Source: Bacteroidales bacterium
Lineage (GTDB): Bacteria; Bacteroidota; Bacteroidia; Bacteroidales; UBA932
DNA length: 64,000 nucleotides
Assembly (NCBI GenBank): GCA_024401855.1
Contig: JAKSKH010000004.1
Location: forward strand, 1-64,000
Reading direction: 5' to 3'
Shown here: piece after piece, positions 1 through 64,000 of the stretch
How the letters are laid out: the number at the start of each line of letters is the position of its first letter
Position numbering within the stretch: position 1 is the stretch's first letter
Notes under the pieces: model-generated
Seen by the model: only the letters and a program-made list of their open reading frames with translations
What the model was told of the DNA's origin: nothing
Database searches by the model: none
Program-made: the position numbers and the translations under genes

Positions 1-156
1 GGAAGACTCGGAGGCAGGCCGAAGACTGATGAGAAGAAGATCCAGCAGGCTCTGGCGATGTATGATGCCAAGAATATCCCTATCAAGGACATCCTCACAG
101 CAACGGGCATTAGCAGGGCAACGCTATACTTATATATAAAGGATAGAAAGGGGTGA
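1..156 (+). CDS. Serine recombinase (resolvase/invertase), C-terminal end only
   Basis: The reading frame is open from the first base and stops at TGA 154-156, giving 51 residues; the catalytic part lies outside the window. The visible part begins GRLGGRPK and continues through an A-x-Y-D stretch to TGISRATLYLYIKDRKG. That is the layout of the DNA-binding helix-turn-helix tail of Hin/Tn3-type serine recombinases: a basic GR-GRP linker, then three helices ending in S-R-x-T-x-Y-x-Y-I. The protein would bind recombination sites and help invert, resolve or integrate DNA. A 16-base perfect palindrome starts 12 bases after the stop. Whether the gene is intact upstream cannot be seen. Confidence 0.8.
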   Translation, partial: GRLGGRPKTDEKKIQQALAMYDAKNIPIKDILTATGISRATLYLYIKDRKG

Positions 157-167
157 TACCTTAATCT

Positions 168-183
168 TGCCGATATATCGGCA
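168..183. repeat. Perfect 16-base palindrome after recombinase gene
   Basis: TGCCGATATATCGGCA is its own reverse complement and begins 12 bases after the recombinase stop codon. There is no U-run after it, so it is a poor intrinsic terminator. A dimeric protein could bind it; a recombinase operator or half-site is one option. Confidence 0.55.
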
Positions 184-208
184 TATGGTATGGTAATGGC
201 CCCAACTC

Positions 209-235
209 AATTTGTGGGACAGCGTTCCACAAATT
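209..235. repeat. Hairpin, 12-base arms, 3-base loop
   Basis: Arms 209-220 and 224-235 pair along their whole length with one G-T wobble around the loop AGC. No T-run follows on either strand close by, so a plain terminator role is uncertain. Confidence 0.5.
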
Positions 236-374
236 TGGAATGGCAGATCTAATCTTTATGCAAATGTTGGCAAATTGGCGGTTTTTTTGACATACAGTTT
301 GTCTAGATTCTTCATATAATTTCACTTTTGTCGAGAGGATATTATAATTCTCTTCTTGTCCCCGAGCATAAGGC

Positions 375-406
375 CCGTTTCGCTTAATGCATATTAAGCG
401 AAACGG
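375..406. repeat. Perfect inverted repeat, 14-base arms
   Basis: Arms 375-388 and 393-406 are exact reverse complements around GCAT. The right arm is followed by GGCTTTCC rather than a long T-run. It sits 42 bases upstream of the acetyltransferase promoter box, so it may be a terminator for transcription from the left, or an operator or recombination site. Confidence 0.6.
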
Positions 407-447
407 CTTTCCGCGCCAATGGAGACCGCTTATTGGAGTAAATGGAT

Positions 448-455
448 TATATTTG
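448..455 (+). promoter_or_regulatory. Bacteroidota -7 box (TATATTTG) for the acetyltransferase
   Basis: The box matches TAnnTTTG and ends 23 bases before the ATG at 479. No TTG lies at the usual 19-21 base distance. Because the alternative ATG at 419 lies upstream of this box, it supports the start at 479. Confidence 0.5.
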
Positions 456-478
456 CGGGCAGATGCAGATTCAGCAAT

Positions 479-997
479 ATGCCAAACTTCTCGATACGTC
501 CCGCTTCGGTTGAAGACATCCCCGTAATCCAAGGGATGGCAGAAGTTGTTTTCCGAAACACATACGCCGGCATTCTTTCCTCCGGGCAGATGGAGTATAT
601 GATGGACTGGATGTACTCCGAGGATAGTCTGCGGAAGCGGATTGAGGCTCCAGGTAAGGCCTTCCATATCGCATACTGCGGGAACATCCCTGCTGGCTAC
701 GTATCCTTTGAAGCGGACGGGAAGACAGCAGACGGACGTGGGAGATTTCACCTTCAGAAATTGTATGCGCTGCCCGAATACCAGCATTCCGAACTCGGCT
801 GGCAGATGTTCGAATTTGTCAGGACTCTTCTGCACGAATGGAATCCTGGCGGATGCCGGATAGAACTCAACGTCAACAGGGAAAACCCGTCGGTGGGCTT
901 CTACGAACATATCGGAATGACACGTGACCGGCAGGGAGATTTCCCCATCGGGAAGGGATTCTATATGAACGATTACATATACGTTCTGGATTTCTGA
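479..997 (+). CDS. GNAT family N-acetyltransferase
   Basis: A 172-residue protein starting MPNFSIRPASVEDIP. The opening IRPA-x-x-x-D-I-P is the beta1-alpha1 start of the GCN5-related acetyltransferase fold. The middle carries FHLQKLYALPEYQ (motif A strand, with an acetyl-CoA phosphate-loop position after it), and the end holds LNVNRENPSVGFYEHIGM, the classic motif B N-x-x-A/S-x-x-F-Y-E-x-x-G-F pattern. It should transfer acetyl from acetyl-CoA to an amine; the substrate is unknown. An in-frame ATG exists at 419, but the family alignment and the promoter box at 448-455 both favour 479. It stands alone between the recombinase end and the tRNA, so it may be an accessory gene. Confidence 0.82.
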   Translation: MPNFSIRPASVEDIPVIQGMAEVVFRNTYAGILSSGQMEYMMDWMYSEDSLRKRIEAPGKAFHIAYCGNIPAGYVSFEADGKTADGRGRFHLQKLYALPEYQHSELGWQMFEFVRTLLHEWNPGGCRIELNVNRENPSVGFYEHIGMTRDRQGDFPIGKGFYMNDYIYVLDF

Positions 998-1357
998 TTC
1001 GTTTTCAGAAAAGAATACCTATCTTCGCGGTATCTACGTGTCATGAATCCCACACCTTTTTCTTTTACTTGCTTGCGAGTGGGATAGTGACAAAATCCAA
1101 CCGGAGACGCAGAGATGCAACCCCGGTTTGCAGTTTCTCCAGCCTTAGCATATTATTCCACTTGACACCTTCTATTGACAAAGATATTCCGAACTAATTC
1201 GGACAAAAAGCGCACTATCAAAACCTTAAAATTACCATCACAGGCACATGTAATGGGGATAGTTCGCTTAGTTCGCTATATATTCCCATAAGTTTGCAAT
1301 AAAAAATAGTGCTGGAGACTACGAGAGAATAGAGTAAAAATAGGCCGAAAAACGAGA

Positions 1358-1385
1358 AAAAGTGGTCCACTTTTCGGTCCACTTT
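1358..1385. repeat. Symmetric element plus 10-base direct repeat near tRNA 3' end
   Basis: AAAAGTGG-T-CCACTTTT (1358-1374) is symmetric, and its right half with two preceding bases (GGTCCACTTT) is repeated directly at 1376-1385. The element lies about 40 bases past the tRNA-Ser 3' end, where integrase arm or core sites are often found. Confidence 0.5.
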
Positions 1386-1390
1386 CTACG

Positions 1391-1417
1391 AAAAAGCCCC
1401 ACATATGCGTGTAGGGC
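1391..1417 (-). terminator. Intrinsic terminator of tRNA-Ser
   Basis: On the minus strand GCCCTACA and TGTGGGGC pair over 8 bp with one wobble around a CGCATA loop and are followed directly by TTTTT. It starts 9 bases past the tRNA 3' end, so it should end the tRNA transcript. Confidence 0.75.
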
Positions 1418-1426
1418 AATAATCAG

Positions 1427-1513
1427 CGGAGAGGACGAGATTCGAACTCGTGGTACGGTTACCCGTACGGCAGTTTAGCAAACTGCTGGTTTCAGCCACT
1501 CACCCACCTCTCC
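1427..1513 (-). tRNA. tRNA-Ser (GCU anticodon)
   Basis: On the minus strand the 7-base acceptor arms GGAGAGG (1513-1507) and CCTCTCC (1434-1428) pair, with G as discriminator base. The anticodon stem GCAGT/ACTGC encloses TTGCTAA, so the anticodon is GCT and reads AGC/AGU serine codons. A long variable arm (stem GTACGG/CCGTAC) marks it as a class II tRNA, as expected for serine. The T arm carries GTTCGAATC. CCA is not encoded: the next bases are CTGA. A promoter box lies upstream (1544-1551) and a terminator downstream. Confidence 0.95.
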
Positions 1514-1543
1514 AGTCTTACCACATTTTGTCAAACGGGATTG

Positions 1544-1551
1544 CAAATATA
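1544..1551 (-). promoter_or_regulatory. -7 box for tRNA-Ser
   Basis: On the minus strand this reads TATATTTG, matching TAnnTTTG, 30 bases upstream of the mature tRNA 5' end. That leaves room for a short 5' leader removed by RNase P. Confidence 0.55.
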
Positions 1552-1573
1552 CGGCATTTTTTTTGAATATATA

Positions 1574-1604
1574 TTGCAGATTAAAAAAATTAACAATATT
1601 TTTG
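1574..1604 (+). promoter_or_regulatory. Promoter of the efflux operon
   Basis: TTG (1574-1576), a 20-base spacer and TATTTTTG (1597-1604) match the Bacteroidota TTTG...TAnnTTTG promoter. The operon's first ATG is 37 bases downstream of the -7 box. Confidence 0.65.
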
Positions 1605-1641
1605 CAGTGTATTAGTTCAGTGATACACTTACAAACACATT

Positions 1642-2307
1642 ATGATAGAGCTGAAAGACATAAACAAGACCTATAACAACGGGCAGCCTCTGCACGTTCT
1701 GAAGGGCATAGACCTGAATATCGAACAGGGGGAGTTCGTTTCCATCATGGGTGCGTCCGGTTCCGGAAAATCCACTCTGCTCAATATCCTCGGCATTCTG
1801 GACAATTACGACAGCGGAACCTACCACCTCAACGGGACCCTTATCAAGAACCTGACGGAAAAGCAGGCCGCCTCCTACAGGAACAGGATGATAGGATTCA
1901 TCTTCCAGTCTTTCAACCTTATCTCGTTCAAGACTGCCGTGGAAAACGTGGAACTGCCCCTCTTCTATCAGGGAGTGCCCCGCAGGAAGCGCCACGAGCT
2001 CGCCATGCAGTATCTGGAAAAACTCGGACTCAGGGACTGGGCGCAGCACTACCCCAATGAGATGTCCGGCGGTCAGAAACAGAGGGTGGCCATTGCAAGG
2101 GCCCTCATAACACATCCCCAGATAATCCTTGCGGACGAACCTACGGGAGCGCTCGACTCAAAGACTTCGAAAGAGGTGATGGCCCTGCTGAAGGAACTCA
2201 ACCGCACGGAAAAGATCACAATGGTCATAGTCACCCACGATTCAGGCGTGGCGGCACAGACAGACCGCAGGATACATATCAGCGACGGACTAATAGTTAA
2301 TGACTGA
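1642..2307 (+). CDS. ABC transporter ATPase, MacB/LolD type
   Basis: A 221-residue cytosolic ATPase that powers the two permeases encoded after it. Seen directly: Walker A GASGSGKST (37-45), Q-loop Q89 in IFQSFNL, signature MSGGQ (141-145) followed by KQRVAIARAL, Walker B IILADEP (161-167) and the H-loop VTHD (H199). The spacing and the QSFNL and GALD segments are typical of the MacB/LolD/FtsE group, which works mechanically on periplasmic substrates rather than moving them through the membrane. Its stop TGA overlaps the next ATG by one base (TGATG), implying translational coupling. The substrate is unknown; antibiotic, peptide or lipoprotein export are family possibilities. Confidence 0.92.
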   Translation: MIELKDINKTYNNGQPLHVLKGIDLNIEQGEFVSIMGASGSGKSTLLNILGILDNYDSGTYHLNGTLIKNLTEKQAASYRNRMIGFIFQSFNLISFKTAVENVELPLFYQGVPRRKRHELAMQYLEKLGLRDWAQHYPNEMSGGQKQRVAIARALITHPQIILADEPTGALDSKTSKEVMALLKELNRTEKITMVIVTHDSGVAAQTDRRIHISDGLIVND

Positions 2308-3572
2308 TGAAAGACCTTTTCGTAGAAATATGGGAGTCCGTCCGGCGTAACAAGCTCAGGACCTGCCTTACGGGTCTGGCCGTCTCCTGGGGCATCTTCA
2401 TGCTCATAGTGCTGCTGGGCGCCGGAAACGGTCTGCTGAACTCCTTCAGCGAACAGGGCGGGACCTTCGCCACCAACAGCATGATGGTAGGAGGAGGATG
2501 GACGTCAAAGCCCTATGACGGACTCGCGCAGGGGCGCCGCATCGTTCTTGACGACAAGGACATAGAGGTAACCCGAGGCAAGAACTTCAAGGGAATCGTA
2601 GACAAGGTTGCATCTACCGTGGGAGCGAGTGACACCGTAGTCCTTGGCACAAAACACGTCAGAGGATACATAGAAGGCAACTTCCCGGCCAGAATGGAGA
2701 TGGAGAAGATACCCCTCACCCACGGAAGATTCATAAACGACAAGGATATCACCGACCAGCGCAAGGTGGTTGTCCTCCCGGACAACATGATCAGGATTCT
2801 CTTCGGGGAAAAAGTCGATCTGGCTTCGGTAATAGGGAAACGCGTAAAAATCAACAATCTCCAATTCCAGATAGTCGGCATAGTGAGAGCCAACGAGATG
2901 CAGGACAACAACCTCTTCTACGCCCCCTACACCACGGTCAAGACCATCTACGCGAAGGGCAAGGAGATAGACGACCTGACCTTCACCTTCCACGGGCTGG
3001 AGACGGAAGAGGAGAACGAAGCCTTCGAGAAGAACTTCAAGGCCATCATCAACAAACTTCACCGCGCCGCTCCGGATGACGAGAGCGCAATCTGGATATG
3101 GAACCGCTTCACCCAGAACATGCAGATGAACAAAGCTTCGGGCATTCTGACAATCGCGCTCTGGGTACTGGGAATATTCACCCTTCTGGGAGGAATCGTT
3201 GGAGTGAGCAACATTATGCTCATCACCGTAAAGGAACGCACCCACGAATTCGGGATAAGGAAAGCCATAGGGGCGGCTCCAGGGGACATCAGCAAACTGA
3301 TAATAACCGAAAGTATTGTCATAACGGCATTCTTCGGATACATAGGAATGGTGTTGGGAATGGTCGCGTGCGAGATTCTGGATGCTACTGCCGGGCATAA
3401 TGTCACCGAAGTCATGGGAATGCAGATGCAGCTTCTGAAGAACCCCACCGTAGGAGTGGACGTGGCGTTGGAGGCGACCCTGCTTCTCATAATAGCCGGC
3501 ACCATAGCAGGTTTCTTCCCGGCAAGGAAAGCAACGAAAGTAAGACCCATTGAAGCATTGAACGCAAACTGA
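2307..3572 (+). CDS. MacB-like ABC transporter permease (first copy)
   Basis: A 421-residue inner-membrane protein. It has an N-terminal membrane helix (about 19-45, LTGLAVSWGIFML...), a large periplasmic MacB-type core (about 46-275) and three C-terminal helices with the FtsX signature GGIVGVSNIMLITVKERTHE followed by FGIRKAIGA. It pairs with the ATPase upstream and probably forms a heterodimer with the next permease, which shares the N-terminal pattern LTG...WGxFML, the ATN block, a T-x-KP-x-x-G segment and the same GVSNIM signature. Starts and stops are coupled on both sides (TGATG). A small extra ORF inside it on the minus strand is a shadow. Confidence 0.9.
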   Translation: MKDLFVEIWESVRRNKLRTCLTGLAVSWGIFMLIVLLGAGNGLLNSFSEQGGTFATNSMMVGGGWTSKPYDGLAQGRRIVLDDKDIEVTRGKNFKGIVDKVASTVGASDTVVLGTKHVRGYIEGNFPARMEMEKIPLTHGRFINDKDITDQRKVVVLPDNMIRILFGEKVDLASVIGKRVKINNLQFQIVGIVRANEMQDNNLFYAPYTTVKTIYAKGKEIDDLTFTFHGLETEEENEAFEKNFKAIINKLHRAAPDDESAIWIWNRFTQNMQMNKASGILTIALWVLGIFTLLGGIVGVSNIMLITVKERTHEFGIRKAIGAAPGDISKLIITESIVITAFFGYIGMVLGMVACEILDATAGHNVTEVMGMQMQLLKNPTVGVDVALEATLLLIIAGTIAGFFPARKATKVRPIEALNAN

Positions 3573-4801
3573 TGAGACTGGACATAGACACATACAGGGA
3601 AATAGCCGACTCTCTTGTACGCAACAGGAGCAGGAGCCTCCTTACAGGGTTCGGAATATTCTGGGGACTCTTCATGCTGCTTGCCCTCATAGGCGGAGGC
3701 CAGGGTCTCAAGTCCATGCTGCTGAAGAACTTCGAAGGCTTTGCCACAAATACCGCCATCGTCTGGGAAAGCGCAACCACAAAACCTTGCAAGGGGTTCA
3801 AGGAGGGACGCAGGTGGCACATGTCCTACAAGGATGTGGAAAGGCTCCGGAAGATGGTTCCGGAACTGGAAACGGTGACGCCCGTCCTCAGCGAATGGGG
3901 CATCACGGCCGAATACGGGACCAGCACCGCCAGCTGCTCCCTCAAGGGGGTGTATGCCGACTATGCCAACATCGAATCTCCGAAGCTGAAATACGGGCGC
4001 TACATCAACAGCACCGACGTCCTTCTCGAGCGCAAGGTCTGCGTGATAGGCAAACGTATCTACACCAGCCTGTTCCCGGAAGGGGGAGATCCTTGCGGCT
4101 CCTTCATCAAGCTCGGCACCGCCTACTACCAGGTAATAGGAGTCGACTTCAACTCCGGGAACATCAGCATCAATGGAAATGCCGACCAGGCCGCGACGGT
4201 GCCCCTCCCGGTCATCCGGAAGATATACAACAGGGGCAGTTACATAGACATCATCTGCCTCACCGGAAAGAAAGGCATACGCATGTCCTCCCTGGAGGAA
4301 CGCATACGCCAGATTCTCGCAAGGGAGCACTACTTCGACCCTACGGACAAGCAGGCCCTTTTCTATCTGAACACGGAACAGGTTTTCTCGATAATGGACA
4401 ATCTGTTCAAGGGCGTCAACTTCCTTATCTGGCTTGTGGGTCTTGGAACGATACTCGCCGGAGCGATAGGGGTGAGCAACATCATGATGGTAACGGTAAA
4501 GGAGCGCACCACCGAAATAGGAATACGACGGGCAATAGGAGCGACTCCCAAGGACATCCTTTCCCAAATAATCATGGAAAGCATCTCCCTTACCCTTATG
4601 GCGGGCAGCGCCGGAATAGTATTTTCCGTGCTGGTTCTCCAGACAGTGGAAAAAATAACGAAGCAAAGCACATTCCAGATCAATTTCTGGACGGCCATAG
4701 CGGCGGCGGCCCTCCTTGCCCTGCTCGGAGTGGTTGCAGGACTCGCACCGGCCGTCAGGGCCATGCAGATAAAACCTGTTGACGCCATGCGCGATGAATA
4801 A
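3572..4801 (+). CDS. MacB-like ABC transporter permease (second copy)
   Basis: A 409-residue paralogue of the preceding permease with the same plan: N-terminal helix with LLTGFGIFWGLFMLLALIGG, a periplasmic core, and C-terminal helices with GAIGVSNIMMVTVKERTTE and IGIRRAIGA. Tandem permease pairs with one ATPase, an adaptor and an outer membrane factor are common in Bacteroidota and suggest a 2 ATPase : 1+1 permease complex. It starts in a TGATG overlap with the first permease and ends 18 bases before the adaptor gene. The substrate is unknown. Confidence 0.9.
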   Translation: MRLDIDTYREIADSLVRNRSRSLLTGFGIFWGLFMLLALIGGGQGLKSMLLKNFEGFATNTAIVWESATTKPCKGFKEGRRWHMSYKDVERLRKMVPELETVTPVLSEWGITAEYGTSTASCSLKGVYADYANIESPKLKYGRYINSTDVLLERKVCVIGKRIYTSLFPEGGDPCGSFIKLGTAYYQVIGVDFNSGNISINGNADQAATVPLPVIRKIYNRGSYIDIICLTGKKGIRMSSLEERIRQILAREHYFDPTDKQALFYLNTEQVFSIMDNLFKGVNFLIWLVGLGTILAGAIGVSNIMMVTVKERTTEIGIRRAIGATPKDILSQIIMESISLTLMAGSAGIVFSVLVLQTVEKITKQSTFQINFWTAIAAAALLALLGVVAGLAPAVRAMQIKPVDAMRDE

Positions 4802-4819
4802 TAAAAAACAAAGACATAT

Positions 4820-5914
4820 ATGAAAAGAATCGTCAAGTACATCATTTTTGCATTGATTGCAATTCTCTTTGCCGGAACCTTCGTTTTCCTCTACAAGAAA
4901 TCCAAGCCCGAGGTAGAGAAATTCAATGAGTTGGAAGCCACATTGCAGGACATACAGAAGACCACCGTCGTCACGGGCAAGATAACTCCCCGCAACGAAG
5001 TGGCCATCAAGCCCCAGATTAACGGAATCATAGCGGAGCTCTGCAAGGAGGCCGGCGAGCAGGTGAAGGAGAACGAGATAATAGCCAAGCTCAAGGTCAT
5101 CCCCGACATGAACTCCCTGAGTTCCGCGCAGAGCCGCGTGCGTCTTGCGGAAATCAACCTCAAGCAGGCGAAGACCAATTACGAGAGGGAGAAGGCACTC
5201 TATGACAAGAACCTCGTGAGCGCAGAGGAATACGACCAGATTCTCAACAGCTACAACCAGGCCAAGGAGGAAAGGGCCGCCGCACAGGATGCACTCGAAG
5301 TAATCAGGGACGGTGTTTCCTCATCCAACGCAACCGGGAGCTCCACCCTTGTGCGCTCCACCATCACCGGACTCATCCTCGACATTCCCGTAAAGGTCGG
5401 AAACTCCGTAATCCAGGCCAACACGATGAATGACGGTACAACCGTTGCAACCGTAGCCAACATGCAGGACCTCATCTTCGACGGCAAGATAGACGAAACC
5501 GAGGTAGGCCTTCTCTCCGAAGGGATGCCCCTCACCATCAGGATAGGCGCCATCCAGGACTTCTCCCTCGAAGCCACGCTGGAATACGTCTCCCCAAAGG
5601 CCACCGAAGTCAACGGAGCCAACCAGTTCCAGATAAAGGCGGCGGTGAGCGTACAGGGAGACAAGATGATACGCTCAGGCTACAGCGCCAATGCAGAAAT
5701 CGTCCTCGAACGGGCGGAGAAAGTGCTCAGCATCCCTGAGAGCGCGCTTGAATTCCAGGGAGACAGCACCTTCGTCTACATAAAGACGGGCGAAGACAAA
5801 TACAACCGCACTCCCGTCACCACCGGTCTGAGCGACGGCGTCAACATACAGATACTCAGCGGTTTGAAAGAGGGAGACAAGGTGCGCGGAACAAAAATCA
5901 TAAAGGAGGAATAA
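4820..5914 (+). CDS. Periplasmic adaptor (HlyD/MacA family)
   Basis: A 364-residue adaptor that would bridge the two permeases and the TolC-like channel. It has one N-terminal membrane anchor (about 5-26), then a split lipoyl/barrel-sandwich domain (TTVVTGKITPRNEVAIKPQI and later TGLILDIPVKVGN) flanking a coiled-coil hairpin of about 95-165 rich in A, Q, K and E. Beta-barrel and membrane-proximal domains follow (SALEFQGDSTFVYIKTG near the end). This order matches MacA. It lies 18 bases after the second permease and one base before the outer membrane factor, within one operon. Confidence 0.9.
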   Translation: MKRIVKYIIFALIAILFAGTFVFLYKKSKPEVEKFNELEATLQDIQKTTVVTGKITPRNEVAIKPQINGIIAELCKEAGEQVKENEIIAKLKVIPDMNSLSSAQSRVRLAEINLKQAKTNYEREKALYDKNLVSAEEYDQILNSYNQAKEERAAAQDALEVIRDGVSSSNATGSSTLVRSTITGLILDIPVKVGNSVIQANTMNDGTTVATVANMQDLIFDGKIDETEVGLLSEGMPLTIRIGAIQDFSLEATLEYVSPKATEVNGANQFQIKAAVSVQGDKMIRSGYSANAEIVLERAEKVLSIPESALEFQGDSTFVYIKTGEDKYNRTPVTTGLSDGVNIQILSGLKEGDKVRGTKIIKEE

Positions 5915-5915
5915 T

Positions 5916-7229
5916 ATGAGACACTTTGCACTGGCAGGACTTCTTCTGTGCAGCCTCGCATCGGCTCAGACCGGCAGCTGGACCCTTCGCGACTGCATAG
6001 ACTACGCAATCGAGCACAACATCACCATAAAGCAGAACAGCATCAACGTACAGCAGAGGGAGCTCGACCTCAACACGGCCAAAGGCAGACGCCTTCCCTC
6101 CCTGGGAGCCTCCGCATCGGAGAATCTTTCCTTCGGACGAGGCCTGACGGCAGACAACACCTACGCCAACACCAACACCACCTCCACATCGTTCTCCCTC
6201 GGAACAGACATTCCCGTCTTTCAGGGATTCAGCATCAGCAACGGCATAAAGTTGAGCATGCTTGACCTGGCCGCCGCCACAAAAGACCTGGAAAAGGCAA
6301 AGGACGACATCAGGGTGGCCGTGGCCCAGGCCTACGTGGAGATACTCTATACCCAGGAGTTGGAGCAGGTGGCCCGCAGACAGGTGCAGACAGACTCGCT
6401 GCAGCTCGAGCGCCTCAAGGCTATGAACATCAACGGGAAGGCCAGTTCCGCCGACGTGGCGGCCCAGCAGGCGACGCTTGCGCAGAGCAGGCTCTCCCTT
6501 ACCCAGGCATCAAACAACAGGGCCATCGCCATCCTTGACCTGACCCAGCTGCTGGAACTGCCTTTCCCGGAAGGATTCTCCGTCGTATGCCCGGACCCTG
6601 CCGACCTCGAGCCCACACTCCTGCTCAATCCCGAGGACATCTACGCAGAGGCGGTTGAGGTCAAGTCATCCATCCTCGCGGAGAAACTCCGTCTGGATTA
6701 TACGGCCACGGCAATAAAGAAGGCCAAGGGAGCCTATCTTCCCAGCCTTTCACTTTCCGGAGGCCTGGGATCCAACTTCTACACCTCTTCAGGATACGAA
6801 CACAAGACCTTCGGGGAGCAGCTCAAGAACAACTTCAGCCAATACATAGGTCTGTCTTTGAGCATTCCCATTTTCTCACGTTTCTCCACCCGTAACTCCG
6901 TTAAGTCGGCCGAGCTGTCTCACACAAACCAGGAACTGCAGCTCGAGAACACCAAGAAATCACTCTACAAGGAGATCCAGCAGGCATACTACAATGCAGT
7001 AGCCTCCCAGACCAGACAGGAAAGCAGCCGCGAAGCGGCCTCCAGCGCCGGAAAGGCCTTCGAACTCACCAAGGAGAAATATGAAAACGGAAAGGCAAAC
7101 ATCACAGAGTACAACGACTCCAAGAACCGCTATCTCGAAGCAGAATCAACCTATCTGCAGGCACGATACGAATGCCTCTACCAAACCAGACTCCTTGATT
7201 TCTACCGTGGCAAGGATATAGAATTCTGA
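5916..7229 (+). CDS. TolC-like outer membrane efflux protein
   Basis: A 437-residue protein with a signal peptide (about 1-18, ending ASA before QTG). Two related repeats of long helices follow, beginning with WTLRDCIDYAIEHNITIKQ, the usual first block of outer membrane efflux proteins. The second repeat has the family's Y-x-x-G-K/Y-x-x-A pattern, including KEKYENGKANITEYNDSKN. Trimers would form the outer membrane exit duct of the MacAB-like pump. Its last codons lie just before the -7 box of the next gene, so the efflux operon probably ends here, although no hairpin terminator is visible. Confidence 0.9.
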   Translation: MRHFALAGLLLCSLASAQTGSWTLRDCIDYAIEHNITIKQNSINVQQRELDLNTAKGRRLPSLGASASENLSFGRGLTADNTYANTNTTSTSFSLGTDIPVFQGFSISNGIKLSMLDLAAATKDLEKAKDDIRVAVAQAYVEILYTQELEQVARRQVQTDSLQLERLKAMNINGKASSADVAAQQATLAQSRLSLTQASNNRAIAILDLTQLLELPFPEGFSVVCPDPADLEPTLLLNPEDIYAEAVEVKSSILAEKLRLDYTATAIKKAKGAYLPSLSLSGGLGSNFYTSSGYEHKTFGEQLKNNFSQYIGLSLSIPIFSRFSTRNSVKSAELSHTNQELQLENTKKSLYKEIQQAYYNAVASQTRQESSREAASSAGKAFELTKEKYENGKANITEYNDSKNRYLEAESTYLQARYECLYQTRLLDFYRGKDIEF

Positions 7230-7230
7230 C

Positions 7231-7238
7231 TATATTTG
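7231..7238 (+). promoter_or_regulatory. -7 box 5 bases before a start codon
   Basis: TATATTTG overlaps the region immediately after the TolC-like stop codon and ends only 5 bases before the ATG at 7244. If used, the transcript would have almost no 5' leader. No clear TTG was found 19-21 bases upstream. Confidence 0.5.
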
Positions 7239-7243
7239 CAGGC

Positions 7244-8404
7244 ATGAAAGTCTGCATCATAGGAGCCGGGGCCGCCGGGTGCTTCTGCGCGATAGAGATA
7301 AAGCGCAGGCGTCCCGATGCCGTAGTGGTCATCTACGAAGCCGGTCCCGCGCCTCTTGCCAAAGTGGCTGTAACCGGCGGAGGCCGGTGCAACTTCACCA
7401 ATTCCTTCGCGCAGGTAAGCAGCCTGAAGGAAGTCTATCCCCGGGGAGAAGCCGTCATGAAACGTGCTCTCAAGCTGTTCAGCCAGCAGGATTGCATGGA
7501 CTGGTTCCTCAAGGAAGGAGTACCCTGCGTAGTGCAGGAAGACCAGTGCGTGTTCCCAAAATCGCAGGATGCGATGCAGATTGTCCACACCCTTGAAAGG
7601 CTGATGTCCGAACTCGGCGTCCGGGTTGTGACCAACAGCAGAGTTTCCGATATAAGGAAATTCCTGGAAGACGGATGCAAAGTTGTCTTCACCGCCGGAG
7701 GAGGACAAATCAGGCCGCTCGACGGACTCGGGATCAACTGCATTCCGCCTGTCCCCTCCCTTTTCACCTTCAGGATAAATGACGGCGGGCTCACCTCCCT
7801 GATGGGCAACGTTGTGGAGCACACGAGGCTCAGCATCCCCGGAACCGCGTTCAAAGCGGAAGGGACGCTGCTTGTAACCGACTGGGGAATAAGCGGCCCC
7901 GCCACCCTCAAGCTCTCCTCATACGCCGCACGCTATCTGGCGGACAATGCTTATCGCGCCCCTCTGATCATCAACTGGCTGGGAGAAGGAGAAGAGTCCG
8001 CACGCGAATGGATAGGGTCGGCAATGAATGAAGACAGGGGCAGACAGCTGGCAAGCGTGCATCCCGGGGGGATTACCTCGAGGTTATGGAAACACATCCT
8101 GCATAAAGCCGGTCTCAGTGAAGACCGGCGCTGGTCTGAACTTGGAAAGAAGGGCACCAACAGACTTGCCTGCGCCCTGACCGCCGATCCATACAGCATA
8201 GAAGGGAGATGCCGTTTCAAGGAGGAATTCGTAAGCTGCGGAGGCGTGGCCCTTGAAGAAGTCAATCTCAGCACACTGGAGTGCAGGAAGATACCCGGAC
8301 TGTATTTTGCCGGAGAGATTCTCGACATTGATGCCGTTACAGGAGGATTCAACCTCCAGGCGGCATGGAGCACAGCAATGACGGTGGCATTGAATATCGG
8401 TTAA
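7244..8404 (+). CDS. FAD-dependent flavoprotein, HI0933/YhiN (BaiN-like) family
   Basis: A 386-residue cytosolic oxidoreductase. MKVCIIGAGAAGCFCAIE at the N-terminus is a Rossmann dinucleotide-binding motif (G-x-G-x-x-G). GGGRCNFTNS (about 49-58) is the hallmark segment of the HI0933/BaiN family, and the C-terminal GLYFAGEILDIDAVTGGFNLQAAWSTA is the second FAD-contact block. Family members are annotated as NAD(P)/FAD-dependent oxidoreductases; the physiological substrate of most is unknown, and bile-acid reduction by BaiN concerns only some members. It stands as a single gene between two close promoter boxes. Confidence 0.88.
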   Translation: MKVCIIGAGAAGCFCAIEIKRRRPDAVVVIYEAGPAPLAKVAVTGGGRCNFTNSFAQVSSLKEVYPRGEAVMKRALKLFSQQDCMDWFLKEGVPCVVQEDQCVFPKSQDAMQIVHTLERLMSELGVRVVTNSRVSDIRKFLEDGCKVVFTAGGGQIRPLDGLGINCIPPVPSLFTFRINDGGLTSLMGNVVEHTRLSIPGTAFKAEGTLLVTDWGISGPATLKLSSYAARYLADNAYRAPLIINWLGEGEESAREWIGSAMNEDRGRQLASVHPGGITSRLWKHILHKAGLSEDRRWSELGKKGTNRLACALTADPYSIEGRCRFKEEFVSCGGVALEEVNLSTLECRKIPGLYFAGEILDIDAVTGGFNLQAAWSTAMTVALNIG

Positions 8405-8410
8405 TTTTCG

Positions 8411-8418
8411 TATCTTTG
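8411..8418 (+). promoter_or_regulatory. -7 box 7 bases before a start codon
   Basis: TATCTTTG matches TAnnTTTG and ends 7 bases before the ATG at 8426, again implying a near-leaderless transcript. It would drive the secreted protein and the glycosyltransferase that follows. Confidence 0.5.
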
Positions 8419-8425
8419 CAGAAAT

Positions 8426-9040
8426 ATGCGTTATCGTATTTTAATCTGTCTTGCTCTAACCGCATTTATCCTCTGCCCGGCGTCCGCCAGGGTCAGGAAT
8501 TTCACTTCCTCATGCGGAAAGCAGAAAACATCCATAGTATGGGATGGCAACATCGTCAAAACAGGAAGTCAGACTGAATACTATACAAGCGGAGCCGACG
8601 GAAAAACCACAGAATGGAGGCTGGTTGACAAATCTGCAGGCACGGATGTCAGAATATCCATGGAGAACGGTTATTATATAATCACCGGCACTTACAAAGG
8701 CGATAAAGTCAACAGGAAGGAAAAGAGCAAGGGGAATCCCTGGTATCAGAAGATAGAAATGAACGGATACGGTCCTCTGAAAGGGTGCAATTCGTTCAAA
8801 TATGAATGTTTCGGTGCGAGGGATCTCAAGTTCTACGTAATGAGCGCAACGGACAAGGGACCCGAAAAGATTGAGGGAAAGAATGCCTTCAAGGTCAAGT
8901 CAACCCTTGCGAACGGGGTCTTCGCGGGGATGTGGTCCTGCAATTTCTTCTTTGATGGCGGAACTTCCGAATACATAGCCTACAAATCCGTTGAAGGAGC
9001 TCCCGGGACGCCGGAAACGACCATCATCTGCATAGACTGA
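8426..9040 (+). CDS. Secreted protein of unknown function
   Basis: A 204-residue protein that I do not recognise. It has a clear signal peptide (MRYRILICLALTAFILCPASA, cut near residue 21) with no lipobox cysteine at the cut site. The mature part has short beta-rich segments, four or more cysteines (SCGK, GCNSF, YECFG, WSCNF) and a C-terminus ending in ETTIICID. Such a pattern fits a small periplasmic or exported beta-sandwich with disulfides. It lies 2 bases before the glycosyltransferase gene, so the two are probably co-transcribed. No function should be assigned. Confidence 0.7.
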   Translation: MRYRILICLALTAFILCPASARVRNFTSSCGKQKTSIVWDGNIVKTGSQTEYYTSGADGKTTEWRLVDKSAGTDVRISMENGYYIITGTYKGDKVNRKEKSKGNPWYQKIEMNGYGPLKGCNSFKYECFGARDLKFYVMSATDKGPEKIEGKNAFKVKSTLANGVFAGMWSCNFFFDGGTSEYIAYKSVEGAPGTPETTIICID

Positions 9041-9042
9041 CC

Positions 9043-10194
9043 ATGAAAGTTCTGTTTATCATCAACAACATGTTCGGCAAGGGCAACGGTCTGTGTTCGT
9101 CCGCAAGAACGACTGTGAAGTATCTTCTTCAGGCCGGTGTGGAAGTCAGGGTAATGTCCATGGAGAATCCTAACAGGAAGGGATATCAGCCGGAATATGT
9201 TCTGAAGAAGTTCCATTTCCCCATTTTCCAGCCTTTCATTGAGAAGATGACCTTCTGCTTTGCCCGTTACGACGCGAAACTTACCAGAGAAGCGCTGGAG
9301 TGGGCGGATGTAGTGCATCTGGAAGAACCTTTCACCATTCAGTGGAGAGCCGCGAGAATGGCAAAAAAGATGGGGGTTCCGTGCGTAAGCACCTACCATC
9401 TCCATCCCGAGAACATTCTGAGTCACCTTTTCCTGGGATGGTCAAGAGGAGCGAATGCGATTCTACTGAAAGCTGCCCAGGCTCTCATCTTTGACAAATG
9501 CACAGATGTCCAGTGCCCTACCCGGAATGTTCTGGAAAGGGCTCAGGATTTCAATTTCAAGGCCAGGCTGCACCTCATCCCCAACGGAATGAGATTTGAA
9601 TCCCCCATTGATGTGCACGAACCCCAGACCGATCCATACCTTATCTTCAGCATAGGACGTCTGTCTGTTGAGAAAGACCAGAAAACCCTGCTCAGGGCCA
9701 TGAGGCATTCACGCTATTCAGAAAGGATAAAGCTTGTATTTGCCGGAAAGGGACCAAAGGAAAAGGCACTCAGAAAGCAGGCGGAGAAACTTGTCAGTGA
9801 AGGGATACTGAAATATCAGCCCGAGTTCATGTTCCTTTCTCCCGAAGAGATGAAAGCATACTCCAGCAAAGCATATCTGTATATTCATTGCGCACCGGTG
9901 GAAGTGGAAGGTCTCTCCTGCATAGAATCTCTCAGGGAGGGAACGGTTCCTGTAATTGCGGAAGCCAGGCTTTCCGCAACGGCGCAGTTCGCCCTCGATT
10001 CAAGAAGCACTTTCCCCGCAAGGGACTGCAAGGCCCTGGCCGAGCGTATAGACTGGTGGATAGAGCATCCGCAGGAAAGGTTGGAGATGGGGCAAGAATA
10101 CGCGCAATCGGTGCTCAAATATGACATTCACAAGTCTATCGAGCAACTGATTGCAATGTATTCTTCCGCTGTAGATTCCGCAAGGAAATCCTAG
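9043..10194 (+). CDS. Glycosyltransferase family 4-like, GT-B fold
   Basis: A 383-residue cytosolic or membrane-associated transferase. The N-terminal half opens MKVLFIINNMFGKGNG (first Rossmann strand and glycine loop) and includes ADVVHLEEPF and VPCVSTYHLHPE. The second domain starts with YLIFSIGRLSVEKDQKTLLRA, the usual GT4 opening, and ends with PVEVEGLSCIESLREGTVPVIAEA, equivalent to the E-x7-E donor-sugar motif. The overall look resembles family 4 enzymes that glycosylate lipids or polysaccharides; donor and acceptor are unknown. Its TAG stop overlaps the stop of the convergent gene in a shared CTAG. Confidence 0.85.
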   Translation: MKVLFIINNMFGKGNGLCSSARTTVKYLLQAGVEVRVMSMENPNRKGYQPEYVLKKFHFPIFQPFIEKMTFCFARYDAKLTREALEWADVVHLEEPFTIQWRAARMAKKMGVPCVSTYHLHPENILSHLFLGWSRGANAILLKAAQALIFDKCTDVQCPTRNVLERAQDFNFKARLHLIPNGMRFESPIDVHEPQTDPYLIFSIGRLSVEKDQKTLLRAMRHSRYSERIKLVFAGKGPKEKALRKQAEKLVSEGILKYQPEFMFLSPEEMKAYSSKAYLYIHCAPVEVEGLSCIESLREGTVPVIAEARLSATAQFALDSRSTFPARDCKALAERIDWWIEHPQERLEMGQEYAQSVLKYDIHKSIEQLIAMYSSAVDSARKS

Positions 10195-11552
10195 AACAGA
10201 TAACCTACGTTCACGTAGAAGGCACCTGTACCGTCCTGATTGTAAAGAGGACTGTTCTTCATCAGGTGTGTGATTGGCATTCCGTATTCCGCCGCAACAA
10301 TGAAGTTCTCATTCATGATGAACCTGAAACCTGTTCCGAACGTGATGTGCGGCGTATCCTTTGTCTGTCCCTTGAGTTTCGCAGGATAAAGCACGGACTC
10401 CTTCAACGCGCTGATATCCCTGCCACGGGTGACCATGGTTCCGTCACTGAAGAAGTTGAAAGCCAGGGCTATGTTCTGTTTGCCGATATTGAACTTAACA
10501 AAGCGCCATCTCAATTCAGCGTTATATGTCGCCATATCAAGGCCATAGGCTCTGGTCCTCATGATTCCTCTGACCGTATGGAATCCTCCCATTCCCTCAA
10601 GATCGGGCTTTTCCCCCATCTGCGTCATATAAGGAAGGGCATAGAACGGAGCTGAACTGCCGAAAGTTCCTTCATAGTTCAGACGGTATGCCAGAGTAAG
10701 GACATCTTGTTTCACAATGGGCACATAATGCCTCCATGTAAGGGAATAACGGTAGTAGGGTATTTTGGATATGAACTTCGGAGCCGCTGTAATGTGCCCC
10801 TCCGCCCATATTCCTCTTGAAGGAGCACCTTCCTTGTCTCTGGTATCATACACCAGTCCGGCACGGATTCCGCTTGAGAATCCACCGTCCGCCTCTTCCT
10901 CACTGAGTACTCCGGAAGCTTTGTAAATGTCATAGAGTGTGGGGCATTCCTCGGGAAATTCCTGTTTTTCGGACTTGCCCTTGTTTATGTTCCCTTTGTC
11001 TATGCTTCCCGTCTTTATATAATTTGCAAATATTCCTGCCTCCCACCTTAAACCCTCAGTGATTTCCCCGAGGAATTCGGTCTTGAAGAGGAATTCGTTC
11101 TTGCGCATCCTGTAGAAAGGAGTGAAGAGGAAGGCATCTCCTGCCTTGCCTGAAGCCACTCTTCCATAATCGTAATATGACTGATAACCGTTGAACCCGT
11201 AGAAATCATAGGCTTTGTCTATATTGGCCCTGAATGCCGAGCACCAGCGTATTCCCGGAATGAGTTCCTTGTTGTCATACCTGATCTGATACAACTGGCT
11301 CCCCTTTGTGAAATAAGAAGCCTCGAGATATACCTTGGAATCGTAGTTCGGATAATTGTGGCCGTCTCCATAATTGAACAGCTGAAGCACGGCTCCTATC
11401 TGGAAACCCTTGTCCGCATCGTATGCGAGAGCCGGGAGCGGTCCGATGTTATATCCTGTCTTGATAATCTGTCCGTTTTCATCTGTCTTGTTGCCTGCAA
11501 AGGCATTCAGGACTGTCGCCGCCATAATGGCAACAGCAATAATTTTTTTCAT
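10191..11552 (-). CDS. Omp85/BamA-type barrel protein without POTRA domains
   Basis: A 453-residue outer membrane protein with signal peptide MKKIIAVAIMAATVLNAFA. It has alternating beta-strand segments and the D15/Omp85 barrel features PSRGIWAEG and VRGIMRTRAYG, the latter matching the conserved VRGF/Y loop-6 motif that locks inside BamA/TamA barrels. The N-terminal region before the barrel is too short for a POTRA domain. Such barrel-only relatives occur in Bacteroidota, but their job is unclear. The gene overlaps the upstream acyltransferase gene by 4 bases (ATGA), suggesting joint production, so a lipid-related or envelope role is a reasonable guess. Confidence 0.75.
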   Translation of the reverse strand: MKKIIAVAIMAATVLNAFAGNKTDENGQIIKTGYNIGPLPALAYDADKGFQIGAVLQLFNYGDGHNYPNYDSKVYLEASYFTKGSQLYQIRYDNKELIPGIRWCSAFRANIDKAYDFYGFNGYQSYYDYGRVASGKAGDAFLFTPFYRMRKNEFLFKTEFLGEITEGLRWEAGIFANYIKTGSIDKGNINKGKSEKQEFPEECPTLYDIYKASGVLSEEEADGGFSSGIRAGLVYDTRDKEGAPSRGIWAEGHITAAPKFISKIPYYRYSLTWRHYVPIVKQDVLTLAYRLNYEGTFGSSAPFYALPYMTQMGEKPDLEGMGGFHTVRGIMRTRAYGLDMATYNAELRWRFVKFNIGKQNIALAFNFFSDGTMVTRGRDISALKESVLYPAKLKGQTKDTPHITFGTGFRFIMNENFIVAAEYGMPITHLMKNSPLYNQDGTGAFYVNVGYLF

Positions 11553-12433
11553 ATCAATTTCTTATAAAAGTTCAGAAGAAGGAAGAACCCGCAGTGGAAA
11601 GGCCACAGTACAAAGAACAGGTAACGGCAGCCGAATCTTACCGTGTTTATCCAGGCCCTGTCCTCGAGATTTCTGGCAAGAATGGCTGTCAGAATGAGAA
11701 TAGGACTGCTTGCCGCCGCGCACAGTGCAAAAAGAGGGAGAGAAAGCAGAGCAAGTATCCTCTTCCACCACTTTCCTGTAACGGGCTTCCTTTCCGGTTC
11801 ATAGATGAGAGGCGTCATCCTCTCTGTAAGTTTTGCGGTGACCTCCGGAGGGGTGTCTCCTTTGTGCACCTCTATCGGGTCTCCTATATTGATGGTCACA
11901 TCTGCCATGAAATCATAAAAGTCGGAATATATCAGGCCTGTAGGGATGATATACACGGGTTTCGGATAATTCTCAGCTGCCAGAAGGGCTATTCTTGACG
12001 CTCCCGTCTTAAGCCTGTGCAGTTCATATCCCGGGAAATGCGTCCCCTCCGGATAAAGGCAGAAGGGAACCCCGTGCTCTATGACATCCACGACTTCATC
12101 AAAGACGGCATTGTTGCCAAGAACGGCCTCCCTGCCGTCATGAGGACGTGCAAGAGGCACCATCTTTATAAATCTCAGAATTTTGGCCACCAGAGGCTTG
12201 CGGAAAATGTCCGCGCGGGCGCCGAAACTCAGGGGCTCCACACTCTTGCAGCAGAGAACCATAGGGTCCATCATCGTGCAGCAATGGTTGGATGCAAAGA
12301 TGAGAGCCCCCTCCGCAGGAATCTTTTCCAGGCCGTTGAACTTCATCTTTCTGAAACAAGTGCGCGCGCACGCATTGGTGTACGCGCGGAGGATGGTATA
12401 GCACACATCCTTCTGCCAGATTTTCTCTTTCAA
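11549..12433 (-). CDS. PlsC-type 1-acylglycerol-phosphate acyltransferase-like protein
   Basis: A 294-residue protein. Motif I is SNHCCTMMDPMV around residues 48-59 (catalytic His50, Asp56), and motif III is FCLYPEGTHFPG with the EGT triad. A further motif follows with P-V-Y-I-I-P-T-G-L. The C-terminal 70 residues contain two hydrophobic segments. These are the acyltransferase motifs of lysophosphatidic-acid and related lysophospholipid acyltransferases acting at the inner membrane. The exact acceptor is unknown; given the divergent sphingolipid gene nearby, another lipid acceptor is possible. It overlaps neighbours by ATGA on both sides (12430-12433, 11549-11552). Confidence 0.85.
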   Translation of the reverse strand: MKEKIWQKDVCYTILRAYTNACARTCFRKMKFNGLEKIPAEGALIFASNHCCTMMDPMVLCCKSVEPLSFGARADIFRKPLVAKILRFIKMVPLARPHDGREAVLGNNAVFDEVVDVIEHGVPFCLYPEGTHFPGYELHRLKTGASRIALLAAENYPKPVYIIPTGLIYSDFYDFMADVTINIGDPIEVHKGDTPPEVTAKLTERMTPLIYEPERKPVTGKWWKRILALLSLPLFALCAAASSPILILTAILARNLEDRAWINTVRFGCRYLFFVLWPFHCGFFLLLNFYKKLI

Positions 12434-13374
12434 GATTTTTTGCTCCTGTTAAATAGATAAGATACGGTGAAGCCGCTGATGATATGCCAGATTCCCCACC
12501 AGGCAGTAATCACGAGCATGCCTCCATGAGGCGGGAAATTGGCGAAGAGGGATGTTCCCAGAAGAAGCACCAGTCCCAGTCCGGAATTCTGGATTCCCGT
12601 TTCGATGGTGAGCGTCCTGCGGTCTTTTCTGGAAACCTTGAAAATCGTTCCGGTGAAGAATCCCACGCAGAGGCATACCGCATTGTGAATGAGTACAACT
12701 AGGAATATGTACTTGATGCATTTGAGGAATGCATCGATGTTGCCAATGAACGACAGCACTACCATTGCTACGAAGAACACGATGCTGAACCACTGGAAAG
12801 GCTTCTTCATCTTTATTGCGAACTTGGGCAGCAGACGGGAAGTGAGTATTCCAAGTCCCAGAGGAACACCCAGAAGAATGAAGATGGTCTTGAAGACGTC
12901 CCACAGAGGGATGACAAGTGTCGGCACCTCTTCGGTCACATCCGTGAAATGAAGGTAAAGATTACCGTACAGCCAGAAATTGAACGGGGTCATGAACACA
13001 GCCAGGGCAGTGCTTATTGCCGTAAGGCTGACGGACAGTTCAACATTTGCCTTAGAGAGGTTGGACATGAAGTTTGAAATGTTTCCGCCCGGGCAGGAAG
13101 CTACGAGTATCATTCCCATTGCCATGGTCCATGATATGGAATCACCGAATGCCAGAGCAAGGCAGAAGGTGAAAAGAGGCAGCAGTACCAGCTGGCAGAC
13201 CACTCCAAGAATTACTGACTTGGGCTGTGTGAACACCTTGACGAAGGTTCCGGGTCTGATTCCCAGCGCTACTCCATACATCACAAATGCCAGAACAATG
13301 TTGATTGCATTCATTCCCCCGGCATTGAGGGTGACGTTAATCGCATCGATGGCGTTGATTACTTCAGGTTTCAT
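12430..13374 (-). CDS. Bile acid:sodium symporter family (BASS) transporter
   Basis: I place the start at MKPEVINAI (13374); an upstream in-frame ATG at 13404 would add ten residues (MRTLQRNCTE) that do not look like part of the family. The 314-residue protein has about nine to ten membrane helices. It carries the BASS features SCPGGNISNFMSNLSKANVELSVSLTA (helix 4 region with the sodium-site asparagines) and IETGIQNSGLGLVL (helix 9 E-x-G-x-Q-N-S motif). It would import an organic anion with sodium; family substrates range from bile acids to pantoate and pyruvate. It is first in a three-gene operon with the acyltransferase and the Omp85-like barrel. Confidence 0.88.
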   Translation of the reverse strand: MKPEVINAIDAINVTLNAGGMNAINIVLAFVMYGVALGIRPGTFVKVFTQPKSVILGVVCQLVLLPLFTFCLALAFGDSISWTMAMGMILVASCPGGNISNFMSNLSKANVELSVSLTAISTALAVFMTPFNFWLYGNLYLHFTDVTEEVPTLVIPLWDVFKTIFILLGVPLGLGILTSRLLPKFAIKMKKPFQWFSIVFFVAMVVLSFIGNIDAFLKCIKYIFLVVLIHNAVCLCVGFFTGTIFKVSRKDRRTLTIETGIQNSGLGLVLLLGTSLFANFPPHGGMLVITAWWGIWHIISGFTVSYLFNRSKKS

Positions 13375-13419
13375 TTCAGTACAATTTCGTTGCAATGTAC
13401 GCATTTTTTAGAAAATATC

Positions 13420-13427
13420 TATATTTG
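13420..13427 (+). promoter_or_regulatory. -7 box for serine palmitoyltransferase operon
   Basis: TATATTTG matches TAnnTTTG and lies 31 bases before the ATG at 13459. A TTG exists upstream (13390-13392) but the 27-base spacing is longer than usual. Confidence 0.5.
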
Positions 13428-13458
13428 TCCCCACGATTAAAACTAAAACCTTTGAGAA

Positions 13459-14652
13459 ATGACTAAGATTCTCGATGAGTCCTGTGCCAGATTCACGGCC
13501 CCGCAGGACTTGAAGGACAAGGGGATATATCCCTATTACCGTCCCATTTCATCCGGGCAGGATCCTGTTGTCACAATGGCAAGCGGACAGAAAGCCCTTA
13601 TGTTCGGTTCAAACTCATACCTCGGTCTGTCCGATGACCCAAGGCTTAAGGAAGCCGCCATCTCCGCAATAAAGAAATACGGTACAAGCTGCTCCGGAAG
13701 CCGTTTCCTCAACGGGACTCTCGACATCCACCTGGCCCTCGAAGAGAAACTCGCAAAATTTGTAGGAAAGGAGGAGGCTGTGACTTTCAGCACAGGCTTT
13801 CAGGTTAATCTAGGCGTCGTTTCCTGTCTGGGAGGACGTGACGGATACATTTTCCTCGATTCCCTTGACCACGCCTGCATAATAGACGGAAGCCGTCTAA
13901 GCTTCAGCAAGGTTCTCAAATTCCCCCACAACGATATGGAAGTGCTGGAGCACAAGATGAGCCTGGTACCTCCGGACGCCCCGAAACTTATCGTGGTTGA
14001 CGGAGTATATTCAATGGAGGGAGATCTGGCCAATCTGCCGAAGATCTGTGAACTTTGTGAGAAGTACAATGCGGAAATCATGGTGGACGACGCCCACGGA
14101 CTCGGAGTTGTGGGCAGGGACGGACGAGGGACCGCAGACCATTTCGGCCTCACCGACAAGGTTGACCTCATAATGGGAACTTTCTCCAAGAGCTTCGGTT
14201 CAATCGGAGGATTCGTCGCCGGCAACCACACCCTCATCAACTTCATCCAGAATTCCGCCCGTTCGCTCATGTTCAGCGCATCAATGCCTCCTGCGAACGT
14301 GGCCACCGTGTCCAGGGCTCTCGACGTCCTTACGGAAGAGCCTGAAAGGATAGAGCATCTGTGGGATGTCACCCGCTACGCCCAGAAGTCCTTCAGAGAC
14401 AGGGGATTCGACATCGGACGCACCCAGTCCCCCATCATCCCCTTGTTCGTACGCGACTCCACCAAGGCCATGGCCATAGTCACCAAGGCTATGGAAGTCG
14501 GAATATTCGTCACTCCCGTAGTGGCTCCGGCCGTTCCCGAGAACGATGCGATGATACGCTTCGCGCTGATGGCCACCCACACCCACGAACATGTGGACGA
14601 GGCTGTGGAGAAACTCTCCGTCCTCTTCAAGGAGTTCGGCATAATAGAATAA
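13459..14652 (+). CDS. spt: Serine palmitoyltransferase (alpha-oxoamine synthase)
   Basis: A 397-residue PLP enzyme that would condense serine with a fatty acyl-CoA to give 3-ketosphinganine, the first step of sphingolipid synthesis. Seen directly: FGSNSYLGLSDDP, GTSCSGSRFLNGT, LDHACIIDG (His138 stacks on PLP), VVDGVYSMEGDLANLP, VDDAHGLGVVGRDGRG (Asp210, His213) and MGTFSKSFGSIGGF with the PLP lysine K244. The family also includes 2-amino-3-ketobutyrate ligase and BioF. From memory, the long runs of identity with Bacteroides SPT (MFGSN, SRFLNGTLD, FSTGFQVN) favour serine palmitoyltransferase. It leads an operon with a reductase 3 bases downstream, which fits the next pathway step. Confidence 0.82.
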   Translation: MTKILDESCARFTAPQDLKDKGIYPYYRPISSGQDPVVTMASGQKALMFGSNSYLGLSDDPRLKEAAISAIKKYGTSCSGSRFLNGTLDIHLALEEKLAKFVGKEEAVTFSTGFQVNLGVVSCLGGRDGYIFLDSLDHACIIDGSRLSFSKVLKFPHNDMEVLEHKMSLVPPDAPKLIVVDGVYSMEGDLANLPKICELCEKYNAEIMVDDAHGLGVVGRDGRGTADHFGLTDKVDLIMGTFSKSFGSIGGFVAGNHTLINFIQNSARSLMFSASMPPANVATVSRALDVLTEEPERIEHLWDVTRYAQKSFRDRGFDIGRTQSPIIPLFVRDSTKAMAIVTKAMEVGIFVTPVVAPAVPENDAMIRFALMATHTHEHVDEAVEKLSVLFKEFGIIE

Positions 14653-14655
14653 GTT

Positions 14656-15450
14656 ATGGTTATCCTCATCACCGGCATCACTTCCGGATTCGGGAAAGCG
14701 ATGGCCTGCAGGCTTTCCGCCGACGGGCACAAGGTTTACGGTACCCACAGGCGCGACACGGACCCTCTGCCCGGAGTCACCTACATCAGGGCTGACGCCT
14801 GCAACGAAGAAGACTGCAGGTCGGCAGTGGATGCCGTACTTGAGAAGGAAGGACGGATAGACGTGTTCATCAACAACGCCGGAATGGGGATAGGCGGACC
14901 TCTGGAGTTCTGTTCACTGGAAGACGCGGCCCGTCAGATGGACGTGAACTGGATGGGGATGGTCAGGTTCCTTCACTTCGTCATCCCCGTGATGCGCAGG
15001 CAGAAGGCGGGAAGGATTATCTGCTTCAGTTCAATAGGAGGCCTCATGGGACTTCCTTTCCAGGGACTGTACTCCGCCTCCAAATTCGCCATAGAAGGCT
15101 ACTGCGAGGCTCTCCGAATGGAATTGAAGGCCTCCGGGATTGACGTGGTGGTGATAGAACCGGGAGATTTCTCCACCAACTTCACCGCAATGCGCAAAAG
15201 TGTGGACCGGCAGGAGGCTTTCGTAGCCTACCCTTCCTACGCAGAATCCCTCAGGAGCATAGAGCACGATGAGACGAACGGTCTCAAACCGGAATTCCTG
15301 GCCTCCAGGATAAGCAGGATAGTCACCTGCCGTCATCCCCGTTACTCATACGTCATATCGACGTTCGAACAATACTCATCAACCATTCTGAAAAGGATAC
15401 TTCCGGCCCGCTGGTTCTCCCGTCTCCTTTCAGGCTACTACAAACTCTAA
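14656..15450 (+). CDS. Short-chain dehydrogenase/reductase, possible 3-ketosphinganine reductase
   Basis: A 264-residue classical SDR: cofactor motif TGITSGFG (6-13), NNAG (73-76), catalytic Ser126 in FSSIGG, Tyr139 and Lys143 in YSASK, and EPGDFSTNF after it. The H-R-R pattern after beta2 fits NADPH. The gene starts 3 bases after the serine palmitoyltransferase stop and overlaps the following kinase gene by one base (TAATG). Reduction of 3-ketosphinganine to sphinganine is the next step after SPT and would be a natural job, but this rests on gene order only; SDR substrate specificity cannot be read from these motifs. Confidence 0.8.
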   Translation: MVILITGITSGFGKAMACRLSADGHKVYGTHRRDTDPLPGVTYIRADACNEEDCRSAVDAVLEKEGRIDVFINNAGMGIGGPLEFCSLEDAARQMDVNWMGMVRFLHFVIPVMRRQKAGRIICFSSIGGLMGLPFQGLYSASKFAIEGYCEALRMELKASGIDVVVIEPGDFSTNFTAMRKSVDRQEAFVAYPSYAESLRSIEHDETNGLKPEFLASRISRIVTCRHPRYSYVISTFEQYSSTILKRILPARWFSRLLSGYYKL

Positions 15451-16523
15451 TGACCGACATTCTTTCCATTGCCGCGTTCTTTGCCACAGAAGGCGAAGCC
15501 GCCGTTGTCAAACCCCTCGGAGAAGGTTTCATCAACGACACCTACACAGTATTTCTCAAAGACAGGACTACGCCTGACTACATCCTCCAGCGCAAGAATC
15601 ATATCGTTTTCCCGGATGTCCCGGCAATGATGGACAACATCAACAGGGTAAGCCGGCACATCAGGGCAAAAGTGTCCGACCCTCTTCGCGAGACTCTCAC
15701 CGTAATCCCCACGAAAGACGGGAAGCTGTATTATAAGGATTCTGACGGCAACTTCTGGGCTATGTGCCTTTTTATCAAGGACTCCATGAGCTTCGACAGG
15801 GCCGACAGCCCGGACAGGGCGTATCAGGGAGGACTCGGATTGGGCACCTTCCACAGACAGGTGGCCGATTTTGACGGCTCCCTGACGGAAATCATCAAGG
15901 GCTTCCACAACATACGCTGGCGTTTCAAGCAGTGGGATGCAAGCCTGGAGCGCAACGCTGCCGGGCGTGTCAGGGAACTGGGAAATGAGATTTCCTGGAT
16001 TGAGTCAAGAAGGGAGAAGATGCTTTCCTTCTGGAAACTCTACGAAGACGGAACCATCCCTGTCAGGGTTACCCACGGAGACACCAAGATAAGCAATTTC
16101 CTCTTCGATTCCAGATCCGGCAGGCTTCTGTGCGCCATTGACCTGGACACGATGATGAGTTCCACCCTTCTCAACGACACCGGAGACGCCCTGCGTTCAT
16201 ATACGAACACCGGAGCAGAAGACGACCCCGACCTCGGCAAGGTTTCGATGAGCATGGACATGTTCGAGGCCTACATGAAGGGCTATCTCAAGGAAATGAA
16301 GGAGCTTCTTGCTCCCGCGGAACTGGAATATCTGGCATTCAGCGGCATCTACATCACTTACGAGCAGGTGCTCCGTTTCCTCATGGACTACATAGACGGA
16401 GACACCTACTACAAAATCAAAAGTCCGGACCACAACCTTGTCAGGACCCGCGCACAGTATAAACTTCTGACCAGTATGGAAGAACAATTACTTGAAATGG
16501 AGCGTAAAATTTCTTTCTTTTAA
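15450..16523 (+). CDS. Phosphotransferase of the APH/choline-kinase fold
   Basis: A 357-residue cytosolic kinase-like protein. VTHGDTKISNFLFD (about 208-220) is the Brenner-type catalytic loop H-G-D-x-x-x-x-N, and CAIDLDTMM (about 228-236) supplies the metal-binding aspartates. The N-terminal LGEGFINDTYTV plays the role of the glycine-rich loop. The D-T-K-x-x-N and D-L-D-T patterns resemble N-acetylhexosamine 1-kinases, so a sugar substrate is likely on family grounds. Its coupling to serine palmitoyltransferase and an SDR suggests instead a lipid or head-group substrate. I cannot choose between them. Confidence 0.75.
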   Translation: MTDILSIAAFFATEGEAAVVKPLGEGFINDTYTVFLKDRTTPDYILQRKNHIVFPDVPAMMDNINRVSRHIRAKVSDPLRETLTVIPTKDGKLYYKDSDGNFWAMCLFIKDSMSFDRADSPDRAYQGGLGLGTFHRQVADFDGSLTEIIKGFHNIRWRFKQWDASLERNAAGRVRELGNEISWIESRREKMLSFWKLYEDGTIPVRVTHGDTKISNFLFDSRSGRLLCAIDLDTMMSSTLLNDTGDALRSYTNTGAEDDPDLGKVSMSMDMFEAYMKGYLKEMKELLAPAELEYLAFSGIYITYEQVLRFLMDYIDGDTYYKIKSPDHNLVRTRAQYKLLTSMEEQLLEMERKISFF

Positions 16524-16532
16524 GAAAAATGC

Positions 16533-16540
16533 TATCTTTG
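16533..16540 (+). promoter_or_regulatory. -7 box for secDF
   Basis: TATCTTTG matches TAnnTTTG, 10 bases past the kinase stop and 38 bases before the secDF ATG. The -33 region is T-rich but has no clean TTG. Confidence 0.5.
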
Positions 16541-16578
16541 CGAACTATTTTGGAAAGTAATTTTTAATATCGATATTT

Positions 16579-19500
16579 ATGCAAAGCAAAGGAGCAATCA
16601 GATTTGTAGCTATTCTTCTTATCCTCGCCTGCATCTGGCAGCTGTCTTTCACAGTTGTGACAAGAGTACAGCAGAACAAAGCTGAACAAAGAGCGGAAAA
16701 GTTTGCGGAACAGATCCAGCAGACCCCCGCATTCGCCGTTGTCCCCGCTGATCAGCGTGCCTTCTATCTTGATTCTCTCAAGAAGAACGAGAGCCGCAGG
16801 TACACGGATTCCATCTCATCCGAGAAGGTATTCATGGGACAGACATTCAAGAGTGTTCAGGCAAAGGAAATGAACCTCGGTCTTGACCTCAAGGGAGGTA
16901 TGAACGTAATGCTGCAGGTGCAGTTGGAAGACCTTGTAAAGGCACTTGCAGGAGGCAATCAGTCTCCCGAGTTCCTCAAGGCCCTCTCTCTTGCCAAAGA
17001 GCGCAGCGTCAACTCTCAGTCAGACTTCATCACCCTCTTTGCAGAGGCCTGGAAGGAAGTAGGAGGTGGCCAGAGGCTTTCCCAGATTTTCGGAACATAT
17101 GAAATGCGCGACCGCATCAAGCCCGAATCAACTGATGAGCAGGTTACCGCCGTCATCAAGGAAGAGGCCGAGAGTGCAGTTGCAAACTCATTCAATGTTC
17201 TCCGCAACCGTATTGACCGTTTCGGTGTAACGCAGCCCTCTATCCAGAAACTCGGAAACACAGGACGTATCCTCGTCGAGCTTCCCGGTGTAAAGGAGCC
17301 TGAGCGTGTCCGCAAACTCCTCCAGGGAACCGCTTCCCTCGAATTCTGGACAACATTCGACAACCAGGAGATTTATCCTTACCTCGTTGAAGCAAACCGC
17401 GTTCTCGCAGAGACACTGGAGGTTGAAACAGAGGCTCCTGCCGCAGAGAATGTCGCAGAAGAAGGAGAGAAGGATCTCGTTGCCGAAGAGATTGCAGCCA
17501 ACAGCGACAATGCCAGCGAAGCCGACTTCAACGCATACAAGGCCGCCAACCCTCTCTTTGCACTCCTTCAGCCCAGCCAGGGCAGGGGTACCGCCTGCAT
17601 AGGTTATGCCGCTGCAGCCGACACCGCCCAGATCAACAAGTATCTGAATGAGCCCCAGATAGCTGACCTTTTCCCTGCGGAGTTCCGTCCGATGTGGTCC
17701 GTCAAGCCTTCAGAGTTCATGACTGCAGACAACATCTTCGAACTCGTCGCCATCAAGGCGTCATCCCGTGACGGAAAGGCTCCCCTCGACGGCAGCGTAG
17801 TCACAGATGCACGTGTCGACTATGACAACAGGCGCGGAGGTGAACCCGGAGTATCAATGACCATGAATGCAGAAGGCGCCAACATTTGGGCACGCCTCAC
17901 TAAAGAGAACATCGGAAAGCAGATTGCAATCGTTCTCGACGGTACCGTTTATTCATATCCTACGGTCAACAGCGAAATCACCGGAGGTTCTTCATCAATC
18001 ACCGGTCACTTCGACGTTGAGGAGGCTACCGACCTTACCAACGTGCTCAAGTCCGGTAAGCTTCCCGCTCCCGCAACAATCGTCCAGGAGCAGGTTGTAG
18101 GACCTTCACTCGGTGCTGAATCCATCCGCAGCGGTCTCATTTCTTTCATCATCGCATTCGTTCTGGTTCTCATATACATGCTCTTCTTCTATCAGGGAGC
18201 AGGTATTGCCGCCGATCTCGCGCTTCTTACCAACGTAGTGCTGCTGTTCGGAACTCTTGCGGCATTCGGAGCAGTCCTCACTCTGCCCGGTATCGCGGGT
18301 CTCGTGCTTACACTGGGTATGGCGGTTGATGCCAACGTGATTATCTACGAGCGTATCAAGGAAGAGCTCAAGGCAGGCAAGGGTCTTGGAAAGGCCATTG
18401 CCGACGGTTACAGCAACGCCTATTCAGCAATCATCGACGGTCAGGTAACCACTCTCCTCACCGGTCTTGTACTGTTCCTGTTCGGTTCCGGTCCTGTCAA
18501 GGGATTCGCAACGACCCTCGTAATCGGTATCATCACCTCTGTCCTCACCTCTATCTTCATCACCCGTCTCATCTTTGAAGACCGCGTGAAGGCAGGCAAG
18601 AACATTACGTTCGAGAACAATTTGACCAAGAACTTCCTCAAGAATACACACATCAACTTCATCGGAGGACGCAAGTACTCATACATCATATCCGGAGCCC
18701 TCATCCTCATCGCCATCGGTTCCATCTGCTTCAAGGGATTCACCTATGGTGTTGACTTTACCGGAGGCCGTACCTATGTCGTACGCTTCGACCAGCCCGT
18801 CACGGCCGAGTCCGTACGTGCTGCTGTCAATGACGTATTCGAGGCCGCAGCCGCTGCAGACCCCACTATCAAGGGTTCATCCGCAGAGGTCAAGCAGTTC
18901 GGTAACGACCAGCAGATGAAGATCACCACAGCCTACAAGGTTGACATTGAGTCTTCAGAGGTCGATACTGAGATTGAAGGCATGCTCTATCAGGCCGTCA
19001 AGGGACTTTTCAAGAACAACATGACTCTTGCGGAGTTCACCTCAACGCTTGAGAATCCTTACGGAATCATTTCTTCCGACAAGGTCGGTGCATCCATCGC
19101 AAACGATATCAAGAGATCCGCCGTCATATCCGTACTCCTCGCCCTCCTTATAATCTTTGCTTACATAGCATGGAGGTTCAAGGGTTGGACATGGGGTCTC
19201 GGCGGTGTTGTTTCACTTGCACACACAGCAATCATCGTTATCGGATTCTTCTCACTGTTCAGCGGAATCCTCCCGTTCAACCTCGACGTTGACCAGACCT
19301 TCATTGCGGCCATCCTGACCATCATCGGATACGCCATCAACGATAACGTGGTTATCTTCGACCGTATCCGTGAGAATCTCCAGCTGCACCCGAACGATGA
19401 TTTCAAGACTTCCGTGAACAGGTCCCTCAACCAGACTCTTACACGTACGGTCAACACCTCCGTATCAACCCTCCTTCCTATGGTTGCCATCGCAATCTGG

Positions 19501-19638
19501 GGCGGTGAGTCCATCAGAGGTCTTGCAGTAGCCCTCATCCTCGGTATCTGCATCGGTACCTACGCATCAATCATGATCGGTACTCCAATCATGTTCGATT
19601 CTGCCAGAAGAGCTACAGCAAAAACAGCAAAGAAATAA
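16579..19638 (+). CDS. secDF: Protein translocase subunit SecDF (fused)
   Basis: A 1019-residue inner-membrane protein in which SecD (about 1-630) and SecF (about 690-1019) are joined, as is usual in Bacteroidota. SecD features: LGLDLKGGMNVMLQV after the first helix, NRIDRFGVTQPSIQK with the following ELPG, and a membrane region with LVLTLGMAVDANVIIYERIKEEL. SecF features: YGVDFTGGRTYVVRF and IGYAINDNVVIFDRIREN, followed by NQTLTRTVNTS. It uses the proton-motive force to help pull proteins out of SecYEG on the periplasmic side. An acidic, low-complexity stretch at about 275-320 separates parts of the first periplasmic domain. A strong terminator follows. Confidence 0.95.
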   Translation: MQSKGAIRFVAILLILACIWQLSFTVVTRVQQNKAEQRAEKFAEQIQQTPAFAVVPADQRAFYLDSLKKNESRRYTDSISSEKVFMGQTFKSVQAKEMNLGLDLKGGMNVMLQVQLEDLVKALAGGNQSPEFLKALSLAKERSVNSQSDFITLFAEAWKEVGGGQRLSQIFGTYEMRDRIKPESTDEQVTAVIKEEAESAVANSFNVLRNRIDRFGVTQPSIQKLGNTGRILVELPGVKEPERVRKLLQGTASLEFWTTFDNQEIYPYLVEANRVLAETLEVETEAPAAENVAEEGEKDLVAEEIAANSDNASEADFNAYKAANPLFALLQPSQGRGTACIGYAAAADTAQINKYLNEPQIADLFPAEFRPMWSVKPSEFMTADNIFELVAIKASSRDGKAPLDGSVVTDARVDYDNRRGGEPGVSMTMNAEGANIWARLTKENIGKQIAIVLDGTVYSYPTVNSEITGGSSSITGHFDVEEATDLTNVLKSGKLPAPATIVQEQVVGPSLGAESIRSGLISFIIAFVLVLIYMLFFYQGAGIAADLALLTNVVLLFGTLAAFGAVLTLPGIAGLVLTLGMAVDANVIIYERIKEELKAGKGLGKAIADGYSNAYSAIIDGQVTTLLTGLVLFLFGSGPVKGFATTLVIGIITSVLTSIFITRLIFEDRVKAGKNITFENNLTKNFLKNTHINFIGGRKYSYIISGALILIAIGSICFKGFTYGVDFTGGRTYVVRFDQPVTAESVRAAVNDVFEAAAAADPTIKGSSAEVKQFGNDQQMKITTAYKVDIESSEVDTEIEGMLYQAVKGLFKNNMTLAEFTSTLENPYGIISSDKVGASIANDIKRSAVISVLLALLIIFAYIAWRFKGWTWGLGGVVSLAHTAIIVIGFFSLFSGILPFNLDVDQTFIAAILTIIGYAINDNVVIFDRIRENLQLHPNDDFKTSVNRSLNQTLTRTVNTSVSTLLPMVAIAIWGGESIRGLAVALILGICIGTYASIMIGTPIMFDSARRATAKTAKK

Positions 19639-19661
19639 TACCGGATTACGGTAAACAGACG

Positions 19662-19695
19662 AAAGACGCCAGTCCAAAGCTTGGCGTCTTTTGTT
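19662..19695 (+). terminator. Intrinsic terminator of secDF
   Basis: AAAGACGCC (19662-19670) and GGCGTCTTT (19683-19691) form a perfect 9-bp stem around a 12-base loop, followed by TTGTTTG. It overlaps the promoter of dnaE. Confidence 0.8.
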
Positions 19696-19712
19696 TGTTT
19701 TGATTATATTTG
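19681..19712 (+). promoter_or_regulatory. dnaE promoter embedded in the secDF terminator
   Basis: TTG (19681-19683), a 21-base spacer and TATATTTG (19705-19712) fit the Bacteroidota promoter. The -33 element is in the terminator loop and right arm, and the -7 box ends only 4 bases before the dnaE ATG. Confidence 0.6.
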
Positions 19713-19716
19713 CATT

Positions 19717-22700
19717 ATGTCTTTCGTACATCTTCATGTCCATACACAGTATTCCATCCTGGATGGAATGTCCGATATCTCAAAGCTGTTCGCCAGAGCG
19801 CATGAGCTTGGAATGCCCGGAATAGCCATAACAGACCACGGAAACATGTACGGAGTGAAGGATTTCTGCGACACCGCCAGGAAATTTCCGGACATCAAGC
19901 CTGTCATCGGATGTGAGATTTATGTGACAAAACATTATGACCATAAGCTCAAGGACAATGAGCACAGGTCATACTATCACCTCATCCTTCTTGCAAAGAA
20001 CTACGACGGATACAGGAATCTCATGAAAATAGTGTCCACAGGTCATCTTGAGGGCAAATACTATGACAAGCCGAGGGTATGCCACGAAATAGTTGAGAAA
20101 TATCACGAAGGACTTATCTGCTGTTCCGCTTGCATGGCCGGAGAAATTCCGAAAAAGATACTTGCAGGGGACGAGAACGGGGTTGACAAGGCCATTGAAT
20201 GGCATAAGAACGTCTTTGGAGACGACTATTACCTTGAGGTAATGCTCCACAGGACGGAGATTCCCGGAATGTCCCTCGACCTGTACAAACAGCAGAAGGA
20301 ATACACCTCGCAGATTTTCAAGCTGGCGGAAAAGCACAAGGTGAAGGTAGTTGCCACAAACGATGTCCACTTCGTGCTCAAGGAGAACGGTCCTGCACAC
20401 GACAGACTTATATGCCTTACCACCAACGCCGCGATAGATGATCCAAAAAGGCTCAGATACACCCAGCAGGAATACCTGAAGAGCGAGGAAGAAATGGCCG
20501 CCCTGTTCCCGGACCATCCCGAGGCCCTCTCCAACACCCTGGAAATTCTGGACAAGGTGGAACGCTACGAGATTGACCGTGGCCATGTACTTCCCAAATT
20601 CGAAATCGACCCTGCATTCCTTGCCGACATAGACAGCCACCTTCAGGAATATTCCGACATAATAGAGAACGGGCGCTACGAAATAAGGAAAGACCACGAC
20701 GGCAATATTCTTGAAAAGAAAGACAGGGGCCGGGAGTTCTGCCATTCAGTAGCGTATCTGTGCCATCTGGCCTGTCAGGGTGCAAGGAAACGCTACGGAG
20801 AAACGCTGGACAAGGTTCAATCCGAGAGGCTCCATTTCGAGTTGATGACAATATCCTACATGGGTTTCCCGGATTACTTCCTCATAGTGCAGGATTTTAT
20901 CAACTGGGGCAGAAGGAACGGCGTTTCCATAGGTCCCGGACGAGGTTCTGCCGCCGGTTCCATGGTTGCGTACTGTCTTGGTATCACAAATCTTGATCCT
21001 ATCCGCTACGATCTTCTTTTCGAGAGATTCCTCAATCCCGAAAGGATTTCCATGCCCGATATAGATGTAGACTTCGACGATGAGGGCCGGTTCCGCGTAA
21101 TCAAGTACGTACAGGAGCATTACGGGCTGGACCATGTGTCGCACGTCATCACCTTCGGCACAATGGCGGCAAAACTGGCCGTGAAAGATGTTGCCAGAAT
21201 AAGCAACCTGCCCATCCCGGAATCGAACAGGCTTACAAAGATGATTCCGGACCGTCCTTTCACCGTCAAGGATACGGAATACAAGCCCACTCTTGCAAAC
21301 TGTGTTAAATACGTCCCCGAACTCAAGAATGAGTATGAGAACGGTGAACCGCTGGTAAGGGAAGTGCTGGAATACGCTCTCCAGCTTGAAGGCTGCATAC
21401 GTCAGACAGGAATACACGCCTGCGCCATGATCATAGGGCGGGGAAACCTGACCGACTACATACCCATCTCACTCGGTGTGGACAAGGCCACGGGGCAGGA
21501 AGTATGGGTTTCACAATACGAAGGAACAAAGATCGAGGATGTCGGAATGTTGAAGATGGACTTTCTCGGCCTCAGGACTCTTTCCATAATAGACAGGTGC
21601 ATCAACCTGATAAAGAAGAGATTCGGGACCGTGAACGGAGATCCGGACTTCGACATCGAGAAAATCCCCATAGATGACCCTCTGGTCTATGACCTTTACG
21701 GAAGAGGAGACACCAAGAGCATATTCCAGTTTGAATCCGGAGGAATGAAGGAATGGCTGATAAAGCTTCATCCCGAACGCTTCGAAGACCTCATAGCGAT
21801 GAATGCGCTTTATCGTCCGGGACCGATGGATTATATCCCCAATTTCGTAGCCGGCAAAATGGATCCCGACAAGATTCAGTACGACCTCCCCGACATGGAG
21901 GAATATCTCAAGGAAACCTACGGCGTAACCGTATATCAGGAGCAGGTGATGCTTCTCTCCCAGAAACTGGCGGGATTCTCCAAAGGCAAGGCGGACAAGC
22001 TCCGCAAGGCAATGGGAAAGAAGAAGAAGGATGTGCTCGACTCGCTCAAGACTTCCTTCATGGAAGGAGCCCTCAAGAACGGATATCCGCAGGAAATGCT
22101 GGAAAAAATCTGGAAAGACTGGGAGGCCTTCGCAAAATATGCCTTCAACAAGTCCCACGCCACCTGCTATGCCTGGGTAAGTTATCAGACCGCCTGGCTC
22201 AAGGCGCACTATCCTGCAGAATTCCAGGCTTCGAACCTCACGCAGAACGCTTCAAACATGGAGGAGATGAAGGAGATTATGGCGGACTGCAAGAAAGGCG
22301 GAATCAAAGTCCTCAATCCGGATATCAACGAGTCGGATGCTCAGTTCTCGGTAAACAGGGACGGGAATGTCCGTTTCGGCCTTGGAGGACTGAAAGGATT
22401 CGGAGACAACGTGGTCGATGCCATTATCCGGGAAAGGGAAGCGGGAGGCCCTTTCAAGGATGTATTCGAGTTCATGGAAAGGATGGACGGGAACGTCAAC
22501 CGCAAGGCTCTCGAGACACTGGTCTGTGCCGGAGCCTTCCTGTCATTCGGCTACAGGCGCACGCAATTCTTCACTCCGTGCAAGAACGGGGAACTGTTCA
22601 TAGACGAGTTGATCCGCTATGCCGACCTTTTCCACAAGGACGAGATGGACAGTTCCAACTCACTCTTCGGAGAAGTTGAGGAGATGAAACCTGTCCGGCC

Positions 22701-23421
22701 CGAGATGCCCGTATTCTCCGGAGAAGAGGACACGCTCAGTATCCTCCAGCAGGAAAAGGAATACGTCGGCATGTATCTTTCTGCCCACCCTCTCGACAAG
22801 TTTGCGTTCGAACTCGATACATTCGCAACAAAGCTTTCGGAATTCCCGGCAAAGATAGACGAATGTGAAAGGAGCAAGACCAAATGCCAGGCGGCCATAG
22901 CGGGCATAGTTACAGATATCAGGCAAAGAACCACAAGAACAGGTTCCCAGGGGGCGATTATCCTGCTGGAAGACTTCAGCGGAACATATGAGATAGCCCT
23001 TTTCGGGAAGGATTACGAAGCTCATCTGCCCTATATGCAGCTACACTCCCAGATTTTCATAGAAGGGGAGATAGCGGAAAGGTACTTTGTGAAAGCCGAA
23101 GACAGGGCCCAGGGCAAGACCTCTCCCTACGGTTTCAAGATAAAAAAGATATCTCTCCTCGGCAATATAGGACAGGAACATATAGCCAACCTCCAGCTCA
23201 ATCTGGATTCCAGGGAAATACCCTCCGGTTTCAGGAAAAAGCTGACGGGTATTCTCAAATCATACAAGGGATCCACGGAACTTGACATAGAACTGCTTGA
23301 CAGGGAGAACGGGTACAATCTTACATTCAAATCCAAGAAATATGCAGTGAATGTCTGCACTGAACTTCTGAACGCCCTTTCAGAATCCGGCATCCAGTAT
23401 CAGATAAGCAAAAAGGCATGA
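19717..23421 (+). CDS. dnaE: DNA polymerase III subunit alpha
   Basis: The replicative DNA polymerase subunit, 1234 residues from MSFVHLHVHTQYS. The longer in-frame reading from 19681 would start inside the promoter and terminator, so 19717 is preferred. Seen directly: PHP domain start with H-L-H-V-H, SIGPGRGSAAGSMVAYCLGI, the catalytic aspartates in MPDIDVDFDDEGR (about 446-458), FNKSHATCYAWVSYQTAWLKAHYP, and helix-hairpin-helix and OB-fold regions near the C-terminus. Length and order match DnaE rather than PolC. Its last bases overlap the next gene (ATGA, 23418-23421). Confidence 0.96.
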   Translation: MSFVHLHVHTQYSILDGMSDISKLFARAHELGMPGIAITDHGNMYGVKDFCDTARKFPDIKPVIGCEIYVTKHYDHKLKDNEHRSYYHLILLAKNYDGYRNLMKIVSTGHLEGKYYDKPRVCHEIVEKYHEGLICCSACMAGEIPKKILAGDENGVDKAIEWHKNVFGDDYYLEVMLHRTEIPGMSLDLYKQQKEYTSQIFKLAEKHKVKVVATNDVHFVLKENGPAHDRLICLTTNAAIDDPKRLRYTQQEYLKSEEEMAALFPDHPEALSNTLEILDKVERYEIDRGHVLPKFEIDPAFLADIDSHLQEYSDIIENGRYEIRKDHDGNILEKKDRGREFCHSVAYLCHLACQGARKRYGETLDKVQSERLHFELMTISYMGFPDYFLIVQDFINWGRRNGVSIGPGRGSAAGSMVAYCLGITNLDPIRYDLLFERFLNPERISMPDIDVDFDDEGRFRVIKYVQEHYGLDHVSHVITFGTMAAKLAVKDVARISNLPIPESNRLTKMIPDRPFTVKDTEYKPTLANCVKYVPELKNEYENGEPLVREVLEYALQLEGCIRQTGIHACAMIIGRGNLTDYIPISLGVDKATGQEVWVSQYEGTKIEDVGMLKMDFLGLRTLSIIDRCINLIKKRFGTVNGDPDFDIEKIPIDDPLVYDLYGRGDTKSIFQFESGGMKEWLIKLHPERFEDLIAMNALYRPGPMDYIPNFVAGKMDPDKIQYDLPDMEEYLKETYGVTVYQEQVMLLSQKLAGFSKGKADKLRKAMGKKKKDVLDSLKTSFMEGALKNGYPQEMLEKIWKDWEAFAKYAFNKSHATCYAWVSYQTAWLKAHYPAEFQASNLTQNASNMEEMKEIMADCKKGGIKVLNPDINESDAQFSVNRDGNVRFGLGGLKGFGDNVVDAIIREREAGGPFKDVFEFMERMDGNVNRKALETLVCAGAFLSFGYRRTQFFTPCKNGELFIDELIRYADLFHKDEMDSSNSLFGEVEEMKPVRPEMPVFSGEEDTLSILQQEKEYVGMYLSAHPLDKFAFELDTFATKLSEFPAKIDECERSKTKCQAAIAGIVTDIRQRTTRTGSQGAIILLEDFSGTYEIALFGKDYEAHLPYMQLHSQIFIEGEIAERYFVKAEDRAQGKTSPYGFKIKKISLLGNIGQEHIANLQLNLDSREIPSGFRKKLTGILKSYKGSTELDIELLDRENGYNLTFKSKKYAVNVCTELLNALSESGIQYQISKKA

Positions 23422-24632
23422 AAAGACTGATTCTATTCTTTCTTCTGGCCTTTTCACATACTTTTATCATCGGGGCGGAAGAAAACGTTTACAGCAACAA
23501 GGGATGGTCTTTTTCATTCAGCGGAGGGGCGGATTACCTTATTCCTGCTAATGATGAGCTCAAGGGAATGCTGGGCTCCAGTTTTTTCCCTTCCTGGGAT
23601 GTCCGCGCAGGCTACGGTATCAACCCGGCAGATGCCGGTTCCTACGCCATCGACTACAATTTCCCGACAATAGGGTTCGGTATCGGATATTCCAACCTCC
23701 ACGCCCTGAAATATACGGGAACATCCCACCTGAACAACATTCTGGACATTTACAGTTTCGTGGAAAGGGATATAGTCAAGACCCGGAAGTTCTCGTTCGG
23801 ATACGAAATTCAGTTCGGTCTCGGACTGAGCAACAACAAGTACGACCCCTGCAACAATCCGCTGAATGAGATTATCAATTCCAAGGTTACCTTCGATATC
23901 GGTGGGTCACCCTTCCTCAAATGGCGTCCCGTCTCACAGTTCGAACTCAGCGCAAACCTCAGGTTCAAGCATCATTCATTCGGTAAACTGACATATCCAA
24001 ACAGCGGAATCAACGAAGTAGTGGCATCCGTCTCGGCAAAGTATTACCTTGAAAGCCCCTATGAAGGAAAGGCACCCGCCATAACGGAGAATGATTTTGA
24101 AAAAGGCTTCAAATTCGAGATCCTTGCAGGAGGTGGGGTCAACAGATGCGTGGAGGAATGGGATGTTTATAATAAGATGGAACCCGACCCCGGCAGGAAA
24201 GTCTCTACAATCAACGCCTTTCCCAAATATTTTCTGTCTTTCATCTCCACCTGGCGCTATGCAAGAAAATTTTCTTCCGGACTTGGCCTTGACTTGTTCT
24301 GCTCATCTAAAGACTGGATAACAAGTCTGAAAGACTGTGAAACCGTTCTTATAGGGCCGGATGCCGTCAACAATCACAAGTATTCCCCGTTCTCCTGCGG
24401 TATTTCAGCCATTCAGAATTTCCACTACAGAAACTTCGCAATATGGGGCTGTGTGGGAATTTACCTCTTCAACAGAGTGGGAGCGAGCCAGTCTCCACGG
24501 CACTCCTACCAGAGGATAGGAATAAAATACAGTTTCCCGAAGATTTCCGACCTCACTCTGTCAATGTGCTGCAAGACACACTTCTTCTCCCAGGCGGAAA
24601 TGATGGAGTTCGGAATCGGTTTCAAGATCTGA
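23418..24632 (+). CDS. PagL-like (acyloxyacyl hydrolase-related) outer membrane protein
   Basis: A 404-residue barrel protein with a signal peptide (about 1-20). Residues 180-200 read LSANLRFKHHSFGKLTYPNS followed by GINE. This resembles the active-site strand of lipid A 3-O-deacylase PagL (H-x-S ... P-N-x-G-I-E); here His185/His186 and Ser187 would be the candidates. Strand patterns such as GIGYSNL and IQFGLGLS fit an 8-strand barrel. A second, roughly 190-residue half with its own strand pattern follows, so the protein is about twice the usual PagL length. If active it would remove an acyl chain from lipid A. The gene is coupled to dnaE by an ATGA overlap, which says little about function. 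Confidence 0.5.
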   Translation: MKRLILFFLLAFSHTFIIGAEENVYSNKGWSFSFSGGADYLIPANDELKGMLGSSFFPSWDVRAGYGINPADAGSYAIDYNFPTIGFGIGYSNLHALKYTGTSHLNNILDIYSFVERDIVKTRKFSFGYEIQFGLGLSNNKYDPCNNPLNEIINSKVTFDIGGSPFLKWRPVSQFELSANLRFKHHSFGKLTYPNSGINEVVASVSAKYYLESPYEGKAPAITENDFEKGFKFEILAGGGVNRCVEEWDVYNKMEPDPGRKVSTINAFPKYFLSFISTWRYARKFSSGLGLDLFCSSKDWITSLKDCETVLIGPDAVNNHKYSPFSCGISAIQNFHYRNFAIWGCVGIYLFNRVGASQSPRHSYQRIGIKYSFPKISDLTLSMCCKTHFFSQAEMMEFGIGFKI

Positions 24633-24695
24633 AAACTTTTGTTCCGCCCGCGCTGCTCTTCCCTTCCACGGGTGCGTTCGCCGGTATACATGAAA

Positions 24696-25664
24696 TCACC
24701 ATCCCTGGGATGTAAGCGGGTGCTCCAGCCCGTCCGGAGTTACAAGAACTGAACCGACATCCGGCAGTGCCAGATGTCCTATTATGTCGAATGTCTGGAA
24801 CTCCCTTCTGAATTTCTCAAGGCTCAATATGGGAATGACGAAGAGAATCCGGCAGTCATCACCGCCGTTCATGGCGGCCGATACCGGGTCTATGTCAAGT
24901 TCTTTCCCGAGCGCAAAACTGTTGCCTTCGAAAGGAATTTTGTCCGCATATATCTTTGCTCCGAATCCGGAGTCTCTGGAAAGCCTCAGAATGGCATCAG
25001 AAAGGCCGTTTTCGACGAAGTAACCGTACGACGGGTATATTTCCTCGTTTTCGAGCTGAGAGACCAAGGAAGGGCTTAATTCGGGCTTGATGTATTCTCC
25101 CACCATCATCCTGTACTTCTCAAGTTCATCGGGTTTGCGCTCAAGGACCTGCTGTCCGAAATATGCCGCCCCAAGACGGCCCGACACACAGATCAGATCC
25201 TTGCTGTGCGCCTTCGACCTGCGCACCCCGGTGAGTTTCGGGCATGCGCCGGAAACGGCTATGCTTATGGCCAGACCGTTCCTTGAAGGCTGGAGTTCAA
25301 GACTCAGTGACTCGTACCCGTGTTCTTTGGCCGCAGCCACGATGCCGCTCCACAGTTCCCTGATTTGGGAGTAATCCAATTTTGCAGACACGCCCAGAAC
25401 CACGGAAAGTGTACGCGGACGGGCCATAACGGCATACAGTTCCCCCGTCGCCTTGATCACGCTCTTGTATCCGAGGTGTTTCAGGGGGAAATAAACCAGA
25501 TTGAAATCCACACCCTCAAGCAGAGTCTTGGACGCGCAGGCAACGTATTCCCCGCTTTTCGCCTCAAAATGGAGAGGCTCTCCGAAAGGACGGTATCCCG
25601 TACCTTCGAAGAGCTGTCTGACGGCCTCTACACGGCCTAATTCCGCGAATGTATGTTCTTCCAT
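24696..25664 (-). CDS. ThiL/AIR-synthase-like protein lacking the usual metal motif
   Basis: A 322-residue protein of the PurM/ThiL fold. The second half looks familial: ENGLSDAILRLSRDSGFGAKI matches the D-I-S-D-G-L...dL segment, and SAAMNGGDDCRILFVIP matches the N-G-G-E-D-Y-x-L-L block of thiamine-phosphate kinase. DLICVSGRLGAAYFGQQVL matches the inter-domain strand. The N-terminal G-D-D-A motif and the T-D-x-L-V-x-G-x-H-F metal site are not seen; instead CASKTLLEGVDFNLVYFPLKHLGYKS occupies that place. It may therefore be a divergent or non-thiamine member of the family. The gene lies 3 bases after glyS. Confidence 0.6.
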   Translation of the reverse strand: MEEHTFAELGRVEAVRQLFEGTGYRPFGEPLHFEAKSGEYVACASKTLLEGVDFNLVYFPLKHLGYKSVIKATGELYAVMARPRTLSVVLGVSAKLDYSQIRELWSGIVAAAKEHGYESLSLELQPSRNGLAISIAVSGACPKLTGVRRSKAHSKDLICVSGRLGAAYFGQQVLERKPDELEKYRMMVGEYIKPELSPSLVSQLENEEIYPSYGYFVENGLSDAILRLSRDSGFGAKIYADKIPFEGNSFALGKELDIDPVSAAMNGGDDCRILFVIPILSLEKFRREFQTFDIIGHLALPDVGSVLVTPDGLEHPLTSQGW

Positions 25665-25667
25665 CCG

Positions 25668-27206
25668 CTACAGATTCCTGAGGAGGTTGTTCAGGTTGAC
25701 CTTCCTGTCTATCATCGCGCGAAGCTCGGCGATGGGGACGCGCTGCTGCTCCATTGTATCGCGCTCACGGACGGTAACGCAGTTGTCGGTGAGGGATTCA
25801 TGGTCAACGGTGATGCAGAACGGAGTTCCGATTGCATCCTGCCTGCGGTAGCGCTTTCCTATGGAATCCTTCTCCTCGTACTGGCAGTTGAAATCGTACT
25901 TGAGGTCGTTCATTATCTTCTGGGCGAGTTCCGGCAGACCGTCTTTCTTTACGAGAGGAAGCACAGCGGCCTTGACGGGAGCGAGGGGAGCGGGAATGCT
26001 GAGCACAACCCTGGTCTCTCCGTTCTCAAGCTTTTCCTCCTTGAAGGCGTGACTGAGCACTGCAAGCACCATACGGTCCACACCGATGGATGTCTCCACG
26101 ACGTACGGAGTGTAGGATGCATTCTCCTCGGGGTCGAAGTACTCGATTTTCTTGCCTGAGAACTTCTGATGATTGCCGAGGTCGAAGTTGGTACGGCTGT
26201 GAATGCCTTCCAGTTCCTTGAATCCGAAGGGGAAGTTGAACTCGATGTCGGTGGCCGCGTTTGCGTAATGCGCGAGTTTCTCATGATCGTGGAAACGGTA
26301 GTTCTCCGCTCCCATTCCAATGTTCACGTGCCATTTCATGCGCTGTTCCTTCCATTTTTTGAACCAGTCGAGTTCGGTTCCGGGCTTGATGAAAAACTGC
26401 ATCTCCATCTGTTCGAACTCCCTCATCCTGAAAATGAACTGGCGCGCTACAATCTCATTGCGGAAGGCCTTTCCTATCTGGGCTATTCCGAAAGGGATCT
26501 TCATACGCCCTGTCTTCTGGACGTTAAGGTAGTTGACAAAAATGCCCTGTGCGGTCTCCGGACGGAGATATATCGTATTCGCTCCATCAGCAGTGCTTCC
26601 CATGGAAGTGCTGAACATCAGGTTGAACTGGCGGACATCCGTCCAGTTGCAGGTTCCGCTGATAGGGCATACGATATTGCAGTCTATGATTATCTGGCGG
26701 TACTCGTCGAAATTGCTCTCCGCCTCGGCCTTCATGAAGCGGTTGTGCACCTCGTCATACTTGGCCTTTTCGCGGAGGACGTTGGGATTCGTGGCGCGGA
26801 ACTGCTCTTCGTTGAAAGATTCACCGAACTTCCTGCGGCCCTTCTCTACCTCCTTGTTCATTTTTTCTTCTATCTTGCCGAGATAGTCCTCGATGAGGAC
26901 ATCGGCGCGGTAGCGCTTCTTGGAGTCCTTGTTGTCTATCAGGGGATCGTTGAATGCCCCCACGTGCCCGGACGCCTCCCAGATGCGCGGATGCATGAAG
27001 ATGCAGGAGTCTATTCCGACTATATTCTCATTGAGGCGGGTCATCGCATTCCACCAGTACTGCTTGATGTTGTTCTTGAGTTCCACACCCATCTGACCGT
27101 AGTCATAGACTGCTGCCAGTCCGTCATAAATTTCACTGGACGGGAATATGAACCCGTATTCCTTGCAATGTGCGACCAGCACCTTGAATAATTCTTCCTG
27201 TGTCAT
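25668..27206 (-). CDS. glyS: Glycyl-tRNA synthetase, single-chain class II type
   Basis: A 512-residue enzyme that charges tRNA-Gly. It begins with the conserved EYGFIFPSSEIYDGLAAVYDYG and PLG-equivalent segment. Class II motif 2 is in AFRNEIVARQFIFRMREFEQ, with MEMQFFIKPG after it, and motif 3 is in ETSIGVDRMVLAVLSHAF. The C-terminal anticodon-binding domain contains PLAPVKAAVLPLVKKDG and DAIGTPFCITVDHE. This is the homodimeric eukaryal/archaeal-like form that Bacteroidota use, not the alpha2-beta2 GlyQS form. A -7 box is found 23 bases upstream, inside the folK 3' end. Confidence 0.96.
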   Translation of the reverse strand: MTQEELFKVLVAHCKEYGFIFPSSEIYDGLAAVYDYGQMGVELKNNIKQYWWNAMTRLNENIVGIDSCIFMHPRIWEASGHVGAFNDPLIDNKDSKKRYRADVLIEDYLGKIEEKMNKEVEKGRRKFGESFNEEQFRATNPNVLREKAKYDEVHNRFMKAEAESNFDEYRQIIIDCNIVCPISGTCNWTDVRQFNLMFSTSMGSTADGANTIYLRPETAQGIFVNYLNVQKTGRMKIPFGIAQIGKAFRNEIVARQFIFRMREFEQMEMQFFIKPGTELDWFKKWKEQRMKWHVNIGMGAENYRFHDHEKLAHYANAATDIEFNFPFGFKELEGIHSRTNFDLGNHQKFSGKKIEYFDPEENASYTPYVVETSIGVDRMVLAVLSHAFKEEKLENGETRVVLSIPAPLAPVKAAVLPLVKKDGLPELAQKIMNDLKYDFNCQYEEKDSIGKRYRRQDAIGTPFCITVDHESLTDNCVTVRERDTMEQQRVPIAELRAMIDRKVNLNNLLRNL

Positions 27207-27226
27207 ATCGTTTGATATCTTAAATC

Positions 27227-27652
27227 TTACAAATTTAATAAAAGTTCTTTAATGTATGCCCGGCTTTCAATCTGAGGATGGGGTATCGTAAGTTCCGGGG
27301 TGTCAACACAAATGTCTCCGTACATAAGGATGTCTATGTCCATGACCCTGTCGTGGTATATCCTTGAGCCATCTGCGGCATATTCCGGGGAGTCATTCCT
27401 CCCCATACGCTTTTCTATCGCCTTGCATGCGGCAAGCACCTCCGAGGGGGAATCCGAGCATAGGAAAACCGCTATGCAATTCAGAAACGGAGGGCCGTCA
27501 AAGCCCACGGCTTCCGTCTCAATCACCTCCGACATCCCGGACCGCGGTCCGAACCTTTCTTCAAGAAGGGCAAGGGCCGTTTCCATATTGGACGCCCTGT
27601 CGCCCATGTTGGTGCCGAGGGCAAGATACAGGCTGCGCTTCATCGTTCTCAT
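27227..27652 (-). CDS. folK: 2-amino-4-hydroxy-6-hydroxymethyldihydropteridine pyrophosphokinase
   Basis: Folate pathway enzyme that transfers pyrophosphate from ATP to hydroxymethyl-dihydropterin. From MRTMKRS the protein is 141 residues. LYLALGTNMGDR is the N-terminal signature, FLN-CIAVF and the R-x-G-R-ND segment (EKRMGRNDS) follow, and the signature R-V-M-D-I-D-I-L-M-Y with PHP supplies the catalytic Asp-x-Asp and metal site. I chose the ATG at 27652 because it forms an ATGA overlap with the sufT stop, the same coupling used by other genes of this block; ATG 27643 (MKRSLYLALG) is also possible and a longer start at 27664 is unlikely. Confidence 0.92.
   Translation of the reverse strand: MRTMKRSLYLALGTNMGDRASNMETALALLEERFGPRSGMSEVIETEAVGFDGPPFLNCIAVFLCSDSPSEVLAACKAIEKRMGRNDSPEYAADGSRIYHDRVMDIDILMYGDICVDTPELTIPHPQIESRAYIKELLLNL
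27230..27237 (-). promoter_or_regulatory. -7 box for glyS inside the folK end
   Basis: On the minus strand this reads TAAATTTG (TAnnTTTG), ending 23 bases before the glyS ATG and overlapping the last codons of folK. Confidence 0.5.
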
Positions 27653-28002
27653 TCCGGATCCCATCCAAGAGCCACACGGGCCTCATCCGAAAGCATGCTC
27701 TGATCCCAGGCAGGCTCGAAAACAAGTTCTATGCTGCATTTAGTGACCCCGGGGGTATTTTCAACGCTGTGCTGGACTTCGCCGATAACATCATCGGCCA
27801 TGGGACAGTTGGGGGCGGTGAATGTCATCTTGATGTAAACCTCACGGGCCTTGTTGATGTTCAATTCATAAATCAGTCCCAGATCGTATATGTTGACCGG
27901 AATCTCCGGATCATACACCTGCTTGATGGCAAGGACTACATCCTCGTAAAGAGGAGCAAGTTCCTTCACATCCTCCGGAGTAAGGATATCATTGTTCTGC
28001 AT
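27649..28002 (-). CDS. sufT: SufT/MIP18-family iron-sulfur assembly factor (DUF59)
   Basis: A 117-residue protein with the DUF59 core: IKQVYDPEIPVNIYDLGLIY (about 27-45), MTFTAPNCPMADDV containing the conserved Cys66, and ELVFEPAWDQSMLS near the C-terminus. Proteins of this family help mature iron-sulfur proteins in the cytosol. Location directly after sufS and sufE supports that role. It overlaps the 3' end of sufE by 14 bases and folK by 4. Confidence 0.88.
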   Translation of the reverse strand: MQNNDILTPEDVKELAPLYEDVVLAIKQVYDPEIPVNIYDLGLIYELNINKAREVYIKMTFTAPNCPMADDVIGEVQHSVENTPGVTKCSIELVFEPAWDQSMLSDEARVALGWDPE

Positions 28003-28396
28003 ATCTCCTGATTGTTTCTATCATTGATGCCAGTCCGTTGGCCCTGGTAGGGGAGAGGTTCTCCCTGAGGCCAAGGTCATTTATGAAGGAGAAATCATCC
28101 TCCTCTATCTCACTTGCCCTTCTTCCGGAATAAACGCCTATCAGCAGCGATATTATTCCCTTTGTTATGATGGCATCGCTGTCAGCCTTGAAGTAAAGTG
28201 TATCCCCTTCCTTCCTGCAGTCCAGCCATACCCTTGACTGGCATCCCTTGATGAGCCTGTCATCTGTCTTCAGCTCTTCCGGGAAGGGTTCGAGATTCTT
28301 GCCGAGTTCTATCAGATACTCATATTTGTCAAGCCATTCCTCATACAGGGAGAAATCTTCCGTAACCTGCCTCTTGGCTTCTTCCAAAGTATTCAT
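27989..28396 (-). CDS. sufE: Sulfur acceptor protein SufE
   Basis: A 135-residue partner of the cysteine desulfurase. LIKGCQSRVWLD contains the sulfur-accepting Cys52 in the conserved G-C-x-S-x-V/T-W context. DAIITKGIISLLIGVYSGR and LGLRENLSPTRANGLASM are the other two family blocks. It accepts persulfide sulfur from SufS and hands it to the scaffold. It overlaps sufS by 4 bases (ATGA). Confidence 0.93.
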   Translation of the reverse strand: MNTLEEAKRQVTEDFSLYEEWLDKYEYLIELGKNLEPFPEELKTDDRLIKGCQSRVWLDCRKEGDTLYFKADSDAIITKGIISLLIGVYSGRRASEIEEDDFSFINDLGLRENLSPTRANGLASMIETIRRYAEQ

Positions 28397-29619
28397 CCTT
28401 TTATCATTTTTATCGCCTTATGCAACGATTCAACAAAATATTCCGCCTCGGCGAGAGTATTGTAAGGAGCAAACGAGGCCCGAAGCATTCCCGTGACTCC
28501 GAACCTGTCCATCAAAGGCTCGGCACACATCTGTCCGGAACGGAGAGCCACTCCCATTTTGTCCATTATCAGCGCGATGTCTTCATGATGCGCTCCCCGG
28601 ACACAGAAAGAGAAAAGCGGAACCTTCTCTTCCAAGTGCCGTGGCACGCCGAAAAGTCTGATTTCCGGGTCACGCATCAGAGACGAATACACATATTTCG
28701 TAATCCTTCGCTGCTCCTCCGTCGTTGAGGAGTCCTCCCGCATCTCACGTGCAATTTCCAGGGCCGGCTTCAGCGCCGGGACTCCGTTGAAGTTCTGGGT
28801 ACCGGCCTCGAAACGGTGAGGTATGCGCGTGTAAGTGATTTCGGACCACTTCACACTTTCTATCATTTCTCCCCCGCCCATATACGGAGGCAGCTGTTCC
28901 AGCAGTTCTTTTTTGCAATAGAGGACGCCTGTTCCTGTCGGCGCATATATTTTATGGCCGGAAAAGGCATAGAAATCGCAGTCCAGTTCCCTTACATCGG
29001 TTTTTTCGTGCACGGCACCCTGCGCACCGTCCACAAAAATCCGGCATCCCCGCCTGTGACATATATCGGAGATTTCGCGCACAGGATTCCTGAGACCGAG
29101 AACATTCGAAATCTGGGCAACACAGACAATGCGCGTCCTGTCAGAAATAAGGTCATCCAGAGCCGCAACGTCAAGATGCCCCGACTCATCAACAGGAAGG
29201 ACCTTCAAAACAGCTTTCCTGCGCTGGCACATCATATGCCATGGAACAATATTGGAATGATGCTCCGCCTCGGTGACTATTATTTCGTCCCCCTCCGACA
29301 CAAAACGTTCTCCAAAGATAAAGGCGGCCATATTGGCGGACATCGTCGTGCCTGAGGTGAACACTATCTCATCCCTGGATGCGTTAAGGAAGCCTGCAAC
29401 GGCATCTCTTGCTGATTCATACTCCTGTGTGGCCGAATCAGCCAGTCTGTGTACGGCCCTGTGAATGTTGGCATTGAAGCGGGAACTCATTTCCTCCCAT
29501 TTGTCCAGCACCTGCAGCGGACGCTGGGAAGTGGCGGCATTGTCCAGGTATACAAGAGTCTTCCCGTATACCTTTTCACCCAATTGAGGAAACTGCTTTC
29601 TAAAATGCTCCGATGCCAT
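28393..29619 (-). CDS. sufS: Cysteine desulfurase SufS
   Basis: A 408-residue PLP enzyme that takes sulfur from cysteine for iron-sulfur assembly. YLDNAATSQRP opens the protein. HHSNIVPW carries the PLP-stacking histidine, DGAQGAVH the PLP aspartate, SGHKIYAPTGTG the PLP lysine K223, and LRSGQMCAEPLM the catalytic Cys365. These match the group II (SufS/CsdA) desulfurases, which need SufE, the next gene. No sufBCD genes are in the window, so the scaffold must be encoded elsewhere. A -7 box lies 8 bases before the ATG. Confidence 0.95.
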   Translation of the reverse strand: MASEHFRKQFPQLGEKVYGKTLVYLDNAATSQRPLQVLDKWEEMSSRFNANIHRAVHRLADSATQEYESARDAVAGFLNASRDEIVFTSGTTMSANMAAFIFGERFVSEGDEIIVTEAEHHSNIVPWHMMCQRRKAVLKVLPVDESGHLDVAALDDLISDRTRIVCVAQISNVLGLRNPVREISDICHRRGCRIFVDGAQGAVHEKTDVRELDCDFYAFSGHKIYAPTGTGVLYCKKELLEQLPPYMGGGEMIESVKWSEITYTRIPHRFEAGTQNFNGVPALKPALEIAREMREDSSTTEEQRRITKYVYSSLMRDPEIRLFGVPRHLEEKVPLFSFCVRGAHHEDIALIMDKMGVALRSGQMCAEPLMDRFGVTGMLRASFAPYNTLAEAEYFVESLHKAIKMIKG

Positions 29620-29627
29620 ACAGAATG

Positions 29628-29635
29628 CAAAAATA
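29628..29635 (-). promoter_or_regulatory. -7 box for the suf genes
   Basis: On the minus strand this reads TATTTTTG (TAnnTTTG), ending 8 bases before the sufS ATG and located just after the GH3 gene stop, so the suf-folK block can be transcribed on its own. Confidence 0.5.
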
Positions 29636-29642
29636 ACAAATT

Positions 29643-31346
29643 CTACCTTTTCTTCCTCCGCAGTATGAACCTGTTGATAACATTGTGAATCTCCTCGTTC
29701 TGAGCCAGAACATTCGGTTTGAATCTGGAAGCATCCCTGTGAGTCTTTCCAAGAATATACGCCTTGAATTTGTCAAAAGTATTTGGTTCCAGAAGGAAAA
29801 CAGCCGGATTCTTCAGACGAAAACTGTTTCTTTTAGATTCATATTCAATATTGAGATTCTTTAAGTTATCGTCAACTATCTTAGCAAAAGCCTCAGCATC
29901 CTTCTGCTTGATCTTTCTGTCCTTGAATTCAAAATACCAGTCATACCTGGACTCGGAAAGATTTACATATCCCGAATAATAAACCAAAGTCTTTCCTGTA
30001 GCGGCCTGCGCCATGTCCACAGCCTTGATGAACTGATCCTCATAAAGTTTCTCACCGGTAATCGAGACAATTCCGTTCACTTTCTGGACCATATGCAGCC
30101 TCGGAGTGTTCAAATATGGAGATGACACCTGCACAATATCATTCATATTGTATCTGTAAAGTCCTGAATCAGTAGTGATAAACGGGCAGTATCTTTCTCC
30201 CTCCTTCAACTCGTTCAATAGCAGGAAAGGTGCTTCAGGATCTTTCAAATCCTTCTCCCTCTTGAATTCATAGAAATGCATATGAGGCATCGGAACACTC
30301 TCATTACTGCCGTCCAAAGTAAGTCCGGCACGGCATTCAGATGCAAAATAGCCCAGCTCCTGGTGAAAGACAGTATAACGGAAAAACTGACTCATTCTTT
30401 TTAGATAGATCTGGGTATTTCCACATTTCCAAGTACTCACAATCTGCAGTTCCGGCCAGTAATGTCTGGGGAGAACACGCTCGTTCATCGTTTGCAGGCG
30501 GCGCAGTTCAAAAGCCCTTTCAGGGTTCGGTTTCAGATATTTTTTCAAAGCCGCCCTTATTCCCTCCGGAACGGGAATTCTGTCGCTCAACGTTCCGTTT
30601 CCTATATCCTCAATGAAATCATCAAGCCATTGGTCAACATTGTTCTGCAGTTCAAGCACCGTACTGGGATTTGGCGCGACCCACAGAGTGACGTTCTTTT
30701 CAATGGCAAAACGCATCAAAGTATAGTTGCGCGCCCCGTAGTCTTCTATCTCATAAACCTCATTCGGAACCGCGTAAATATCCCTCATGAATTTCGGAGC
30801 GCTTCTTTGCATCAGCGACGATACAGATCCGTAAACGGTTCCGTCCGGAGTCCTCCCTTCAACAGCCTTGCCAACCACCGAAAAAAGATAACCGGAGAAG
30901 ACTTGTTTTCTGAACTTCCTGAAAATGAAAAGCATAAGGCGGGACATTCTCCCATATACGTTCTCCTTGTAAGTCTGGGAGAACGGGATGTATTTTGGAT
31001 CGCCCGTGCTTCCAGACGTAGTTGCGTAGAACACCGGTTTCCCGGCAAAAAGGACATCCGCCTCTCCGGACATCATCCGTTTCACATAGGGTCTGAGGTC
31101 TTCATATTCAACAGGCGGAACATTCCTGCGGAAAAGCTGTATCATATCCGCATCCGTCTTTGCCGATATTATTTCAGAAAAATGATGCTCTTTCCCGTAT
31201 ACCGTCTCCGATGCGCTTGCCAATATATTCCTCAGTGTCTTTTCCTGAGCACTCTCAGGGAAGCTGCATGCAGCACGTAATTTCTGCATTTCGCCGAAAC
31301 CTCCCGCCCAGACGAGGTTGTTTATCAGTCTATAATTCAAATTCAT
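29643..31346 (-). CDS. GH3 family (acyl-adenylate/amido synthetase-like) protein
   Basis: I start it at MNLNYRLINNLVWAG (31346), giving 567 residues; the longer reading from 31397 lies inside the HAD gene. Seen: YATTSGSTGDPKYIPFSQTY, the P-loop-like AMP-binding motif of GH3 proteins, then GLYRYNMNDIVQV and VSITGEKLYED, which are the family's later adenylate-contact motifs. Plant GH3 enzymes join amino acids to jasmonate or auxin; bacterial homologues are common in Bacteroidota, but their substrates are not established. It overlaps the HAD gene by 17 bases and probably shares its operon. Confidence 0.85.
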   Translation of the reverse strand: MNLNYRLINNLVWAGGFGEMQKLRAACSFPESAQEKTLRNILASASETVYGKEHHFSEIISAKTDADMIQLFRRNVPPVEYEDLRPYVKRMMSGEADVLFAGKPVFYATTSGSTGDPKYIPFSQTYKENVYGRMSRLMLFIFRKFRKQVFSGYLFSVVGKAVEGRTPDGTVYGSVSSLMQRSAPKFMRDIYAVPNEVYEIEDYGARNYTLMRFAIEKNVTLWVAPNPSTVLELQNNVDQWLDDFIEDIGNGTLSDRIPVPEGIRAALKKYLKPNPERAFELRRLQTMNERVLPRHYWPELQIVSTWKCGNTQIYLKRMSQFFRYTVFHQELGYFASECRAGLTLDGSNESVPMPHMHFYEFKREKDLKDPEAPFLLLNELKEGERYCPFITTDSGLYRYNMNDIVQVSSPYLNTPRLHMVQKVNGIVSITGEKLYEDQFIKAVDMAQAATGKTLVYYSGYVNLSESRYDWYFEFKDRKIKQKDAEAFAKIVDDNLKNLNIEYESKRNSFRLKNPAVFLLEPNTFDKFKAYILGKTHRDASRFKPNVLAQNEEIHNVINRFILRRKKR

Positions 31347-31938
31347 TGCCGTTAACTTTACGAAACAACATACCGGCGGCCATAGCGCCGGCTCCATCCT
31401 TTTCAGGCCTGTCTCCGACTACAATGACTTCCGATGGATTGACATTCAATTTGCCTGCCACACTTTCAAACGATTCCCGACAAGGCTTGAAACCGCCTTC
31501 TGAAAAAGCGTCAGTAACAAAATCGAAACAATTGGGAGATATTCCAATCGCGGACAATTTCTGCTGAGCAAAATCATAATCACTGAAAACTGCTGTTCTT
31601 ATACCTTTCGAACGCAGATCCGCCAATAAGGGCAGCACCCATGGCCGGGCTTGAAATCCTTTTTCGAGAATATGCGTCATAGCTGGCATGAACACAGTGA
31701 AATACCAGTTCTCAACCCTCTCTACCGGAAATCCTGATATTACAGACATCCGCTCAAACAATGCGCGGTAAAGCAATCCGGAATCTCCGAAATACCTGCC
31801 GGACAACTCTTCCCTTGATTTGCGTTCCGCCTTCAAAAGGGACAAATGGCGCAAGTCTCTCAGCACCATCCTGAAAGCAAGAGACGAATTATCGTACAAT
31901 GTTCCGTCAAGGTCAAATATGACCGCCTTATTCTTCAT
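31330..31938 (-). CDS. HAD-superfamily phosphatase
   Basis: A 202-residue hydrolase. Motif I is VIFDLDGTLYDN (nucleophile Asp9, general acid Asp11), motif II is TAVFSDYDFA, motif III includes the lysine in GGFKPCRESF, and motif IV is VIVVGDRPEKDGAGA. The helical cap between motifs I and II (about 15-110) is that of subclass I, as in phosphoglycolate phosphatase and beta-phosphoglucomutase. The substrate is unknown. It overlaps the acyltransferase by 11 bases and the GH3 gene by 17. Confidence 0.87.
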   Translation of the reverse strand: MKNKAVIFDLDGTLYDNSSLAFRMVLRDLRHLSLLKAERKSREELSGRYFGDSGLLYRALFERMSVISGFPVERVENWYFTVFMPAMTHILEKGFQARPWVLPLLADLRSKGIRTAVFSDYDFAQQKLSAIGISPNCFDFVTDAFSEGGFKPCRESFESVAGKLNVNPSEVIVVGDRPEKDGAGAMAAGMLFRKVNGNEFEL

Positions 31939-32773
31939 CCCAATATGCAGGCCAAGGATTCTGAATTATTCCTCCCATCTCACATATTCTTTTGTGAGAC
32001 TCCCTTAAAAGTCTGTCAACTTCTGTTTTCCTGGGTTTTGAACTGTCCGGGAAAATAGGTTCACCCAAAGTAAGCGTAAGCAGAGGGACCTTAGGGTCAG
32101 CAAAGAGTTTATAGATACCCTTTCTCTCTCTGTATGAGATATTTACAGGAAGAATTGGACAATTATACCTATATGCCATCGAGAAGGCTCCCTTGCGGAA
32201 AGGCTTCAGGGGTTTATAAAAATTCCAATTACGCGCTTCCGGAAAAATCAAGATCCACTCTTTCCTTTCGTGGATTGTATCGAATGCCTGATTGAATTTT
32301 CTGAGCCCTCCGAAATCATCCGGGACAGGAATTCCTCCAAAATGTCTGAGCAGCCAGCCGTTCCTGCTGTTGAAATGTTCCGACAGCATTGGAATCCAGA
32401 AGGTATGGCGTGTTGCCTGACAAATGGCCGCGGCATCCCAAGGGAAACAATGATTGCTCACGCAGACCAACCCGTCGCTGAATTCCTTCTTATATCTTTT
32501 CAGGACATCCCGTCCTTTGTACTTTATTCCGAATTTGATTTTATTGGCAAGGAACAAAACACCGAAAGCGACAAAACAGTTCACGAAACACCATTGAATC
32601 CTATAAGCGAACGAGTCGTCCAGAAAGGGATATGATTCATCAAATTTCAAGTCCCTGACTTTGCGGAAATGCACCAGCCCCTTATAGGGATCATCCACCG
32701 GGTAATCTATACCCACAAGCGGCAGATACTCTCCTTCCCTCAATTTGAAATTCTCCGGATTGAACTCATTCAT
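31928..32773 (-). CDS. Lysophospholipid acyltransferase family protein
   Basis: Started at MNEFNPENFKLREGEYL (32773), 281 residues; an in-frame upstream reading to 32896 runs into the esterase gene and adds an unlikely N-terminus. Motif I is VCVSNHCFPWDAAAI with His108 and Asp113 (H-x4-D). Motif III is LIFPEARNWN, with EA in place of the usual EG. NCPILPVNISYRER fits motif IV. A hydrophobic segment at about 60-80 may anchor it. The acyl acceptor is not known. It lies upstream of and overlapping the HAD phosphatase, suggesting the two work on one lipid pathway. Confidence 0.78.
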   Translation of the reverse strand: MNEFNPENFKLREGEYLPLVGIDYPVDDPYKGLVHFRKVRDLKFDESYPFLDDSFAYRIQWCFVNCFVAFGVLFLANKIKFGIKYKGRDVLKRYKKEFSDGLVCVSNHCFPWDAAAICQATRHTFWIPMLSEHFNSRNGWLLRHFGGIPVPDDFGGLRKFNQAFDTIHERKEWILIFPEARNWNFYKPLKPFRKGAFSMAYRYNCPILPVNISYRERKGIYKLFADPKVPLLTLTLGEPIFPDSSKPRKTEVDRLLRESHKRICEMGGIIQNPWPAYWDEE

Positions 32774-32789
32774 ATCGTTATTTTTAAAA

Positions 32790-33686
32790 TTACTTGAAAA
32801 TCTTTTGCGCAAATTCAACGTAGAAAACCTTCCAGTTTGTCCAGTTATGCCCTCCGCCGGTTTCCACATACTGATAAGGGTAATTGCAATTGTCAAGATA
32901 CCGACGGTAATGCTTCATATGAAGATAGAAGAAATCCGATCTGCCGATACCTATCATGTATATAGATGGTGCTTGCGAAAACTGCTCTATCTGTTTGTGT
33001 TTCAAATCTTTATAGAAATCAGAGTACATGCTGTGCCTAATTGGGGCCTTGAACATGGGAGAAAACAAACCGACATATCCGAACACATCCGGATATGTTG
33101 CGGAGATATAGATGCTCTGCATGGCACCTACCGACAAACCGGCAATCGCTCTATGTCCTTTGTCGGGAATTGTCCTGTACAGACTGTCCACAAGTTCAAC
33201 CACGTCTTTAACGAAAAAGGACTCAACCACTCCATTGGTCTCAAAGAAAGATTCAATAGGTTTTTTGAAACGTGATTGAAATGCATCCTGATCATCATCA
33301 TATTCATTCATATTGGTCATGACTATGATAGATGCAGGCATTTTGCCGGAGCAGACAAGACTGTCAGAAGAATGAAGGATATTACCGTCTTTTATCCAGG
33401 AAGTTTCATTGCCTCTGGCACCATGAAAAATATATAATGCCGGGTATCGTTTCTCAGTGGAATAATAGTCCTCCGGCAAGTATACAAGCATTCTCCTTTC
33501 AGAAGGTCCTGTTCCGGCAGAAGACTTGCATATTATGGACTCAAGATGTCCTTCAGGACTGTATCTCTGTTCCATCTCTTCCGATGACATATATTCGGAT
33601 TTCTCGGAAGTCAGTACTTTTTGTATGCTGCAGGAGCAGACAAAAGGCAGCAGAGCCGAAAGCAATATGAACCTAGATTTAACCAT
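32790..33686 (-). CDS. Lipoprotein esterase, alpha/beta-hydrolase (esterase D/Fes-like)
   Basis: A 298-residue protein. The N-terminus MVKSRFILLSALLPFVCSCS has a lipobox (V-C-S-C or F-V-C), so it is likely anchored to a membrane on the periplasmic or surface side. The catalytic parts are RRMLVYLPEDYY and ALYIFHGARGNETSW (oxyanion-loop region), AGLSVGAMQSIYI as the G-x-S-x-G nucleophile elbow, and TGGGHNWTNWKVF with the catalytic histidine. This is the putative esterase family that includes feruloyl and siderophore esterases. The substrate is not predictable. It has its own promoter box and leads the minus-strand block. Confidence 0.82.
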   Translation of the reverse strand: MVKSRFILLSALLPFVCSCSIQKVLTSEKSEYMSSEEMEQRYSPEGHLESIICKSSAGTGPSERRMLVYLPEDYYSTEKRYPALYIFHGARGNETSWIKDGNILHSSDSLVCSGKMPASIIVMTNMNEYDDDQDAFQSRFKKPIESFFETNGVVESFFVKDVVELVDSLYRTIPDKGHRAIAGLSVGAMQSIYISATYPDVFGYVGLFSPMFKAPIRHSMYSDFYKDLKHKQIEQFSQAPSIYMIGIGRSDFFYLHMKHYRRYLDNCNYPYQYVETGGGHNWTNWKVFYVEFAQKIFK

Positions 33687-33697
33687 ATATCATACTA

Positions 33698-33705
33698 CAA
33701 ACTTA
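33698..33705 (-). promoter_or_regulatory. -7 box for the esterase gene
   Basis: On the minus strand TAAGTTTG matches TAnnTTTG and ends 11 bases before the ATG at 33686. Confidence 0.5.
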
Positions 33706-33761
33706 ATCAAATTATCGGTATAATTCTTTACAAATGATAGCTAATTTTCTATAAGAATGTT

Positions 33762-33769
33762 TATTTTTG
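33762..33769 (+). promoter_or_regulatory. -7 box for ruvA, 7 bases before the start
   Basis: TATTTTTG matches TAnnTTTG and ends 7 bases before the ruvA ATG at 33777, another near-leaderless arrangement. No TTG at the expected distance was seen. Confidence 0.5.
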
Positions 33770-33776
33770 TCCAGTT

Positions 33777-34370
33777 ATGATAGATTACATTACAGGACAG
33801 GTCAAGGAATTGTCTCCTACGATGGTCGTCATCGAGAATCAGGGGATAGGATATTCTGCAGAAATTTCACTTCAGACATACTCTCTTTTAGAGGGGAAAG
33901 GGCAGGCAACCGTTTATTTTCAACGTCAAATCAACCAAAGGGACGGAACATTCGTAGATTACGGATTCGGAAGCAAGGAAGAGAGACAAATTTTTCAACT
34001 GATCACAGGAGTGTCCGGGATCGGGGCGTCTTCTGCAAGAATGATATTGTCATCCCTGTCAGCATCTGAAATTCAGGAATGCATACTATCTGAAGATACT
34101 AACAAGCTCAAGTCAATAAAAGGAATTGGCCTTAAGAGCGCTCAAAGAATGATACTTGAACTCAAGGATAAAATAGTAAAAGGTTCAAGCTCATCGGCAG
34201 AGGTATTATTCCACAACGACTCAAACGCTGCCGCAGAAGAAGCCACAAGCGCACTGCTGATGCTAGGGTTCTCCAAACCCAACATTTCAAAAGCACTCCA
34301 GCGTATATTAAAGGAATCTCCCAACATAAAAGTTGAAGAGATTATAAAGAATGCACTTAAGATTCTTTAG
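33777..34370 (+). CDS. ruvA: Holliday junction branch migration protein RuvA
   Basis: A 197-residue DNA-binding protein. MIDYITGQVKELSPTMVVIENQGIGY is the N-terminal OB domain start. GVSGIGASSARMIL and IKGIGLKSAQRMILELKDK are the two helix-hairpin-helix motifs that hold the junction. The C-terminal AEEATSALLMLGFSKPNI is the RuvB-contacting domain. RuvA tetramers bind four-way junctions and load RuvB, which is encoded separately at 41509-42528 here. Convergent with mnmG, with 21 bases between the stops that contain a parS-like sequence. Confidence 0.96.
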   Translation: MIDYITGQVKELSPTMVVIENQGIGYSAEISLQTYSLLEGKGQATVYFQRQINQRDGTFVDYGFGSKEERQIFQLITGVSGIGASSARMILSSLSASEIQECILSEDTNKLKSIKGIGLKSAQRMILELKDKIVKGSSSSAEVLFHNDSNAAAEEATSALLMLGFSKPNISKALQRILKESPNIKVEEIIKNALKIL

Positions 34371-34372
34371 CG

Positions 34373-34388
34373 CGTTCCACGGGGAACA
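34373..34388. promoter_or_regulatory. Weak parS-like site between ruvA and mnmG
   Basis: CGTTCCACGGGGAACA differs from the symmetric form TGTTCCACGTGGAACA at two positions (1 and 10). It fills the gap between the two convergent stop codons, 270 bases from the stronger site. Confidence 0.45.
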
Positions 34389-34391
34389 TTT

Positions 34392-36248
34392 CTATCTGCC
34401 GAAATAAACAAGAAGAACAGAAATATCAGAAGGTGATACACCCGATATACGAGAGGCCTGCCCAATAGTGGCAGGCTTATACTTTTCTAATTTCTGTTTA
34501 CATTCGATTGTCAAACCGGACAGTGAGGAAAAATTGAAATTGTCCGGAATTTTTAAATTCTCAAGTCTTTTCATTTTGAGAGCAAGTTGAAGCTCGCGCT
34601 CAATATAACCTCTATATTTGATAGCAATCTCGGCGCTCTCCACTACATCATCGGGAAATGTTCCACGTGAAACATGAGGAAGAAAAGAATTAAGCGCAAC
34701 ACCTGGTCTTGAAACAAGATCAATAAGCTTTTTCGATTCGGAGATAGAAGTGGAAAAAGGAGAAAGGATAGGATTTGCAACATCCGGCTTAATGGACTTG
34801 CTCGAGCATAAAGACAGCAGCGAATCAACGGAAGAGTATTTCCGTTCAAGAAGTTCGAGACGATGTTTGTCTGCCAAACCAATGGAATATGATAGAGGAG
34901 TCAACCTTTGATCCGCATTGTCCTGTCTGAGCAAAATCCTATACTCGGCTCGAGAAGTAAACATTCTATAAGGTTCATCTACACCTTTTGAAATTAAATC
35001 ATCAATCAAGACACCGATATATGATTGGTCTCTACGCAAAATGAATGGATCTTTACAGTCAAGAAAAAGTGAAGCATTAATTCCTGCAACAAGCCCTTGA
35101 GCAGCGGCTTCTTCATAACCTGTAGTACCGTTAACTTGTCCGGCAAAAAACAGATTATAAAAAATTTTGGATTGTAAACTTGCTCTTAGCTGAGTTGGAT
35201 CGAAATAATCATACTCTACGGCATAGGCAGGTCTATATACACGGGCATTCTCTAATCCATGGATATGATGAAGAGCGTCAATCTGAATATCATAAGGTAA
35301 AGAAGAAGAAAATCCTTGTAAATAGTATTCATTGATGGATCTGCCCTCTGGCTCAAGAAAAAGTTGGTGAGCATCATTATCCGGAAAAACGCGGAGCTTA
35401 TCTTCAATGCTTGGGCAATACCTGGGTCCTTTTCCGTGAATCAAACCGGTAAAAAGAGGAGACAGATTAAAACCGGACTTTAAAATTTCATGTACGGCAG
35501 GATTAGTGTGAAGAACATAACAAAGCATCTGGTTATTATTCTTCTGAACCGAGGAAGGAATATCAAGAAAAGAGAAACGTCCGGGATTCTGATCTCCACT
35601 TTGTACAGGCAAGTTCGAAAGGTCAACAGAAGAGATGTCAATGCGAGGAGGAGTACCGGTTTTCATCCGCTCTGTTGAGAAACCTAAAGATACAAGTTGT
35701 TCGGTCAAACCATAAGAAGGGGATTCACCAATTCTTCCTCCAGGTAAAGACTGGGTACCAATAAATAATTTACCGGAAAGAAAGGTTCCAGCCGTCAGAA
35801 TAACTGCCCGAGATTTAAAAATAAGGCCTGAAACTGTACGTACTCCAAGGATTTTTTGATTCTCAATGAGAAAAGAGCAGGCAATATCCTCATATAGCGT
35901 TATATTACAGTTACTTACAAGAATTTTTCTCCAATTGGATGAAAATGCAAGTTTATCACACTGGGCGCGGGGGCTCCACATTGCAGGACCTTTGGACTTA
36001 TTGAGCATACGGAACTGCAAAGTTGAGCTGTCGGTTACAATGCCAGTATAACCACCGAGAGCATCTATTTCTCTGACTATCTGACCTTTAGCTATACCAC
36101 CAACAGCTGGATTACAAGACATTTTAGCATAGCCCAAAGAATCCATGGAGAGTAAGAGAACACTCTTGCCAAGGTTGGCAGCCGCCATGGAGGCCTCACA
36201 ACCGGCATGCCCCCCACCAACAACGATAATGTCAAAATTGTTTTCCAT
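34392..36248 (-). CDS. mnmG: tRNA uridine-5-carboxymethylaminomethyl modification enzyme MnmG
   Basis: A 618-residue flavoprotein which with MnmE modifies U34 of several tRNAs. N-terminal FAD motif DIIVVGGGHAGCEASMAAA, then SCNPAVGGIAKGQIVREIDALGG (family signature), PALKPGF-like and GRIGESPSYGL segments, QVNGTTGYEEAAAQG (signature 2), and a helical C-terminal domain with EIAIKYRGYIEREL and ARISGVSPSDISVLLVY. Length is normal. It follows ybeY by 3 bases. mnmG (gidA) often lies near oriC, and a parS site is inside its coding sequence (34659-34674). Confidence 0.96.
   Translation of the reverse strand: MENNFDIIVVGGGHAGCEASMAAANLGKSVLLLSMDSLGYAKMSCNPAVGGIAKGQIVREIDALGGYTGIVTDSSTLQFRMLNKSKGPAMWSPRAQCDKLAFSSNWRKILVSNCNITLYEDIACSFLIENQKILGVRTVSGLIFKSRAVILTAGTFLSGKLFIGTQSLPGGRIGESPSYGLTEQLVSLGFSTERMKTGTPPRIDISSVDLSNLPVQSGDQNPGRFSFLDIPSSVQKNNNQMLCYVLHTNPAVHEILKSGFNLSPLFTGLIHGKGPRYCPSIEDKLRVFPDNDAHQLFLEPEGRSINEYYLQGFSSSLPYDIQIDALHHIHGLENARVYRPAYAVEYDYFDPTQLRASLQSKIFYNLFFAGQVNGTTGYEEAAAQGLVAGINASLFLDCKDPFILRRDQSYIGVLIDDLISKGVDEPYRMFTSRAEYRILLRQDNADQRLTPLSYSIGLADKHRLELLERKYSSVDSLLSLCSSKSIKPDVANPILSPFSTSISESKKLIDLVSRPGVALNSFLPHVSRGTFPDDVVESAEIAIKYRGYIERELQLALKMKRLENLKIPDNFNFSSLSGLTIECKQKLEKYKPATIGQASRISGVSPSDISVLLVYFGR
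34659..34674. promoter_or_regulatory. parS centromere-like site inside mnmG
   Basis: TGTTCCACGTGAAACA matches the widely conserved ParB-binding consensus TGTTNCACGTGAAACA at every fixed position. It encodes part of the MnmG C-terminal domain (about residues 525-530). ParB binding here would start spreading and loading of condensin for segregation of the chromosome origin region. Confidence 0.8.
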
Positions 36249-36251
36249 TAG

Positions 36252-36686
36252 TTATAACTGACATGAAAAGAGAGAAGTTCTGAGAAGGAGATACTGGTCT
36301 TCTTTTGAACGCATAATCGCAATGTCTGATTCCGAATGATCATCATAACCGACGAGGTGAAGAATACCGTGAACAATAACACGGTTAAGTTCCTCATTGA
36401 AATCAGTATGATAGAAAAGGGAATTGTCTCTTACAGTATCGATACTTATGAAAAGGTCACCTGAAAGAATATCACCTTCACAATAGTCAAAAGTAATGAT
36501 GTCGGTATAATAAGTATGTTGAAGAAAGCGTTGGTTTACATCAAGAATGTAAGGATCAGAACAGAAAATGATGTTAATATCTCCAAGAGTTTTACCCTCA
36601 TTTAAAGCAACGTTTTCAAGCCAGAGTTTCGTAAAGCGCTTTTTGTTGAATTTGAAAGAGATATCTTCAATAAAGTACCTGACCAT
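36252..36686 (-). CDS. ybeY: Endoribonuclease YbeY (rRNA maturation factor)
   Basis: A 144-residue metalloprotein used in 16S rRNA 3' maturation and ribosome quality control. HGILHLVGYDDHSESD (about 110-125) is the zinc-binding signature; it has one extra residue before the third ligand compared with the H-G-x-L-H-L-x-G-Y-D-H pattern of E. coli, a variation I associate with Bacteroidota. SGDLFISIDTVRDN and EGKTLGDINIIFCSDPYIL are the other family blocks. It is the first gene of a ybeY-mnmG operon. Confidence 0.92.
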   Translation of the reverse strand: MVRYFIEDISFKFNKKRFTKLWLENVALNEGKTLGDINIIFCSDPYILDVNQRFLQHTYYTDIITFDYCEGDILSGDLFISIDTVRDNSLFYHTDFNEELNRVIVHGILHLVGYDDHSESDIAIMRSKEDQYLLLRTSLFSCQL

Positions 36687-36710
36687 AAATTATGAACTTA
36701 AAATTGTTGA

Positions 36711-36718
36711 CAAATCTA
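36711..36718 (-). promoter_or_regulatory. -7 box for ybeY-mnmG
   Basis: On the minus strand TAGATTTG matches TAnnTTTG and ends 24 bases before the ybeY ATG. It sits back to back with the tonB promoter, so the two promoters may interfere. Confidence 0.5.
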
Positions 36719-36737
36719 CAACTATTAAAGCAAAATA

Positions 36738-36768
36738 TTGGAATTAAAATATATTATTTCTACATTTG
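36738..36768 (+). promoter_or_regulatory. Promoter of the TonB-like gene
   Basis: TTG (36738-36740), a 20-base spacer and TACATTTG (36761-36768) are a full match to the Bacteroidota promoter. The TTG can be misread as a start codon of a longer frame. Confidence 0.7.
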
Positions 36769-36800
36769 TTACCCAAACTGATTATTTAAATAACCAAAAT

Positions 36801-37490
36801 ATGGAAGTCAAGAAATCGGAAAAGGCAAGTCTTGAGAATAAAAGACTACTTTTTGTAGAGATTGGTTTCGTAGTAGCGCTGCTTATCACACTTGGAGCAT
36901 TTGAATGGACAAGCAAAGATAAAGTAGTGTCTTCTTTGGGGCCTGAGAACACTGAGGTGGCAGAGGAGGAAATCATTCCAATTACACAGGATACACCTCC
37001 ACCTCCACCGGAAGCACCCAAAATCCCTATTCTTTCAGACCAGATTGATATCGTGGATGATAACATCAACGTAGATGACAATATCATCAATCTGGAAGAC
37101 AGCAATGATCTCGGAGTAGAGGTTATGGATTACGTGGAGGAAGTAAAGGAAGAGGCCGTTGAAGAGGAAGCAATTCCTTTCCAGCTGGTTGAAGAGAAAC
37201 CCAAGTTCAAGGGAGGAGACGCAAATGAATTCTCAAAATGGGTTGCTCAGAACCTTCAGTATCCGGAAATTGCTAAGGAGAATGGTGTACAGGGTCGAGT
37301 TATGCTGCAGTTCACAGTTAATCCCAATGGAACAATTTCAGATGTAAAAGTACTTCGTGGAGTTGACGCATCACTTGACAAAGAGGCAGTCAGAGTAGTT
37401 TCATCTTCTCCGAAATGGACTCCTGGAAAGCAGAGAGACCGTGCAGTAAAGGTTACCTATACTTTCCCTGTAATATTCCAGCTGAGATAA
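36801..37490 (+). CDS. TonB family energy transducer
   Basis: A 229-residue protein from MEVKKSEKASLENKR; the longer frame from TTG 36738 begins in the -33 promoter box and is rejected. There is a single N-terminal membrane helix (about 18-38), a proline-rich and acidic periplasmic stretch (TQDTPPPPPEAPKIP, then VEEVKEEAVEEE), and a C-terminal TonB domain with WVAQNLQYPEIAKENGVQGR, VMLQFTVNPNGTISDVKV and VSSSPKWTPGKQRDRAV. It should pass energy from ExbB-ExbD to TonB-dependent receptors; no exbBD genes are in the window. A terminator follows directly. Confidence 0.9.
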   Translation: MEVKKSEKASLENKRLLFVEIGFVVALLITLGAFEWTSKDKVVSSLGPENTEVAEEEIIPITQDTPPPPPEAPKIPILSDQIDIVDDNINVDDNIINLEDSNDLGVEVMDYVEEVKEEAVEEEAIPFQLVEEKPKFKGGDANEFSKWVAQNLQYPEIAKENGVQGRVMLQFTVNPNGTISDVKVLRGVDASLDKEAVRVVSSSPKWTPGKQRDRAVKVTYTFPVIFQLR

Positions 37491-37508
37491 AAAAAACAAA
37501 AAATAAAG

Positions 37509-37538
37509 AAAGGCCGTCCTAACCGGATGGCCTTTTTT
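37509..37538 (+). terminator. Intrinsic terminator after the TonB-like gene
   Basis: AAAGGCCGTCC (37509-37519) pairs with GGATGGCCTTT (37525-37535) with one G-T pair around a TAACC loop, and runs into TTTTTT. An ATG inside its right arm (37527) is not the hflX start. Confidence 0.85.
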
Positions 37539-37559
37539 GAATTGCAATTGAAAGAAAAT

Positions 37560-38753
37560 ATGTTTGAAACTAATCCTGTTAAAATAGAAAAAGCTGTTTT
37601 TGTTGGAATAATAAAACAGAAAGATGAAGAATGGAAGGTAATAGAATACCTGGAAGAACTTGAATTTTTGGCAGAAACGGCAGGTGCGGTGGGAGACAGG
37701 AAGTTTGTTCAACGAATGGACAAACCGGACAATGCAACATATATCAGAAGTGGAAAACTGAAGGAAATTGCAGAATATTGCGAAAATAACCAGATAAGCT
37801 ACGTGATTTTTGATGACGAACTTACCGGAATGCAACAGAGAAATATAGAAAAAGTCGTCAAAAGTTCAGCAGTTATAGACAGAACTAGTCTGATCCTGGA
37901 AATATTCTCACAAAGGGCAAAAACTGCATACGCTAAAATGCAGGTAGAACTTGCGAGATACAACTACATGCTTCCAAGACTGGCAGGTATGTGGACCCAT
38001 TTGGAAAGACAGAGAGGAGGAGTGGGTACAAGAGGGGGAATGGGAGAAACACAGATAGAAATAGACAGAAGAATAGTAAGAGAAAGAATTGCTAAGCTGA
38101 AAGAAGAATTAAAGAAAGTTGACAAACAAATGGCAACACAAAGGAGTAACAGAGGTCAACTTGTCAGATTAGCATTAGTTGGTTATACTAATGTCGGCAA
38201 ATCCACATTGATGAATCTGCTTTCAAAATCCGATGTATTCGCTGAAAATAAATTATTTGCAACTCTCGATACAACAGTGAGGAAAGTTGTGATAGGAAAT
38301 GTACCATTTCTGTTAAGCGATACGGTAGGATTTATAAGAAAACTTCCTACACAGCTCATAGAAGCATTTAAAAGCACTCTGGATGAAGTCAGAGAAGCTG
38401 ACATACTTGTTCATGTAGTGGATATCTCCCATAAGGAATATGAAGAACAGATGGAAGTTGTTGATAAAACCCTAAAGGAGATAAATGCCGGTGAAAAACC
38501 TGTCTATGTGGTATTTAACAAGACCGACGCTTACATAGAGGAAAAATTTGACGAATTCTCGTTAGAGCCAAAGAAAGAAAGGAATCTTACAATAGAAGAA
38601 ATAAAATATAAATGGTCAAATGATAAAAAAATACCATGTATATTTATCTCTGCTTTAAAGAAAGACGGAATAGAAAAACTCCGCGACGACATCTACAAGA
38701 TGGTCGCGGAGATTCATGCAGGACGTTATCCTTTCAATAATTTCCTATGGTAA
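37560..38753 (+). CDS. hflX: GTPase HflX
   Basis: A 397-residue ribosome-associated GTPase from MFETNPVKIEKA; the alternative ATG at 37527 is in the upstream terminator. The N-terminal HflX domain contains DEELTGMQQRNIEK and then the linker ERQRGGVGTRGGMGETQIE, a family signature. The G domain has G1 GYTNVGKSTLMN, G3 SDTVGFIRKLP, G4 FNKTD and a G5-like ISALKKDG. HflX binds 50S or 70S ribosomes and is linked to rescue of stalled ribosomes in other bacteria. Its stop abuts the convergent frdB stop with no gap. Confidence 0.93.
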   Translation: MFETNPVKIEKAVFVGIIKQKDEEWKVIEYLEELEFLAETAGAVGDRKFVQRMDKPDNATYIRSGKLKEIAEYCENNQISYVIFDDELTGMQQRNIEKVVKSSAVIDRTSLILEIFSQRAKTAYAKMQVELARYNYMLPRLAGMWTHLERQRGGVGTRGGMGETQIEIDRRIVRERIAKLKEELKKVDKQMATQRSNRGQLVRLALVGYTNVGKSTLMNLLSKSDVFAENKLFATLDTTVRKVVIGNVPFLLSDTVGFIRKLPTQLIEAFKSTLDEVREADILVHVVDISHKEYEEQMEVVDKTLKEINAGEKPVYVVFNKTDAYIEEKFDEFSLEPKKERNLTIEEIKYKWSNDKKIPCIFISALKKDGIEKLRDDIYKMVAEIHAGRYPFNNFLW

Positions 38754-39533
38754 TCAGTCACTGAACTTTGCTTTCAAGAATTCACGGTTCAATCTTGCAA
38801 TGTGAGCAACGGTAATGCCTTTTGGACATTCAAGCTCACAAGCGCGAGTATTGGTGCAATTACCAAATCCCAGTTCATCCATCTTGGCAACCATAGCCTT
38901 GGCTCTGCGTTTGGCCTCAGGACGACCCTGAGGAAGAAGAGCGAGAGAACTTACGCGCGCAGCAACGAAAAGCATGGCAGAACCATTCTTACAAGTGGCA
39001 ACACAAGCTCCGCAACCTACACAAGCTGCAGCATCCATACTTTCTTCAGCCCTGTCATGGGGAATAAGAATATTGTTGGCATCCTGAGCTGCACCTGTGC
39101 GGACGGAAATAAACCCACCAGCCTGGAGAATCTTATCAAAAGCTGTACGATCAACAACAAGGTCCTTGATAACAGGGAAACCTGCACTTCTCCAAGGCTC
39201 AACGGTAATAGTTGCACCATTCTTAAAATGACGCATGAAAAGCTGACAAGTAGTCACATGATCGTCAGGACCATGAGCCCTACCATCAATAAAGAGTGAA
39301 CAAGCTCCACAAATACCTTCCCTGCAATCATGATCGAAAGAAACAGGACCACTGCTCTGGCAACCGCGTTCAACTGCGACAGGGTCACATCCCTCTCTTA
39401 TGAGCTGCTCATTTAAAATATCAAGCATTTCAAGAAAAGAAGCATCTTCTTCAATTCCAGAAATATGATAAGTTTCAAAATGACCTTTGGTCTTAGCGTT
39501 CTTCTGACGCCATATTTTTAAATTGAATTCCAT
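38754..39533 (-). CDS. frdB: Fumarate reductase/succinate dehydrogenase iron-sulfur subunit
   Basis: A 259-residue electron-transfer subunit. The N-terminal 2Fe-2S domain includes [22 protein letters not shown] with its cysteines. The C-terminal part has [19 protein letters not shown] and [17 protein letters not shown], which supply ligands for the 4Fe-4S and 3Fe-4S clusters. It passes electrons between the flavoprotein FrdA and a membrane quinol site. In Bacteroidota it usually belongs to a C-A-B operon with a cytochrome b gene first; here only A and B are present. Confidence 0.93.
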
Positions 39534-39538
39534 TCTGA

Positions 39539-41485
39539 TTAATCTTTATAATTTCTGGTCTTGACTTCAATAAATTCATATTTGAGAGGTTCTTTATGAA
39601 GTTTAGGATCAACATCATGTCCCATGTATTCCCAAGCGGAAACATACATGAAATTCTTGTCATCCCTTTTTGCCTCTCCTTCGTCGGTTTGATTTTCAAT
39701 TCTGAAGTGACCTCCACATGATTCGGAGCGATTCAATGCGTCACGGGCCATAAGTTCTCCAATCTCGAAGAAATCCTCAAGCCTCAAGGCTTTTTCAAGT
39801 TCCTGGTTGAACTCAAACTGACTTCCGGGAACCTTTACATTTTCATAAAAATGTTTCTTGAGATCCTTGATTTCAGAAATTGCCTTTTTCAACCCTTCTT
39901 CATCACGTGCCATTCCAACGTAATCCCACATGATGTTGCCTAGCTTCTTGTGAATTGAATCGACAGTTTCCTTACCGTTGATAGCAAAAAGTCTGTCAAT
40001 TCTCTCCTGAACAGCTTTTTCAGCATCGTTGAATTCCTTGGCGTTTACATCAGTCTTCGGTTCAGCGAACTTCTTGGAAAGATAATCTCCAATTGTTACG
40101 GGAAGAACAAAATAACCGTCAGCAAGACCCTGCATAAGAGCGGATGCACCCAATCTGTTTCCACCGTGATCAGAGAAATTGGCTTCTCCAATAGCATAAA
40201 GACCGGGAATTGTTGTCATCAAATCATAATCGACCCAAATACCTCCCATGGTATAATGAATCGCAGGATAAATCATCATAGGCTCCTCCCAAGGAGAAGA
40301 AGCTGTTATCTTCTCATACATTTCGAAAAGATTCCCGTAACGTTCGGCTACCTTCTGATGACCAAGTCTGTTGATTGCTTCTGAAAAATCAAGGAATACA
40401 GCTTTTCCTGTTTCATTTACACCAAAGCCGGCATCGCACCTCTCTTTTGCAGCACGTGATGCAACGTCACGTGGAACGAGATTTCCGAAAGCCGGATAAC
40501 GACGCTCAAGATAATAATCTCTGTCTTCTTCAGGAATCTGAGAAGCCTTGATGGTGTGATTGCGAAGTTTCTCAACATCCTCTTTCTTTTTAGGAACCCA
40601 GATACGACCATCATTGCGAAGCGATTCACTCATAAGAGTAAGCTTGCACTGCTGATCACCATGTACAGGAATACATGTAGGATGTATCTGTGCAAAACAT
40701 GGATTTCCAAAGAATGCCCCTTTCCTATAGCACTGCATAGCAGCTGAACCATTGGAATTCATGGCATTGGTTGAAAGGAAATAGGTATTACCGTATCCGC
40801 CGGTAGCAATAACAACGGCATGAGCTCCAAATCTTTCCAACTGACCGGTCACAAGATTTCGCGCAATAATACCTTTGGCTTCTCCGTTTATAATAACGAG
40901 ATCAAGCATTTCGTGTCTCGGATAAGCCTTTACGGTACCTGCCGCAATCTCTTTATTCAAAGATGCATAGGCACCAAGAAGAAGCTGCTGTCCGGTTTGA
41001 CCGCGAGCATAGAAAGTACGGCTTACCTGTACACCACCGAAAGAACGGTTTGCAAGATATCCACCATACTCACGTGCAAAAGGTATTCCCTGAGCAACAC
41101 ACTGATCAATGATAGAAGCACTTACTTCAGCAAGGCGATATACATTAGCTTCACGTGCACGATAGTCTCCACCCTTGATAGTATCATAGAAGAGACGGTA
41201 AACGGAATCATTGTCATTCTGATAATTCTTTGCGGCATTTATACCACCTTGAGCTGCGATGGAATGAGCACGACGTGGAGAATCACTGATACAGAAAATC
41301 TTTACATTATAACCCAATTCTCCAAGAGAAGCGGCTGCAGATGCTCCACCCAATCCCGTTCCAACAACAATGATTTCAAGTTTTCTCTTGTTGTTGGGAC
41401 TAACCAGATGAATTTCAGATTTACGCTTCGTCCATTTTTGTTCGAGCGGTCCTTCCGGAATTTTTGAAATTAATTTTTCTGACAT
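39539..41485 (-). CDS. frdA: Fumarate reductase/succinate dehydrogenase flavoprotein subunit
   Basis: A 648-residue FAD enzyme that interconverts fumarate and succinate. [22 protein letters not shown] is the FAD fold, [16 protein letters not shown] holds the His for covalent [18 protein letters not shown] and IHPTCIP belong to the active site, and [18 protein letters not shown] with [20 protein letters not shown] are late signatures. Overall it looks like the Bacillus/Wolinella type with a di-haem cytochrome partner. It begins 23 bases after ruvB, a spot where the cytochrome b gene frdC would be expected but is missing. Confidence 0.95.
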
Positions 41486-41508
41486 ACTTAATAATATATT
41501 ATTACTTG

Positions 41509-42528
41509 TTAAAACAGCGTGTTTAAATCACCTTTATATCCATCGAGTCCAAGATGCTTGTAAGATAATTCCGTGGCTATCCTTCCTCTTTGGGTTCTGG
41601 CTATAAAACCTTCCTTTATAAGGAAAGGCTCGTAAACTTCTTCAAAAGTGCCCTGATCCTCCCCTATTGCGGTTGAAATAGTGTTAGCTCCTACAGGACC
41701 TCCTTTAAAATTATTGATTATAGTTTTCAATATCTTGTTATCAATACTGTCAAGCCCTCTTTTATCTATCTTCAACTTGTCAAGAGCATATCTTGCAATT
41801 GACAAATCTATATCCCCATTTCCTACAACCTGGGCAAAATCCCTCACCCTCTTAAGCAAAGCATTGGCTATTCTTGGTGTTCCACGACTTCTTAAGGCTA
41901 TTTCACTCGCAGCTTCTTCATCAATTCCTACATTCATTATGGACGAACTGCGCTTTACAATTTTCTTCAGGTCTTCCTTGTCGTAATACTCCAGACCGCA
42001 ATTGATGCTGAAACGCTCCCTCAACGGAGCTGTCAGCAATCCGGCTCTTGTAGTTGCTCCAACCAGCGTGAAAGGATTCAGATTAATTCTTACAGATCTT
42101 GCTCCCGGTCCTTTGTCTATCATTATGTCAATTACATAATCTTCCATTGCGGAATAAAGATACTCCTCCACTTCGGGAGACAATCTGTGAATTTCATCTA
42201 TGAAAAGTACGTCTCCTTCTTCAAGAGAAGTAAGAAGTCCGGCAAGATCACCAGGCTTGTCAAGAACAGGTCCTGAAGTTATTTTCATATTGACACCCAT
42301 CTCATTTGCTATGATGTGTGCCAAAGTTGTCTTTCCCAAACCAGGAGGACCATGAAAAAGAGTATGGTCAAGAGCCTCCCCCCTTAATTTAGCAGCCTTT
42401 ATATATACGCGTAAATTGGACACAATTTCACTCTGTCCTGTGAAATCTCCCAATTCCTGAGGCCTTATTATTCCTTCTAAATCCTTATCTTTGCCTTCGT
42501 TTGTGTTATGAGGGTCGAATTCAGGCAT
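41509..42528 (-). CDS. ruvB: Holliday junction helicase RuvB
   Basis: A 339-residue AAA+ motor that drives branch migration on RuvA-bound junctions. [18 protein letters not shown] opens the N-terminal domain. Walker A is [13 protein letters not shown], Walker B is [12 protein letters not shown], sensor 1 is [13 protein letters not shown], and the C-terminal winged helix has [16 protein letters not shown]-like [16 protein letters not shown] and [10 protein letters not shown] -7 box lies upstream (42551-42558), so it may lead an operon ruvB-frdA-frdB. Confidence 0.96.
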
Positions 42529-42780
42529 ATCGTCAGAAACAATTATTATACAAATATAGTTTTTTTAATTTATTTTTTGATTTTATTATTAGTGCAGTTT
42601 ATTTGTTAATAAATAATCAACAAATTATAAATCAATAATTTATTGTAATATTATTTGTTTAAACATTGTTTATTATATTGCTTATTTCAGGTTTAAAAAA
42701 AGGGTGATTTACTTTTAAACTTGAAAATAAATGGAATCAACACATTTTTCAACCGCTTTTTAACAGTTAATTTTCAATTG
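42529..42780. other. AT-rich divergent intergenic region (ruvB / mfd)
   Basis: A 252-base stretch made mostly of A and T. It contains the ruvB -7 box (42551-42558), an interrupted inverted repeat ATTTGTT/AACAAAT (42601-42607 with 42619-42625), the symmetric CAATAA-T-TTATTG (42633-42645) and the palindrome TGTTTAAACA (42656-42665). No TTATCCACA-type DnaA box and no clear mfd promoter was found by eye. It could be an easily melted or regulatory region. Confidence 0.5.
42551..42558 (-). promoter_or_regulatory. -7 box for ruvB
   Basis: On the minus strand TATATTTG matches TAnnTTTG and ends 22 bases before the ruvB ATG. Confidence 0.5.
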
Positions 42781-45700
42781 ATGTTGATAAGTTCAAGTAA
42801 ATTAGAAATACTTAAAAATAGAATACAGTCAGAAAAAGCAGTATATTGTAAGGGATTGTTTCTTTCTGCAAGGTGGTTTGTCGTAAGTGAAATAAGCAGT
42901 AAGGATGGTTTCAATTTCATAATACTTCCCGATAAGGAAAAAGCTGAATATTGCTGTGCTGATTTGTATAACCTTGTTGAAGGAGACAGGGTGTTCTATC
43001 TTCCGGAATCAGGAAAAAATGTTGAAAGAAGCAATTATAAGTCTTCTCTGGGTGTTCAACGTACTTCTGCAATAGGCAGAATAATGAAAGGTGGGGATGA
43101 AAACGTATTTGTTGTAAGTTATCCTGAAGCTCTTGAAGAGAAGATCCCATGCATTTCAGATATAGGTGAATCTGTTATTTCCTTTAAAAAAGGTGAGGAA
43201 ATACCTTACGGAGAAATATGCAGTTCCCTCTTAAAAAAGGGATTTGAAAAAGTTGATTTCGTTTCATCCCCCGGACAGTTCGCTGTCAGAGGATCCATTA
43301 TAGATGTATTTTCATTTTCCTTCAACTTTCCTTACAGGATTTCATTTTTCGGAAATGAAATAGAGAAGATAAACGTTTTTGATTGTAATACACAACTTTC
43401 AAAAAGCGAGGAAAATGAGGCAGTCATATATTCAGACCTTTCTTCTGAAAGCAAAGATACCAGTATATTCGATATTCTGCCGGAAAAAACATTGATGTGG
43501 CTTGATTCCTGTGATATGTACAAGGAGGCCGGATTTTATGACAAATTATCCTCTTTCAAAAGAATTTTCATAGATATTCCGCTTTCTGAAAATATCCAGG
43601 ATCCGGTAGATTTCAATATTTCCCCTCAGCCCAGATTCAACAAGAATTTTGAATTGCTCACTGAAGATATCACAAGGAAGATAGAGAACGGTTTCAAGGT
43701 ATATATATATGGCGAGAAGGAATCTCAATTAAACAGGATATCTTCAATAATAAGTCAGAATGGAGGTCTGCTTCCTAAATTCATAAAAAACAGCAACATC
43801 CACAACGGATTCATAGATGCTGATGATAAAGTCTGCTGTTATTCCGACCACGAGATTTTTGACAGATTCCACAGAGTCAATATAAGGAGATCTGTAGAGA
43901 AAAATGAACAGCTGACAATCAATGACTTGAATTCATTCAACATAGGTGATTATGTAGTTCATATAGACCATGGCATTGGAATTTTCGGTGGCCTTGTGAG
44001 AATAAAGGATGATTACGGAAGAATGAATGAAGTAGTGAAAATCACCTACAAAGACGGTGACGTCGTTTTTGTATCTGTTCATTCTCTGCATAAGATATCA
44101 AGATTCCGTTCAAAGGACGGTGATGTTCCAAAGATAAACAAACTCGGTTCCAAATCCTGGGCTGCATTGAAGAGCAGTGCCAAATCCAAGGTAAAAGACA
44201 TAGCCAAGGATCTTATACGTCTGTATGCTAAAAGAAGGGCTTCAAAAGGTTTCGCGTTTTCTGCAGACACTTACCTCCAGCAGGAACTTGAATCTTCATT
44301 CATGTACGAAGATACTCCTGATCAGGAATCTGCAACCATAGCTGTAAAGAGAGATATGGAAGACAGCTGCCCGATGGACAGGCTTGTTTGCGGTGATGTA
44401 GGATTCGGAAAGACGGAAATAGCGATTCGTGCCGCCTTTAAGGCGGTGGCTGACAGCAAGCAGGTTGCAGTGCTTGTTCCTACTACAATACTTGCCCTGC
44501 AGCATTTCAACACTTTCAGAGAAAGATTGAAGAACCTGCCCTGCAGCATTGATTATGTAAGCAGGCTCAGGACAGCCAGGGAAATCAGTCAGATCAAGGA
44601 AAAACTTGAAAACGGGCAGATAGATATTCTGATAGGTACACATAAAATATTGAGTGATTCTTTCTCTTTCAGGGATCTCGGACTGTTGATAATAGATGAA
44701 GAGCAGAAATTCGGAGTATCTGCAAAGGAAAAACTCAGGGAAATAAAGTCATCCGTTGACACACTGACGCTTACAGCCACCCCAATTCCTAGGACATTGC
44801 AGTTTTCTTTATTGGGTGCAAGGGATTTAAGCATTATAAACACTCCTCCATCCAACAGGATACCTGTCCAGACTGAAATAATACTGTTCGACCAGAATGA
44901 GATAAAGAGCATAATAAATTATGAACTGAACAGAGGAGGACAATTGTTTTTCCTTCATAACAAGGTTGAACAGTTGCCTTCAATATATGATATTCTGCAC
45001 AGGCTCGTTCCTGATATGAAAATATGTGTGGCTCACGGTCAGATGGAATCCAGAGAGCTGGAAAACAGGATGCTGGATTTTATCAGGGGCGATTACGACA
45101 TGATGCTGTGTACCACTATAATAGAAAACGGACTTGATATTCCCAATGCCAATACGATAATAATCAATCAGGCGCAGAATTTCGGCCTGAGCGATCTGCA
45201 TCAATTGAGGGGAAGGGTAGGAAGATCCAATAAGAAGGCATTCTGCTATCTTATTGTACCGCCTCTTGTAAGCATATCGGACGATGCGCGGAGAAGATTG
45301 AAGGCGATAGAGGAGTTTTCTGACCTTGGCAGCGGTTTCAACATTGCTATGCAGGACTTGGACATTCGCGGAGCAGGAAACCTTCTGGGTGCCGAGCAGA
45401 GCGGTTTCATTATGGATATGGGATACGAGACATATCAGAAAATATTGTCGGAAGCAATGGAAGAATTGGGAATTGAAACGGGAATTATCCGCAAGGATTC
45501 CGGTCACTCCTTCAATGTGGATTGTACTGTAGAAACAGATCGGACTGCCCATATCCCGGATGATTACATAAATATCACTGCAGAGAAAATAAGGATATAC
45601 CGCCAGCTCGACGCTCTTTCCTCCGATAAGGCGATAGACAGGTTTGCCGATGAAATCAGAGACAGGTTCGGAGCATTCCCCGAGGAGCTTGAAAACCTTT

Positions 45701-45963
45701 TCAGTGTTGTAAAGATCAGAAATGCAGGAGAATCACTTGGTTTTGAAAAAGTGATAATAAAGAACGGCCTGCTTATATGCTTTTTCATTTCCAATTCACT
45801 CTCTCCCTTTTACAAGTCAGATGTTTTTTCATCAATACTTGAAAAAGTCAATGTTCATGAAGGAATGTTCACTTTGAAGCAGAGTGAGAGCAGATTGAAA
45901 TTGATAGCGCGTAATATCAATTCATTACAGGCTGCATATTCTGCATTACAGAAGTTACAATAA
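42781..45963 (+). CDS. mfd: Transcription-repair coupling factor Mfd
   Basis: A 1060-residue DNA translocase that removes stalled RNA polymerase and recruits UvrA. I start at MLISSSKLEILKN (42781); the longer frame from TTG 42721 adds an AT-rich tail without family character. N-terminal UvrB-like domains include GQFAVRGSIIDVFSFS. The RNA polymerase-interacting domain starts with IGDYVVHIDHGIGIFGG. The helicase core has Walker A CGDVGFGKTEIAIRAAF, DEEQ in IIDEEQKFGV, TATPIPRTLQFSLLG and QLRGRVGRSNKKAFCYL. The C-terminal TRCF domain includes ELGIETG and IYRQLDALSS. Slightly shorter than E. coli Mfd. Confidence 0.95.
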   Translation: MLISSSKLEILKNRIQSEKAVYCKGLFLSARWFVVSEISSKDGFNFIILPDKEKAEYCCADLYNLVEGDRVFYLPESGKNVERSNYKSSLGVQRTSAIGRIMKGGDENVFVVSYPEALEEKIPCISDIGESVISFKKGEEIPYGEICSSLLKKGFEKVDFVSSPGQFAVRGSIIDVFSFSFNFPYRISFFGNEIEKINVFDCNTQLSKSEENEAVIYSDLSSESKDTSIFDILPEKTLMWLDSCDMYKEAGFYDKLSSFKRIFIDIPLSENIQDPVDFNISPQPRFNKNFELLTEDITRKIENGFKVYIYGEKESQLNRISSIISQNGGLLPKFIKNSNIHNGFIDADDKVCCYSDHEIFDRFHRVNIRRSVEKNEQLTINDLNSFNIGDYVVHIDHGIGIFGGLVRIKDDYGRMNEVVKITYKDGDVVFVSVHSLHKISRFRSKDGDVPKINKLGSKSWAALKSSAKSKVKDIAKDLIRLYAKRRASKGFAFSADTYLQQELESSFMYEDTPDQESATIAVKRDMEDSCPMDRLVCGDVGFGKTEIAIRAAFKAVADSKQVAVLVPTTILALQHFNTFRERLKNLPCSIDYVSRLRTAREISQIKEKLENGQIDILIGTHKILSDSFSFRDLGLLIIDEEQKFGVSAKEKLREIKSSVDTLTLTATPIPRTLQFSLLGARDLSIINTPPSNRIPVQTEIILFDQNEIKSIINYELNRGGQLFFLHNKVEQLPSIYDILHRLVPDMKICVAHGQMESRELENRMLDFIRGDYDMMLCTTIIENGLDIPNANTIIINQAQNFGLSDLHQLRGRVGRSNKKAFCYLIVPPLVSISDDARRRLKAIEEFSDLGSGFNIAMQDLDIRGAGNLLGAEQSGFIMDMGYETYQKILSEAMEELGIETGIIRKDSGHSFNVDCTVETDRTAHIPDDYINITAEKIRIYRQLDALSSDKAIDRFADEIRDRFGAFPEELENLFSVVKIRNAGESLGFEKVIIKNGLLICFFISNSLSPFYKSDVFSSILEKVNVHEGMFTLKQSESRLKLIARNINSLQAAYSALQKLQ

Positions 45964-45969
45964 ATTTTG

Positions 45970-45977
45970 TAATTTTG
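45970..45977 (+). promoter_or_regulatory. -7 box for coaX cluster
   Basis: TAATTTTG matches TAnnTTTG and lies 18 bases before the coaX ATG at 45996, only 6 bases after the mfd stop. The -33 region is weak. Confidence 0.45.
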
Positions 45978-45995
45978 CAGGTTAACTGAATTTAG

Positions 45996-46721
45996 ATGGG
46001 AAATCTGGTAGTGGAAATAGGCAATACTGCAATTAAGGCAGCCTGGTCCGAGAATACTGTTCTCGGAAAAACTTTCCGGTATCAGGGAGAGAGAAGGATG
46101 GAATTCATATTGTCTCTCACTGAAAAGGAAAAACCTGAAGTGCTTACCATTGCATCGGCCAATTACATAACGGAAGAAGAGGAGAAAATTTTCAGGAATG
46201 AATGCGGCCACCTCATCATTCTGGACAAAAACCATACAGGTGAACTTCTGAGATACAATCTTCCCGAATATCTTACATATGACCGTGCGGCATATATCAT
46301 AGCCACGACGTATCTTTTCAAGAACAAATCGTGCACGGTCTTCGATTTCGGGACAACGCTTACGGTGGATTTTCTCAGTGCCACGGGAAGGTATCTCGGC
46401 GGTAATGTCTCCCCCGGATGCCGAACAAGGTTCAAGGCTCTGAACAGATATTCGCGGACTCTTCCTTTGGTCGACACCCCGGACATTGTCAAGCCGGAAG
46501 GGGACTCCATAGTGTCTTCCGTAGAATCCGGAGTGATTTCAGGCATAGTGTTTGAAGTTGAGGGTTATACAAGATTGCGTCCGGAGAATATCATTGTATT
46601 TACCGGAGGAGATGCCGTTTATTTTGCCAAGAAACTCAAAAATTCAATATTTGTCGTAAGCAATCTCGTATTGATGGGATTGGCGATAATTACAGATGAT
46701 TATGTCAGGAAGAATCTTTAA
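45996..46721 (+). CDS. coaX: Type III pantothenate kinase
   Basis: A 241-residue enzyme for the first step of coenzyme A synthesis. The ASKHA fold motifs are EIGNTAIKAAW (phosphate-1 site; the usual first residue is Asp, here Glu7), VFDFGTTLTVDFLSATG (phosphate-2 site) and GGNVSPGCRTRFKAL (pantothenate site). IVFTGGDAVYFAKKL is the adenosine motif. It is not the PanK-I (CoaA) type. The gene starts the coaX-barrel-TPR-LptC cluster; its end overlaps the next gene by 20 bases. Confidence 0.9.
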   Translation: MGNLVVEIGNTAIKAAWSENTVLGKTFRYQGERRMEFILSLTEKEKPEVLTIASANYITEEEEKIFRNECGHLIILDKNHTGELLRYNLPEYLTYDRAAYIIATTYLFKNKSCTVFDFGTTLTVDFLSATGRYLGGNVSPGCRTRFKALNRYSRTLPLVDTPDIVKPEGDSIVSSVESGVISGIVFEVEGYTRLRPENIIVFTGGDAVYFAKKLKNSIFVVSNLVLMGLAIITDDYVRKNL

Positions 46722-48030
46722 GGGATTGATATCCGTTATGATATTCTCCGGGATTGCCTTTATTGCCGGAGCTCAGGCCAACAGCCAGTATTCTCCGTAT
46801 TCCCTTTATGGAATTGGAGATTTAAGTACGCCCGGGACCGCATACAACAGGACAATGGCAGGAGTGGGAATTGCCAACAGGAACAACCGTTTTATAAATA
46901 TAACGAACCCGGCAGCCGTAACTGCAAGGGACTCCCTGGCATTCATGGCCGATTTCTCACTCTACGGAAACAATGTCTTTTTCAGGCAGGGAGAAAACAA
47001 GAGCATTAACAATGTGTTCAATATCAATGATTGTGTAATGTCCTTCCCTATCTGGAAGTCTTCTGCGATGATGGTTGGTATAATGCCTTACAGCGGCACA
47101 GGGTTCGGATATGCATTCGACTACCAGGACAAGGATATAATCGGACAGACCGGGAATGTTTCATATGCGGCTTCCGGAACAGGAGCGATATATCAGGTGT
47201 TCGCCGCAGCCGGAGTCACTTTCTGGAAGAAACTTTCCCTCGGGGCTCAATGCAATTACTATTTCGGCAATCTCAGCAAGAAATATTATGGCATATTCTC
47301 GAATTCCGCATACAAGGGGTTTCAGAACGGAAACGAACTTAAGCTGAATGGAGTTTCAGGAAAGTTCGGACTTCAATACGAGCAGACGTTAGGCGCAAAG
47401 AGCACGGTAGGGATTGGTGCAACATACTCGATGAACACGAAGATGAAAGGATATATTGAGGACTACAGTTATTCCGATGCATCTTCGGTTACGGACACCC
47501 TCTATCATAAGACAGATACTCTTGACCGTTCCGGGAAAATACGTTTCGGCAGTGAGATAGGAGTCGGCATCTGTTACAAGTATGAAGACAAGTGGATGAT
47601 AGAATTCGACTACACGCGTTCAGACTGGAGAAATTCAGGTTTTGACAACACCCCCGGATTCATGGGAAATGCCAGGGCCTCTTCAACTTCCTCCGTTTTC
47701 TCCTCTTCGGTTGCGCAGTCATTCAGACTTGGATTTGAAATCACCCCCAACAGAAATGACATCAGGTACTATATGAAGAAAGTGACATACAGGGGTGGTG
47801 CTTATTACAAGGATGAATATTACATGGTGGACGGAAAGAAGATTTCTGCCATGGGTTTGACTTTCGGAGCAACTTTCCCGGTATTCAGGTGGTACAACGG
47901 AATCTCTGTCGGTATCGATCTGGGACAGCGTGGAACAACGGATTCCAATTTAATTCGTGAAAGATATGTGAATTTATCAATAGGATTTAATATCTTTGAT
48001 ATCTGGTTCCGTAAACCGCAGTATGATTAG
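46702..48030 (+). CDS. Outer membrane beta-barrel protein of unknown function
   Basis: A 442-residue protein from MSGRIFKGLISVMIFSG with a signal peptide ending near AGA/AQA; an ATG two codons earlier (46696) is equally possible. The mature part begins NSQYSPYSLYGIGDLSTPGT and carries NITNPAAVTARD, a pattern shared by a Bacteroidota family of FadL-like or PorP-like barrel proteins. Strand-rich repeats continue to the C-terminal VNLSIGFNIFDIWF. Its place between coaX and the TPR/LptC genes hints at an envelope role; substrate and function are unknown. Confidence 0.7.
   Translation: MSGRIFKGLISVMIFSGIAFIAGAQANSQYSPYSLYGIGDLSTPGTAYNRTMAGVGIANRNNRFINITNPAAVTARDSLAFMADFSLYGNNVFFRQGENKSINNVFNINDCVMSFPIWKSSAMMVGIMPYSGTGFGYAFDYQDKDIIGQTGNVSYAASGTGAIYQVFAAAGVTFWKKLSLGAQCNYYFGNLSKKYYGIFSNSAYKGFQNGNELKLNGVSGKFGLQYEQTLGAKSTVGIGATYSMNTKMKGYIEDYSYSDASSVTDTLYHKTDTLDRSGKIRFGSEIGVGICYKYEDKWMIEFDYTRSDWRNSGFDNTPGFMGNARASSTSSVFSSSVAQSFRLGFEITPNRNDIRYYMKKVTYRGGAYYKDEYYMVDGKKISAMGLTFGATFPVFRWYNGISVGIDLGQRGTTDSNLIRERYVNLSIGFNIFDIWFRKPQYD
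47991..47998 (+). promoter_or_regulatory. Possible -7 box inside the barrel-protein end
   Basis: TATCTTTG matches TAnnTTTG and lies 51 bases before the ATG of the TPR gene. It has no clear -33 partner and overlaps coding sequence, so it may be chance. Confidence 0.3.
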
Positions 48031-48049
48031 AAACAATATAGCTTCAGAT

Positions 48050-49375
48050 ATGAAAAAATTAGCATTAGTGATTTTGACAGCCTTGATGGTTGTCCCCGGT
48101 GCAAACTTGTTCGCGCAGGGCAAGTATGGTGCAGACAGTGCCGAGTGCATCAAGTATCTTTCCTACTACAAGGAGTATTACAAACAGAAGAGTTATGACG
48201 AGGCTCTGCCCAGCTGGAGAAAGGCTTACAGCCTCTGCCCCGCACAGGCCAGCCAGAATATGCTTATTGAAGGCGCAACCCTCGTAAAGAGGCTTATTGC
48301 CAAGAATGCAAAGGACGTCGAGTACAGGAATTCCCTTGTAGATACGCTCGTAACGCTTTACAAGAAAAGAGCTGAGGCCTTCCCAAAATATGCTGTTACT
48401 GCATACAATAACATGGGCCTTGACCTTGCAAACTATTTGAAGAATGATCCCGACAGACTGTATGCTGAATTCGAGAATATCATTTCCGAAGTCAAAGGAC
48501 AGGCAAAGCCCCAGATTCTGCTTCTTGACATGAATACTGTCATCTCCCTCTATCAGGATGGGAAGCTCGGAGCAGAGGAGGTTATCAACATCTATCAGAG
48601 AAACAGCGAATTCCTTGATGGAATCCAGACAAGCAATGACGCGGAAGCGGAGCAGGTCAAGAAAGTCAAGACCGATATGGGAAGCCTGTTTGCCTCCAGC
48701 AAGGTAGCCAGCTGCGAAAACCTCATCGAACTTTATACTCCCAGGTATAACGCCGATCCCGAGAATCTCCAGCTTGCAACCAGCATTGTAAAGACAATGA
48801 GCCTCACGGAGGATTGCAACGACAACGATCTTTTCCTCAAGGCGGTCACCACTATGAACAAGATGAACCCTTCCGCCTCATCCGCATACTATCTTTACAG
48901 GCTCCACTCTGCAAAGGGTAACGTTGATGAAGCCATCCGTTATATGGAAGATTCCATAGCAAGTGATGAGACAGATGCCAAGAGAGATGCGGAACTTACC
49001 TACGAGCTCGCAACATTCTGCTTCAAGAACGGACAGAGCGCAAAAGCTTATGACTATGCTTCAAAGGCCGCTTCAATGGATGAGGCTTTCTCAGGAAAAG
49101 CATATTTCCTCATTGCAAATATCTGGGCTGCCACCAGATGCGGCGGCGACGAAATCGAGCGTCGTGCACCTTATTGGGTGGCCTGCGATTACATGGCAAA
49201 GGCAAAGGCCGCTGACGCTTCCCTCACAGAAGAGGCCAACCGCTACATCGGACAGTACAGTGCATACTTCCCCCAGACTGCAGAAGCGTTCATGTATGAT
49301 ATCCAGAACGGTCAGTCATACACCGTTTCCTGCGGAGGTATGAGGGCTACCACCACTGTTCGCACAGTGAAGTAA
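48050..49375 (+). CDS. Periplasmic tetratricopeptide-repeat protein
   Basis: A 441-residue protein from MKKLALVILTALMVVPGAN, with a signal peptide (about 1-23, ending LFAQ). A longer frame from 47996 overlaps the barrel gene and is rejected. Helical repeats are seen: CIKYLSYYKEYYKQKSYDEA with LPSWRKAYSLCP near the start, and SAYYLYRLHSAKGNVDEAIRY and AYDYASKAASMDEAF near the end, all of TPR character. Such proteins act as scaffolds in the periplasm. In related genomes a TPR protein sits at this place between coaX and lptC; its exact partner is unknown. Confidence 0.75.
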   Translation: MKKLALVILTALMVVPGANLFAQGKYGADSAECIKYLSYYKEYYKQKSYDEALPSWRKAYSLCPAQASQNMLIEGATLVKRLIAKNAKDVEYRNSLVDTLVTLYKKRAEAFPKYAVTAYNNMGLDLANYLKNDPDRLYAEFENIISEVKGQAKPQILLLDMNTVISLYQDGKLGAEEVINIYQRNSEFLDGIQTSNDAEAEQVKKVKTDMGSLFASSKVASCENLIELYTPRYNADPENLQLATSIVKTMSLTEDCNDNDLFLKAVTTMNKMNPSASSAYYLYRLHSAKGNVDEAIRYMEDSIASDETDAKRDAELTYELATFCFKNGQSAKAYDYASKAASMDEAFSGKAYFLIANIWAATRCGGDEIERRAPYWVACDYMAKAKAADASLTEEANRYIGQYSAYFPQTAEAFMYDIQNGQSYTVSCGGMRATTTVRTVK

Positions 49376-49378
49376 GGT

Positions 49379-50011
49379 TTGAAAGAAAAGTCAAGTATAT
49401 TTTTTCTGCTGGCAATCACCGCCGTGATTGCCAGTTTTGTCGTTTCTTGCAGCGGCAGGTTGGCCGAAGCCGGAAAACTAAATCTGGAAGAGACGCCGCT
49501 GCAGACGGTAGATGACATGTTCGCAGTCCGGACGCAGAACGGGAAGGTGAATATGAGAATGGAGGCAAAGGTCATGGAACATTACGAAAAAGACACCTGC
49601 TCCATAGATTATTTCCCGAAAGGCCTTGCCGTATACGGTTATACGGAGGAAGGTCTGCTTGAAACGATAATAGTTTCAGATGCCGCCAGCCATCACGTTT
49701 CCAGAAAAAGGGAAGGAACGGAAACATGGTCTGCATACGGGAATGTCATAATCCAGAACATCATCAAGCAGGAAACGATGGAAACGGACACCTTGTACTG
49801 GGATCAGTCTACAAGTGAAATATTTACAGACAGTTATATAAAGATGTATTCTCCCAAAGGTTTTATGCAGGGATACGGCATGAGGTCCGATGACCATGCA
49901 AAGAATGCAATTCTTCACAGGCCGTTCAACGGATATGGAAGAGTTGTGGAGGATACTACTGCCGTTCTAATTGATTCTGTGAATTTTATTGGACCTTTTC
50001 CAAAAAAATAA
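49379..50011 (+). CDS. lptC: LptC-like lipoprotein (LPS export, periplasmic)
   Basis: A 210-residue protein with a TTG start (49379); no upstream ATG is in frame. The N-terminus KEKSSIFFLLAITAVIASFVVSC ends in a lipobox-like V-V-S-C. The body has the LptC/OstA beta-jellyroll pattern: GKVNMRMEAKVMEHYEKD, IIVSDAASHHVSRKREGTE, WSAYGNVIIQN and TLYWDQSTSEIFTDSYIKMY. LptC links the LptB2FG transporter to the LPS bridge. It lies 3 bases after the TPR gene stop and before a PpiD-like chaperone with its own promoter. Confidence 0.75.
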   Translation: MKEKSSIFFLLAITAVIASFVVSCSGRLAEAGKLNLEETPLQTVDDMFAVRTQNGKVNMRMEAKVMEHYEKDTCSIDYFPKGLAVYGYTEEGLLETIIVSDAASHHVSRKREGTETWSAYGNVIIQNIIKQETMETDTLYWDQSTSEIFTDSYIKMYSPKGFMQGYGMRSDDHAKNAILHRPFNGYGRVVEDTTAVLIDSVNFIGPFPKK

Positions 50012-50020
50012 CTAACTTCG
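49989..50020 (+). promoter_or_regulatory. Promoter of the PpiD-like gene
   Basis: TTG (49989-49991), a 21-base spacer and TAACTTCG (50013-50020) resemble the promoter consensus with TTCG in place of TTTG. It ends 37 bases before the ATG at 50058. Confidence 0.5.
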
Positions 50021-50057
50021 CACCCCAAAATGATAATTATATAAAAAATCAGATAAA

Positions 50058-52148
50058 ATGGCGGTTTTACAAAACATTCGCGTAAAGTTCGGCGTTGTGA
50101 TTTCCGTAATCATTGCGCTCGCGCTTTTGTCTTTCATAATTGATCCCAGCACTCTCGAGTCTGCCATCAATTCAATGTCGGCAAAATATGATGTCGGAAA
50201 CATCGACGGAAAGAAAATTTCCTACACCGATTTTCAGGCTGATATAGACAGGTACACGACAATCAATGAGATGCTCACCGGCTCTTCCGTACAGAACGAG
50301 CAGACCCAGACGCAGATCAGGGATGCTGCATGGCAGGAACTTCTTGACAAGCACCTCTTCATCAAGAATGCCAAGGCGGCCGGAATTTCTGTCGGCGAAG
50401 CTGAAATGCTTGACCTTACTACCGGCAACAACGTTTCCCCTATGATTGCGTCCAACCCCGCTTTTGCGGATGAAAACGGAAACTTCTCCGTTGACAATCT
50501 TGTCAACTTCATCCAGCAGATAGACTCGGACAACAGCGGCCAGCTCCGCATATATTGGAACTATCTCCAGAACGCTATCTATACCCAGGAGTTCTATGCA
50601 AAATATGCGGCCCTCTTCTCAGGCAGCAATTATCAGAATGCCCTTCAGCTCGATGACGCTGTAGTTTCCGGAAACACCACTGCCAACATCGATTATGTAA
50701 TGGCATCCTATCCCATGGCAAACGACTCCACAATTAGCGTTTCAAGCAAGGAAATCAAGGATTACTACAACTCCCACAAAGATTTCTTCAAGCAGAATGC
50801 AAGCCGTGACATGGAGTATGTGGTATACGAGGTCGTTCCTTCAGAAAAAGACATTCAGGAGACTGCAGAAACAATGGACAAGGCGTATTCAGAATTCGCC
50901 GAGGCTTCCAATATGAAGACTTTCCTCCTCAAGAATTCAGAGAGGTCACTTTCTGAATACTGGTATAAGGACGGAGAACTCAGCACCATAAGCCAGGAAC
51001 TCAATGACGCGGTATTTGCCGGTAACGACATCACTCCCGTAATCCGCAAAGGCAATTCATTCTTTGCAGGAAAGGTTATGGACAGCAAGATGATATCCGA
51101 CTCCGTATATGTAAAGCATATCCTTCTTCAGGGAGATGGGGCAAAGGCTCTCGCAGACAGTCTTGCAGGCGTTGCCGCAAAGGGTGGCAGCTTCTCAAAC
51201 CTTGCCGCACAGTATTCTGTTGACCAGAATTCCGCCACTGACGGAGAAATAGGTAATATCGGCTGGATGACCCAGACCTATATGATTCCCGGATTCGAGT
51301 CCGTGATTACCGCAGAGGTTGGCAAACCTTATGTGATCAACTCACAGTACGGCTCACACGTAGTTGTAGTTTCCAAGAAGACAGCTCCCGTAGTAAAGAA
51401 GCAGGTGGCTATCCTCGAGAAGACTGCCCTTGCAAGCAAGGAGACATTCAACAACTTCTATTCACAGGCCAACACCTTTGCCACTATTGCAGGTGGAACT
51501 TACGAAGGTTACAGGAAGGCCCTCGATTCAACCAAGGTTTATTCTCATTCAATGAACATCACCGAGGCCACCTCCACCTATGGAACCATTGATCAGGCCA
51601 AGGAAGTTACGAGATGGATATTCGACAATAAGGCCGGAAAGGCATCCAATATCATCACCGTCAACAACAACTACTTCTTCATTGCCGCTGTCAAGGCAGT
51701 TCATAAGGAAGGTTACAAACCTGTCAACGAGGTGTCTTCTTCAATTTCACAGAAGCTCACTTCAGACAAGCTTATGGCAAAGACCAAGGCAGAAGTTGCA
51801 GAGAAGATCAAAGGCCTTACCACTCTTGAGCAAGTTGCCGAGGCTCTCAATTCAACGGTTACCAACCAGACAGCTGTTTCATTCTCTACTGCCGGATATT
51901 TCGGAGCAGTCGAGCCCGCTGTACTCGGTGCCGCTTCCGTTGCCAAGGAAGGAGAGATCTGTGGTCCTGTAGATGGAATCATGGGTGTTTATGTCTTCAA
52001 GGTATCCGACAGGAAAGCCGGTTCATTCTACACTGAAGACGATGCCAGAATGGCTGCAAGCCAGAAGGTGCAGTATGCTTCCCAGATGATCCTTCCCGTC
52101 ATGATGCAGAATGCAGACGTAAAGGACAACAGAGCAAGATTCTTCTAG
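50058..52148 (+). CDS. PpiD/SurA-like peptidyl-prolyl isomerase chaperone
   Basis: A 696-residue membrane-anchored periplasmic chaperone. One N-terminal helix (about 10-32, VVISVIIALALLSFIIDP) is followed by a SurA/PpiD N-domain (NIDGKKISYTDFQADID, then AWQELLDKHLFIKNAKAAGI). A parvulin domain follows with VKHILLQGDGAKALADSL, SFSNLAAQYSVDQNSATDGE and IGWMTQTYMIPGFESVI. A second, degenerate domain and C-terminal helices end the protein. It would help fold outer membrane proteins as they leave SecYEG. It forms the end of the envelope cluster. Confidence 0.9.
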   Translation: MAVLQNIRVKFGVVISVIIALALLSFIIDPSTLESAINSMSAKYDVGNIDGKKISYTDFQADIDRYTTINEMLTGSSVQNEQTQTQIRDAAWQELLDKHLFIKNAKAAGISVGEAEMLDLTTGNNVSPMIASNPAFADENGNFSVDNLVNFIQQIDSDNSGQLRIYWNYLQNAIYTQEFYAKYAALFSGSNYQNALQLDDAVVSGNTTANIDYVMASYPMANDSTISVSSKEIKDYYNSHKDFFKQNASRDMEYVVYEVVPSEKDIQETAETMDKAYSEFAEASNMKTFLLKNSERSLSEYWYKDGELSTISQELNDAVFAGNDITPVIRKGNSFFAGKVMDSKMISDSVYVKHILLQGDGAKALADSLAGVAAKGGSFSNLAAQYSVDQNSATDGEIGNIGWMTQTYMIPGFESVITAEVGKPYVINSQYGSHVVVVSKKTAPVVKKQVAILEKTALASKETFNNFYSQANTFATIAGGTYEGYRKALDSTKVYSHSMNITEATSTYGTIDQAKEVTRWIFDNKAGKASNIITVNNNYFFIAAVKAVHKEGYKPVNEVSSSISQKLTSDKLMAKTKAEVAEKIKGLTTLEQVAEALNSTVTNQTAVSFSTAGYFGAVEPAVLGAASVAKEGEICGPVDGIMGVYVFKVSDRKAGSFYTEDDARMAASQKVQYASQMILPVMMQNADVKDNRARFF

Positions 52149-52167
52149 CAGATATCAAATAATTTAG

Positions 52168-52208
52168 GAGGATGACTAAAAAGTCCGTCGGACTTAGAGG
52201 TCATCCTC
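52168..52208 (+). terminator. Long nested hairpin after the PpiD-like gene
   Basis: GAGGATGAC (52168-52176) pairs with GTCATCCTC (52200-52208), and an inner stem AAGTCC/GGACTT with a 3-base loop lies between them. A short TGTTTG follows. It is probably a terminator, though its U-run is weak, and it might also be an element end beside the decayed gene. Confidence 0.6.
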
Positions 52209-52219
52209 TGTTTGTATAA

Positions 52220-52487
52220 AACATACTATCCAGAGAATGCTGCTCCGTTCTTGTTGAAGACTTTGACAATCCCGCCTCGCCATGCAGCAATACGGCAAAG
52301 CTGGAACGCATATTCTCAAATGTTCCACAGCTCAGCCGGCAGTGGCGTGGTTCCTATGAAGGAGATAATAATCTCATTGATAAAAGATGGATACGACGGG
52401 TGGTTCACGGTTGAGCATTACGGTTCCCGCAACATGCTCACAGACGCGGGAAAATCCGTCGAATTCCTGAAAAACATCGAATTATAA
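52220..52487 (+). pseudogene. Decayed sugar phosphate isomerase/epimerase (frameshift and deletion)
   Basis: Two reading frames together recall the C-terminal part of xylose-isomerase-like TIM-barrel proteins. The first (from about 52220) reads CSVLVEDFDNPASPCSNTAK then LERIFSNVPQLSRQW, which fits the V-E-D-F-x-N metal-site strand. The second, shifted (from about 52330), reads SSAGSGVVPMKEIIISLIKD then GYDGWFTVEHYGSR and KSVEFLKNIEL, the usual C-terminal strand and helix. The roughly 50 residues normally between them (D-x-G-N and the K-D strand) are absent, and the N-terminal half is gone. It sits between a hairpin and the convergent GH95 gene, so it is a remnant, not a short functional gene. 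Confidence 0.7.
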
Positions 52488-52500
52488 TAAATGTGAATTA

Positions 52501-54858
52501 TTATTTCGAAGCGAACTTCCAGACTCCGTCCTTGTTGAATTTCACTTTGATCTCCTTGCCATTGATGCGGGTCACGGCCTTCTTTGCAGAATCGCTTCTT
52601 ATGGTAGCGCTGACGGCCTTCCCGCCTTCCCACTTAACGTCCACAGTGAATCCGCCTCTTGCCCTGAGTCCGCAGTATTCTCCTTCCGACCATTTGTCTG
52701 GCAGGGCCGGCAGGATGTCGATAACTCCCGTGTGGGACTGTATCAGCATCTCAGCAATACCGGCGCATTCGCCGAAGTTGCCGTCTATCTGGAAAGGCGG
52801 ATGTGTATTGAAGAGGTTTGGCAGAGTCAGCTCGCCGTCGAGGCACTCAACGCTTTCCAACGCGCCGTTGCCATCCTTCAGACGGGCGTAGAAACTGACC
52901 ATCCAGGCCCTGCTCCAACCGGTATATGATCCCTTGCGTGTGACAGGATCCTCATTGTACTTGCGTCTGCGTTCGATGGTGCGTCTGGCCGCAGCGAATA
53001 TGGCCGGATCGTTCTCGTTGATTATGGTACCCGGATAGAGTCCGAACAGGTGTGACATGTGCCTGTGACCCGGTTCGTTCTCTTCGTAGTCCTCTATCCA
53101 TTCGCGTATGGTGTTGTACCTCTGTCCTATCACGATTGGAGGAAGCTTGGCCCTGGCAGCCTCGACCTTCCTGACGAAGTCGGCGTCAACTCCAAGAGTC
53201 CTGGCGGCGAGCACTGTGGCGTTGAAGAGTTCAGAGGCTATCTCGATATCCATCGTGGCACCGTAGGTCAGGTTATAGTTGTTCCCGTCGGAGTGGATAT
53301 AAGCATTCTCAGGTGAGTTGGAAGGTGCTGTCACGAGGTGGCCTTCCTTGTCTTCTATCATGAATGAAAGGAGAAATTCCACGGCTCCCTTCATAGACGG
53401 ATATGCCTTGTTGCGGAGATAGTCCATGTCGCAGGTGAAGGTGTACAGCTGCCATTGGTCAAGAGCCAGCCATGGCCCGGCTATGGGCAGTGTTCCCCAG
53501 CCGACTCCGTCACTGATAGAGGTGTGTCCGAACGGATTGGAAAGGTGGTTGACAGTCCATCCTTCAGCTCCGAATGTCTTCCTGGCGGTTACGGCTCCGG
53601 GCTCGTGAAGGGTGTTGATCCAATCGGAATAGATTTCTGCGGTCTCCGCGAGGTTGGTGACTCCTGCGGGCCAGTAGTTCATCTGAATGTTGATGTTGGT
53701 ATGGAAGTCAGAGTTCCAAGGCGCAATGAGGTCTCTGCACCAGATGCCCTGAAGGTTGGCGGGAAGCCTGCCCGGGCGCCTGGAGGAGCACATCAGCAGA
53801 TAACGGCCATACTGGAAGTGCAGGGCGCTCAGGGCCGGGTCGCTGGCTCCGTTCCTAACGTCCTGTATGCGCTGGTCCGTAGAGACAAGGCTGCGGGTCT
53901 GATCGCCAAGGCAGAGGCTTACGCGGCCGAACATCGAGCTGTGCTCAGCTACGGACCGCTCTTTCATGGTGTCAAAGGATATGCCATTCACACTTGCGAG
54001 CTGTTTAGTGCTGAGTGCCAGCGGATCTATGTTGCGGTCAAAGTCACTCTTTTCAAAATTGTAGTCGGTGTTCATGGCCACGAGTATCACCGCCTCATCG
54101 GCGCCTCTGACATATACTGAGTTGTTGACCGTGGTCGTGCCGCCTCCCTTGGCAATACACTTGACGGCTCCGGCGAACTTCATGTGGAGGCCTTCCGGAC
54201 TGCCGTACTGGTCAGGCAGGTCGATGATCTGTCCTTCGATCTTGAGCGTATTGTTGTCAAGCGGGGAGGCTATGGCATTCTCCTCACGGAGATACGATGC
54301 CTTGAAAGTAAGGGTTCCCGGTTTTTCCGCCGACAACCTCATGACAAGGAGGTCGTCAGGAGCTGAAGTGAAGACTTCGCGCTTGAACCTTACCCCTCCC
54401 AAGCTGTATTCAACCTTGACTATGCCGGTGGAAAGGTCAAGTTGGCGCCTGTAATCGCTTACATCTCCGGTATCGCCGAAGTCAAGCTTGAGATCTCCGA
54501 ATGTCTGATATGAACGTATGCGCATGAAAGGTCCCTGAAGTTCTTTTTCGGACATTGCCACCGCCTCCGCCACCTTTCCGTCAAGGAGGAGTTTCTGTAT
54601 CTCGGGCATCACTGATGCTGAAGCGGCGTTCCCGTCTTCCTTGCATCCGGCCCACAGGCTTTCTTCGTTCAGCTGTATGGTCTCTTCGACCGGTTGTCCG
54701 AAGACCATAGCTCCGATGCGGCCGTTGCCCAAAGGAAGAGCCTCGGTCCATTCCGTGGCCGGATGGTCATACCATAGTGTGCAGGACCTGTTGCCGTCCT
54801 GGGCGTTTGCAGCCATTGTCATAGTAATGACGGCGAGAATCAGTGTGATTTTTTTCAT
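52501..54858 (-). CDS. Glycoside hydrolase family 95 (alpha-L-fucosidase/galactosidase type)
   Basis: A 785-residue secreted enzyme with a signal peptide (about 1-19). The N-terminal beta domain begins [20 protein letters not shown] with the family's GAMVFG. The (alpha/alpha)6 barrel has [20 protein letters not shown] leading into INIQMNYWP (the paired catalytic-site asparagines), TAPSNSPEN (catalytic glutamate region), [12 protein letters not shown], and [20 protein letters not shown] with the conserved Asp, then HTG. GH95 enzymes remove alpha-1,2-linked L-fucose or L-galactose with inversion. It has its own -7 box and is read after galK but beyond a terminator. Confidence 0.92.
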
Positions 54859-54895
54859 ATGTGTCGTGTGTTGTTATCGTACAGGATGGAATAAA

Positions 54896-54903
54896 CAAAT
54901 TTA
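54896..54903 (-). promoter_or_regulatory. -7 box for the GH95 gene
   Basis: On the minus strand TAAATTTG matches TAnnTTTG and ends 37 bases before the ATG at 54858, just past the galK terminator. Confidence 0.5.
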
Positions 54904-54923
54904 GTTATTTTCTGGCAGATGAA

Positions 54924-54958
54924 GAAAAAAAGGCAGTTGCCTCTCGACAGCTGCCTTT
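54924..54958 (-). terminator. Intrinsic terminator of galK
   Basis: On the minus strand AAAGGCAG and CTGCCTTT form the stem, with a loop of about 14 bases that can pair further, followed by a run of T. It starts 38 bases after the galK stop. Confidence 0.8.
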
Positions 54959-54995
54959 TGTGCAATCTATAATGTGATGCCCGTCAGGAATCCGC

Positions 54996-56150
54996 TTAGA
55001 GTTTCCTTGCTCCGTCGGAGATGACCACGTCGTAAATCTTGGGCTCATGTCCGAATTTGGCGGTGAAGTCCTTTACGGCCGCATCCACGAAAGGCTGGTA
55101 GAGTTCCTTCCTGACGAGGTTGATGGTGCATCCTCCGAAACCTCCTCCCATCACGCGTGAACCGCTGACATCCATCTTGCGGGCAAGTTTGTTGAGGAAA
55201 TCAAGTTCCTCGCAGCTTACTTCATAAAGCTTGCTCATTCCGAAATGAGTCTGGTACATCATTTCGCCGGCGGTCTCATAGTCAGATCTCTCAAGGGCGT
55301 CGCAGACATCAAGGACTCTCTGCACTTCACCTATCACGTACTCTGCGCGGAGGAAATCCTCTTCGGGAATTTCTGTGCGGACTTCTTCAAGCCACACGCG
55401 TTTTGCGTCGCTGAGGAACTCCACTTCCGGATGATTCTTGCGGATGGCGGCCGCTGCGTTTTCGCAGGAAGCGCGGCGTTTATTGTAAGCGGAAGAAGCA
55501 AGCTCGTGCTTTACGCAGGAGTCAATAAGGACAAGTTTGTATCCTGCAGCCTCGGGATCAAAGGGGAAATACTTGAATTCCAAAGTCTTGCAGTTCAGGC
55601 GGATAAGGCAGCCGGCCTTGCCGAAGCAGGAAGCGAACTGGTCCATGATTCCGCAGTTCACACCGCAGTAATTGTGCTCTGTACTCTGACCGATCTTTGC
55701 GAGTTCGAACTTGTCAATCCCATTCTGGAATATCTCGTTGATGGCAAAGGCGAAAGTGCTCTCAAGGGCTGCAGAAGATGAAAGTCCTGCTCCGAGGGGA
55801 ACGTCTCCGGCAAAAACGGTATCGAAGCCTTCAACCTTTCCACCTCTCTTGATGGTTTCGCGGCAGACTCCGAAGATGTAGCAGGCCCAGGCCTCCTTCG
55901 GTTTGTCCTCCTCATTGAGGCCGAAGGTGGTTTCTGCATCGTAGTCGAGTGAATATGCGCGGACCTTGTCAGTTCCGTTCAACTTGATTTCCGCAACGAT
56001 TCCTTTGTCTATTGCACCGGGGAAAACATAACCGCCGTTATAGTCGGTGTGCTCTCCTATAAGGTTGATTCTTCCGGCGGAAGCATAGGCTTCTCCGCCT
56101 TCTCCGTAGAGCGAGACGAATTTCTCGTGAATTTTGGATTGCATGCTCAT
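54996..56150 (-). CDS. galK: Galactokinase
   Basis: A 384-residue GHMP kinase that makes galactose 1-phosphate for the Leloir pathway. Motif 1 is GRINLIGEHTDYNGGYVFP (family signature). Motif 2 is VPLGAGLSSSAALES, the ATP loop. Motif 3 is GSRVMGGGFGGCTINLV. NCGIMDQFASCFGK holds the catalytic Asp. The start may be M1 or M3. It follows the phosphatase-like gene by 13 bases, so the two probably form an operon. No galactose epimerase, uridylyltransferase or transporter is next to it. Confidence 0.95.
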   Translation of the reverse strand: MSMQSKIHEKFVSLYGEGGEAYASAGRINLIGEHTDYNGGYVFPGAIDKGIVAEIKLNGTDKVRAYSLDYDAETTFGLNEEDKPKEAWACYIFGVCRETIKRGGKVEGFDTVFAGDVPLGAGLSSSAALESTFAFAINEIFQNGIDKFELAKIGQSTEHNYCGVNCGIMDQFASCFGKAGCLIRLNCKTLEFKYFPFDPEAAGYKLVLIDSCVKHELASSAYNKRRASCENAAAAIRKNHPEVEFLSDAKRVWLEEVRTEIPEEDFLRAEYVIGEVQRVLDVCDALERSDYETAGEMMYQTHFGMSKLYEVSCEELDFLNKLARKMDVSGSRVMGGGFGGCTINLVRKELYQPFVDAAVKDFTAKFGHEPKIYDVVISDGARKL

Positions 56151-56163
56151 GATTATTATGTGA

Positions 56164-57048
56164 TTAAAAAATTAGTTGTATAAGTATAGGGTAATGGTCG
56201 CTCAGCCCTCCCTGGTATTTCATACCGTTGTAGGTTCTCCGGGGTTTCTGCCCGCCGAATCCTCTGTCGGGGGTACTCAGGCATTCGTCTGCGTACACAC
56301 TTTCCTTTATCTTCATCTTCCCCCTTGCAAAATATCCGTCAATCTTTTCCCACGTTCCTTTGTATTTGAGAGTCCCGACCTTGGCTGACGGCCATAAAGT
56401 GTCATTGAAGTCACCCACGGCAATGACTCTTGGATGTCCCTCAGATACAAGCGAATCGCAAATCCCGTTCATTCTGTCCATAGCCGTCTTCCTTTTATTC
56501 CCGCTCCCCTCACCCAGTTTTGACGGATGGTGATTTACAAGAACGTCAATTTTATCGAATTCTGCAAGAAGAATGTCTCTGGTGTGCATTATGTTTCCAC
56601 CCTCGTAATACAGGTGCTTGGGCTCGGACGAATTCAGCTTCAGAGAACTTTTCCTGTAAATGAGGGCGCAGTCTATCCCCCGGCTGTCGGGTGAGTCGTA
56701 GTGGACAATTCCATAATCAAGTTTCCTCAACATTGTGGACTTCACGAGTTGTTTTACAACATATCCGTTTTCAACCTCCGCAAATCCTATTACGTCGGGC
56801 AGGCGGCCATATTCGTCCCCTGCCTTCAGGATTGTCTTTGCAATGCCGTTGCATTTGGCATAAAAGCGCTTGGGAGTCCAGTGCCGCTGCCCCTTCACAG
56901 AAAACTCCTTGTCCGAACCGCCTCCGCCCTGGTCTGTGTAGTCGAAGAAATTCTCAACGTTCCAGAACATAATCAGGAGGGAGTCGCACCGGGCGGAGGC
57001 GCTTATAGAAAAAAGAATGAGCAAAAGTGCCGTGCAAGTCTTTTTCAT
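56164..57048 (-). CDS. Secreted endonuclease/exonuclease/phosphatase-family protein
   Basis: A 294-residue protein with a signal peptide (about 1-19, ending ASA). IMFWNVENFFDY carries the metal-site N and E of the family. PDVIGFAEVENG provides the second E. LVNHHPSKLGEGSG, RVIAVGDFNDTLWPS and GLSDHYPILIQLIF contain the catalytic His, the D-x-N pair and the D-H pair. All key residues are present, so it should be active on a phosphodiester or phosphomonoester; whether DNA, RNA, or a sugar or lipid phosphate is unknown. Its gene precedes galK by 13 bases. Confidence 0.85.
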   Translation of the reverse strand: MKKTCTALLLILFSISASARCDSLLIMFWNVENFFDYTDQGGGGSDKEFSVKGQRHWTPKRFYAKCNGIAKTILKAGDEYGRLPDVIGFAEVENGYVVKQLVKSTMLRKLDYGIVHYDSPDSRGIDCALIYRKSSLKLNSSEPKHLYYEGGNIMHTRDILLAEFDKIDVLVNHHPSKLGEGSGNKRKTAMDRMNGICDSLVSEGHPRVIAVGDFNDTLWPSAKVGTLKYKGTWEKIDGYFARGKMKIKESVYADECLSTPDRGFGGQKPRRTYNGMKYQGGLSDHYPILIQLIF

Positions 57049-57085
57049 AGCTACTAATATCGTGATTTTTCAACAAAAAAACGCG

Positions 57086-57093
57086 TATCTTTG
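57086..57093 (+). promoter_or_regulatory. -7 box for the porin operon
   Basis: TATCTTTG matches TAnnTTTG and ends 14 bases before the first ATG at 57108. A TTT run but no exact TTG lies upstream. Confidence 0.5.
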
Positions 57094-57107
57094 CAAGATA
57101 TCCGACC

Positions 57108-58049
57108 ATGATGAAAAAACTGTCCGTTCTGCTTTTTGCAATCTTCATGTACATCGGGGCGCATGCCCAGGATGTGGATGTGAGAATGGAAACAAGGTTG
57201 AGCTTCTGCAATACCGGATTCAAGGCAGAGAGGCTCAGCCTGGCCGTAAGCGGAAGCTTCAATGAAAAATGGTCATTCAATTTCTTTCAAAACCTCAACA
57301 AGCCCATTGAACCCAGGGATGTCCTGAATGCCACGGACAAGATGTTCATCCGCTATGCTCCCGACCCAGCCTGGACTTTTCAGTTCGGCAAGATGCCTCT
57401 TGCCATAGGATCATGGGAGTATGATGCTTTCCCGATAGACGTGTACTACTACACATATTACATAGACAACTATATGTCCCCTTTCCAGATAGCAATTTCA
57501 GGACAATATAATTTCAGGAATGGCAAGGACGCCGTGCAGTTCCAGTTTGCAAGAAGCCCGCTTGCAGAGGTAGGCGACTACCGCATGTTCTCCTATAATC
57601 TGATGTGGAACGGCATACACGGACCTCTGCATTTCCTCTATTCGGCGAATGTCGAGCAGTTCAACGGCGGATACAGATGTCTTGCCTGTCTTGGAACCAA
57701 ACTTACGCTTGACAGATTTTCTGCTTATGTGGATCTGTCGGGGGCCCGCTTCTCAAATTTCGGAAGCGGTATGATTCACTCCGCAACGGCCTGTACAAGG
57801 CTGGATTGGCAGATAATTCCCAAACTGTCGGCTTTTGCCAAGTTTACTGCAGACAGAGACCGTGATATTTACGAAGGAGTCAAATTCGGAGGAGGCTTCG
57901 AGTTCTTCCCTGTCAAAGGCAGCAGAGACGTACGTATACACATTCAGATACACAGAGAGAATTCAAATGCGGCACACGCCACGCTCGCGTCCGCAGGAGC
58001 AAAGTGGAACTTCCATATTTACAGGAAAAATGCAGAAGAAAAAAAATAA
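57108..58049 (+). CDS. Porin, phosphate-selective OprO/OprP-like family
   Basis: A 313-residue outer membrane protein. The signal peptide ends near AHAQ (about residue 21); the start may be the first or the second of two ATGs. Strand blocks typical of this Bacteroidota porin group are RLSFCNTGFKAERLSLAVSG, WSFNFFQNLNKPIE, DKMFIRYAPDPAWTFQFGKM and DNYMSPFQIAISGQYNFRNG. Specificity for phosphate should not be assumed. It overlaps the inner-membrane protein gene downstream by 20 bases, which suggests one transport route across both membranes. Confidence 0.75.
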   Translation: MMKKLSVLLFAIFMYIGAHAQDVDVRMETRLSFCNTGFKAERLSLAVSGSFNEKWSFNFFQNLNKPIEPRDVLNATDKMFIRYAPDPAWTFQFGKMPLAIGSWEYDAFPIDVYYYTYYIDNYMSPFQIAISGQYNFRNGKDAVQFQFARSPLAEVGDYRMFSYNLMWNGIHGPLHFLYSANVEQFNGGYRCLACLGTKLTLDRFSAYVDLSGARFSNFGSGMIHSATACTRLDWQIIPKLSAFAKFTADRDRDIYEGVKFGGGFEFFPVKGSRDVRIHIQIHRENSNAAHATLASAGAKWNFHIYRKNAEEKK

Positions 58050-59166
58050 ATATACAGGCGGAATATGCTGCCTGGTTATCGTAGGAGCGCTATTTACGTA
58101 CCTCGGTATGAGGATGGGGACAGCCAATATGCTCAATACCATAATGCATACGGCGCATGACCTGCTGCTCAACACCGTATTCTATCTGATGGCAATCTGT
58201 GTCATCACCGGGGCGTTGGGACGCATACTCACGGAATTCGGTGTCGTATCCCTGCTTGAAAGTTTGCTCAGACCCTTTATGAGGCCGCTTTTCAATCTTC
58301 CCGGAGTGGCATCCCTGGGGGCGGTAGTGACATTCCTGTCAGATAACCCTGCCATCATATCCCTTGCAAAGGACAGGCGTTTCGCCTCCTGCTTCAAGAA
58401 ATACCAGTTCATCTCCTTGACCAACTTCGGGACCGCATTCGGAATGGGCATCCTTGTAATTGTTTTCATGATCGGGCAGGGATTCAGCTGGGAGCCCTTC
58501 GTGGGGCTTTTCGGTGCATTCTGCGGTTGCATTGTCTCAACAAGGCTGATGCAGCATTTCATTCTCAAGACCAACCCTTCCTACAAGGATGAGCCTGCCG
58601 TTGAAGAAAATGTCATTGATTCGGCGGAAGAAGAGAAAAACAGCGGCGAATCGCTCCTGATAAGAGTGCTCAATGCGGTACTGGACGGAGGAAAGTCCGG
58701 AGTGGAGATAGGGCTTGCCATCATACCGGGAGTGCTTGTCATTTCCACGTTGGTGATGATTTTTACGTTCGGTCCCGGACCTGCCGGCGCATATACGGGA
58801 GCCGCATACGAAGGTACTGAACTCCTTCCCCGGCTTGCCGGCAAGGTGAATTTCATATTCGAATGGCTGTTCGGTTTCAATGACCCTCATCTGATCGCCT
58901 TCCCAATCACGGCTCTTGGAGCGGTAGGTGCCGCCCTCAGCCTGGTTCCCAATTTTATGGCCCAGGGATGGATGGACGGCAATGCCATTGCGGTCTGCAC
59001 TGCCATAGGAATGTGCTGGAGCGGATATCTCAGCACCCATACAGCAATGCTCGACACCCTCGGATACAGGAGACTTACGGGAAAAGCCATCCTGTCACAT
59101 ACCATAGGAGGTTTTGTCGCCGGAATTGTGGCTCATTTCATATATGTACTGATAACTTTATTATAA
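58030..59166 (+). CDS. Inner-membrane nucleoside-recognition/Gate-domain protein (CD0519/CD1768-like)
   Basis: A 378-residue polytopic protein from [11 protein letters not shown]; the longer frame from 57835 lies inside the porin gene and is rejected. About 8-10 membrane segments are visible, including [20 protein letters not shown] and [20 protein letters not shown] in the first half, and a second Gate-like half with [18 protein letters not shown] and [20 protein letters not shown]. The DNPAI and STHTAM segments sit in helices where Gate-domain proteins bind substrate. The transported molecule is unknown. It ends 6 bases before ychF. Confidence 0.75.
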
Positions 59167-59172
59167 ACGGAT

Positions 59173-60273
59173 ATGTCTTTGAAGTGCGGAATAGTAGGAC
59201 TCCCCAATGTAGGAAAATCCACTTTGTTCAACTGTGTAAGTTCCGGGAAAGCCCAGAGCGCCAATTTCCCTTTTTGTACCATAGAACCCAACCTCGGTTC
59301 CACCAACGTGCCGGACAAGAGGCTTGAGGTCCTGTCAGACATCTGCAAGCCGCAGCGCACAATACCTGCAACCGTCGATATTGTGGATATAGCCGGGCTT
59401 GTCAAGGGGGCCAGCCGCGGAGAAGGCTTGGGCAACCAGTTCCTTGCCAACATCCGCGAATGCGACGCCATCCTGCATGTGCTCCGCTGCTTCGATGACG
59501 GGAATGTCGTGCACGTCGATGGAAGCGTGGATCCCGTACGCGACAAGGAAGTGGTGGATACGGAACTTCAGATCAAGGACCTCGAGACGGTTGAGGCGCG
59601 TTTCGCCAAGGCCGAGAAAGCCGGGAAGGCGGGAGACAAGGACGCCCGCAAACTGGCCGACCTGCTCACCCGTTACCGTGAGGCCCTGCTCGCAGGCAAG
59701 TCCTGTCGCAGCGTCGCGCTCATAAACGAAGAGGAAGCGGCAATCGCACGTGACCTTTTCCTTCTGACCAACAAGCCCGTGATGTATGTCTGCAATGTTG
59801 ATGACGCATCCGCGGTCAGCGGCAACAGGTACGTCGATGCCGTGCGCGAGGCCGTCCGGGAGGAGAATGCGGAAATCCTCATCATCTCCGCCAAGACCGA
59901 ATCCGAGATTGCCGAAATGGAGGACTACGACGACAGGCAGATGTTCCTTGAGGAAATGGGCTTGGAGGAGTCCGGAGTCGTCAGACTCATTCAGGGGGCG
60001 TACCACCTCCTGGGCCTGCAGACCTTCTTCACCGCCGGTGCCGATGAATGCCGTGCGTGGACCATCCACAAGGGAGACAAGGCCCCTAAGGCGGCCGGTG
60101 TCATCCATACCGATTTTGAGAAAGGCTTTATCCGCGCGGAAGTGATAAAGTATGAGGATTTTGTGGCTCTCAAGACCGAATCTGCCGTGCGTGCCGCCGG
60201 AAAGATGGGCATCGAGGGCAAGGAGTATGTAGTGCAGGACGGAGATATAATGCACTTCCTTTTTAACGTCTAA
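59173..60273 (+). CDS. ychF: Redox-regulated ATPase YchF (OLA1 family)
   Basis: A 366-residue P-loop protein. [18 protein letters not shown] is the Walker A/G1 motif, [20 protein letters not shown] the G3 motif, and VMYVCNVDD replaces the usual NKxD at G4, which explains ATP rather than GTP preference in this family. A coiled-coil insertion (about 130-200) and a C-terminal TGS domain with [16 protein letters not shown] and [15 protein letters not shown] follow. It binds ribosomes and is tied to stress responses. Length and motifs are standard. Confidence 0.95.
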
Positions 60274-60285
60274 ACTTCTTCAAAA

Positions 60286-62526
60286 ATGAAAATAAGCCGT
60301 CTTTTAGTATCCTTTGCAGCTCTTGCTGCAGGGGTGATGGTCTCTTGCAGTCCGGATTTGAAACCTGTTTCCGGCGGAAGCGACCTTTTTTTCGACAGTC
60401 TTGCATCAAGCTGGGATGAGGCCGTGCCGCTCGGCAATGCCGAACTCGGTGAACTGGTATGGCAGAAAGGGGATAACATCAGGCTTTCACTGGATCATTC
60501 CGACCTGTGGGACCTCCGCCCCACGGAGGAATTCGCAGATACTGCCCGATTCAATTACAGATGGCTGCAGAAATGTGTTGCAGAGGGAGATGACAAGAGT
60601 CTCTGGGATATGTTCGATGAGGCGTACAGCAACAGACCCGCTCCTTCAAAGATCCCTTGTGCGGCGCTGGAATTCCCTGCAGCAGGACTCGGGAGGGTAC
60701 GTTCTGTCAGACTGTATCTTCATGATGCCCTCTGCCGTGTGGAATGGGAAAGCGGAGTTTCTCTGGAAACATTCGTGAATGCGTCATCCCCCGTAGGCTG
60801 GTTTGTGTTCAAGGGGCTGGATGATGCCGGATTCCGTCCGTCCCTGGACGCTCCGGAGTATTCCGTTTCTTCCGGAGCTAAAGACCAGAACGGGCTCGAC
60901 AACCACGAGGTCTCCACTTTGGGATATGAGCAGGGAACAATCGTTGAGGAAGACAACAGCATAAACTATCATCAGAAAGGTTGGGGAGATTTCAGTTACG
61001 ATGTGGCAGTCAGGTGGAAGCGCAGCGGAAAGACACTTGCCGGTGTATGGAGCGTTGGCACTTCAAATGGGAAAGCCGATGCCTGCGGGGAAACGGAGAA
61101 AGCCCTTGCCCGCGGTCTGAAGAAAGACTTCGCCTCCCATATGGAGTATTGGAATGAATTCTGGAAAGCCTCTTCCATCACTGTCCCGGACATGGTGCTG
61201 CAGAAGCAGTACGACAATGAGATGTACAAGCTCGGCTCCGCAAGCCGTTCCGACTCCCGCCCTATATCCCTCCAGGCCGTATGGACAGCTGATGACGGAC
61301 TGCTCCCTCCCTGGAAGGGAGACTACCACAATGACCTCAACACACAGTTGAGCTATTGGCCCGTATACACGGGCAACCATCTCCCCGAAGGAGAGGCCTT
61401 TTTGAACTATCTCTGGGATAACAGGGAGGCTTTCAGGGAGTATGCCCGCGATTTCTTCGGAGTGGAAGGCATACTTGTTCCGGGAGTCTGCACTCTCGAC
61501 GGCCACGCTATGGGAGGATGGCCGCAGTATTCCTTCTCTCCCACAACGGCCGCATGGGTGGCACAGCATTTCTACCTTCAGTGGAAGTATTCCGCAGATT
61601 CCGCTTTCCTGCAGGACAGGGCATACCCCTTCACCAGCGAGGTAGCCAAAGCCCTCGAGCAGCTTTCGTTCATAGATGCTTCCGGGCATCGCGTCCTGCC
61701 GCTGAGCACCAGTCCCGAGATATTCGACAATTCCCTGCAGGCATGGTTCCACTCAATGACCAACTACGACCTTTCCCTGATGCGTTTCCTGTTTGACGCC
61801 AGTGCTGAAATGGCCGCAGCCCTGGGCCTGGATGCAGAAAGTGCCCACTGGGAGGAATGCCTTTCCCAGATGCAGTATTTCGACATTCAGGACGGTGCGC
61901 TCACCTTCGCGCACGGTTTCCCCTACAATGTCTCCCACCGCCATTTCTCCCACGCCATGTCAATATTCCCTCTCGGACTTCTTGACTGGAACGATGGAGA
62001 GGAAGCCCGCGGTATCATAAAGTCAACCATAGCATTGCTGGACGGAAACGGACCCGACTGGTGGACGGGATATTCCTACTCGTGGCTGGCCAATATCAAG
62101 GCCCGTGCAATGGATGGAGAAGGTGCAGCCGAGGCCCTTCGTACGTTCGCCGAATGCTTCTGCCTCCCCAACACATTCCACGTGAACGGAGACCAGACCC
62201 GGAGTGGAAAGTCCAGATACACCTACAGGCCTTTCACTCTTGAAGGTAATTTCGCCTTCGCATCAGGCCTTCAGGAGATGCTGATGCAGAGCCATACCGG
62301 TACAATAAAACTGTTCCCCGCCGTGCCTTCTGAGTGGAAGGATGTCAGTTTCGAAAACCTGCGTGCACGCGGAGCCTTCCTGGTTTCGGCAAAGATGGAA
62401 TCAGGCGCAGTCACAGGCGTAAGCGTGTTCTCGGAGAAGGGAGGAAAGCTGTCCTTGCAGATTCCCGGCCGACCTGAGCCTGTGGTAAAGGATATGTCTG
62501 CCGGTGAAACTTACAGAATATTGTAA
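60286..62526 (+). CDS. GH95-like lipoprotein glycosidase with altered active-site region
   Basis: A 746-residue protein with a lipobox (MVSC at about 18-21), so likely a lipoprotein. The fold follows GH95: a beta domain with EAVPLGNAELGELVWQKGD, then an (alpha/alpha)6 barrel with YHNDLNTQLSYWP (paired asparagines), LSTSPEIFDN (glutamate region), RHFSHAMSIFPLGL and FTLEGNFAFASGLQEMLMQS followed by HTGTI. In the secreted GH95 at 52501-54858 the same place reads FQIDGNFG, so an Asp has become Glu here. Substrate may differ or activity may be low. It lies 12 bases after ychF without an obvious promoter. Confidence 0.75.
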   Translation: MKISRLLVSFAALAAGVMVSCSPDLKPVSGGSDLFFDSLASSWDEAVPLGNAELGELVWQKGDNIRLSLDHSDLWDLRPTEEFADTARFNYRWLQKCVAEGDDKSLWDMFDEAYSNRPAPSKIPCAALEFPAAGLGRVRSVRLYLHDALCRVEWESGVSLETFVNASSPVGWFVFKGLDDAGFRPSLDAPEYSVSSGAKDQNGLDNHEVSTLGYEQGTIVEEDNSINYHQKGWGDFSYDVAVRWKRSGKTLAGVWSVGTSNGKADACGETEKALARGLKKDFASHMEYWNEFWKASSITVPDMVLQKQYDNEMYKLGSASRSDSRPISLQAVWTADDGLLPPWKGDYHNDLNTQLSYWPVYTGNHLPEGEAFLNYLWDNREAFREYARDFFGVEGILVPGVCTLDGHAMGGWPQYSFSPTTAAWVAQHFYLQWKYSADSAFLQDRAYPFTSEVAKALEQLSFIDASGHRVLPLSTSPEIFDNSLQAWFHSMTNYDLSLMRFLFDASAEMAAALGLDAESAHWEECLSQMQYFDIQDGALTFAHGFPYNVSHRHFSHAMSIFPLGLLDWNDGEEARGIIKSTIALLDGNGPDWWTGYSYSWLANIKARAMDGEGAAEALRTFAECFCLPNTFHVNGDQTRSGKSRYTYRPFTLEGNFAFASGLQEMLMQSHTGTIKLFPAVPSEWKDVSFENLRARGAFLVSAKMESGAVTGVSVFSEKGGKLSLQIPGRPEPVVKDMSAGETYRIL

Positions 62527-62542
62527 GAAAAATAAAAAATTA

Positions 62543-62572
62543 TTGTTTTTCAATAAATAATTATTATGTTTG
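62543..62572 (+). promoter_or_regulatory. Promoter of the NfeD-like/flotillin operon
   Basis: TTG (62543-62545), a 19-base spacer and TATGTTTG (62565-62572) match the Bacteroidota promoter. It ends 28 bases before the ATG at 62601. Confidence 0.65.
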
Positions 62573-62600
62573 CAGAAGTAACATTAATTTTTGCAAACAT

Positions 62601-63206
62601 ATGGCAGCTTGGTGGACATCTTTGTCTCTAATTATGAAGGTCCTTTGGGGAGTAACCCTGACGGCCTCCCTGATTTTCGTTATCCAAAGTGTTATGACCT
62701 TTCTCGGAGCCGATGCCGACGGTGCCTTCGACAGCATTGACAGCGTTGACGGTATCGACGACCCTTCCTCATCTGAAATGGGAAGCGGAGCCAATCTCTA
62801 CACTTTCAGGAATCTGGTGAACTTCCTGCTCGGATTCGGATGGTCCGCCATCCTCCTGCAGGAAAGCGTAAACTCGGTCGGTCTCTTGCTCGTGATTTCA
62901 GTTTTTGTAGGAGTCGGGCTTGTGGCGGCCGTGATGTACATCTTCAAACTCCTCAGCGGCATGCAGCAGTCCGGCAACATAGATGTGTTCAAGTCTGCCG
63001 TGGGATGTAACGGTACAGCCTATCTGTCCATACCTGCCGAGCGTGCCGGAGAAGGCAAGGTGCAGATTACCATAAACAACGCCGTCCGTGAGTACAACGC
63101 CGTCACGGACGGAGACAAAATCCCCACGGGTACCCCTGTCACAGTTGTGGAGGTGATAGACGGACAAACCCTTTTAGTGGAAACCAAAAATTCATTAATC
63201 ATATAG
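62601..63206 (+). CDS. NfeD-like membrane protein
   Basis: A 201-residue protein with an N-terminal helix (about 12-37), an Asp/Ser-rich loop (about 38-65) and two more membrane segments (about 70-115). A C-terminal OB-like domain of about 80 residues follows (VGCNGTAYLSIPAERAGEG, then NAVREYNAVTDGD and TPVTVVEVIDGQTLLVE). That architecture and the flotillin gene 5 bases downstream fit the NfeD partner family, whose members are encoded next to flotillins and are thought to aid membrane microdomains. Confidence 0.75.
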   Translation: MAAWWTSLSLIMKVLWGVTLTASLIFVIQSVMTFLGADADGAFDSIDSVDGIDDPSSSEMGSGANLYTFRNLVNFLLGFGWSAILLQESVNSVGLLLVISVFVGVGLVAAVMYIFKLLSGMQQSGNIDVFKSAVGCNGTAYLSIPAERAGEGKVQITINNAVREYNAVTDGDKIPTGTPVTVVEVIDGQTLLVETKNSLII

Positions 63207-63211
63207 AAACA

Positions 63212-64000
63212 TGGAACTTTATCTTATCCTCATTCTCGTTTTCGTGCTGGTGGTAACATTCGCCGCCATTCTCAAACGCTACAAGCGCTGCCCTTCAGAC
63301 AAGGTTCTCGTCATCTACGGTAAGACAGGAAAAAACAAGGAGGGAGGAATCTCTTCAGCCCGTTGTATCCACGGAGGCGCATCTTTCATCTGGCCCGTGT
63401 TCCAGAGCTACGCTTTCCTTGACCTTACCCCCATATCAATCGAGTGCAATCTTACCAACGCGCTTTCAAAGCAGAACATCCGCGTTGACGTTCCCTGCCG
63501 CTTCACGGTAGGTATCTCAACCGAGCCGGAAAACATGACAAACGCCGCCGAGCGTCTGCTCGGGCTTTCAATAGATGACATCCGCAACATCGCAACCGAT
63601 ATACTTTTCGGACAGCTGCGTCTGGTCATAGCCACCATGGATATCGAGGAAATCAACGCAGACCGCGACAAGTTCCTCGCCAACGTGAGCACCAACGTTG
63701 AGGCCGAGCTCCGCAAGATAGGTCTCAAGCTCATCAACGTCAACGTAACCGATATCAGGGACGAATCCGGATATATCGAGGCCCTCGGCAAGGAGGCTGC
63801 AGCAAAGGCTATCAACGACGCCAAGAAGAGCGTGGCCGAGCAGAACCGCTACGGAGAAATCGGTAAGGCCGAGGCCGACAGGGACAAGGATATCCGTATT
63901 GCCGAGACCACCAGAGACACCCGAATCCGCACCGCGGACGCAAACGCAAAGGCCGTCGAGGGAGAGAACAACTCCAAGATTGCGATAGCCGCATCCGACG
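63212..64000 (+). CDS. Flotillin-like protein (SPFH domain), 3' end beyond window
   Basis: The frame opens at ATG 63212 and is still open at the last base, giving 263 codons. MELYLILILVFVLVVTFAAI is an N-terminal membrane anchor. The SPFH/band 7 domain follows (PSDKVLVIYGKTGKNKEGG, then SYAFLDLTPISIECNLTNAL and FTVGISTEPENMTNAAERLL). An Ala/Glu/Lys-rich coiled-coil begins near residue 200 (EALGKEAAAKAINDAKKS and on). This fits flotillin/YqiK-type scaffolds of lipid domains. It is paired with the NfeD-like gene directly upstream. Confidence 0.88.

Follow-up and report, generated by a model that had tools for sequence, protein, structure and literature searches.

The closest described relatives of the locus reported here are the chromosomal parS sites of ParABS systems. 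Their consensus reportedly goes back to Livny in 2007, parS sites inside genes are known from B. subtilis, and the gene order mnmG-rsmG-parAB occurs in other phyla. According to the accessible part of a study of twelve gut bacteria, Bacteroides caecimuris and Muribaculum intestinale among them, parS sites cluster at an origin that was defined by parS and skew and did not always coincide with dnaA (PMC10197239, also our source for the consensus as used). For Flavobacteriaceae, the accessible text of two papers places oriC at mnmG, with Ori-Finder predictions and GC skew in agreement (PMC11278836, PMC12843772); the first of these uses mnmG as origin marker in place of dnaA, and one of its figure legends has the ter and oriC labels swapped relative to the text. 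The present locus resembles the gut-bacterial clusters, with Bacteroides caecimuris among their hosts, in having parS in a probable origin region, and the Flavobacteriaceae in having mnmG as a likely origin marker, but the accessible portions of these articles mention neither mnmG nor a coding position in the former case and no parS in the latter. Among the titles and opening lines of abstracts listed in our literature search, in which few subscription journals were covered, there was no parS at mnmG in Bacteroidota and no parS under coding constraint; terms on intragenic sites and on Bacteroidetes did not occur in the accessible part of a review of chromosomal ParB (PMC7022226).

We analysed a window of 64,000 nucleotides, the first 64 kb of a contig of 88,816 bases (C34) in a draft assembly of 2,033,491 bases (67 contigs, 85% completeness). 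Judged by MnmG, Candidatus Cryptobacteroides equifaecalis and C. caccocaballi are among its many Bacteroidales relatives. The window holds a parS match inside mnmG (site A) and a parS-like sequence directly behind this gene (site B). On comparative sequence evidence, site A is very probably a working parS, that is, a chromosomal loading site for ParB clamps, in the origin region of a Cryptobacteroides-type Bacteroidales chromosome; since the assembly is in 67 contigs, we infer the origin region of this genome from its relatives. As in known ParABS systems, there is a 16-bp palindrome in one to three close copies, a putative parA-parB pair and, in relatives, a probable location in the origin region. 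Unlike in those systems, a copy lies inside mnmG, in one fixed frame and under coding constraint. A parS in the origin region is ordinary in kind; what the comparison adds, and what makes the form instructive, is the dual coding in mnmG together with its conservation in a clade.

By analogy with other bacteria, ParB, whose predicted gene is paired with that of ParA on another contig, would recognise the palindrome, close as a CTP-bound clamp and spread onto neighbouring DNA, and ParA would move the ParB complex and thereby separate newly copied origin regions. If this reading is true, mnmG with parS would be a simple origin-region marker in Bacteroidales and relatives, usable also for draft genomes and metagenome assemblies in which dnaA is misleading, and site A would be a natural case of a centromere sequence that apparently dictates protein sequence in a tRNA-modifying enzyme.

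An exact parS match inside mnmG

Site A (TGTTCCACGTGAAACA) has no mismatch to the 16-bp parS consensus TGTTNCACGTGNAACA, in agreement with an earlier sequence-only reading of this DNA, by which it matched every fixed position of the consensus. About 2e-4 exact matches are expected by chance in the window (64000/4^14). The genome scan that the reading had proposed returned no second exact match anywhere in the 2.03-Mb draft, and a chance origin of site A is ruled out by its being the sole one. The same reading spoke of two parS sites adjoining mnmG; this description suits site B, which starts 3 bp past the mnmG stop codon, but site A lies within the coding sequence, and both this position and the constraint at the DNA level had been overlooked. 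Site A is in frame, at codons 525–530, 93 codons ahead of the gene end, and on the minus strand it contains GTT TCA CGT GGA ACA, which encodes V-S-R-G-T (codons 526–530). The product of mnmG is an enzyme for tRNA uridine-5-carboxymethylaminomethyl(34) synthesis.

Table 1 Features of the locus and of the putative partition genes. Positions refer to the window unless another sequence is named
Feature	Position	Strand	Description
parS site A	34659-34674	.	Exact consensus match, within mnmG
parS-like site B	34373-34388	.	2 mismatches, flanked by the convergent ruvA and mnmG stops
mnmG (gidA)	34392-36248	-	618 aa; TIGR00136, 768.8 bits (cut-off 524.85); hosts site A
ruvA	33777-34370	+	Convergent with mnmG
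Second synonymously constrained stretch, in mnmG of relatives	35790-35954	-	Codons ~99-153, core ~108-136
Cumulative GC skew minimum	42498	.	Over the 84 kb of contig examined
parA-like gene	L075 2850-3638, contig C7		262 aa; overlaps the parB-like gene
parB-like gene	L075 3622-4557, contig C7		311 aa; overlaps the parA-like gene

Exact matches to the consensus occur in 37 of 61 genomes, this one included, compared with none of 61 for the reversed control pattern. We located mnmG in 55 of these genomes. Within 1 kb of mnmG lie 45 of the 47 exact sites (14 inside the gene, 29 on its 3′ side and 2 on its 5′ side), so placed in 36 of the 37 parS-bearing genomes; the exceptions are in G048, where one site of three is on a different contig, and in G016, whose site is 1.9 kb off, within sufS. 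No exact match was found in the remaining 24 of the 61 genomes. Sixteen mnmG loci come from genomes without an exact match, and 13 of them have a site with one or two mismatches in or near the gene. The whole mnmG of G037 has no parS-like site in or near it, and the mnmG of the other two (G052 and G002) is cut by a contig end.

In a sample of the phylum, 110 of 148 genomes, again including this one, have an exact match and 38 have none; the reversed control matches in 2 of 148. The matches listed come from 43 of the 109 other genomes with a match, all of the same class or of family f40 outside it. Of these 74 sites, 71 are no more than 1 kb from mnmG: 46 flank its 5′ side, 24 its 3′ side, and 1 is inside the gene. 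For six genomes with a split mnmG match, the two pieces were merged in the distance counts. Among the matches listed, a parS within 1 kb of mnmG is present in 40 of the 43 genomes. Because these matches cover the same class and f40, the association of parS with mnmG is demonstrated for this class and for a single family beyond it. The three exceptions are G084, G123 and G131, whose parS is either on a contig other than that of mnmG or 25 kb away from the gene.

The parS-like site behind the mnmG stop codon

As the sequence-only reading had it, site B (CGTTCCACGGGGAACA) is a two-mismatch relative of the consensus set between convergent stops, with 21 bases separating the ruvA stop at 34370 from the mnmG stop at 34392. 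The window contains 3 parS matches at up to three mismatches where 1.99 are expected. In the genome there are 3 places at up to two mismatches, fewer than the 9 that the reversed control pattern gives. Judged on its sequence alone, site B is therefore at chance level, a point that the sequence-only reading had missed. It departs from the 16-bp consensus, and its link to parS is through orthologous position only.

That position was compared in 109 mnmG genes, namely the window's own and 108 distinct complete coding sequences obtained from 113 loci. A parS within two mismatches is present in the 200 bp past the stop codon in 67 of the 109, starting within 20 bp in 45, whereas none of 436 control stretches taken from within these genes comes closer than four mismatches. 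Both site A and the post-stop site are present in 34 genes, site A alone in 39, the post-stop site alone in 33 and neither in 3, so that 106 of the 109 have one or the other within two mismatches, as do 33 of the 36 genes that lack site A. These counts and the 436 controls rule out chance as the source of the conserved parS position at mnmG. Site B is credible because its position is orthologous to intact sites in many relatives. To judge from sequence comparison, it is probably the post-stop copy found commonly in the order, with two consensus bases lost in this genome and either weak or decayed.

Site B might instead be a bidirectional terminator hairpin (GTTCC/GGAAC), perhaps made from an old parS. 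Its place in the 21 bases that separate two convergent stops and its deviation from the parS core would suit such a role, but exact or one-mismatch parS sequences occupy the same spot in many relatives, even where ruvA is not the neighbour, and by eye only a short TTT follows site B. We regard a terminator as possible but rather unlikely, and a weak or decayed parS copy remains our preferred reading.

The probable origin region and the putative partition genes

The sequence-only reading proposed that the mnmG locus is the ParB loading zone of an origin-proximal region. This proposal is largely supported, by the association of mnmG with parS and skew in relatives, by the sole exact site and by the adjacent parA- and parB-like genes, with binding itself predicted. 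We sampled 20 stretches of G154, a complete 4.38-Mb chromosome of the same class. Its GC skew switches from negative at 2.72 Mb to positive at 2.79 Mb, an interval that includes mnmG and parS (2.764 Mb); dnaA is at 4.188 Mb, 1.4 Mb away, and parB at 1.471 Mb. Skew is below zero in each of the 11 stretches between 0.66 and 2.72 Mb. Apart from these and the positive one at 2.79 Mb, the other eight stretches comprise five that are positive (at 3.4, 3.7, 4.0, 0.22 and 0.44 Mb) and three that are slightly negative (at 2.90 and 3.10 Mb and in the first 20 kb; −0.001 to −0.013).

We further compared skew on the two sides of mnmG, using two 20-kb stretches per side at ~40 to 110 kb from the gene, in 15 other genomes that were picked for long mnmG contigs (G013 from the same genus, G050 from the same order, ten from the same class and three from other parts of the phylum). 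In all 15, skew rises across the gene, with a mean step of 0.049; it is negative to the left in 13 and positive to the right in 13, and the smallest steps are 0.006, in G092 and G135. In the control with dnaA, for which 5 of the 15 genomes were used, skew rises in three of the five with a mean step of 0.011.

In the contig itself, the skew minimum falls just inside ruvB (minus strand), beside the gap that precedes mfd (plus strand) and 8 kb from site A. It is compatible with a nearby origin but is no proof of one. In a genome of the same genus (G016), where skew is weak and mixed, the minimum within the 167 kb examined falls ~14 kb away from mnmG. Since skew minima are offset and skew is weak, mnmG marks a region rather than the exact origin. 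No cluster of TTATCCACA, which we take to be the DnaA box motif, was found in 84 kb of the contig. GC content at third codon positions dips around mnmG–ruvB (25668–60273), with values of 0.72 in glyS, 0.32 in mnmG and 0.70 in ychF. As a separate observation, the GC content of G016 falls from ~0.55 to 0.465 around mnmG, with further drops elsewhere on the same contig.

The genes for DnaA and for ParA and ParB are on contigs other than that of mnmG in this assembly. In some relatives (G132, G089, G122 and, from the same class, G062) dnaA and mnmG are less than 30 kb apart; in the eight other same-class genomes that have both genes on one contig, the distance is 0.4 to 1.8 Mb. In each of the 22 single-contig genomes compared, at least 0.29 Mb separate mnmG from the best parB match (closest in G062), unlike in the mnmG-rsmG-parAB order; G193 has a weaker second parB match at 0.28 Mb. 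We infer that mnmG and parS have kept together from an old origin neighbourhood that parAB and, in much of the class, dnaA have left.

These distances also bear on the alternative that the parS at mnmG is a true ParB site yet not origin-proximal in this organism. The location of dnaA and parB on other contigs, the skew minima 8 kb (window) and 14 kb (G016) away and the weak skew in the genus would agree with it. The rise of skew at mnmG in 15 of 15 genomes, including those of the same genus and order, and the switch of skew sign at mnmG in the complete chromosome sampled both argue against it, and we consider it very unlikely. An origin-region parS thus remains the reading we adopt for site A.

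The predicted ParB scores above the cut-off of the parB_part model TIGR00180. Its best NCBIfam score is with the Noc model TIGR04285, under the cut-off of that model, and its best-scoring PDB chain is Noc, followed by Caulobacter ParB. It contains GERRFRA and ENVQR, which we take to be CTP-binding motifs. Four residues presumably separate ParB from Noc; here the outer pair (R and G) agrees with Caulobacter ParB, and the inner pair (S and R) matches neither of the chains compared. The assembly (67 contigs) contains no second ParB-family match, which argues against separate ParB and Noc proteins. For ParA, no ParA model is above cut-off among the 25 models listed.

Codon constraint in mnmG

Near codon 526, site A is present within two mismatches in 73 of the 109 mnmG genes, always in one frame; the remaining 36 have at least four mismatches at this position. 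A convergent ruvA serves as a clade label that is independent of the motif. With this label, site A is found at the same codons in 62 of 62 genes, compared with 10 of 46 without it. Across the 73 copies, the two outermost bases take 36 of the 54 mismatches. Site A is thus conserved in relatives at the level of DNA, as a chromosomal parS would be.

Codon choice at the site was compared with counts expected from each gene's own usage, in the 73 genes selected by the motif itself, so that only the ruvA grouping is an independent comparison. Valine is encoded by GTT in 73 of 73 cases (23.6 expected), proline by CCA in 69 of 70 (8.2), arginine by CGT in 62 of 65 (13.7), glycine by GGA in 68 of 68 (23.3) and threonine by ACA in 49 of 72 (14.5). 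Because the sequences share ancestry, we omit p-values. The synonymous excess along mnmG peaks at site A, at 0.72 (gene mean 0.07, standard deviation 0.10), and does not exceed 0.36 in the scored windows of seven nearby genes (ruvA, ybeY, tonB, hflX, sdhB, sufS and glyS), with 30 to 69 sequences per gene.

The protein around the site is variable. Residues that flank the peptide vary, the length of mnmG varies directly after it, the distance from site A to the stop codon ranges from 93 to 191 codons across relatives, and the position aligns with a gapped stretch of solved MnmG chains. In-frame MnmG insertions were observed right behind the VPRGT-like peptide at L040, L043, L046, L054, L055, L057, L059, L142, L154, L158 and L165. 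A site within two mismatches also occurs in 19 of 64 sufS sequences, a set that draws on two collections and may count some genomes twice, in the same frame and mostly encoding VPRGT (for example L052, L136 and L142); the window's own sufS has no third site, its best match having five mismatches.

As parS in the mnmG of this clade is always in the V-P-R-G-T frame or a close variant, the pentapeptide is probably a by-product of the upkeep of the DNA site. The converse, that MnmG needs VPRGT and the palindrome is merely an accident of its codons, would account for the near invariance of the peptide in the 73 site-A genes (V in 73, P in 70, R in 65, G in 68 and T in 72) but is highly improbable, given that synonymous codons are fixed too, far above the genes' own usage, that the surrounding protein varies in residues and length and is gapped in solved chains, that 33 of the 36 genes without site A have a parS behind the stop codon, and that sufS carries the site in the same frame.

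The mnmG genes of the same clade contain another stretch under strong synonymous constraint (Table 1), with an excess of 0.50. Its consensus, derived from 73 of 74 sequences (L132, which does not have the stretch, was left out), is A+T-rich and contains TGTAAATTAGATATTTAC and CTCTTTGAGAATTCAAAAAT; the window copy deviates from it. Like site A, this stretch seems to dictate unusual MnmG residues. There were no consensus pairs in a search of the stretch for RNA structure. The sole Rfam match in 33500–37000, at E values up to 1, was to a snoRNA family at 35260–35315, below the gathering score, and was rejected as chance.

A speculative extension, which we hold to be unlikely, is that mnmG is a composite of chromosomal control region and enzyme gene. 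Selection on ParB-parS would then have written the pentapeptide into MnmG and, in the same frame, into some SufS proteins, and the second element, A+T-rich, unrelated to parS and located at codons ~108–136, would serve the origin in another way, for instance in unwinding, in binding of an initiator or in the loading of a chromosome-folding protein. An exact 18-mer of the second stretch is present in 27 of 195 loci, 25 of them among the listed stretches and 2 in short mnmG loci of genomes that are also otherwise represented.
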